NCBI RefSeq assembly: GCF_036373705.1
Contig: NC_089853.1
Location: 27,942,068 to 28,006,067, forward strand
Origin: Amia ocellicauda
Taxonomy: Eukaryota; Chordata; Actinopteri; Amiiformes; Amiidae
Direction of reading: 5' to 3'
Length of the DNA stretch: 64,000 nucleotides
Position numbers and translations under genes: made by a program. Every line of letters starts with the position of its first letter. The stretch's first letter is position 1. Positions 1-64,000 of this stretch are shown here, in pieces. Under the pieces are notes generated by a model. That model saw only the letters and a list, made by a program, of their open reading frames with translations. It was not told the origin of the DNA and did not search any database.

Positions 1-440
1 TCACTTGAGCACTTTTCAGTTTAGCAGATGCCTCTAAATGCCTGCAGATTTGTGTCCTTTTACAGATACAATAAAAACGTATGTTTACCATTGAATTACA
101 TGTCAAAATCTATTTATTCCCACAACAATAACGACAGGAAAGACTTTGCTAAAGCATTAATCTTCATTGATGACAGTGTCTTAATTTTGTCATATTACTA
201 AAATAACCTAAACAGCCATTCAGAATTATTGCTTTAATTGAATAGAAGCAATTGTATGACTTAAAATGTTACGAATCATAACTGTGTACCCAAATTAAAA
301 TGCAAACTTGCGCAGGACATTATAAAGTGATGTTTGCAATAGCATGAATGCTATGGAAAAACTGTTACAATCTAAATCTTAGTATTAGAAAAAAAGTGAA
401 TGTGTGTTATGCTACCACAAGCAGCGCCTCCAGTCCACTA
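1..440. other. Upstream flank, no gene seen
   Basis: AT-rich sequence before the wdr61 promoter. No open frame with recognisable protein, no splice-site pattern and no repeat structure was seen on either strand. Confidence 0.5.
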
Positions 441-454
441 GTGTTTTACCACTC

Positions 455-530
455 AACACGGAAGCGGTAGTTGGAGGTCTACCTTTCCCATAATGCCCAG
501 CGCGAAGTTGTCATGGCGGCCTGCAGTTAA
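455..530 (+). promoter_or_regulatory. Putative wdr61 promoter with ZNF143-like and YY1-like sites
   Basis: The segment 478-498 contains TTTCCCATAATGCCC, close to the ZNF143/Staf consensus that is common at housekeeping promoters. The segment 511-521 contains TCATGGCGGCC, which resembles the YY1 consensus around a transcription start. The region is locally richer in CpG than its surroundings and lies just before the first non-coding exon. No TATA box is visible. The assignment is a motif match by eye. Confidence 0.5.
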
Positions 531-602
531 ATACAACGTTTTGGGGAAAGAAAAAAAAACTGGAAGAAAGACCATCTGTGAAATAAGTAAAGTAACATAA
601 AG
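500..602 (+). other. wdr61: wdr61 exon 1, non-coding (start approximate)
   Basis: A good splice donor (AAG|GTAAGA) ends the exon at 602. The main ATG lies in the next exon, so this exon is 5' UTR. Two short upstream frames exist: ATG at 493 with a stop at 598-600 (35 codons) and ATG at 513 with a stop at 528-530 (5 codons). Whether either is in the mRNA depends on the true transcription start, which cannot be read from sequence. Confidence 0.55.
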
Positions 603-1367
603 GTAAGATTTTGTTGATATTCTTAAAAAAAAAAATACAAAGAAAATGCGTTAAAGAACTAAAGATTTCCCCAACTCGTATTGTCAAATGAAATACTGAA
701 TTACATTGCGCATTTGACACAAGTCAAGTTCTTGGTAAATAAATAGGTAGCTGTGTTCTTCTTATTCTTAAAAAATTGAAAAATAATCGTGTAGGTTCGC
801 TGTATTCAATTAACCTTTTCCCGTCTGGCAGCTATATATTTTTACTGTACAGTTTTTCACTCTCTTTCACTTATCTGACGTGGTATTTAATAATAAAGTT
901 CAGAACTATACAGAACTAGAGTAAATGTATTGTTCAGCACGGTTTGCTTTTTATATAATTTGAATCGTTTCTCTCACATAGACTAAGACTGTCAGATACC
1001 CGGATATAAAGTCGAAACAATGCACGTAATACAATATAATGTGTCAAAATGATGGATTGACCTGGAAATCTTCCTGGAATTGTGTGTTAAATTAAAATGC
1101 CCACAAAAGACCATATACGTTTAATTTTGATTACATTCAACCTTTTGTATACATAGTTTATGATGCCTTTCTTGCTTGTGTTTCCATAACATTTACAGGT
1201 GTCCCTTTCCACTGTAATTGCAATAATTTATGAAGGGAACAACACTTAATCTTGCATTAGATTTTACATTTAGTAGCCTAAACATCCACAATATTGAATT
1301 ATCAAAAATGCTTTATTTATTTTTTCAGGCTAGACCAAAGTTTGGTATACGTTACAAAAAGCAAAAC

Positions 1368-7918
<6,551 letters not shown>

Positions 7919-8204
7919 AAAGGGGTTATTGGACTGACAAAAACATCTGGCAGTTACAGCCCCCTGCAAACTCTGTACTTGTTGTCTGTATTGGTATGAT
8001 AACTAGACTATGATCTATTGGAAGCAACTCAATGAAGCCAAAACCGAAGACAGCAATTGATGCATTGGTGGTGGTATGACATTTTTTTTATTTTAGTTTT
8101 TTTGTAATTAGCATTCATTTTGACTACCTGGAACTGCTTTTGTCTTGCATTTAATGAAGCAATCGCAAAACATCCATTCCTGTTCATGATCAAGAGGTTA
8201 CGCA

Positions 8205-8210
8205 AATAAA
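8205..8210 (+). terminator. wdr61: wdr61 polyadenylation signal
   Basis: AATAAA lies 287 bases after the stop codon and is followed by a T-rich stretch. The mRNA end is expected near 8225-8235. Confidence 0.75.
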
Positions 8211-10444
8211 TCCATTATTTTTATTCTTTGATGTTGACCTAATTTATTCATATTTTGTATGTATCTGAAACATGCATTTAATTAAATTACATATTTCCTT
8301 TGTATAAAGGAACCTTATCAGTTTGGGTTCATGAATTACATATTTAAAATAATATATAAATAGTGTCCCTTGGCACTGGAAAATATAAGGAATAGGATCC
8401 TTCAACATAAATGCACACAAAATAAAATTATATCTTAAATGTCCAGTGGCAGTTGAGTGATCTTGAGTCAGTCCTGTTTCACTGTTCAATTAGGACTACT
8501 GCATTATCCTCTCTTCTTATCAGTGTTTGAAGTGCAATTTCTCATTCTTCTCTGTAAATATGTTTCGTTATTTCTGTTTGGTCTGTAAATTTACATGACA
8601 AATTAGAGATTTGGAAACAAGATTCCATGTGATTTAGTTTTTTTATTACGTACAATACCATGGTACACTTAACTTTGTATGCATTAGCAATAATTATAAT
8701 TGGAGAGAAGATTTGTGCATTTTCAATTGAAATTATTCATGCCTTCTTTCCCATTACATATAATTTTATTTAACTGATATAAAACCTTTCTTTATTGTTT
8801 ATTTGGCAACACACTGCAACAGGATTTTGTTTTGACAGTTTTATTAGAATGTAATAATGACAAAAGTGTTGTAGAGGATATTGAATATAATGTCACACAC
8901 ATTGCAAGGTAATTATGGTAGTTCCTTAACAAATATTAGCATGACTTTAGGAAGTAGAACATATGAACTCCAGCCATGGACCTTTGGAAATACTACCACT
9001 GGGGAAAAAAAATTATAATCACAAAGTGCATGTAGTAAAGTATATAAAGACTTGAGGGGGAAACGGATGAAACACGTTATTGCACTGAGACTATTATATC
9101 TGGTTTCTAACACAACTCAAGAGCATGTTAATATTAAAAGTACAACTAGCCACCTCACAGCAATCCAGTGCACCACCTTGTGGACAGTATAGATCGCAGC
9201 ACAGTTAATGTAATGTGACACAGGAACAGTTTAAACCTATGTACTGAGTGTATTTTTTCTAACAATGGAAATTAATTCAGATGCAGGTTCTGTTTCCAGT
9301 TCAGCAGAAGAACATTATATGTTTAAGGAGTCTACTAAAGTTATGGATTTTGAATTGCTACACACAAAAACTGAAACGAACCAATAAACAAAAAACAAAA
9401 AAATTAAATATAGTATCACATATTAGGGTTTGTGCTTCTTCCCATATTTAACACCTAGTCTGGCTACAGCATATATTTGGAGATGAAAGGCAAATCACAA
9501 ATTGGATACTACAGGTTTTGGCAAGGGAAACAAGGGGTTGTTGCCCGAGTGCTGCCTCTGTAGGTCATTTTATAGGTATATGGCAATCTCCAGTTCCTGT
9601 CAAATATACTGGTGTGCTACATAGCATAGTGATGATGGTAAGGAGTTTAAACTTGAAGCGAAAGAAAATGATTTAAACATATGTAAGTCATATGTTTAAA
9701 TTATCCTGCCCTACTTGAGACCAGGTATTAATTGTACTTGTGTAGTTATTCCTCCTTTTAATTATGTTGTTATAGAACTGTATATTTGGTGGAAGACAAG
9801 TATAAAGATTTTTTTTTTTTTTCTTCCCTTGAGTTTTAAGAAATTGTCCTGTTAATTATGTACTGAGATGTGGTATTAGGTATCAGTGTCCTTTCCACCC
9901 AGAGGGATAAGGGAGCTGGGGAGGGGTTTTAAGCCACTTTTGTCTTCATAGTTTTGGATGTTTGAGGTCATGGCAGGGGAGGAATGGTCCTGAGGTTAAA
10001 GAATATTGCAAAACCAAAGCATGGATATTAAATAATTTGTAATGCCCAGTTTTAACAAACATTAATGAAGATGTATGACTGAAGGTAAGTCAACCAAGCT
10101 GGCTCAGTTTACATTGATCAATCAGTACTGAATTAACCCACACTAATTATCCCCTTATATCTAACAAGGCTGCGATTTAAGATGCTTTTTAGATAATCAA
10201 GGCTCATGTTCAATGTCCTTTCCAGCAATCCCAATGAAAATTAAAACTGCTTGAGAGTATGAAGTATTTGTTTTTAACTAATAAGAAAGCTAAGTAGTAT
10301 GAACAACAACAAATGTTGATGATGTTTCTGCTACATTTTATCTTTCAACTGTCACCAGATCCCAGAAGGATAGCTAATACTGTAATGCTCTTGATTTCCA
10401 TTGTGCTTTTCAATTTGGTTTACTAGCACAACAGGAAGAGAATT

Positions 10445-10888
10445 GTGAAAGCCCCAGAGCTTTGTATGATTTCACTAGAACAGTCTCTGCAAAAGAGGAG
10501 AGGGGACAACCATCACTACTGAAAGTGCGCACCTGTATAAAAATCTAAGGACTAGACCACAGATTGAAAGGAATGTACCAGTGGGGTGTTGTGTTGTGTT
10601 TTTTAATACTTCATAGATAAAAGTTTAGGATTTGCATAACCATTGACAAGATGCAAGGAGTAAAGATCAAGTTAAGCACTTGGTTGCTTTCTTTAAAAAC
10701 CCTCTTACCCGTGCCCTGTCTTTTTACATCATTCATTGATTTAGTATGGCAGGAGTGCTGATAGCTGACCTATGTTAAAGCGTTACTTACTTAGAAACAT
10801 ATTATATATACATACTTAGACAACTTAAATGAAGCACAATGTTCACAATGATGTCAAGTTTGGCCCAAGAATGTCACTTTTAACTGAC
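10445..10888. repeat. Duplicated block, copy 1
   Basis: This block is similar over its whole length to 15831-16242, about 5.4 kb away in the same orientation. Copy 1 has about 31 extra bases near 10727-10757 that copy 2 lacks. Its last 36 bases, 10853-10888, are exactly the reverse complement of the last 36 bases of copy 2. Confidence 0.9.
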
Positions 10889-11154
10889 ATGATTATAATG
10901 CAACAGTTGTACTCTAATCTGCTGAACAGAGACATGGGAGAAAGTCACACCTGTTCACCATTCTCTACTAGCTTGCTTCAATCAGGCTCTCGTATGCGTC
11001 CTTGGAATAATGAGGCTTGAATACGGGAAAGGCGCCCTGCTTCTAAAAATATGGATCATGTCAAACTGGCTCACTGCATTAAAAAGGCATCACTGAAGAC
11101 TGGTCTTGCTACCATAGGCCACCTCCATTCCAGATTGCTGTTAAAACCACTTTT

Positions 11155-11160
11155 TTTATT
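11155..11160 (-). terminator. slc25a44: Candidate slc25a44 polyadenylation signal
   Basis: TTTATT on the + strand reads AATAAA in the gene direction, about 775 bases after the stop. Another occurs near 11430. The choice between them cannot be made from sequence. Confidence 0.35.
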
Positions 11161-11933
11161 AACAATTTTAAAACTTGCTTACAACACCACAATTATGGTC
11201 AGAGTTTTCTTTTCCTGTTTAGCAATGTGAATGTGTCAATCTGCTCTTCAATCAAAAAGCCCACGAGTCTTGCGCAGTTCACAGTTGCGGCCGCATCTCT
11301 GTTTAGGGCCATATGACCCTAAAGTGTGAGTGTTGATTTGATGGTATTTAGTGTAAGCAGAAAAGATTTTACAAACTCGTTTTTATGGTAAATTCTAAAC
11401 GTTAAGTAGGTCTATATAAATTGGAACCTTTATTTCCTCAAATGCACCGTAACCTTTCTGATCAGAAGAATAATTTAAAAGTTGTATTTTACATATTTTA
11501 TAATTAAGTAAATAATTACTCCCACAGTATTTTGGAAATGTTTGAGAATTAAGTGAATTCCATTACAAGATGATCTAAACATGTACACACAATTAAATGG
11601 TATTTTTGTTAAACAGTTTAAAAGGAACATGTTTTTGTCCTTTGTTTTTAATAAAATAAATAATCAATTTGTTTTATGGAAATAAATGGTCATGGCAGGC
11701 AGCTCTTACAGAAGTCTTCTGGAAAAAATATTTAAAATCTAGCTGAACTGGGAAAACTGAGGCACCTGCCACCACACCTGGTTACCATGATAAAAATATC
11801 TCCCTCCTGCAAATAACTTCACAAGGCAAAAAAGTTTAAAGGCCCAGAAACATGAAACGAAAAACCAAAACAACAAAAACTGCTTGTGCAGAGGGAGAAC
11901 TGGCTTTGAGGATGAGGGCTGCCTCCAGTTTCT

Positions 11934-13844
11934 CTACCAGTGCCTGGAATCCACCAGCTCTGGTCGCAGGCTCAGCTTCTTCAGGGTTTCATAGCCCACC
12001 ACCATCACAATGGCCGTGGGTGTGGAGGAGATGATGCGGGCAGACAGCCCCTTAGTCATTCCCCAGAAGCCCTCCTCAGCCAGGAGCTGTTTAAAAGTCT
12101 CAATCACTGAAGACTTGCCTTCCACCTTTAGAAAAGTTAGAAAAAAAAAAAACCATTAATCTCCAGAAAACAATTCACCATATACTTTCTCTCTGGTAGA
12201 CATTTAGGAAGATTTGGTAAAGTTCATATACCAGACAAAAAATAATGCAAGAACTATTTTTTGTATCTTTTATGTTGGATTGTGGTGTTAATTTACCAGA
12301 TGACTTTAATAACCTACAACTGCTTCCTTATTAATCTGTGCCAGATCAACTGTAGATGCATGTTAAAACTGGTGTCTCAGAAAGGTGGTATTGTTCAGAT
12401 TTCAAGTAATTTATTACAACCCCCTTTAGCATTGCTTACTGCAACAAAAACAAAAACTTGCAGAACCTGTATAGTCTCCCTCCCTCTCTCAGGTGTCTCT
12501 CCCCTGTATATAGGATCTCCTGTATTTATAGCATAGAAAAATCACAGGCATTTCAAACATTGCATTCCCAACTATGCAAAAATTACCAGTTAAAGCAAGA
12601 ATTGGAAAAAATACATTAACTTTTTCTGCCTTTGCTACAAACGAGTACAAATTAGATATGCAAAACATCCTATTCTAATAGCAATGCCATTGTGCAAGTT
12701 GTCTATTTGTAAACTGGTCAGCGAGCTTTAAACTTCACCTTTACAAAGCGAGATGTAAAGTTATTTGCAGTTACCTGCACTCTGGCCCGGACTACATCCA
12801 TAGGGTTGGTGACAGTGGAGGCTGTAGCAGCTGCCAAAGGCCCAGCCATGGCTTGAAGGAGCAGGTGTGGGCATTCACTGGGTGCCCATTTAGATAACTG
12901 TTCTGTGAAGAAGGGAGATGTAAAACCTTAATGTTAAATAGTGTCTCATTCTTACACACATTACAATATCTTGTAAAACACATTCAGAGGATTGAAACGT
13001 ATTAGGGACTGCCTGCCTATTTGAAGGGAAAACAGATTAAGGCTGTTACATAAAGCTGTTAAGTGATTTTATGTCTTTTTACCAGCAAAACGTTATAAAC
13101 CCAGGTTAATATGTATACATGCAAATACAGAAAAGAGAGAAATTTTGGCCCACGGAGTTGTTCCAGTGAAGGCTTTGCAAAAGAAAGAATACTTTCCCAT
13201 TGAACTTTACCTGCATAGAAATGATAAAAAGGCCACCAAACTGCACTGTTTGGGATGTACGTTAAGAGGGAGGCAACGTAGCCCCTGTAAAATCCACGGA
13301 AACCATCAGCTGCAAAAATCTGAACTATGATATCTCTGGTCTGGCCAAAAGTCACCTTGTGCTTAGTAGCCAACACCACTGTTTTGGACTTGATTTTGAA
13401 GCGGCCCATGTTGTCTCCTTGGCCTTGCATCATGAGGTGCTGCGAGACGATGTCAATGGGAACCGTGATGCTTTGAGCCACCAGGGAGGCAGACCCTCCG
13501 GCTACCAGCGACTTCAAGGTATTGTTCTCCGAGTAGGTGGACACGTATTTCCTGACAAGCTCATATGTGGTGATGTATCCCTGCCCCGAGATCAAAGTGA
13601 ATGTGTTCACCAGGAATCCCCTGTAGAGTCCGCGGACGCCCTCAGCTCTCAGGATTTTAAAGAAGGCGTCGAACGTGCCGCTGTAGAGGGACTTCCCTTT
13701 CTGCACTTGCAGTCGCGTGCGGATGAGCGTGGCGGGGTACACGGTCGCCCGGATCGTCATGGTCATGAACACCCCGAAGGAGTAGAACTTCCTCTTGTCC
13801 AGGTCCTCCCATTCTATGATCTGAATGTTGCGCTTCTCCTGCAT
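11934..13844 (-). CDS. slc25a44: Solute carrier family 25 member 44, mitochondrial carrier
   Basis: Coding exons in gene order: 13844-13211, 12902-12775, 12125-11934. They join to 317 codons plus stop; the human protein has 314. The start MQEKRNIQIIEWEDLDK and the end LRPELVDSRHW match the family end to end. The fold is three repeats of a two-helix carrier module in the inner mitochondrial membrane. The repeat motifs read PATLIRTRLQ, PIDIVSQHLM and PMDVVRARVQ, so only the second and third keep the acidic residue of the usual P-x-[DE]-x-x-[KR] motif, as in the human protein. In the known family SLC25A44 imports branched-chain amino acids into mitochondria. The gene converges on wdr61 and is divergent from ireb2. 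Codon use in the first exon is GC-rich compared with its surroundings, which creates a long open antisense frame there; I judge that a shadow. Confidence 0.96.
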
Positions 13845-13888
13845 CGTTCTCCCCCACAGCTCCCGTCATCAGATTGGTTTCCAGCTGC
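13845..13888 (-). other. slc25a44: slc25a44 5' UTR part of the first coding exon
   Basis: In the gene direction a strong pyrimidine tract and acceptor (CTTCCTCTCTTCCTCAG) end just before 13888, so at least one non-coding exon lies further right. A possible donor in the gene direction is near 17978 (ACG|GTAAGC), with a TATATAAAG motif upstream near 18040. That link is weak. Confidence 0.5.
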
Positions 13889-14689
13889 CTGAGGAAGAGA
13901 GGAAGCTAATCAAACTTGATATCGGGGCAAATCAGAGACTGGTTGTCATACAGACAAATAGGGCAGCATTTCAGAGAATGACATATGACTTACTCATTGC
14001 AAATGGGAGTTGTCTGCATGTTCTTACATTTTCGGGGGGGACTGAACATTGTTCCTAACAGTGACTTTAAAATGCAGTAAGGAACTTGGAATCGTTTGGT
14101 TCTGCATTTAGGAGCAGCACATGTCAAAACAGTAATTTCAGGAAGTCAGTATTCACACAAAAAAAAAGTTTGTGTTTTTACAAGTATTTTTCTGTAAGTA
14201 TGGGTCCATTACTTTGCAGTTTCTTATGCAAGACACCCTAAAATATATTAATATTAAATATTAAATATTAAAGGCAAATATGTTTTTTTTTAATGTTTCA
14301 TTTATGGTAAATGTAGGTTACCGATACCCGTGTGTGATGTGTGTAGGGTGTGGGTAAAGCCAACAACCCAGACAAATGGGGGTACAAGCTGTTCAAGTGG
14401 TCTCCTAATAGAAGAGCCACAACCTTAAGGGGAACTGGCATCATTCAGGACTTTGTTGTACCGAGGGAGCTCCACCTTTTTCAATGTGTCATTGACAGAG
14501 ACTGAATAGGATTTGTTGATGGGAGCTAAAGTAGTCACCATCGTTTGCAGGACAGTTGCAGAGCCTGAACCCACCCACTTTACAAGCTTTGACCCGATTC
14601 AGACACTGCATGCTAACCTGGGTATCCGATGCATTGGCACTGTAAGGTCAAACTGTACGTGGAGCAACTGTAAGAGATCCAATTTGCAA

Positions 14690-15300
14690 GGAATTCACAA
14701 TCACTCAATAAAATGTTTATTATATAATGGTAATTAAATAATACAGAGAAACAGGTGACAGATGCAGAGGATCCCCGGACTCAAGGTTCTGAGCCCCGAG
14801 AAAAGAGTGCGGCCAATTATAGGTTGAGACCTCGAAACCAAACAAAGAAAAAGTCCATACATGGGAATAATTGAAAGAATTATTAATTAATATGCAAGTT
14901 ACTCCAAACGAGCATAATGGGTTGAATGGCCTCCTCACATTTGTAAACTCTTATGTTTTTATGTTCTAACATATTATACTGGCTACTGAACAATCAACAA
15001 TATAGCTATAGAGTAAAGATATCATACCCTTTGGTACAATTCCTCCTCACCACGTATGTAACCTTGTGGACAACTCTCATAAACAACAGGAGGGTTAGTT
15101 ATCAATGTAACAATTTTTTCCTCATCCTCTGAAAGTGACAAGGCAAGATAAAATCAGATGTTTTGAGAACTGAGTGTCTCTGTCTGCTACAGACTGCTCA
15201 ATAGACTGAAAGAAAGGCAGATAGACAGGCCCTGTATAATTCAAATTAATTGAATTTGGCTAACTTCAAAATAGTTGCTGATCAGTATTAGAAATTCTCA
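14690..15300. repeat. Interspersed repeat, copy A
   Basis: The segment aligns by eye with 15532-15830 plus 16255-16567. Shared landmarks in order are TTTATTATATAATGGTAAT, GAGAAACAGGTGAC, GAGGATCCCC, TAATAAACAATATAGCTA (slightly diverged here) and GAAAGGCAGAT. No open frame is kept. The family is not recognised. It could be a non-autonomous retroelement or an LTR fragment. Confidence 0.75.
14911..14970 (+). mobile_element. Retroelement-tail-like insertion inside repeat copy A
   Basis: The stretch with GTTGAATGGCCTCCTC and TTGTAAACTCTTATG resembles the 3' tail of a retroelement seen widely in fish genomes, as far as I can recall. Copy B lacks it at the matching place, so it looks like a separate insertion. 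This assignment is from memory, not from a search. Confidence 0.35.
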
Positions 15301-15531
15301 CACAACCTTAATGGAGGATGGACTTGTCACAGCACAATCATGGAGCATATGATTACTGCTCTTCTGAAGGGGTGACTGCAGTGACATGGCTGGATAACAA
15401 GTGTTTTGGCACATTTGCAATGTTTTGACAGGAAAAAATATATAAACCAAACAATTTGTACCCATCATTCTTTTAAAATTGTTGTTCTACCATTCACTGG
15501 CAGCTCAACCATGTAAGAAATATGATGTGTA

Positions 15532-16567
15532 AGGAACCCACAGGACCATGGTGAATGAATAAGATGTTTATTGTATAATGGTAATAAAATAATATGGAGA
15601 AACAGGTGACGGAGATACGGAGGATCCCCCGACTCAGTGAAGGATCTGAGCCGAGCAACAATAGGTGTGATTATTTATAGGTCAAGACCTCCAAAGCGAA
15701 CAAAGAAAAGTCTAGTTATGGAAATAATTAGGAAGAATCAATGTATATGCATTAAATACTGATTAATATGCAAAACTAACCGATTATATTTGCTACTGAT
15801 TAATAAACAATATAGCTAATGAGAAAATACGTGAAAGCCCCAGAGCTTTGTATGTTTTCACTAGAACAGTCTCTGCAAAAGAGGAGAGGGGACAACCATC
15901 ACTACCAAAAGAGTGCTCCTGTATGAAAATCTAAGGACTAGACCACAGATTGAAGGAATGTATCAGTGGGGTGTTTATTTTTTTTTTAAATACTTCATAG
16001 AGGAAAGTTTAGGATTTGCATATCCATTGACAAGATACAAGGATTAAAGATCAAGTTAAGCACTTGGTTTCTTTCTTTACAAACCCTCTTACCCGTGCCC
16101 TATTTTTTTACTGATAGCTAACCTATGTTAAAGCTTTACTTATTTTGAAACATTTTATATATGCATACTTAGAAGACTTAAATGAAAACACAATGTTCGC
16201 AATGATGTCAGTTAAAAGTGACATTCTTGGGCCAAACTTGACATGCTTGTAATATGTTAGTTTTGCATATTTGCTACTGAATAATAAACAATATAGCTAA
16301 TGAGTAAATATGTCAAACCCTCTGGTACATTTCCACCTCACCACTTCTGTATCCGACTCTCAAAAACATCAGGAAGGTTCGTTATCAATATAGCCATGTT
16401 TATTCTCTGAAAGTGTCAAGGCAGGGAAATCAAATGTTTTGAATACTGAGTATATGTCTGCTACAGACTCCTCAAGATACAGACAGAAAGGCAGATGCAC
16501 AGGCCCCGTAGGAATTAATTTGGATAAGTCCAATATAGCTGCTGATCAATACTAGAAGTTCTTAAAA
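15532..16567. repeat. Interspersed repeat, copy B, interrupted
   Basis: The left part, 15532-15830, and the right part, 16255-16567, match copy A. They are separated by the duplicated block at 15831-16242. A stretch of about 45 bases with TTTGCTACTGA and AATAAACAATATAGCTAATG occurs on both sides of the inserted block (about 15787 and 16268). Confidence 0.75.
15831..16242. repeat. Duplicated block, copy 2
   Basis: This is the second copy of the block at 10445-10888, sitting inside repeat copy B. Its final 36 bases, 16207-16242, are inverted relative to copy 1. Confidence 0.9.
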
Positions 16568-18689
16568 TTAAAGGTCCAATTGAAGGGAGAAAAGTAGTTA
16601 TGTTTTATGCCTGATATCAGAATATAAAGTTTAGGTTTTTTTCTAATGTGTATTTCTATGAGTGATCCTTAATGGGTTAAGGATTTACATGAGTGTAAAT
16701 CATCAGACAATACATCTGTGCCACAGGACACTTCGACCAGGCACAAAGGTTAGACTATATCATTGCTGGATTATAATAATAAATTCTAGTCTGTCATGTT
16801 GAGTCACAATAATGCATGTTACAATCAATGCTGCATAGCCAAATGCAAGGGTAATTTTATTACTTGGAAAGAAGAATGTGAAATGGTGTTTCTTACAGAC
16901 CATTTTGGAAGTAGAACAGTGTAGATGGTGTATATGGGTATCTACAGTTTACGTCATTTCCTCTTTTGAGTGTAAATGTGTATTACTGTCTAAGTTAGAC
17001 CTCTACATGGGCTGCCTTTTAATAAGTCAAAGCCTGTACACAGCAGCATATGCCAAAACTGGTGATGTCGTGATAATTAAGTTTGTATATAACATCTAAA
17101 CATAATAGCCATAATCATTTAGAAAAATTAGAATGGAAAAAGTTGTAGATTATAAATAGAAATTCACATTATGAAAAATACTTGAATGTCATTGCTTATC
17201 ATGCAAACAGGAGAGTTAAGATGTGGCAGGTGTTCCGAGTAAGTGCACTTTACATTTTCTTTCATTCTTTAATAGTAAGTTTAAAAGAAAGGTAAAGAAA
17301 CTTTATGATAATCATTTTTAAAAAGCATTTCAACTGGACTAGATGTAAAATACTCTTAATACCTAAATGGATTTAGATGGAAAATACATTTAAAAAAGGC
17401 AAAACATTCCTCTTACACTTGTTTGTCATCAACCTGTTAAATAGCCTAAATGATATAGATTGGTGATGCACAAGCTTCCCAATTTGTTATGTCGATGTAG
17501 TATTGTAAAATGTATCAATGCTTTACAGGTGAGGATACCCGCCTCTCTGTATATAAATGCATACATAATGTGGCAGTAATTAAGGGATTCAGAATGCGTA
17601 TACCATTAATCACATTCATAATTTCAATAAGACACTGAACTGCATCACAAACCACAAATTAATGGTCTTGTTTTCTATAGTAAACGTGACATTGTGGTTA
17701 TTTAATTTAAATCTAAGGCCATGGCGATACATTGTATCGACCGAGCAACCGGAATGAAACCTGCCCCAAACCAGTCAAATGTGTCCTTCCTTTAATCATT
17801 GCTTGAGCTTTTAAAACAATTGCACTTGAGATATTTCCACATGCACGCATCCGCACAATTTCACAAAATGGACTGAGTTGCGTGTGTGAGAAAACACACG
17901 GATGTAGTGCATGTCTCTACAGTGCTGAACACACCGCCGACCTCTGTTCATAACAATACAAAACGTGTTTTTGCTTACCGTAGTTATCTTCTTTAAAAAT
18001 CCATGTTCACCGCTATACTGCTATAAACAAGATAAACGCAAATCTTTATATAACAAATGAAAATATTATGCATCAAAGACCGTATTTTAATTTCCGGCCT
18101 ACTCGTATATTTCTACAGTCTGTTCTGTAAATGTCATGCCGTTTCAGTCGCCAATGCGAGTCCAGTGATAAGGACACACCACAAAAGGTGAAAGGTCAGC
18201 CCTTCCCCAATGCTGCATATTCATTCAAATGGTAAAATCGCAATACGCTGTTATTTGCATACATTAACCTGACTTTCCCAGATAATCATTGTGTGTCACA
18301 TGACGCTTAGTTTTAATGTGTGTTGTGTCATGTGGTAAGGTTGAGTGGCTGGGTTCATGTTTTCTTGCTGTTAAGACATTTCACAAATCACACAATATAG
18401 TTAGTACTGCCACTTTACCCACTATTACTAATAACACGTATTTTTCTAACATTATTTAATGTTATTTGCAGGCAGATAACTACTATTTTGCAATGCTTTT
18501 CTGTGTCTCTCAGGCATAGTGTTGCTATTATGAAATCTTGAACCTCAGCGTGGCAAATCTGAACAACGGCTTAAAATGAACTTGGTAGGTGGATTCTAGT
18601 GTATTCAACATGTATTAGTCGGCAACAACACCAAAGGCAAATCAGTCACCGGGAAAAAAACAAATCTGCCATTTTCTAGGGTCAAAACT
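16568..18689. other. Intergenic space between slc25a44 and ireb2
   Basis: No coding exon was recognised. The first, non-coding, exon of slc25a44 may lie here, and 17978-18045 has a possible donor and TATA-like motif on the complementary strand. Confidence 0.45.
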
Positions 18690-18865
18690 ATTCCGCACAT
18701 GACGGCGGCCTGGAAGGGACATGTGATTCGTTCGCGTTACAAAACTGCACCTCTGCCGCGGTTGGCCGGCGGCCGAGTGGGCGGCGCCCTGCGCGATTGG
18801 ACGGGCGGCGGGGAGGCGTGCCGCGCCGCGCCGCGGAGGAGATCGTGTGTGTTACAGACCCCGTC
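18690..18865 (+). promoter_or_regulatory. ireb2: ireb2 CpG-rich promoter and 5' UTR
   Basis: This is one of the most CpG-dense stretches of the window. It contains GC boxes (GGGCGG) at 18779-18784 and 18803-18808 and an inverted CCAAT box (ATTGG) at 18796-18800. There is no TATA box. The start of transcription is expected between about 18810 and 18850, directly before the ATG. Confidence 0.75.
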
Positions 18866-21800
18866 ATGGCGCTCGCTGCCGCAGCTCAAGGTAAGGGAAC
18901 TGAGCACAACGACATAACAAAAACACAAAACCAGCAGCATGCACTAACTAGCACAGCACCTCGACTGACGCCTTGCGATATCCGTGATAATCGGATGACC
19001 CTTACATATAGTAACTAAGCTAGACTTTCGCCTTTTTATTTATTGTTTACAGACATGCGATTTCTCGTACTTTCATCTTCTAGCAGGTACGATAGGCTAC
19101 CGTTGCCAGTGTTTTAACTCGCCAAGCGGAAATAAAGCTGTTATTTATGTCCTTTAGGACCCAATGAAGTTGTCAATAAAGGTGGTTTATGACCGAGGCA
19201 CCTTTAGACTCGTGTTAAGTGTAACTCTGAGGTGGCCAAATGTTAACACGTCCGGAGTTTCATGAAATGATGAGGGGTCCTTTCTTTCCAGGCCACGGCT
19301 CTTTTCAAGCTGTCAGTATCAACGTGTCAGGAGGTTTCTCTTTATTTACAAAGAAATAAGGCCGACTCAGTGTCTATAGTTTGTTTGTTTGTTTTTTGAC
19401 GTTTCAGTCATTCAATTAATTCTCATGGGGTTGCCTGTTTTGTCATTAGTGAACCAATCTAAATGGTACATATATAACCAAATATATACTGTAATCCATG
19501 GGAGTATTTTTGACGTTGTATTGTAAGACACTTCGAGAGAATGCAATTCCACAGTTATCAGCCCATGCCACTGGCTGTGTGCGGTGTGTTGGATGGGGAA
19601 GATAAAGAGAGGGTGGATCTACACGTAAGAATCCCTAGGCGTTCCCCCAAAATACCTTTATGCCATTTTCCTTCTGCATCATATATATTTAAAGAAATTC
19701 ATCTTCCAGTAAAAGTTTTTTGAATATATATATATATATTAATACATAATTCGTCTTTAATGGTTATTTATCCCTTTTCATAAAATTGTTCAGTCAATAT
19801 GTAGACTGATACAAACATCCAAATAGGCCTCTATCACCAGTTACTTAGATTTTAAAATTAAATTATAGGTGTGTGTATATTATATATACAATTATACACA
19901 CAATCATACACAATTTGATTTGAATCTTATTAAAGTCACAGCATTGTACGTTTCTAATTGTGTATTTAAAAATGATATCCAGCTATTACTAGTTTTTTTT
20001 TTTTTTATGGGAGCATGGTTATTTAAACAATTTACTTTATTTAATTCAATTTAAATGGTATTCCTCTAAATTTAGAAAATACTAAAACCATAATAGTGTT
20101 TAGTTATGAAGTGTACATGCATTTGGAGCTAATTACAGTAATGGGATAATAGCACATAATGAGCACAGGAATGCACTACTAATGTGCTTGAGCATGACAT
20201 TTTTTATTGTTGTGTTTTGAAGCCTTCATGTTTTATTGGTTTAATTATAATTTAATTAGCATGTAAAGAAATTAGATTTACATTGGTCATCAAAAAAGGT
20301 GAAGAAGGCAGTATATAGCTTAAACAGGAAGGAAATGCAGTTGATGTTGGCTAAAAAATAATCTTTGTTTATGCAACTTGAAAAATGCAGGTGCTGTATG
20401 ATCAAAAACTGGTGTGCAAGCTTTGAACCAAAACTAATTTCTCTAGTTGTTTTCAATGACTGACCCCCCCGAGACCATACATTAATTTGATCCGTAAAAT
20501 CAAAGGCATGCTAGTTCTATCAAGATCCATTCAAGTTCTTATACTTGAGAAAGGCATGCCTGTGGAATCTGGGAATCATTTTAAAACATTGGTGCAGTGC
20601 CGATTTAAGAAACTGCTGCATTGTAATCTGTTCAGATATTTCTGTACAGCCTAAAATGAACTTAATGAGCACACCATGCAGTTTTGCATTGCTCCCACTT
20701 CAAAAGAGTTCAGGCAGGTCAGATAGAAAGGCCAAATCACTCTCAGGGCTTGTAGTGTGAGCACATAGCTTTACAGGTAAAACTTAAGGTTAAAGATTAA
20801 ACACATTTCATTAAGACTGAACAACATTGCCCGGTAATGTCTTATGCTGGAGTTGACAGGCAAGCCAATAATACTTAAATCAGTTTTTTTAGCTATGTGA
20901 ATTAAGGACATTCTTGATTCTAGCACATGCTGTCACCCCACCTGTGACGTGTTTAATAATCAAATTATAAACAAAACCATGTTGATATTGCTCTCAATAG
21001 CAATGGTCTTCATATGGGCATTTTAGGAGCTATTCCTGACTGTATAAGTAAATGTAGAGGCACACTTAAAAAGGAGGGAGTTTCTAACGAAAACCATTAT
21101 ATTTTTCAGACCACCCTTACCAAAATCTGATCGACACCTTGAAAAATGTTAGTTCCAAAGACAGACATTTTTTTAACCTTCAGAAACTCAATGACCCAAG
21201 ATATGGTAAGTACACAAATGCAAAAAAAAAAAAAAAAAAAAAATCATGCTTTGGCCCTCCGTTTCAGATTGCTATTGGCTTAATTGCTATTTGTCATTAA
21301 ATGCAGGTCAGCTGTAACTAAATAAAAATAAAGAATCCTTTTAAACTGAAGTGTAGTGTAATGGTTTAATTGTCATCGTTTTCTATCAACACAGATGCGT
21401 TGCCTTTTTCAATCCGTGTCTTGCTGGAAGCTGCAGTCCGCAAGTGCGATGGCTTTTACGTGAAAAAGGAGGATGTCTTGAACATCCTGGACTGGTGCCA
21501 GCAGCAGAGCAGTGTTGAAGTGCCATTCTCCCCTGCGCGGGTCCTCCTCCAGGACTTCACGTGAGTTCAAGGCTCCACACTTCCTAAAAGAAACTCAGGC
21601 TGTGTCTGCAGTACCAGTCACCTGTTGATACATCTGCTGTTTTCACCCTAAGGATTCATGGCTAGGCTACCTTGACAATACTGTGACCTTTTTCTGAAAT
21701 ATGTGGTAATGATCTTGTTTGTCAATAATGACTGGCTGTGATTATGTTCTCCTATGACTCACAGCAGGCTTATTTGTGACACCCCCCCCGCCAGGATATG

Positions 21801-24800
21801 GTCTATATTATGCAGCTACCTGGATACAATTTGTTTAAACTTTTTTGTATGTATTCATTGTGTTTTTGTCCTTACAGGGGTATTCCAGCTATGGTGGATT
21901 TAGCTGCAATGAGAGACGCAGTGAATAAACAAGGAGGTGATCCAGAGCAGGTTAACCCTCTGTGTCACACTGATCTCATCGTAGACCATTCATTACAGAT
22001 CGACTTCAGCAAATGGTACTTTTGCTTTGCAGTTTAACTTCCTGATTATTTTCTGCGGTTGTTAAAAATACATTATAACACCATTGTTTTGAGCTGTACA
22101 TTACTCTTTGCAACTTTAATTTTCGTATTTTTAGTGTATTACCCAGCTGAACAGGCTTCACATACCCTTAACAAAACCTATAGTAACTTTAACAAATAAC
22201 ACTGTTATGTCCTGATGGTAATTTCAGTTCCATCTGGTAATGTCTGCAGTATTTGCAAATCATATATAAGCATAACAGATCCCGTTAACAGTGTGGGTTT
22301 GGTATGCTTCTCAGTAACCTCCTATATGTTTAATGTAGTCTTATGTACTGCAGTTTGCAAGGGCGTCTTCTGTGAAGTAAATGTGTTCTGTTATTGCAGT
22401 GCAATTCAGAACTCGCCAAACCCAGGTGGAGGGGAAGGTCAGGGAGCAGCTGCCAGGTCCTCTCCTGCCAAGCCTCAGCCCCGGGGTGCCCAGTGTGGAG
22501 GGCAGAGGGGCTGCAGAGGGTCCTGTAATGAAGGCACCGCTACCTCAGGAAAATCGACTGCTGTCCAGATCGAAAACACACCAATCCTCTGTCCCTTTCA
22601 TCTACAGCCTGTTTCTGAGTATGATTTATGTTTTTTTTTTGTGTTGATGGTTTTGATAATAAACTAAACTGTGCCTAAAAAAAAAAAAAAAAAAAAACAA
22701 TATTAGATCTAAAGTGGTAGTTTAATTTCTGTTTATCTTAACAGTCCAGAAACCACCTTGAAGAATCAAGAAGTGGAGCTGAACAGAAATAAGGAGAGGC
22801 TGCAGTTCTTTAAGGTATGTTGTCTGAGTATCGAAACTTATTTGCTTCTTCCCAAGTCAGGAGGTTATCTGGGCAAATTCTATAAAAACTTGCATTTATT
22901 TATTATATATCTTTACATTATATATGAACATGTTTGTCCATTTCACCCCTTTTACAGTTCATGGAACCTTTTAATAAAAGTAATTAAATTGGCCTGCAGT
23001 CTTTCTATTAATAAAGTATAGAAGATTGCCTGCCATATATGTATGGACAAGCATAGACTTCAAAGAAGTGTACAGATAAAACATAAATTGTAGTTTAATA
23101 CCGTGTGGAGGACATGATTCTGGCTAGTAGCCTCCACAAGTGTCGATAGCTAATTCATTTTCTTTAATTAGTTGCACTGCAGGCTCTTAAGACAGAGATT
23201 ATTTTAAAACCTCTGCTGCTACTCAACCAGAATACAAAACAAAACTAAATGAATTTTAAGTCAAAATTCTACATATGACAGATTAATGATAAAGGCTTTC
23301 AAATAATTGATTTACAGTAATCCTTTGGCAATGACATTTCTTGCAGGTAGCCAAGTTAAACGTGATTTTTGAGTGTTTTAATTCCATCAGTCATTTTTGT
23401 TTTTGTTTTTCCAGTGGTGCTCAAAAGCATTTACAAATGTGAATGTAGTCCCCCCGGATGCAGGAGCCATCCACCAAGTGAACTTGGAGTACCTGTCAAG
23501 TGTGGTGCGTGACGATGTTGGCTTTCTCTACCCTGACAGCGTGGTTGGTACAGACTCGCACACCACCATGATTAATGGGCTGGGGATTTTGGGCTGGGGT
23601 AAGCTATATTTCATTTATTTTGTTATAATGAACATGGATTTTATGCTGTCTGATATAATTTTCCATGTCTATCTTAAAATTATAAAAGGTATTAATTTTG
23701 TACACTGCATATGTAGAAGGAATTATTTATCATTTTGTGGTATATTTGCAATTAAGAATTATACCAATATTATCATCCTTTTTAGGCAGTAAATAAGTGT
23801 CTCTCATTGTGCATCTGTTTCAGGGGTGGGTGGTATTGAATCGGAAGCTGTTATGCTGGGCCAGCCGATCTCTTTGACTTTACCCCAGGTGGTCGGGTGC
23901 AAGCTTGTTGGATCCATTAACATGTTGGCTACGTCCATAGACATTGTCCTTGGTATTACAAAGGTATGGGAATACATAACATGTTGTAGTGGTCTGTGTA
24001 CTTTTAAACTCTTCATCTCTCATTCACAAACTCTTGTCATTTGCAGCACCTTCGACAGGCTGGTATTGCTGGTAGATTCGTGGAGTTCTTTGGGCCAGGG
24101 GTCTGTCAGCTGTCTGCTGCAGACCGGACTACAATTGCCAACATGTGCCCAGAGTACAACGCCACTGTGAGCTTTTTCCCTGTCGATGATGTAACACTTA
24201 AGCACTTGAAACAAACAAGTAAGAACATGTCAACTGACGCTTTTCTTTTTCTTTATTAAAAAAACAATGATTAAATTCATGTTTCTGCAGCTTGACTACA
24301 GATATGTTGTGTACTCATAATTAATGGTTAATTTTTATTTTTATTCCGGTATTTATACAAGGCACATTTTTGTCGATTGACTTTGGTTTTAACTGTGCTG
24401 TGAAACAAAGCTTCTCTGTTTATTTTTTATTTTTTAGAATTTAGTGAAGAGAAACTTGACATAATGGAAGCTTACCTCAAAGCTGTGAAACTGTTTAGAA
24501 ACTATCAGGACCCGTCAGAAGATCCACAGTATTCTGAGGTGAGGTTTTGCTTTTTCACTTATCACAATGTTTTGTAAGATTTCTCTTTCGACTTGGTTTT
24601 CTTGATGCATCTTCTAGATAATAGTATCCCTGTGTAGAATTACATTAACTTAAAGACAATTATTGTGTTATGCTGACATCATGGCCACTAATAGATCCAT
24701 ATTTTGAATAACCCAAAACATAACTGGCATCCTGGGGAAAATATACTGGGCACAGTAACCTACAATTAAACTAGTATTGTATTGTAACTGTAATATGAGA

Positions 24801-27800
24801 CTGATAAGGATATTAGATCCCTTTACTTATACATTCCCCAGAAAAGTAATGTTTTACTCAAACAAACAACTGCAAAGCCTTTTACCATTTTTTTTTCCGA
24901 TGTTACCTCAGGTAATAGAAATAAACCTAAGTTCCATCATTCCCCATGTGAGTGGCCCCAAGCGACCGCAGGACAGGGTGGCTGTTTCCAACATGAAGAA
25001 AGATTTTTTAAACTGTCTAAACGAGAAGGTAAGTCATTGGCTTGATGGATGTAGTTCTATTTCAGTTCAGAATTCTTTGTTTTGTTTGTTGTTAGGGAAG
25101 ATGTTCACACCCCATTCTGTTGCCTTTGGTAATGTATATCTGCTCCGGATATCTGAAAAGAATGAATTTGCAAAGCACCTTTGTTTTAAAGCCTACTGCA
25201 GCTGAGTTCCTTGTTTCTTCTGTAGAAAAATGCAATATAACTACAACCCCATTGTAGTGGACTGGTACACTTCAGTATTTAATTGAGAAACATTTACTTT
25301 GATACCCGATTTGCAATTAAACTTTTTCCTTTGTGTTGTAGGTGAGCTTTAAAGGCTTCCACATTCCCTGTGAAAAACAGGAGACTGTGATGCCCTTCCT
25401 TCATGAAGGAACAGAGTACAAGCTTGCTCATGGCTCTGTTGTTATTGCTGCTGTGATCAGCTGCACAAACAATTGCAACCCCTCTGTCATGCTGGCGGCA
25501 GGTACGTGTCGTAGTGCAGAGTTTCTTGTTCACAAACCTCTTAACTTAAGGAGTGAGATTTAAAATTCTGATGTGCAGAGTTTAATGGCAGTCTATGTGC
25601 TCTAGGGCTGCTTGCGAAAAAGGCAGTGGAGGCCGGCCTGACCGTTAAACCTTACATAAGGACAAGCTTGGCACCTGGGAGTGGAATGGTGACTCACTAC
25701 CTTAGTGCAAGTGGTGTATTACCTTACCTCAGTGTGCTTGGGTATGTATTGCCTGCTGAGGGTAATTATTCAAAAATATGTGAATTCTCAAGATGTATAT
25801 ACATAGATTAAGCTCTTTGGATTAAAAATATAATTTTTCACATTTCTCAAGTGGCTCCCCTTTCTCTTATAGGCAGATGAACTGGGGATAAATGGCAATA
25901 AAGAACTGGAAACTATAAAGAATATTTTTCTATATTTCAATGGTCATTAATATCGAACTTAGTTTGATTCTCTAAACATTTCATGTTCACCTTCTTGACC
26001 TTTTCATATTATTACATGAAGACATACATTCTGAAATGTTACTTAATGTATTTTATAAATGTGTACTGTCTATCATGGCTTTCCTTGATATTTGTGTCAC
26101 AGGTTTGAAGTGATTGGTTATGGGTGTGCCACCTGCGTGGGAAATATGGCCCCACTTCCAGAGGCAGTTGTTGATGCTATTAAACAGGTAGAGTTAACAT
26201 ATAATTTGCTTTATTTTCCTCACCTGTTACAGTAAATGTAATGTGGTTTGACCTCCATTTAGTGGTGCAATTATGAAAGGATACATTAGTTTAGTGTAAT
26301 GTCTACATTGCATGTCTTTTTTTTTTAAGAAAATGTTTCCACAGACCTAGCAATTATTTTGTTCTGTTTTTTTGGAAATTGTAGATTCCTTAGGCAAAGC
26401 TTTGTTTCATGGATCACCAGTCAGCTTTTAACAAAATAAATTCAAATGACATCTAGTTTAGACAGCAGATGGGGACAACAGAAATCAATGGAAAAAGTAA
26501 CCAGAGCCAAGTTATAGACTAGGCGGTGAATAATACAAACCTCTTTACACTCTTTTTACAGGGAGATTTAGTTGCCTGCGGTGTGCTCTCTGGAAACAGA
26601 AACTTTGAAGGCCGTCTGTGTGAGTGTGTGCGTGCCAACTACCTCGCCTCCCCCCCTCTTGTGGTAGCTTACGCTATCGCTGGCACTGTTGGCATCGACT
26701 TCGAAACAGAACCTCTGGGTAGGCACTGCCATAACCGTGGTTCACTTCAGGCCTCAGCTGTGGTGTTTATACTGTTCGGGATGCAGCACCAGGAGTACGA
26801 GGTGTATCCAGTCTTAACAATATTGAAATCTGATTTTGCTACAGGCGTGACTGCTGACGGTAAAGAGGTGTATCTTCGTGAAGTGTGGCCCACGAGAGAA
26901 GAGCTCCAGCAGACTGAGGAGCAGAGTATCATCCCATCCATGTTCGCAGATGTAAAAGAGAGAATGGAGGTCAGTCTGGATTTAAGTTGTACATGGACTG
27001 TGAGACATTGTCAGCAATTATAAATAGAGAGCTTCTGTCCTTCAGTATGTTACACCTGCTGGATTTCAGCTGTGTTCTTGTTTTGTTTTTGTTTTTTTTA
27101 TAGAAAGGAAACAAATTGTGGAACAGTCTTGAAGCCCCAGAATGTACCTTGTTCCCTTGGGATCCCAAATCTACATATATTCGGTGTCCTTCATTTTTTC
27201 AGAAACTTGTAAGTTCCAGTTAAAATATTAATTAATCTGTTCCATGTCCATGAAATAGAACAGTGGTATTCAGTTGTTGTTTTTTTACAGATGTGCATTT
27301 TTCAGCTCCTGGAATGAATGACAGGAATTGAAACACATTCTTTTCTATTCTTCTATTTGAAAAGCTGATTGATACAATGTCACATGTTTGAGACCTCAGT
27401 GGGAGGCTTTTTAGTCTTCTGACCGTGTGAAACGGGATAACCTCTAAATGAAACCTTTCTCTGTTGCAGACTAAAGAGGCACCTCCTCCACAGTCCATCG
27501 AGAATGCCCATGCGTTGCTCTTTTTGGGGGACATGGTCACAACCGATCACATTTCACCCGCCGGAAGTATAGCCCGGGTGAGCGCTGCTGCCAAATACCT
27601 GACAACCAAACGGTAAGAGTCTCTTCTCAGGGCCAATAGTATTGAGCTCAAAATGTGTTCGATATCACAAAATAATTTTCAGCCAACTACAATTTAATTG
27701 TAATTTGGACTACATTTATGTCAGTCCGAAGCTGGAGCTATAATAGACTTTCACCATTGAAGCTTGAAAACACTTAAAGAAGGATTGAACCTATGTTAAG

Positions 27801-30466
27801 AATATCCAAAATGAACTGGTTTCAGTGGGTAGCATATTATATTGAATGGATGTTTGTGACGTTACGTAACCTCAGTGTTTAATCCTCCTTCAGCTTGACA
27901 CCTCGAGAGTTTAACTCGTATGGGGCTCGCCGAGGGAATGATGCTGTGATGACGAGAGGCACCTTCGCGAGCATCAAGCTGCAGAATCGCTTCATTGGGA
28001 AGACAGGCCCAAAGACGCTGCACATCCCCTCAGGACAGACGGTACGCAAATGTGTCTGGGATCAATTGCTTTTGTTTTGTAAAACTCTGATCACAGATAA
28101 GGGGCAGCAGCTTATGATTTCTTTTATTTTGCTACCTTGGCTGTGTTGAGATCAATGTTGCCAATTTGAAGACGTTTCCTTAATCGACCGTCAACATCGT
28201 AAAAGATCAATCAATCAATTAATCTTATTAAAAAGTGGGGGGTTTTGCCTATGACAGGAAATCTCCAATGTGTGTTTTTTCCTAAATAAAATCTCTATTT
28301 TAACAAGATGTGGACATATTTGACACCATGTAGATAACGGCAGCACAACGCTCTTACCTCATTTTTGGATTAAACATGAAAACATTATATTTTAAAACAG
28401 AAATTAAGTCAAAAGATCAATCAAAAATAAGGTGTTTTTAACCTATATTTAAAGAACATAAAACAATTGGACTCCCCATCTTTGGATGAGTATTACATTT
28501 AAATGACTGGCAGTAAGTCACCATATATCCACTGCCTCATTTAGTTTTTCTGCAAGGTGGTCCGCTGTGTGTCGGACTGGCAGACTTTTGGTTAACAGCA
28601 CTGCGGACTTCACCTTCCAATCATCGCTGATGTAATGGCAGATGATGGTGATGTAACTCTCCGCGGTCAAGGCAGTCCAGTAGTCGGTAGTTAGGGACAC
28701 CTTCTCTATTGTAGCCAATTGTGCTTTAAGATCTGCATTATTTTCTCTGGCGCGCCTTTCTATGCGCCGGTGACTGTGCCTCGCGATGGAACGCTATATC
28801 CTGGTTCCATCAAATTCATTAAGCCCCGAAAACCTTTGCCAGCAACAATATTTATTGACATCATATCTTTCTCTGTTAACCGGCAAATCTCTTGTGAGAT
28901 CCTCTCTGCCCGATGTTCATTAGTTATTTCTAGCATCTAGTTATTAACATCCCTAGTTACCTGCATGACAAAAAATATCTCCTTCTGAAGCTTGTGAGAG
29001 CTCCATATATAGACCACATCAGTGCTGTTTTCCCCACCTCTTATCTCTCTTCAGTTGTGAATGAGTTGATTCTGTAGAGCCTGTCTTGTGCTCGTGGTGA
29101 CTTTTTTTTTCTGTGTTGCAGCTGGATGTGTTTGAGGCAGCAGAAAGATACCAGAGGGAGGGCATCCCAGTCATCATTCTGGCAGGCAAGAAGTATGGCT
29201 CTGGAAACTCACGAGACTGGGCTGCCAAAGGACCCTATCTACTGGTAATTTCCCTGATACTTCCTTTTCAAGTATGAATAAATGGGGGTTACCTTCCCAA
29301 TCCAACAAGCTTTCTGTCATATGGGAATTCAGCAGTTGCTCACAATTTGATCTCCAAAGGTCATTTATTCCTTTTCCATGTTCCACACAGTTTGAATTAA
29401 AGCTATTAAAGTCTCATATCTAAGATCTGTATCTGTACACCACAATACAATCATCTTGGTTTATCCATGCTGATCTCTGTACAGTTGCCAGAAGAATTTA
29501 CCTAAGCAGGTGTTCTTTGTCTGAGGGTTGTTTTGTCCCTTCCTGCTTCAGGGCGTGAAAGCGGTCATCGCAGAGAGCTTTGAAAGGATGCATAAGAACC
29601 ATCTGGTCGGCATTGGGATTGCTCCTCTTCAGTTCCTGCCTGGAGAGAGTGCTGATGTGCTAGGCCTGTCTGGAAAAGAGAAATTCTCCATTTCAATTCC
29701 AGAAGTCCTCTCCCCAAGACAGGAGCTCACTGTAAAGGTAGGTAATCTATTGAAGCGTGTGTTTCCAAAACAGATGTTGCAGTAGGCAGGGCAGCACTAA
29801 TACGCCTACCTACAAACCCCTTCCCATTTCTACCTTTCACTGTTTGTGCATTCCCTTGTTTGTGCAACTGTATGGTCATGAACACATTTCAAATTAAAAG
29901 ATGTAGTTAAAAAGAAATACGAACATGCATGCTTTCATGTTTTGGGGACAAGGCTATAAATCCCCTCCCTGCAGTTTGGCTTTCTATTTTTAGTACTTTG
30001 TGAAATAATGATGAAATCCTCAAAACAACAAATCACTTTGCTTTGGAGATAACACTCCAGTGAGGACATTTCTAACCTATCTGCCACTTCATTGTGTAAG
30101 CCTGCTGCACAGTTGTGTAACTAACACTATAGTTAGGTTCCTGTGCATTCTGTTACAACATATTTATCGGAATTAAACACTTACATGCTGCCTTTGTTGT
30201 TTCTTTAATATAACTGAAAGGCATTGTCAAAAATATACATACAATTGTATGAAAGTGACTCCAAATTGAGATAATTATCTTGGGATTAAAAGTATTGTTA
30301 TATGCATAAACATTTTAATTTCCTTTTTTTCTTTACTTTATAGGCAAGCAGTGGGAAGATCTTCAAAGTGATTGCCCTGTTTGAAAATGAAATGGATATA
30401 GTTTTTTTCAAACAAGGAGGGATCCTTAAATATGTGTCTCGAAACATGTTACAGCACTTGCCTTGA
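18866..30466 (+). CDS. ireb2: Iron-responsive element-binding protein 2 (IRP2)
   Basis: Coding exons: 18866-18890, 21110-21205, 21395-21560, 21878-22015, 22400-22618, 22745-22814, 23415-23598, 23824-23963, 24047-24218, 24438-24538, 24912-25028, 25342-25501, 25606-25741, 26103-26187, 26562-26718, 26845-26969, 27104-27208, 27470-27612, 27894-28041, 29122-29244, 29552-29737, 30344-30466. These make 972 codons plus stop (human 963), with all phases consistent. The protein has the aconitase fold and binds iron-responsive hairpins in ferritin and transferrin-receptor mRNAs. It is IRP2, not IRP1, because exon 22400-22618 encodes the IRP2-specific insert, with the conserved spacing C174-x5-C180-x3-C184. 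The three cysteines that match the IRP1 cluster ligands are present at C517 (SCTNNC), C583 and C586 (GYGCATC). The N-terminus ([11 protein letters not shown]) and the C-terminal tail (MLQHLP) differ from human. An intron holds a hAT fragment. Confidence 0.98.
22658..22697 (+). other. AATAAA plus poly(A) tract just inside an ireb2 intron
   Basis: AATAAA at 22658-22663 is followed after about 14 bases by a run of about 21 A. It begins only 40 bases after the donor of the exon that encodes the IRP2-specific insert. It may be an intronic polyadenylation site, the tail of a small retro-insertion, or chance. Confidence 0.4.
28518..28936 (-). pseudogene. hAT-family transposase fragment in an ireb2 intron
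   Basis: In the complementary direction, a first piece reads with [17 protein letters not shown] and [16 protein letters not shown] frame shift near 28770 leads into a second piece with [17 protein letters not shown] and [13 protein letters not shown]. The order and motifs (PGY-VPSR, then LTTD-WT---ES) are those of ZBED-like hAT transposases. The zinc finger at the N-terminus and the C-terminal dimerisation region are absent, so it is a broken fragment opposite in strand to ireb2. Confidence 0.85.
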
Positions 30467-32120
30467 TGGATCTTTTTAAAGAGGAAAGCCTTCTTCAGCC
30501 GCAAGCACCTGCTGCATTATTAGTGGAGCATTATGGTATATTTTAACATTGTGGTTCTTGCGATCTAGCCTAAATAAAGAATGGTATGAAATATTAACAT
30601 GCATACTACAGTACTGGTACACACTATAGTACTGAAAGGAAAAGTAGTGCACTTTGACTGCCTTTTAACACCTCGGAAGGAAGGATGTGCAGAGTTCACC
30701 TTGAATCAAGAAGTAGCTTGAACATTGTCCATGTTTACTTATTTTGTCAGACTCCTCATTTTCACAGATGCCTTTGTTGCACTTAAGACATATCCAGTAT
30801 ACTTTGTATTGGTTAATGTGGAAGAGTTATTTTTTTTTACTACCGTTTATACACTTCTTGACAGAAATGTTTCACTAACAACTGACTGACTCCCTTGTCA
30901 AATTGTACAGCCCCTGTGGGACGTGAAGAAAGCCTGATTCCTGTTACTATAGCAGCTTAACAAGGGGTAAAATTAAACCAGAGCTATCTCGCACAGATTA
31001 GTGATCAGCCTTGTTAATTGCCTTCTGACAATTTGATGATATGGTGTTAACTTCTGAAGGGTAATCTGTTAAATACACCTTTCTGGAACCTCTGAATATT
31101 TATCACCAATATTGTCTAAATACAGTGACCTGGTGGATCCTTGTTTCTTATGAATTTGGCCTGTAACTTTATAGAATAGTTGAATTGCTGTATTTTTCTT
31201 TTTTAATAGTGGATTTATATGAATCCAGTCAAAATTGCTTCTCTACACGGGTATTGTAACACATCACTGTGGAACTGCAGTGTAATTCCTCTTTCCTCAG
31301 AGGGTTTGGTCTGTGCCATCCAGATAATATTCAGCTGAGCCCAAATGCACATTGTGTTTAAATGTCACTCATCTTGTAAGACTGCCGGAATCTAAAAAAA
31401 TGCTGTTCAGTATGCTTGCATTGGGTTGGGTGGGGGATAAATAAATAATTGAAATTGATTTTTCTCCTGTTGCTGAGGCTCAGCTGCGTCATGTGTTTTA
31501 AAATTATTCAGTGGTTATGCAAGCTCTGCAGTTCCAGTCTGTATGTGTTCTTTCTGTGATACTCAGTCCTTATTTGAAAATATAGAAACACATAACATGT
31601 AGATGCTGCTTCTAAAAAATCTTCATTTTTAATCTATTATTTTGTCACATTGTTTGTGCTTGATCCGGTACTACAGTCAGGCTGTGTTCAAATTCATTCT
31701 GCCTTTGGTGCAGTGGTCATGATACTGCATTGAGTTTCTCTTGTGCTCAGTGAAGTCTTTATAACTCTGTATGTTACGAATGCCATTGTAAATCCTTTGT
31801 GGAAAAATGTAAAAGTCAGGACAATGCAAGTATAATAACTTCTAGAAGTAACTGTAAACCTACTTTAAAACTTTGTGTATGTGGTGTGGTGCTTTATGTA
31901 TAGCATTGTATGGGGTTTGGCAATATGCCATTTCACAGCAATCCCCATTTTCCAGTTTTTAGAATTGCATTGTATGCAATACAAGGGCACACAGCACAAG
32001 CCAACAAGAAGTACTTAATAAAAGAAAAAATATATTATTGTAAAAAAAAATTAAACTCTAACTATTAACTGTTGCTGATATTGTAAATACAATTTTAATA
32101 AAGAATCAAATGTAATTGTG
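30467..32120 (+). other. ireb2: ireb2 3' UTR
   Basis: No further open frame follows the stop. AATAAA at 30573-30578 could give a short form. AATAAA at 32097-32102, followed by a GT-rich stretch at 32112-32130, is the likeliest full-length end. Confidence 0.7.
32097..32102 (+). terminator. ireb2: ireb2 distal polyadenylation signal
   Basis: AATAAA with a downstream GTGAGTGTCCGTGGATGTG element of the kind that follows cleavage sites. Confidence 0.7.
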
Positions 32121-32790
32121 AGTGTCCGTGGATGTGACTTTCTTGGCTCTAATCAAATATTTGTCTCTTTTAAAAGAACAAAGACATGTCAGACACTTAC
32201 GTTCATCTAAAGTGTGATCAATACATAATAAATGACAGTAATCCTTGCTGCACTACTTTGATCTGTTGCAGCTCCAATATACTCATAGATGGATCCTAGA
32301 GATTTTTTTTTAAATAAACCATTAAGTAATGTTCATCTACATTTTTAAATTAGTCCATTTAAAGTACAAAAGAAGGCTAGTGACCGTTTTCTGGTAAGAT
32401 GCTAATAAAGCAGGTTTACTTTTACCTTCCTGCTGCTGCAAAGTAACACAAAATATTCTAAAAGGTCTCTGACTAAGATTGGTCACAGTACAGTAAAACT
32501 GCTGCTTTTGGTTATTCGCAACACCACTGCAGTACACCAATAGACTCCTAACTACCTACCCTGTTACTATAAAAAGAGGGATCCCCTAGTAATTGTCCAC
32601 ACTCAATGGTTGGATATATCTGTCATTATTGACACATTTCAAAAAAGTTTTGAAATTATTTCTCCAGGAAAATCCCATAATGAACCCCCTCTTCCATGTT
32701 CCCTAAACAGAATCATTTAAACCATTTCAGAAAGAAAATTAGGCCTGTGTTTTATATTGGTATATAGACCCGAGTTCATTCCCTTGAAGT
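32121..32790. other. Short gap between ireb2 and psma4
   Basis: No coding exon is seen on either strand. In human the HYKK gene lies between IREB2 and PSMA4; no trace of it was recognised here. Confidence 0.55.
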
Positions 32791-32802
32791 TCAGTCATTC
32801 TT

Positions 32803-32819
32803 GCAGCTAGGGGGCGCCG
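32803..32819 (+). promoter_or_regulatory. CTCF-like site at the psma4 promoter
   Basis: GCAGCTAGGGGGCGCCG fits the core of the CTCF motif (C-[TC]-AGGGGGCGC) well. It lies about 135 bases before the end of psma4 exon 1. ETS-like GGAAGT motifs follow at about 32848 and 32867. Confidence 0.55.
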
Positions 32820-32839
32820 CGGTGGATTCTGGGATCTAA

Positions 32840-32938
32840 AACTAAAGGAAGTGAGTCTGTATTGTCGGAAGTCGCTTCTTCGGTTCAGCAAATCCCCGGC
32901 AACACTGTGACAGAGCAGGATTTCAAAGGTAAAAAAGC
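32840..32938 (+). other. psma4: psma4 exon 1, non-coding (start approximate)
   Basis: The exon ends at 32938 with a donor (AAAG|GTAAAA). The next exon is 33809-33836 and ends with the start codon itself. Confidence 0.6.
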
Positions 32939-33454
32939 TAAAATAATTAAATCTGCTTTATTATCGGAATCTGAAACATTTCAGAGTAATTTGAACGCAG
33001 TGCATTGTGTACATTAAGTGACATAAGAGCTCATTTAGCCGATATTCAGGTCACAAGCAGTGAAGGATGAGATCTCTGGCCTAGACGAGTGATGCGGTGC
33101 AGTGGCTGCTTCATCATGCTGGCTCGGCAAAGCGTTTTCACTGAATACCGCTCTCTCTTTATACGTATATCTGCCATATGGCTCCAACCATCACCTTGTA
33201 GTATGGCTTTATATAAATATATTCGGTATTTAAATTCACAGTTTTTGTACTCATTTAGTAGCAGAAATTACTTTGTCATGGAAGGTTGGTAGAGTCATGC
33301 ATTTCAGTTTCGCTTTCTGTCGCTTTGTTGGGAATTGTAGACTATTTTTCCTATATATTTTAATTCAATTAATCATTCTAAGTTACTGCAAACAATTGCA
33401 GTTAATTTACATTTTCAGTTCATTAAAAGCTTCTTAGTCATACGCCATTTCATA

Positions 33455-33455
<1 letters not shown>

Positions 33456-33491
<36 letters not shown>
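33456..33491. repeat. (ATT)n microsatellite
   Basis: Twelve trinucleotide units in psma4 intron 1. Confidence 0.95.
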
Positions 33492-33833
33492 GCTGTATGT
33501 ATGCAACTAATCTGCGCATTAATTTCTACTTTAATAAACAGTAGTCCGAAAAGTGAAATTGACTATTGCACTAGGTTAAATTAAAACCATATTTTTGTAT
33601 TTGACATTTTAAGCTCTGCAGTTTTTTTGCAGTGTCATATCTAAATCGGTCATATTTGTATTACCTTCTAGAATGTATTTATGTGTTATTATTTATTGAT
33701 GAAAGGTATAATCAAGTATTAGAAAAGAGCTGGGAACCATCACTGTCTGTTGTCATTCATAATACGTTCATGCACATGTATGTTAACAATACTAACTTTA
33801 TTTTACAGGTTTATAGGAGAAGTCTTTTTCATA

Positions 33834-38945
<5,112 letters not shown>

Positions 38946-39147
38946 GCACCTGACTTTTCACCTTTTTCTAAATTGACAGATTTTTGTTTCCAAAATACTA
39001 TTGATTACTTGTCTTTTTTTCTGTAAGAAAATCTCAATATACACATACCAATGTTAACTACATTGCAGACTCTTTTATTGCATTCCTTTCCCAGATTGAG
39101 TTTTCTTCAGTCTGTTTTGCAATGTGTTCATCCTACTGAGACATCTA

Positions 39148-39153
39148 AATAAA
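39148..39153 (+). terminator. psma4: psma4 polyadenylation signal
   Basis: AATAAA lies about 200 bases after the stop, with no stronger candidate earlier. Confidence 0.8.
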
Positions 39154-39527
39154 AGCCTGCCAGGTGGGACTGTTTAACAAACAAGGTGTAAACTCAAATA
39201 TATCACAAGTATACTTAGTTAGCTGGGCTAGTGAGGGTCTCCCTTAAACACATCTTCAGTAATTCATAGTTTGAAGATAAATACGTAATGTATAGCTTAA
39301 TAATAAATACAATAATACAAAATATTGTTTCTGACATTTAAAAAAACTCTACATCCATACCCAGTAGAACACTGCAGTGAGTGTTTTCTGAATGTGTCCA
39401 GAAATCCATCAGTCCTATTACATTGTTACTCGGGGATGTTTTATGGTGCATGTGGATCTCTGGAGTAACACCACCTATACAACACTGCTGGGGAATTTAT
39501 TATAACTGATGTTGGAATCGAACGAGG

Positions 39528-40060
39528 TTAGAGATTATATACAAAAAAGAGAATTCGCACCTTACAATAATCTGAATACTTTATGGAAGTCCGATTTGGA
39601 AGGATCACCATTAGTACACGATAGCTTTTCTCTTTAATCTTAACTGGAGCTTTAATGGATGCGGTGTCCGCTGGACCAGATGGAATCGGATGAGAAATGC
39701 TATATTCCAATGGCAGGTTTAGAAATTATAAAAATTATGTAAGAACAAGTAAGTAGGCACCATGCGGCTCTCAAGCTTTTGAGCTTTATCTTTCAGGAAC
39801 ATGCAGCACACTGGACTGTTTACCAAGCCAACTACATGTGGAAGAGTTCTGTCCGTTGATATCATTGGCAAGTCTAGGCAGGAATGGTACGATGTATTAT
39901 TTTCTTTCTTTGCTCTGTTAGCTAGCCTCGTTGTAGACATACGTTTGTGGTGGTAACGTAGGCTCTCAGAAGGGTGAATAAACTTCCCATGCCGGGAGAC
40001 CTGGCCATTTGGCGTAGTGGCTGTATCGTTGTACTGGGGCAGAACTGTGGCACCAAACAC
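39528..40060 (-). other. Unrecognised coding-like segment, possibly two exons
   Basis: In the complementary direction an AG acceptor-like site at 40061 opens a 113-codon frame running to 39719, beginning VFGATVLPQYNDTATTPNG. A strong donor-like site (C|GTATGT) sits inside it near 39942. A second frame, 39710-39528, follows, with ISHPIPSGPADTASIKAPVK. The composition looks more protein-like than nearby random frames, but I recognise no family and cannot fix the splicing. It could be an exon pair of a small gene, a decayed gene, or chance. Confidence 0.25.
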
Positions 40061-41534
40061 CTGCTACACTCACACACTAGTTAACAATAGAAAGCACACA
40101 GGCTCTGCAAAAACCCTAAGTTTGATAAATTCATTAAAACGTTGCCACTGTCTCAATTATCCCTTTTATGCAGTTATTTTTCTGTTCTCCATCATGAACT
40201 ACGCCAACTTGATCAGCTCTTAACTGCTGTTGTATTGGCACTATTTGTGGTGATAAATTTCACACGGGCCCAGCTCCAGCTGATTATCATAAAATGACTT
40301 CATAATGTGTATGTCCTTTTCAGGTAGGTAAAATATAAATTCGGTAGAGTGTGTAGCAAGCATTGTGAATTAATTATCAGTGGGGTGGTACGCAACAATT
40401 TTAAGTTGTTATTTATAAATATGTAGATTAGTATTTAAAGAAGATTTATATGTTTTATTGTATTACATAGTACCCCGTTGTCCAGCATTACCATTAGATG
40501 TTAATGGCAGCAGCTGCAGTGAGTTATATTTAGTGTAAACGCAGTCTGGAAAATAAAGATGTAATAACCAGCAGTTAGAAGAGAGTATGCACGGCTGAAT
40601 TTCACAAAGGATGCATATACCTGATTGGTAACGGTAGTATTACCATCTGACAGATCTGAAGGGTAACCAAATTACATAAATCTGGGCTCATTGCACTTTG
40701 CACATCGGAAGTGCAGCCACATATAAAAAATGGAAGGCTAAGTGGCCAGGGAATGATGTATTTAGTACAGTCTTCTGTGTTACAGTTCAGTTCCTAAAAT
40801 AGAAAGAAAAATGCATCCAGCTCCCTTCTCTTGGCCAAGTGCCACAGTGTCTGCTCGATGTTCATTGGCTGTGAGTGTCGCATTGATCTACACAGGGATG
40901 AGAGCCAGGAAAGAGATGTCAATGCATCTTAACAGCTACAGAGGTGTGTTTTCAATGTTTATCATAATTTAAACTTACCATGGTCTAATTTTATTATTTA
41001 GTGTGTGTCATGTTAGTTTGGAAGAGGTGTGCATGAAAAATGTACAATATTTAAAATAATTTCTACCAAAATAACAATTCCATACAGTTGGACAATGGTC
41101 TGGGTGGGTGAGAAGGAGGGACCTGTGAGTTGAATCTCATGGTAAGTAGGTGTGATGGCCTGGGAAGCATGGGGTCCTGAAATAGAAAGTACTGTAGCTC
41201 AGAATTCCTACAGACCACAGGTCTAATGTCAACCAAGAGGGACACTAAAGTGAAGGAAACCTCAATGTTTCATTCACTATTCTCAGTCTATCAATAACAA
41301 AGTGGTAAACCACTTGGGTCTAGTTCAAATATGTAGTTATTTTCCAAGCCTTTAGCCTAGAATGTTGAAATTCCCATCTTCGTTTCCAGTGGTCAGTTCA
41401 TATTGATAAGGATGTGAGTTTTTTAAAGTGATTTCTGGCACAGTAGTGATTTGAAGGTCAATTTGTCCACAGTAGGTGGGGTTTGGTATATGTCCACTTC
41501 CCAAAAAAAAAACACACACCACCTGAATTAGTTT
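40061..41534. other. Intergenic space between psma4 and the antizyme gene
   Basis: No exon was recognised. In human PSMA4 is followed by CHRNA5; no nicotinic-receptor exon was seen here. Confidence 0.45.
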
Positions 41535-43363
41535 TTAGAAGTTAAACCTTAAACTTTATTTTGTAATTTCTAATATACATAAAATCCAAGAGGATATGAG
41601 CATGGATTGCCTTTTTATGTTTTAAGTCTATTTTTCCCTGTAAACAAAGATCTAAGAAAAAAAGTAACATAAAAATAGAACTCTGAAAAGCTGAATAGAA
41701 ACTAGTGCTAATAAACACTGCTTAGTTAAACACTAAGGACTCTAAAAGCACCCCCCGCACCCATGCAAATTTAAGCCTCTTGCAGACATACAGACAAAAA
41801 ATAATAACAATTACACGCAGTACTTTGTATTTTACTTGGTTGTGCTTTTCTGACTTAAAGATTATAATGTTGGGGAATGTATAGCTGTGTTCTGTTTTTT
41901 TTCTAAAGTTGATTTGGTAAATAAGAGAATGCCAGTGTTTACACTTAGAAATCAGCTTAGTTACAGATTTTAAAAAAAACACACTCATATTAAATGTTAA
42001 CATTTAACGATTTCAGCATTGAAGTGCCAAGAGTAAGGGAGACCAGATCTTTGGCAACGTTGTGAGGCTTACACACATTGGGGGAAAAAAAACTATAAAC
42101 ACAAAAACAAGGTGCTGAAAACCCACAATCTGTTGTGTACGACTTAATATATCTACTGTACCAGCAGTTTAATGCACATTTCCTTTTGCTGGTGAATCCC
42201 TTAAGTGCTCCTGTGTCATTCCGGTTTGATTTCTGTCTTAAAGTTTGGAACCCATGAGTACAGAACATGAAATCTACACTGTAAACACTGAAATTGAAGT
42301 GAATGAGAAAAGCTTTTAGCATCAGTAGGGTTCTGGTGATCAACTTTACTTTATATAGACAAATTGAAGCAAACTTCCCAATGCTTAACATCTTGCAAGT
42401 TAAATGGTTATAACTTATGCTTTTGTTTCTTAGCTTGTTTGTTTGTCCTAGTACATATTTGGGCAACTTGTCTGAAATCGGATGTTAATTTGAACATAAT
42501 TGTACATACCATTTGGGTTCAAGGTTGCACAGTCTTGGCTAGTTTATTTATATTACATCACAGGGCTTAATTCTTTCCATGCCCTTGACGAATTAATCAA
42601 ACCTAATTAAGACAATAAAGCAGTAATTAGTGACGAAGTGGGAGTTAAGCTCAGGGAGAAAATGGATTAGAAGTGCCCAGCCGTACATCTCACTTCTGAT
42701 TTAGCCTGCAGAACTCCTAGTTTTTTACCCTGCAGTAAATCTGGCTAATCCCAGCAGAATTCCTTGTTTTATGATTTGGCAAATAAAGGCAAATCTCCAG
42801 TGCAAAGTCCATGTTCATGTGTAGTTAGAAAATGCGATATACAATTCAGTAAAAAAAAAAAGAATATGGTTGAACTATATATAAAAATGTAAATAAAGAA
42901 CCTTAAAAAGAGTGCTACAGTAATGGGAGAAAAATGTAATGTCCTAACCCTTACTAAAAACAAATGTGATAAAAGATTCTCATTACTGCATCTCTCTTCC
43001 CACTGTATATATAATCCCAGAACCCTGACATTCAACACAAGGTATTGGAGGTTACATAGTATTTTTAGCACCAAATGACCCAGTTAGAGTGTCCTGTTCT
43101 GTCTGCCAGAACCCTGCTTATTTAAAAGATCCGAGGTGGGCAGAGGGGAAATAAAGATAAATGAGATTGCCATCCGGTCCGAATCACCCCCTTGTGCGTG
43201 TTAGCATGGCTATATTGTTAAAGAGTATACGATGTCTCACACCTAAGATTTGCCTTTAGCTGCCTACATTTGCACAGTGCCTGGATATCCGAGTAAAGAG
43301 GACAGTGAGACAGGTTGTTCCAATGACCCAGGTGGCAGGAGAACAATGCACTGGTGGATTCCT
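41535..43363 (-). other. oaz2: Antizyme 3' UTR (extent inferred)
   Basis: The stretch follows the antizyme stop in the gene direction. It has no recognisable exon. The first convincing AATAAA in the gene direction is at 41560-41555. Confidence 0.5.
41555..41560 (-). terminator. oaz2: Candidate antizyme polyadenylation signal
   Basis: TTTATT on the + strand reads AATAAA in the gene direction, about 1.8 kb after the stop codon. Confidence 0.45.
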
Positions 43364-46300
43364 TCATTCTTCATCTGAAGTGCTCTGATCCAGAGAGTAG
43401 ACCATGAACAGGATGTCTGGCCGGGTGGGCACTGAGGGGTGGCCTGGTTTCACAATCTCAAAGCCCAGGTAATGGAAAGTCTTTGTGATAGACACTGCAA
43501 GATATGGAAAGCAAGCAAAGAAAAATCATTACACATTCCCAGCCAGATCCTCTAGTGAGTTGTTTGATGTGTCTAGGAAACTTGTCTTCGGAGAAAAATT
43601 AAAAGGGTGAACATGTTGACAACAGTTTTGTTTTTAGAGACTCATACATGACTCTTCTGAGCTTAATACATAACACTGGTACCATGGTTTGACAGGTTCT
43701 CAGCTCAGTTTTACAACATGGGCATGTGAACTGTGCTAGCAAAACAAACTGCAAAATTGTCTCTTACATCGATCGTCTCTGCTTTTGTAAAACCACAGAA
43801 AAACATAATTGACTTTCAACTTCTCTTCTGCAAACTCCAGTAGAACAGTCAGTCTGCAACAGAGAGAGAGAGAGAGAGAAATTATATATATGCAGATTTA
43901 TGTAAAAGTTCCATGTTACATAATATCAGCTGTATTTCTCTTCCGAGTTTGCTCTCAGTGTTGCTATATTTGCTTCTTTCTGTTGTCTTTGTTTTTAAAC
44001 AAAGTGCTTTTTGGTCAGTACCTTGCGGACATGATCTAAAAACTGTAGTTGTGTGGGAGACAGGAATGATAACAAAAAGGTTGAGAGCAGCACTTTAGTT
44101 CTTGATATTTGTGTGGAGGTGTCATCTGTTAAGGATTTAGGTTAGCAGTGATTAAAAGACACCATTGTAATGCTGTGCTCTACAGTTAGTGTTTAACATC
44201 CCTGCAATTTTTTCTTCTTCTGATAAATGGAAATTCAGAATATTGTGCAATTGCTTGAGTAACCATGACTGTGTTACTAACTGGGAGGTTGTTAAGCATA
44301 AAATATGGTATCTTGAGATTTTAGTTTGTGACTATTTGGCTAGTGACTCATAATGGTTACTGAAGTATGACTTGACTTTTTCAGAAGAATCTAGAGTGGT
44401 CTACAGCTTGTTATACAGGATACACATATCATAGTATATTCCAACTTTTCCCGAGATATGTTGCAAAGTGACAACCTCTTGCCGCTCCTGACACCTAGGG
44501 AGATCTTGCTGGAGAGAGCAAGCAGCTGAAGAGAAAAGATTTGGCCTGATAGTGTGCCCTCACCCCTCCTTGCTTCCTTCTGGTAATGCCCCCTCTGCAA
44601 TCTCCAGGAAGAGGCTGCCTCCAGACAGCACAGCCTCCCAGTAGGACACCCGGGTCTCGCTCAGCTGGTACTGGAAGTACAGAACTGGTGGCGTCCCATT
44701 AACTGGAGCAGCCTGCGTTACTGTGAGTCTGTCATCCTAAAGCAGGAGAAAGGAAGAGGTCTGTGATTTGCCTTTTGCATTTCAGAGAGATCTAGACTAG
44801 GTAATATGTTGTCATTAATTAACATCCCTTTTGAACAGTGAAATAGCTTCTTTTTTTGAGAACAGATGAGTTTGACATGATATGTCATACACTGGGAAAG
44901 TGAAAAAGAAGATAACATTACGTTCTTGCTCAACATCCTGAAGTAATTATATCACATCCATTTGTTTTCTAGTTTATTCACTGCAGGCTCCTGCATGTTT
45001 GAAAAGGGAATCTGAATCTAATCACCTGGCCTATTTGTACTCACTTTAACCAAAGAGGCCTTTTTGAGATGTATTTTATACTACAGACCAGTATTGAAAA
45101 AAAATAACCAACCCATACTGGGCAGTTCCATTCCAAAAGAAGATCGGGATTATTTTAGCATTGTTGTTTCTCACAATAGTCTGACTTTAATACTGACTTT
45201 TTATTCAGTATTTTAATTTTGCAACATAAAACTTTACAGAATGTAGGAATTAGTTGTTCATAGCTTGTCTGAACTGTAGTGACATAAATTGCATTGGGCA
45301 CAGGGCTGAGGAAACTGTTGCTTTAAGATTCAAGCTGTTCTTCATGATCAAGCCATTAGTCAGCCACCACTGCTTTGATAACACAGGCTCTTTCAGGTGT
45401 GCGGATGGTAACGGCACAGATATTTATGATCCGTCTGATCCTGATCCGCTCAGCGCTCGGGCTTGGCTCATGCTTATTATCCTTTATTAACAACAGCAGA
45501 CAAGCTGGCAAAGGTGACATTTCCCAAATGAAGCAGCCTTTCATTACCATGCATTCATCTACAGATGTGAAGTTCTTTTCAAATGCAAAACTCACCCCAG
45601 TAATGGAAGAACTGTGTTTTAAACTCTGAACCATTGGTCATTTTATTAACCCTGCTATTTACCCTCATAGTTACAAGGCAAAACTGTCCAACACCACCAA
45701 CTCCAAGCTAAGGAGACGTGTTCCTTCTATGTAGTCCATCTGGTAAAAGGTAGATCGTATCCTGTACCCAGCTGAAATGTCATGAATTCACAGAGCTAAA
45801 TTCACTACAGCTAGACCTTGGGGCTACGTGACTTGACAGAGGGAATATTGCATTGATTTACCGAGTGCTGAGCTGAACTGGAGTCAGTAATGTATACATG
45901 TCCGAAATGGAGACCAGATTTAACCTGCATTTCTGGTGGCGTTTCCTCACAGGAAAGGAGTACGATTTGTACTTTTAACACCAACATGTTGTCACATAGT
46001 CTGTGCAGAAGGTTTGACAATTTAAAGGAGTCAGACGATTTCTTAACAATGTATGAAAAATATTACTATGGTTTCACTTATGATTTATGGTAAGTATGTG
46101 TAAACTATACTACTTTGGAACCTTGTAAAGAACCAAGCTATAAGAACATCTAAATTAAATCTGATGATCTGTAACTAGGTTTAATGATATTAGTAGTTTC
46201 CATTTCTCATCCACAAGTAATTACTTTAATGGCTTGGAGAGCCTAATTTATATACAGATTATATCTAATCTCTAATCAGGAATTTGAATACTCATTTTGC

Positions 46301-49300
46301 TCTGTATTAATTTACTAGCAATTGGTCTGTGATTAAGTACTCTTAATGGCAAGTAGAAAGTTTAATCCTTGAATATAGGTTGTGGAAAATTACTAGAATG
46401 TTCTATGTTGCATCTTATATGTGTAGCTGAAATGGTCAGTAGCAATGAATGAATGCCTTTAAAAGCAGTTTGGCTATTCTAGGGGGGAGATTCAGAGTCG
46501 GCAAAAATTTTGAAAACACTATGTATTTTTCTCTTTCTAGATTGTGTCAGCGTAAAATACATTTTGTAGAGAGATGTCGTAAGAAACAGGAACTAAGTGC
46601 AGGTTTTGTTTAAACAATGGGTTTATCATGATAGGAAACAATAATAATAAAAAGTTACTGCGGACTTCCTGTGTTTCTTCAGAACATGTCCAGGCTTGCT
46701 TGTTGCGTATGATATGTTATTATGAGTCCCAGATTGAATTAAGCAGGAAATTAACAAAGCCTAATGCCATTAATGGTTACAAATACACATTTATGTCATT
46801 GGAGAAACATATCTGTTTGTATTTCTTTTTGAATACAATTGATTATAAGGGATACCTTATAATACCTGAACTAAAATATATACTTAGTTTGGTTTCAGTA
46901 TTATGTCAATCCTGCTTGCTTACACTGGGTTTGTGGAAGTTTGAGCTACTTGAAACAAACTAACGGATAAAGAAAGAGCATTTTTATAAAGTGTTATGAA
47001 TACTAACCCTGGGTCAAATGCTCAATGGCATTGTAATGGGGAATACCAATCTGACTGGGAAACTACTGCTATTAATGTGCACTACAGGTGAAGCGGGGAA
47101 GGCCCTGCCCGGTCTTACCTTGTGTAGGAGCACAGTGAGAGAGTGATCCCTGCCAGTCCCTCGCCCACCCGGGATCTTCACTAGTGGGTGAGGGGCATCA
47201 GGAGCACCACAGAGGCCCTGGAGCCTGGTGCCTGGTGCAGTGGAGCTTGGAGCCCATTAACGAGGTACTAATGTGGGGAGACAGAGACTTTAGATGAGGC
47301 AGTACCTTATCCTGGATACTACTACCCAGAGGTATTTGAAATGGCAGATTATTATTTCTTAATTAGTTAAATAATCATCATCATCATCATCATAATAGTC
47401 ATAACATTTTAAATTGGCAGCCATGTTCTTTGTGCTATAAGCGGGAGGCATGTGAGTTTAATATACATTTAAAAAAAAAAATACAAAAATCAAACGGGTT
47501 GTATTTTATAGGCAAACCAGCGTTGATTGGTAAACTCTTCAGTCTTCAGTATCATAGCACCCGTTCCAGTGCTGACTGAACACTCCTCGACTGCTCAACC
47601 CAGCTCTGAACAAAGCCCTAGTCGCCAGCTATAGCACAATCTGCGTCATCGTAGTTGACCTGCACTGACCTAGATTGGATCCCTATAGTCTGGCTGACGT
47701 TGCATCATACGATTAAGACCTCTGCTGAAAGTGATTCCCGTAGCTGTTAACTTCACTGAGCCGATCCAATGCATGAAGCACGGGTGATGATGGGTAATTA
47801 AATTATTGTTATTTTTATATATATATCTTGAGACTGATGTCACTGCCACAGTCATAAGACTCTGACAGAATTACAGGGTTTGTCTTCAAACTGTCATCAT
47901 CTGCACTGTTGATGTTGTCTATTTAATTCGTTTTACTTCATGTGTAGACTAGTGAAAGATCCGTTATCCCTGCCGAACTCACATCACTGCTGTTTAATCA
48001 CCACTGATAAAGGCAGGCATCTCAGAAGATTGTTGGGTTAGAGCATTTCAGAAATGATCTGAGAATAGAGTTCTCTAATTATTTGCTTTAACTGCTTTGG
48101 AGTACTGCAGCTTTAAAGTAAATTGGAGGTTTAATCTTGGAGGAGAGCCAGAGGTGGGTGTTTGCATCACAAATAATCACATGACCGCGTCTGTTCTGTA
48201 AACACGTCTGCAAATAGCTTGGTAGCCAAAAACACACGTCTGGTTCTTAGGTTACAGTGCAGAATTTCTGTCCAGAAATGATAGCCCCCCACTGCAGCCC
48301 ACAATCACATTCCCCCCTTTCATTTAGAAGATAAGCTTCTGTTATCGGTCACCAGGGCTGCAAGCAAACACACAACACAGCCTTTCAATTCCATAATTAG
48401 TTCTGTTCACATTAAGTATTCACAACCTTCACAACGGTAGTACACAGATTGCCAAGGCCAAGCCCCATCTCGAACACTGAATTGTCAATATCCCTGGGCC
48501 AGAAGGTCTCCAATTGAAACTCTTGAAACACGCGCACACACACACACACACACGCCTGCACAGACTACATGGTCTTTGTGTGGAGGTACACATTCCTTAA
48601 AATATGGTAGAAGAAACCACAGATATGAGAATTCTCAAAATCAATTACAGCTCGTTTTCTGAACCAATAGGATGTCCACCCTGTATTTTCACTAGCAGTT
48701 AGGCCTTTATGCATCACCCTCATGATATAATACCATGTTTATTCTGCATCAGATAATGTTGACTGCACAAGCAACAGGAAACCGATTTGTCAGATGAGCT
48801 TCTTATCAAAGCAGACCCACTTGCAAGTGAAGTAGTAAACTAGGAGGCAGGCAGGCAAAAAGGAGCATCTGTCCAAACTTTAAGGTTTAAACGGCATTAG
48901 TGAAGAATTGATTTCATAAGCACATACATAAAGAGGATGAACCAAAAAGTGCTGGGTTCCCTTTCTGGAGCTGTAGAACTTGTTAAACAAATGTGGCAAG
49001 GATTTTAATCAACAAGGTTTAATTATAGTTTTCGAAGAGAAACTCAAACTAAATGCCACTAATGCTATTGGAAGCAACCTGAAATGTAAGTTGAGGTGCC
49101 GAGTCTCATTCAGTACTTCTGGAATGTGTTAAATGAACATTGTGTTATTATTGTTTCTGTTATTTTGTTTTCTCCCATTTCCCCCACACAACTATCTAAA
49201 ACAATGACACCTAAATACCATACATCTTCATGAAGATAAACATCAGTGTTAGTGAGGAAAATGAAATGAAATACATTCTCTGGGAATAATGTTAAGGCTG

Positions 49301-52300
49301 TGAGTGAAATGCTATCTTGTTTTGAAAAAGAAGACCTATGCCCTCTGACATTACACAGCACCCTGGACGCGTTATTATTATCTGTTCGGCTCATCTTCCC
49401 TGGCTGCTCCGCAGAATGTCAGCTCACTTTGAAGGAGGCACCCGCTGACACAGGGTCAGACTAAGACTCTTAAATGGGAAAGGGGGAATTAGGTCACAGT
49501 AAAGGGTGTTAAGGGTGTAAATATCTCCTTGTGGGAAAGGCAATGCAGGCATTCGATTATACAGCTCAAAGATTCTGATCCGAGAACTGAGATTTAAAAT
49601 ACACATTTAATCTAGAAGTTAAGGAAGCAGGGGATTTGCCACAAGACTAAAAAAAGAGTAGGTATTATTTTGCTTATTATGGGTAAAGCTCTGCGCTCTG
49701 CAATGTGACTCAATATAGATAATTTTCCACTGTGGCATAGCAAATATGCTTGTATAAGTGGTTGCACAAAATTGGTAAATACCTTTAACCACTGGTTTAT
49801 TGTACTGTATTGTGAGAGAGAGTGGAAAAAGTTATATGAAATTATCCAAACTGGCTTCAGGCCTCTTTTTCCAACAATAAAGCCGTTTGGCAGCCCAATT
49901 TGGGTTAATTCTTCCTGAAATAATGGATTATTTGTTTTAGAGCCTAAATTTGGCCTCGTGAGCAGTGGTACGGGGGTGGCAGACATTCAAAGAACACAAG
50001 CTCTTTAACAGGAAGCATAGTGTCTTCCAGGAAATAACTACGCTGCAGCTCAGGGATGGGAGGCAAGGTGAGATGCTAGGCAGCTTGGAGGACTTTCTAA
50101 TAACAGCAGCATCTACTTTGAGGCAAACAGTACCTATTCTAGTTTCTAGAATTGAAGCCTGTCATAGTGCTTAATGTAAGCAAAATGTTTAATTAGACAT
50201 AAATTATTGTTCCAAAGAAAAACAAGGAGGGGTCTTACACTGGTTCAATATTAAGGTCTCCTGCTCTTAGTCTGTTACAACAGTTTTCCACATAGGTGTT
50301 CTTTAGCGGAGATGTATACGTACTGCTGTAGATATTCCTACAGTTTGTGGAAATGGAATCAAGATTGTTGTGTCCCGATAAAAACTGTATTCCAACATAC
50401 ATCACTCAGTACTGGTTAACCCCTGTGTAATTTTACTAATTTATCTTAAAGGTAAATTCATAAATGGACAATATCCATAAGAATGATCTATCACAAGATA
50501 AGTTGTCTTTATCTTTTATTTATGAGAAATGTAAACATGTCTCCTAAATTTCACATTTGTAGATCATTTCTCCTAGACACGACAGTTTCTAAAGCTGTCC
50601 ATTACAAATGAAAAAAGCATATTTAACATGTGGATACTATTGTTGTTGACCAATCAATAAGAAAATGATACAATTATTTGAAGAGGAAAGGCTGCTGTAT
50701 GTATGCAGTGGATCTGATTGTACAGATGTAAGCTATATATTTCCTGTTTTTAAAGGTAGAGTAGCTAGCTGCATCTGATGATATGCTCCAAATGAAGAAA
50801 TTTGCATTCTCAACAAAATGGTTATTAGTTTAGGTGAATTACAGAAAATCTGAGATAGCACAATAGCAAGTGTGCAGGTTTGTTCCTGCTACACTGGCAT
50901 TCAGTTAATCTCATTAAACTGTTACTGTGACCCTGTTTGAAAAAAAAACAACAAAAAAAACTGCCCTGCATAATGCATCCTGCACAGCAGCAGAACTGAG
51001 ACTATGTGCCGAGTGATCTCTAATCCAGGACCTGTGACATAACTTCTTCCATCCTCTTTACAGGTTGGAGTGCCCTGATTGAACAATAACAGAGTTATAT
51101 AATGGCTTCCAGATCTGGGGCAGTATGATATTCGCAGCCTCCCCTGACAAATGCTGCTGACAGGGAGCACTGCTTTTCACAGCAAATCATGGTACTTTTG
51201 GTTTTATATTGTGTACACACAAAAGGCTCTCTTCTCATGTAGTCTGAAATCTGCCTTGCCCAGATGCAACCACTTAAGCTGCACCAAGAGCTTAATTTTG
51301 TTGCTTCTTTTTTGTTTTGTTTTCCGTGCACCATTTGGTGTGGAAGTCATCAAGTGAAGTGACAAGTGCAGCACTGCTTATGTTGCTCACAGCCTAGAGA
51401 ATGAGGGTGGGGAAAAAAACTCATCTTTAAATATATTACTTATGCAGAGAAATTCATTGCTAACAATCTTAGCCAGTGAAAGTCCTTACTAGTCATTTTG
51501 TGTGCTTTTAATTTAAAATCCACTCCATATAGACTTAAATAATTTCCTCAGAAATGTATAAATGTATGTTATATATATATATTGACAAAACTGTGAAATT
51601 ACTGAAATGTGAGAGCAGTCATTCCTTAGTCTATATATTAAATAATCTTAAGAATAGTTTCTCATATTAGTCACCTATAAATAACAAATTAATAGTTAAC
51701 TTGCATATATGGGTTAAAACATTAGTTCCATATTGTAGTTTGATGTTGTTATAGTCAGACCAAGCCTACCTGTTGTACAAGAGGTACCCAGATTACAGAT
51801 TGAATAATTTTCTAATCATTTTCATGCATTTGATCAGAACCAATGTATAAAGTTACATATCCAGTCTATGGCACAGATTATGAAATGGGTGAACTGCCTC
51901 AGCTGCTGGAATAGGGCTTTCCTCACAATGTAAGCTTTGCATGTTGGAGGAGACCCTGAAGCAACACACATGAACAAGACCAGATGATTTATAATGTCTG
52001 GATTTGCTTAAATCACAACTACCTGCATAACATTCTTTCATACTTTTGCCTTCCATCTGAATCCTATGGGAATAAAAACACTATTATGCTAAAGTGAGGA
52101 AATATACAACTGATGTGCACCCTTGTCAGCTGGCACAGTACTGTACTCTTAGAAATCATGTGCAAAACAGGTGGGGGTTTTAGTGTTGTTGTTTTTTTTT
52201 GTTTGTTTTGTTTTTAACACATTGCTGACTTTGATTAAGCCCAAACTATGTGGTGTTCATTCTAAACATTCAAATCATGCACCAAATATGCGTCGGTATT

Positions 52301-53553
52301 ATGAACACGTTGAATGTAGAATTACACTATTTGTTTGAAGATTGAGGACTCAATCTCTTTAAAGAAAGACAGATGTTATTACACTGAACGGAATGTGATT
52401 CTCAAAGCTTTTTCAATAATTAGAAAAATGCATATAAATACATACAATGTGGAATGTTCTTCGGTTTATAAATGATTGTGGTTTGCCTTGCACAAGATAA
52501 AGTAGGATTGAGATGCATCTATATACAAGAGAACAAGTATATCGGTGTCTATGAAAATCCAGATAAGTGAACTCGGAAAGGGTAAGGTTATATACGATCA
52601 GGCATTGGCCCTTATTTCCTGAAAAGCACAAAATGCTGCACCATTTTGAATGCGGTACACATTCACAAATTCTGACCTTGATAATGCAATTATATTTAAC
52701 ACAGAATATGTTTCATGTAAAACAGCCTCGATACTGAATTGTCACTAAGGCGACAAATCTTATGATCTGAAAGTGTTTGTCTGCAGTTCAGTTTGATGTG
52801 TTTAATCCTCACGTTGACAAATAATGTTGGACGGAAAAGCTGCTTCTGCTGCCACAACAGTGACGAGAGAAGCGTCTCTGGGGAACAATCGCTTCTGCTG
52901 TGTGTGCTTTGTTGCCAAGCCCATTCAAAATTAAAAGCAATCCTTTCTTTTCCTAATTATTGCACAAAACATAACATGAGTATTAATACATAAAGTATTA
53001 ACAACGCGTGGCTCATGTTCATAATAATAATAATAATAATGTGTGTTACTTTGTATACACGTTAATTTCGTTCTGACGTAGGTCATCTTAAATCATTTGG
53101 ACAGTCAAACTACAGAGATGTTTTGGTAAATATGATCCTGCCCATCTACATTGTGCCAAAATAACAGCCTAGGCCAAAATACTCTGCACCATGTCCACGA
53201 ATAGGGAAGTGAGGAATTGCATGGCTATTCTTGGTTCCTGGCCCTGATCGCCTACTGTATGTTATTAATCAAATACACGAATTAGATACAGAGGGAAAAC
53301 GAGAACAAAAATGGTCGCATCACGAACGATGCAATTCAAATGTTAGGCTATTTAAGCGCTTCTTACTCGACTTGCTACACATTTTGCTTACAAAGCTAAA
53401 ACAGATATACGTGCAACTGACACATACAGCACGATATTTATCTTCCTTGAAAAAGATGTTCCAGAAATTTCTTTAAGGCGAGTATCTAAACTTCACTCTC
53501 AAGTTACCTCACATCTGGAAGTGAATATTATTTCAACAGCTCAATCCAATTAT

Positions 53554-53589
<36 letters not shown>

Positions 53590-53864
53590 ATACATGTATT
53601 CCTTTGTAACACTTATGTTGTAGTAGTGATATGCATTTTAAAATGCAATGGTACTTGAAATAAACAGGAGTTGCAGAAAGTTCTATCAAAAGCTAATCAC
53701 AGGCTATAGACTGCATGGAGACAAGCAAGGTACCCATTACTTATACATTAAAGACCAGAATGAACGTAAATTGCAAAGTCTTCTTCATTTAAACAGCATC
53801 GTAAAGTACAGTGCAGTAAATCGTGCACATCTCACTACACCTACCTTTCTTCACTATTTAGCAT
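43364..53864 (-). CDS. oaz2: Ornithine decarboxylase antizyme 2-like, +1 frameshift gene
   Basis: Coding exons in gene order: 53864-53845, 47267-47119, 44736-44564, 43853-43768, 43494-43364. Frame 0 starts MLNSEES and ends at PLWCS with a TGA at 47200-47198. A +1 shift continues in [14 protein letters not shown] and runs to the end [14 protein letters not shown], giving about 185 residues (human OAZ2 has 189). Antizyme binds ornithine decarboxylase monomers, sends them to the 26S proteasome without ubiquitin, and inhibits polyamine uptake. The core contains [21 protein letters not shown] and [14 protein letters not shown]2 is chosen over OAZ1 from the N-terminus and from the DQSTSDEE end, although VLSGGSLF and GALPEGSK are OAZ1-like. 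Expression is expected to rise with polyamines through the frameshift. Exon 1 is short; I chose it because its phase and residues both fit. Intron 1 is 6.6 kb. Confidence 0.93.
43861..43879. repeat. (AG)n run serving as a polypyrimidine tract
   Basis: In the antizyme direction this reads as a (CT)n run directly before the acceptor of exon 43853-43768 (TGTTGCAG), so the microsatellite probably acts as the splice-site pyrimidine tract. Confidence 0.7.
44737..47118 (-). other. Antizyme intron 2
   Basis: Intron of 2.4 kb. An ATGATAAAC at about 46633-46625 resembles the human OAZ2 start but lies downstream of the frameshift exon, so it cannot be the first exon. No nested gene was seen. Confidence 0.6.
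47145..47209 (-). promoter_or_regulatory. oaz2: Programmed +1 ribosomal frameshift site and pseudoknot
   Basis: In the gene direction the shift site is TGG TGC TCC TGA, with the stop codon at 47200-47198. A stem can form between 47194-47184 and 47168-47158, with 10 of 11 bases paired. The loop segment GATCCC at 47176-47171 is complementary to GGGATC at 47150-47145, which makes an H-type pseudoknot starting three bases after the stop. This is the known arrangement of vertebrate antizyme mRNAs. Confidence 0.92.
47268..53844 (-). other. Antizyme intron 1
   Basis: Intron of 6.6 kb without recognised coding sequence. It holds short microsatellites: (ATC)n about 47372-47391, (CA)n 48534-48553, (AAT)n about 53023-53040 and (GTA)n 53558-53589. 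Long stretches such as 50.4-52.8 kb have no repeat signature and could hold conserved regulatory elements, which cannot be judged from one sequence. Confidence 0.55.
53558..53589. repeat. (GTA)n microsatellite
   Basis: About ten trinucleotide units. Confidence 0.95.
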
Positions 53865-54110
53865 GATCACTTCGGAGGAATCGAGATGTATATTGTATCC
53901 TTTCTGACAACCAAAGCAGTGACTATTTAATAGAAGCTCCACGGAGCGGTTCACCATCCGTAAAAAAACCGTCAGGATCACTGAAACATCCCCAGTTTGC
54001 CTTTGTCTCTTCTCTCCGGACCAGGATATTTTGTAAACACTTTAACTGTCAGTTACAATGCTCAGTTACAATGTGGCTAAATGATTGCTTCAGGTTATTT
54101 AAACACCAAG
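53865..54110 (-). promoter_or_regulatory. oaz2: Antizyme 5' UTR and putative promoter region
   Basis: This lies directly upstream of the chosen ATG in the gene direction. It has moderate CpG content (53930-54020), a directly repeated TCAGTTACAATG at about 54048-54059 and 54062-54073, and no clear TATA box. The transcription start is not determined. Confidence 0.4.
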
Positions 54111-54168
54111 AGCTAGGGGATCATGGGTAAAGAAAACAGGCAATCGCGTCTGGGTGTCATGAAGTCTA

Positions 54169-54327
<159 letters not shown>

Positions 54328-54486
54328 GATAGCCTTTCTTCTGCTGGCTAATTATATAAGTGAATTCGTGTTCAGGGATGGTTGAGTCTCAGTTCTTTAT
54401 GTCAACACAATATACCGCAACTATTCTGTATTTTAGGTTATTGTTTTGATTTTAGTTTTTTTTTATCATAGCCTCTCCCTGTTACA

Positions 54487-54558
<72 letters not shown>
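54487..54558. repeat. Compound microsatellite (CT)n(CA)n
   Basis: A C-run, a (CT)n run and a (CA)n run in that order. The (CT)n(CA)n part is the reverse complement of the (TG)n(AG)n part at 54169-54242. Confidence 0.95.
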
Positions 54559-54560
<2 letters not shown>

Positions 54561-57500
54561 TTATTCAAATATTATTGAAAGAAGAGCCCCCTGCCCTCTC
54601 TCAGGGTGTTGTTGTTGAAAGTATCCCTTCATCATTCTGCTGAGCATAGACTTTCTAATGTTATTTTGTTCGTGTGGGGAAACTGCAGTCTCCCTTTAGA
54701 TGATTTTCAATATAGGCAAGATAATAATCATAGCGTGACGTTAAAGCCTGTATTATGTAACATAATGACTTTATTGAACTATATATATGGGTGTAGAAAG
54801 TGTATACATTATATTTTTATATTTGCAGTTGAATGCATTTTTTTAATTACTTGCATGAGATTTTAGTAATTACTGTCCAATTAGCTTTTCATTTTTCCTA
54901 TTTGAATCACACTGTTAATGCATTATAATAAATCCTGTATGTTTTTCTGTGTTTAAAGAAATATTCCTCAGGCAGCCAACATCCCTACGCCCCGCATGGT
55001 AATAAATCATCTCCCTTGATCTTAATTTACAGATGGGTATAATTGTTCACCAGTGGTCTGTTTTCTACTAAAGCTGCCAAAGCTGCTGCTAGTCCTTTCA
55101 GATGACAACAAAAAAATCGATCAATTGAAATCTGCGTAGCGGGATTGTTAATTAAGAAACTCTGCAAGAGAACATTATAAGCTTCATGGCTATACCTAAC
55201 AATGTTGAATTGTTCTATAATATTAAATTTGCTCTGTGGCAAATATAGTTTTTTTTTTATCACCTTAATTATGTTAACTAAATTAATTATTGAATAAACA
55301 GAATTGAATATTCAGATATTTAACTACAGTATAGTAACAACAACAATACATTCCCTGTAACTTTGCATAAAATATGCTATGCAGATGAATAAACCACTCT
55401 TTTTTGTGCATGTCTTTATAATCAGCAAAAACACCACAGTTGCATTAATTATCTAGAGTTGGCTACCACATAATGTGGGGTGGATTAATTGAGAGAGAAG
55501 CTCTTCAACAGGCTGTGGCCCTTGAACAGAGTGATTAAGACGTTCTTTTTGAGACTGATCTTGTTGCCGTACACCCAGTAGCTGCCTCACACATGGAACA
55601 ATGTTACATAAGCATAACACTGGAAAGAGATCCCTGGCCAAGTGGATTAATAGATTAGTAACAGGATACCATGCCCAGCTTGGCATTTGATCCTAGAGCT
55701 GTACCGAGTTAAAACCATTTCACTCCAGTGGGCAAAGATCTGAAAACCACAGACATGGATACATCTTGGAGGACCTTAAAAAGAAACTCTCCCCTTCAAA
55801 TTTGAAGCAGCCATTATATATTTTGTTGACTGAAGCTCCAGTCACTTAAGTCTACTCATTGTCAGGACTTTTTTTATAGTTTTTGTAAATCATTCAGTGT
55901 TTTGTTCCTTTAATTTATTGTTTAATTTTAAGTGGATTTTTTCCCCTACAAAATGTAAACTCATGCCTCATTTTTAAAGCGCACAGGACCTGAGATGACT
56001 GAATGTTCTCATAATTTATTATGTGGCCACAACTTCTTTGAACTTGACAAAGCTAATCAGTAGGGCATTACCAGGCTACAGAGTCCCAAAGGAAATGTCT
56101 AAAAGCTCTTCTTCAGCAGGCTTCAGTTCAGATATGAGCATCATTATACCAACCTTTTTTTTCTACTTTATCAACTGTGAATACAAAAGCATCTTCTCTT
56201 TTTTCCTCTCCCCCAAGCCAAGATCTGTACCCAAGACTCAATTCAAAGACCTTCAAATTGCATTTAACCCCTGGCATTCAGAAAAATAAATAAAAAAGTA
56301 TTGAATCATCTGCACTATGTATGCCTTTAAGAAACACTCAATACTTGTGAGCTTCCCAAGCTATATGAAAAAGCATGTAGTGTTTTAATCGTGCTTCCCA
56401 AAAGAATATTAAAAATAATGGAGAGTTGGGTGTAGAAGTACATGCAGTGTAGGGGCAATGAATCAAACTTAGCCAATAGAATTGACTTTGCCCAAGCAAA
56501 AGATTCCCACCTACAAATCCATATCAGCAGGAAAGACTATTTTGGGCAGGTCATTTAGGCAGTGAGTCTAATTAAGAAAGTAAATATCTAGTGCACTTAC
56601 TTCAGTGGTTCCCAACCCTGGTCCTGGAATTGTGTAATAAAACAGTTGGTTCTTTAATAAGTTCTTTATATAATTCTATGCTTAACTTAAACCCCCAAAT
56701 GTTTAAAATAAAGGCTCTGATTTAGGAAATTATTTGTTCAGTTAAGGGTTCAACAGAGTAATTGAGAGCTCAGTTGGAACAAAAACCAGCAGAGATGGGG
56801 GTCTTCCAGGAGCAGGGATGGGACTTACTTGACAAGTTGCCCATCTCTAATCATGTGTCTGTTAGTCTTACAGAGGAAACTCCCAGTGTGGCCAGACAAC
56901 GTTCATCGAAGAAGGCAGATATCAAAATGTGTCATAAATGTGTGACACTTGGAGACATGTTTATTGCTTAATTTTGACATTAGCAATTAGTGACCCCTAA
57001 GTCACCTTGGCCTGTCAGTCTGTTCCCCCATAGTGAAATGCAGAAGATGGTGAAAACAATACTGGAAACTCAGTACACTCTAGGGGATGAAATATTGAAG
57101 AGTACTGGACGGAGAACAAAGGATGGAAAATTGGACTTAAAGAGCCGGGCTCCTATTACAAGGCGGTGTTGTAGATAAGAGCAAACAGCCAATCATGGCC
57201 ACAACATCCTTATTAATGTTAAATTCCCACAGGGGATAAAACAGATAGCACACAATAAATAAATAAAAACCCATACAAAATCTATATAACTTATTTATGT
57301 TTATGTATATTTCTTGTTTGTTTTCCATATGTGGTGATCCTCTGTTTTTGTGTTTAGCCAGTTGAAGTAGATAAAAAACAGTTTCACCTTTACACTTGTA
57401 CTGGCTGGACAGCCTCCTTGATCTAATTAAAGGTTCTATTGTATCTCTTCCCTTCTGGCAGCCTCAGTATTGTGCTGTGTGTTTCGTGTGTGAGCAATCT

Positions 57501-60500
57501 TGCACGTCCATGAACTGAATATTTACACTTTCAGGTAAATATAACATACAGACTGTATTAGGATGGGCTGCGGAGATAAGAACGCCTTACTTCCATGACT
57601 ATCTTGCTTACATAGCCAACACAGGATGAGTGCACAATTCCATGCACATAGCTTGAATAATATAGATTATTTTGAAACCACAGCCTTTTGCTTAGTAAAC
57701 TACACTTTGCTTGTTTGTGGGGTGGGGTAAATAACGAAGATGTTTAATGTAATGTATTGGTAATGGAAGAAATCCAAGCAAATCCAGTGTGAACATGCAA
57801 CGATTGTTCAACTGAATCTCATTTCAAAGATCATGCATAGATTAGAAATATACTCTTTAAAGGTTTCAAAAGCAAGGTTATGTGATTAAGACATACTGTA
57901 TCATATGCTGTCATATCTACTCTAAGCTATTCCTGACAACATTTTAATTGACAAACGTCACATAATAGTTCCAATGTCTATGCAATTTGCAGTATTTAGT
58001 ATACATTCCCGTGTGAAACCCCGATTGACTTTGTGAAGCATAATACGCAGCTGTCCTCAACAGAAACTTAGATTAGATGAGGTATGTGCTGTTGGCATGT
58101 ATTTTTTAACATTATGATGATACAACTGATTTTATCTTTTTGTTGTTTTTCAGACTGAAGGCAGTTTTCAGCTCTCTGATATTAACAAATTCTGATGTTA
58201 TATCACAAATGCATACAGTAAGCCTCATGATTTCATATAATTCTTCAGAATATATATATGTATATATAGGTAGATCACTTGTATAATCTGTGCTGCAGTG
58301 TAAGAGCACACATCCCATGACACACACACAGTGGCAGCTGCAACTAGGTGCCAGTAAGAATTATTTTTCTTATATTCATAGCTTCAGATAAATACCTCTC
58401 TCACCTTATCTTATTTTTCATCTTCTTATTATTATTATTAAGTAAGCCTTTTTCTGAGGCACCTTACATGTTTTTTTCAAACACTGACACATAATGTACA
58501 ACATACATACAACATGACAATGTTAACGAAATCACTATTAAAATTTTAGGACCTTCAATACTGAAACCAGTGAGCACCCGCAGAACAGACAGACACCATT
58601 CCAGTGAATTTCAGGGTGATTGCAAAAGATGCTTCAGTACTTTCCTTTTAGTGTGCGGTCGATAAATGAGCTTATGTAATCATTCTCTGTTTAAGAAATA
58701 TAGTAAGGCTCCCTATGTATTGACTTACTCAGTTTTTCCACAAGTCTCCCAGAAGACAGAGCAATCCATCTGAGGATTCAACAACTGTTCAAGCAGCGGC
58801 CTTCTAGGTGCTCTGGGAAATCATTTGAAAATAATTGAAAAAAAAAAAAAAGGTAAGATTGAGAGGTGTGGGGGAAATATGAGTAAAATCTGATGAACAT
58901 TTATACTGAAATGGTTGTGTACAGGGATCCTTTTCTCTTTTTGTACCTTAATTGGTCCCTGTGGACCAGTCTTCTTTTCCAGGAAAAGGACTCAATTGCA
59001 GTGCAATGGTTTCTGGGAAATTACGTCCTCCTTTAAGCTTGAGCATCTGTTTTGTCCTGTCTGCTGTCTATGCATTAAAGAAAGATGTTGATTGTTTTAG
59101 TAAATATGAATAATGTTATTGTTCAAAAAGCTGCAGCTGCAAAGTGTTTTTTGTGTGTGTGTGTTGTAGAATTCCCTTTATTACCATACATCATAAAGGA
59201 TTTCAAACCCAGGAGCAGAGACATCTGCTTAATGATAAAGAACACTTGAGTCATGTATTATTTGACCCTGCAATGAAATGCTTTTTTCAGTCAAAATTTT
59301 GCTTAATGTGATCAAAGTATTTGCATGATAATAATATTAATTATCATTTTAAAAAGTTGCCCCTTTCTCCATCTGATGGGATATACATTTAAACAGACAG
59401 GACAGAGATCATATAGGAAAGTACCAATGCATATATTTTTGTCCTTCATTTTTATGTAACAGGATTAAGAAAGTGTTCCCCCCCAGGGCAACTGAACATT
59501 TTGTGCCACATGAGTCTGTCACCCTTGCTTAACGTTAAGTCAATTACACATATACCCAATGCCTATACTTCTGACGTGTTATTTTTTACAGAAAAAAAAA
59601 GGTCTGTCCTGTGGCTCAGTATTACATAAAATCCCAGCCCTTTGTCTTCACTGCATCAGCAATCCTCATGATAATGCCACTCCATTGTGGCAGATGTAAG
59701 ACCAAGCAGCAAAATGTTGAATGAGTAAAATATCCATATTTTTTTCATGGCACATTGTCCTCCCTTTGCAATTTTAGCATCTTGCTTCTGGAACCATCAT
59801 TTTTCTATTAATGGATCAGATAACAATTGTGTTGACTGTTTATTTAACTATGCTAGATCATCTTAAATGCATTACATTTAAATTCAGCCATACATTTAAT
59901 CTAAAAATTCCTTAGTAGTCTGACTTGAAATCAGGGCTGTTTTCAGCCGAGAACATTACAAAAGTCTGCACATCTTTGCAGGAGAGTCATTGTTAAGAAT
60001 TTCTGACAGGGAAAATTGAATGATAAATTTACCAACCTTTATGTAAAAGGTGGAAAACAAAACCACTGATATAAAATAAATAAAAATAAATAATTTGCTT
60101 TTGTTAACTCTTAGGTTAGCATCTAAGTAGTGATACTTCCACAACATTTTGTTTTATCTTAGCTTGACAGTGTAGTTTTATTCATGTGGTTCCCACTATG
60201 TGTTTGTCAGGCATTTTCTTTATTCCCTATTAGGAAAACTGAGAATCAGCCTCCCAGTCTTTGTATGATTAATGGATTCTCTAAGGAGTTTTGCCCAGTG
60301 GAATTCCTAACTAATACATTATATATATTGTTTTCCCATATTTGCCTTATTCACCCACGATATAATCAGTAATAAGAAGTTTATATGTGTTATCTCCCAG
60401 CTCCATTAATGGTTTGATTTGATGTTCAGGATTTTTCCTCTCCTCTCCTCTCCTATGACCCTTAAAGTAAATAATTATTTCAGTGAAATACATTATGCAA

Positions 60501-63500
60501 ATATGAAACCTTTATTCCTTCCCATGCTTTTTAAAATATAAAGGTTTATTATAGTTTTTTCGATCCACATAAAAGAAGCTGCATGCATCAGTGTCCAGTC
60601 TCACATGACACAGGGAAACTAAAGCTGCATCAGTGTTCAGACAGGTAGTATCTGTTATACTGCAGTCTACTAGGTGGTGAAGTAGCAGTCCAAGAGTCTT
60701 GATTTCTTCAGCGATGCCAAAGAGTGTACTAATGTTTTATGTCATTCATTGATGTTGACAAAAATAATAATAACTAAATAAAGAAGTAAGACAACCATTA
60801 TACTGAACATTACTCACATTCTGTTGAAAGAAAGTATTTGAACTGATTGTGAACTTGCAAAAATATTAAGCTCAACACAAGAAATGACATTGGTGACAAG
60901 GACATAAGTCCAATGAAATTATGAATTACTCTCTTGAGAGAAAATATTTCAAGATTTCCCACCACTATTTTGGGACATACTTATATTTAGTATATATGAG
61001 AGAGAGAAAAATCCACACAATGGCCAGCTATCATATAATTGAAGACCACATCTCTAAAAATAAAAAAACTTTAAGGCTGTCTATTTTAATGTAGGCTGTT
61101 TGTTTGTTCAAAATTAGCCCTCTGAAAGGGATTGGCACTTCTGTAACATCCTGCTTTCTGAAGGCCGAATCCTGTGTGAGCCATAAAGGTGGAGGAAGTG
61201 CAGGGGGTCATGGGAACTAGCACACAATCCAGCTCACTCTGAGAACTGCTCCTGGTCCCAGTGTGAGTATTCAAGAAAAACATCCCAAACTCTGAAAAAA
61301 ACATGCGACCTGAGGAAACTGCAGAACAATGTAAAGCTGGAAAATTCACACAGTCACAGATCAACACCAGCCAACCAGTGGTAGATTTTGAGGTAAGAAA
61401 TGTGGCCTAATAACTCCCAGGTCTTCAGGCGTCTATAACCATTCAGAAATACACAGTTCCCAGGCGACTACAGGGTCTTTTCCCACGATGTGTGTATCTC
61501 TATTTACATTTGTCTGCCAATCCACTTCCCAGTTTCCTAACTTACTGGAAGTAACCCCCCCACTCCACTTCATTCTATTCTCTATCTGTGCTGTTTCATT
61601 GTCTGAGCCCTTTTCATTGCTGCGACATTCATACGGTGGATTTCTTTATTGTAAATTCGAGCAGTCATAACATCTGCAGTAACACTAAAGGACATGGTGC
61701 TTAATATGGTTGTTATTTATGCCATCCAGCAGGTGTATGACTGCCTGGGCTTGCTCTTTCTCCTCCCTTACCCTTTAGAGGTGGAGCATTACAACAACAC
61801 AGTGTGTCAATACCTTACAGCTCCTCCATCTTTAGATCACTCTGATTTTTGTAATGTGTGGAAGATGTTTTTATAGTGATGTTGTTACCTTTGTAATGTT
61901 GTATATTCATATAACTTTTTATGTTAGTGTTGATAAAACCATGATAGTCTCCTTGTGGAATTTGAACTTGGAAAATACATAATTTCAGAAAAATAGAAAA
62001 TGAAAAGGCAAATGAACGGTTATTGCAGATCTGTGAATTGTATAGTAATTTGTTTTATGTGAATACATATATCAGTTGCTGAAGAATAGCTATGAAACCC
62101 AGGATTTAGTATTGCAAGAGATTGTTCTGTGAATTCTTGCTGTGTGACAAAATGGAAATATTCAGACTTGCCAAATAAGCCTGTGGTGCAAACTGCCCAG
62201 GCAGCTTATCCTCTCCACATGTGTTTTTTTCAGCTTTAAGTCACCCCTATTATCTTTTTTTTATTATTTTTAATCAAGGTTTAACCTTTATAAGCTGTTT
62301 TCCAAACTGACTTTATTTTGGAAAAACAATTAGCTTTATATGCCAACTCTGCTTCGTGATCTGTAATTATTTTGCTCTTTGACACCAAGTATTCCAACCA
62401 CTTCTTCTCTCTCTCCTTCTTTTGATTAATCACAATTATAATATATATTTACTAATATTTTTCCCTTTTCTCATTCTTATTTGGGTGTATTAGACTTGTT
62501 GGCCTGGAGAAATCAGCATTAAATATCCAAATATACGTTCTCTTGTGTCATTATTAAATTGAAGCGGAGCTAAGAGTTACTGAGGGGGAAAAGAGGCCAA
62601 CAAGCACAAAGCCTGCGAGTGAATGTACTTTGGGCATTTTAGCCATGCGTTTTGTTTTTCACTGTTGCCTTAATCTGTGTTGTTTTGTAACAATGCAGCT
62701 ATTGGAAGCTATGCCAGGTATGTCCGGCTTGTTGTTGTTCACACCACTGCCGTGAACTGTAGAATAACATTGTTTTACAGAATAGGGCTGGTGTAATCCA
62801 AATTACTATGAACTAGGTCAGGCTACACAACAGGGGATTTAGCCAAGTCCAAACTTGTGCAGAGTCTGAGGAATTCTTCCCATATTTCCGTGAGTTACGA
62901 CCGTATGCATGACTGTGCTTTGGCTACACAACATACAACTTAAATTAGCTTCACACTAATGAACAATTATACTGAATTGAATTAATTACATTGTTGTGGA
63001 GTTCTTTAGCAGTTTTATATAGCCTTCAAGTGCTACTGGGCTGTAAGTGTTTTTTAGTATAAGTAGGGTTCAAATTAAATTATTGTCCTGCATTCTTGGA
63101 TTTTCTCTTCAATGTTTTAATAGTAACAAAAGCAAAGAGAGGGAGAAGTGTGTCCAGTTTGCACTAGCAATTTAAAGAAAAGGAACAAAATTAATTGATT
63201 TTAAAATTTGTGAATGCTTTTCTGAGATTGATAATACTTTAATATACCTTTAGTTACACTATATATTATTTAAAATATATGCTTACTAAAACAATCACCA
63301 TTTCTTATTTCAGTTATATTTTTTCATACCTTCCAGAATGCAAATCTGCATGTATTTGCCTTCTTTGTTTAGAAAGCACTGATGCGTTCTGCTGTGAAAT
63401 TAAAATTTTTTATTCCCAGCAATGCCCACAGTACTTCCATATTAGAAGCATGTGACATTGTGTTTGAGAATGAAAAACATAATCAAGATCAGTTTCAATG

Positions 63501-64000
63501 TATTTTCTTTCTTAAACACTTTAATTTATCTCTTACTTTTGCAGATATCGAATGGTAACACTGCACTACAGAATTCTTCAGAAGGAGAATTTGCATTAGG
63601 AAAAGAGATATTGTGCACCAAAATACTTTCTGCTCAGATTTCTGTTTGGAATCTATATTCACAGATATTTTCTCTTATCTGTAATCGAAACATAATTAAT
63701 TTTGTTAATGTCCATCCAGTTGAACCATAATTGGAACAGCTTATTGTGGAAAAATGTACTTTCAAATCAGGCAGATGTGTGAAAAAAAACTTGTATCTGT
63801 CAGCAGCCTAAATTTAGATGATAAATACATCAAGTAGATGACCACTGTTGGAAGAAGGGGGGAAAGCTGGCCTACAGTATGCAGCTTTGTAATTTATGAC
63901 CATGAATGCTACACTTATTTTTGAGCAAACTGACGTAACAGTCTTCAAATGTTTTTCTTTGTTCTGTTTCCTGGAATAATTTCATGAGATTTAAACACAG
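54559..64000. other. Right flank, no gene seen
   Basis: AT-rich sequence upstream of the antizyme gene. No exon with recognisable protein was seen on either strand. It contains one short transposon-like element (56603-56822) and scattered A/T-rich runs. Confidence 0.5.
56603..56822. mobile_element. Short non-autonomous DNA transposon-like element
   Basis: The left end reads CAGTGGTTCCCAACCCTGG. The right end reads CCAGGAGCAGGGATGGG, which is its near reverse complement but lacks the last eight bases of the inverted repeat. The same eight bases, ACTTACTT, flank both sides (56595-56602 and 56823-56830), as expected for a hAT-type insertion. No protein is encoded in the 220 bp. Confidence 0.65.

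Follow-up and report, generated by a model that had tools for sequence, protein, structure and literature searches.

The window, a 64-kb stretch of DNA at C4:27942068-28006067, carries on its minus strand a gene that we rebuilt from five exons, with coding parts extending from 53957 to 43364. The evidence described below leaves us almost certain that the locus is an intact gene for ornithine decarboxylase antizyme, with an OAZ2-like body and a programmed +1 frameshift cassette, from what is probably a bony fish. The exons are as follows:

53845..53957 (-), exon 1, coding part; ATG at 53957-53955, donor GTAGGT, phase fitting exon 2
47119..47267 (-), exon 2, with the end of ORF1, the shift site and the start of ORF2; acceptor ...CCCCACATTAG, donor GTAAGA
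44564..44736 (-), exon 3
43768..43853 (-), exon 4
43364..43494 (-), exon 5, coding part, with the ORF2 stop codon

Reading frames and protein homology of the antizyme gene

All four introns are GT-AG, and ORF1 and ORF2 are both open to their expected stops. ORF1 begins MVNRSVELLLNSHCF... and ends APGPLWCS* after 60 codons; ORF2 adds 156 residues, giving a +1-shifted product of 216 aa. The gene has an intact ORF1 with an overlapping ORF2, as expected of an antizyme gene. Exon 1 can be aligned with the first exons of the genome's other two antizyme genes, on C8 and C28 (MVKSNLQ.ILNSHCF). The nearest in-frame upstream stop lies 29 codons 5' of the ATG, and the 400 bases before the start contain three ATGs, all out of frame, and no in-frame ATG. 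A second in-frame AUG is present in ORF1 at codon 32 (codons 29 and 26 in the genes on C8 and C28, respectively). A three-codon upstream ORF (ATG TTT CAG TGA; 53989-53978, minus strand) starts 32 bases before the antizyme ATG.

The +1 product carries the Pfam domain ODC_AZ (PF02100) with 71.3 bits against a cut-off of 24.2 (E 8.2e-20), and the whole ORF2 product matches human antizyme 1 (PDB 5bwa) with an E value of 9.8e-51. The zero-frame product is identified as antizyme by its alignment to the C8 and C28 genes. The proposal in the initial annotation that the products of both frames are antizyme is therefore borne out, as is its expectation that a plain zero-frame reading ends at 47198. Comparing the ORF2 product with its relatives, we counted 102/156 identical residues (65%) with a provisional reference sequence for human OAZ2, 84/156 (54%) with human OAZ1 (PDB 5bwa), 82/156 with the C8 gene, and 80/156 with the C28 gene. 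Based on these identities, the body of the antizyme in the window is OAZ2-like. By the criterion that an OAZ2 orthologue should have an ORF2 nearer to OAZ2 than to OAZ1, it lies on the OAZ2 side (65% versus 54%, with the provisional OAZ2 reference).

Anatomy of the frameshift cassette

The cassette, which had been described without a strand, lies on the minus strand and consists of the following elements:

47198..47203 (-), shift site UCC-UGA, read from the sequence; the UGA is also inside the Rfam match
47184..47194 (-), pseudoknot stem 1, 5' arm, 10/11 paired
47158..47168 (-), pseudoknot stem 1, 3' arm, pairing with 47194-47184
47171..47176 (-), pseudoknot stem 2, loop strand GAUCCC, by direct pairing measurement
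47145..47150 (-), pseudoknot stem 2, downstream strand GGGAUC, by direct pairing measurement
47145..47200 (-), Rfam RF00381 (Antizyme_FSE), 59/59 model positions, 72.4 bits

Members of this class have a shift codon followed by the UGA that closes ORF1, in most cases as UCC-UGA; here, TCC (47203-47201) is followed directly by TGA (47200-47198) and a 3-nt spacer (47197-47195). The predicted pseudoknot starts 3 nt past the UGA. In its stem 1, a single A-C position of the 11 is unpaired, and in stem 2, 47176-47171 and 47150-47145 can form 6/6 pairs. The shift site immediately before the stop, the 10-of-11-pair stem starting three bases past it and the six-base loop-to-downstream pairing had all been reported in the initial annotation, and our measurements agree with each of them.

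Its further claim that the cassette is complete is supported by the Rfam match, which extends from 47200 to 47145 over model positions 1-59 of 59 (E 1.1e-14). RF00381 was the sole Rfam family to exceed its own gathering score within the 64-kb window. Because the match is full length and, at 72.4 bits, exceeds the gathering score of 40 bits, it indicates homology beyond chance. The RF00381 model includes the stop codon, the spacer and stem 1, and the pseudoknot strands fall within its matched positions; the cassette in the window departs from the consensus in that 3 bases fewer separate stem 1 from the downstream strand of the pseudoknot. In this segment (47157-47151, minus strand), it lacks 3 bases that are present at both OAZ1-like loci, and its RF00381 score is about 10 bits lower.

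Taken by itself, the structure is less striking, departing only modestly from chance: both helices arose in 232/20000 trials of random synonymous recoding of the +1-frame peptide and in 44/20000 trials of base shuffling. The nested fold of 47145-47209 was not unusually stable (z -0.89; 36/200 shuffles equally stable), and the minimum-energy nested fold of this segment, computed with a program that cannot model pseudoknots, pairs the shift site and forms no pseudoknot. The 16/16 pseudoknot pairs are invariant across the three antizyme paralogues of this genome. A loss of pairing, which had been named as a refuting outcome, is thus not seen among these paralogues; since the 16 pairs are unchanged in all three, covariation gives no support.

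We considered two rival readings. In the first, only the cassette has been retained, and the locus is otherwise a processed or decayed pseudogene of antizyme. Antizyme retrocopies occur in other animals, which speaks for such an origin; however, the gene has five exons, GT-AG introns and two open frames, and its exon layout is of the same kind as that at both other antizyme loci. As the GT-AG introns and the open frames show that the gene is no retrocopy, we give this reading almost no credence. In the second, splicing takes out the TGA and makes a frameshift unnecessary. We found no evidence in the sequence of the locus in favor of such removal, and the exon that holds the TGA, 149 bases long, has a canonical acceptor and donor. 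We rejected a form that skips exon 2, because several stops interrupt the frame that results when exon 1 is spliced directly to exon 3, so that no antizyme would be made. A spliced form without the TGA, the other outcome that had been named as refuting, is accordingly contradicted by the sequence for this splice form, and it is exceedingly improbable that the frameshift is dispensable. An intact gene with a frameshift cassette is instead supported by the Rfam match, the exact anatomy, the five-exon GT-AG model, PF02100, 5bwa and two further loci with the same 16 pairs.

Proposed function of the cassette

By analogy with the antizyme family, ribosomes would translate the 60 codons of ORF1 as far as UCC-UGA, where one share of them would terminate. 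At high polyamine levels, a larger share would slip by +1, with the nascent ORF1 peptide and the pseudoknot beyond the stop both assisting, and would enter ORF2 to make the 216-residue antizyme. This protein would bind and inhibit ornithine decarboxylase, and polyamine synthesis would fall. The scheme follows the published mechanism, in which polyamines raise the +1 slip at the end of ORF1 and the product inhibits ornithine decarboxylase (PMC2375905, Background; PMC5009743, section 17). The sequence elements, gene structure, homology and paralogues were established in the present analysis; that ribosomes slip here, that they do so in response to polyamines and that the protein acts as described is probable and inferred from the family.

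By its sequence, the cassette in the window is a textbook +1 element of the polyamine-sensing type: real, complete, ordinary and already known. Because such elements are textbook knowledge, have an Rfam family of their own and are the subject of a published antizyme detection tool, OAF (PMC2375905), the interest initially assigned to the locus was overstated. By our analysis, the cassette is intact, and it marks a place at which automatic gene annotation would go wrong. A modest interest remains in the history of the fish antizyme paralogues and in the weak-signal AZR.

Three antizyme loci in the genome

We searched the genome (988 Mb in 385 contigs) with RF00381, PF02100 and the window protein. 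The RF00381 search scored 67 of 128250 first-look candidates and gave three matches at E <= 0.001, on C8 (83.1 bits), on C28 (82.0 bits) and in the window (72.4 bits). At E <= 10, the PF02100 search (8/8 candidates scored) gave seven matches, six of which are exons of the three antizyme loci, and the protein search (14/14 candidates scored) gave 12, of which 11 are exons of the same loci. Across the genome, no fourth antizyme locus was found with these three queries.

The remaining Pfam match, a weak one on C7 (17.6 bits), was rejected on the grounds that tblastn with the window protein in the surrounding 4 kb gave no better than E 1.6. The remaining protein match, a weak one on C5 (19.5 bits; tblastn E 2e-6 in 8 kb), was rejected because Pfam assigns it, with 97.2 bits, to an exon of AMP deaminase; TCCTGATGC is absent from the 8 kb around it.

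The C8 and C28 genes have a five-exon layout like that of the gene in the window, their exons 4 and 5 each having the same length as its own, and their ORF1 starts MVKSNLQ.ILNSHCF. ORF1 ends in Gly-Pro-Gly-Pro-Leu-Trp-Cys-Ser on C8, in Pro-Cys-Pro-Gly-Pro-Arg-Trp-Cys-Ser on C28, and in Ala-Pro-Gly-Pro-Leu-Trp-Cys-Ser in the window. Judged by sequence, the C8 and C28 genes are OAZ1-like, and no second OAZ2-type locus was found by the RF00381, PF02100 and protein searches. The presence of two OAZ1-like genes suggests that the host is a teleost.

Relationship to OAZ2, OAZ1 and AZR

In Table 2 of PMC5009743, the junction is given as Gly-Pro-Gly-Pro for the zebrafish short form, as Pro-Cys-Pro-Gly-Pro for the zebrafish long form, as Ala-Pro-Gly-Pro for the zebrafish brain-and-retina antizyme (AZR) and as Val-Pro-Gly-Pro for mammalian antizyme 2; Gly-Pro-Gly-Pro is also given there for frog, bird and mammalian antizyme 1. 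Based on that table, the junctions on C8 and C28 equal those of the zebrafish short and long forms, respectively. The gene in the window shares features with all three types of antizyme. Like vertebrate OAZ1, with its long and short forms in fish, it has the same kind of cassette, an ORF1 starting MV... and including LNSHCF, and a second in-frame AUG in ORF1, the last resembling the start pair of mammalian antizyme 1, in which the favored second start codon is 34 codons downstream (PMC5009743, section 17); it differs from OAZ1 in its ORF2 product, which is 51-54% identical (80 to 84 of 156). To OAZ2 it is linked by the 102/156 identities with the provisional human reference, but its ORF1 begins like the OAZ1-like genes of the genome and its junction is Ala-Pro-Gly-Pro rather than the mammalian Val-Pro-Gly-Pro of the table, a residue that may not define OAZ2 in fish. 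With zebrafish AZR it shares Ala-Pro-Gly-Pro at codons -8 to -5; its cassette reaches 72.4 bits, whereas the AZR shift signals, which we compared by their description in PMC5009743, are called weaker or intermediate there.

It is possible, although we rather doubt it, that the gene in the window is the counterpart of zebrafish AZR and that a canonical OAZ2 is absent from the genome; the frameshift would be unchanged. Such an assignment is consistent with the tabulated junction, which is the zebrafish brain-and-retina form and not that of mammalian antizyme 2, with the fit of the C28 and C8 junctions to the zebrafish long and short forms, with the OAZ1-like start of ORF1 and with the lack of another OAZ2-type locus in our three genome searches. 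However, the junction matches are weak labels, because Ala- and Val-Pro-Gly-Pro differ by one residue and the table also gives Gly-Pro-Gly-Pro for antizyme 1 of frog, bird and mammals. The 72.4 bits of the cassette likewise contrast with AZR signals described as weaker or intermediate, and section 17 of PMC5009743 describes AZR as occurring only in zebrafish and other minnows. A less probable and speculative extension is that fishes have an old third antizyme lineage, which combines an OAZ1-like start with an OAZ2-like body and keeps its shift signals at full strength, and that the gene in the window belongs to it. Minnow AZR would be the copy of this lineage that survived in weakened form, and hence an OAZ2-type gene by inheritance, not one that arose in the minnows.

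Other genes and elements in the window

The WD-repeat gene at 2410-6886 (plus strand) has one piece (2410-2616) that matches WDR61/SKIC8 in PDB, ranked after designed propellers, and later exons that were placed by eye. Inside this region lies a putative Tc1/mariner-like transposase remnant (3585-4148, plus strand), also recognized by eye; its part at 3585-3902 had no Pfam match, and 3924-4145 matched DDE_3 with 14.1 bits, below the cut-off. A mitochondrial carrier gene, which we take to be SLC25A44-like, was identified by Pfam Mito_carr in three pieces at 11937-13865 (minus strand). An aconitase-family gene, presumably IREB2, extends from about 21370 to 29785 (plus strand); three pieces from 23382 on were found by Pfam, and the piece at 21370-21561, for which there was no telling Pfam match, was included by eye. 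A putative hAT-type transposase remnant at 28521-28936 (minus strand) was recognized by eye and had no Pfam match. Downstream of the aconitase-family gene, PSMA4 (proteasome subunit alpha type-4; 35011-38945, plus strand) and the antizyme gene face each other tail to tail; two PSMA4 exons were identified by Pfam, one of these also by PDB, and the remainder by eye.
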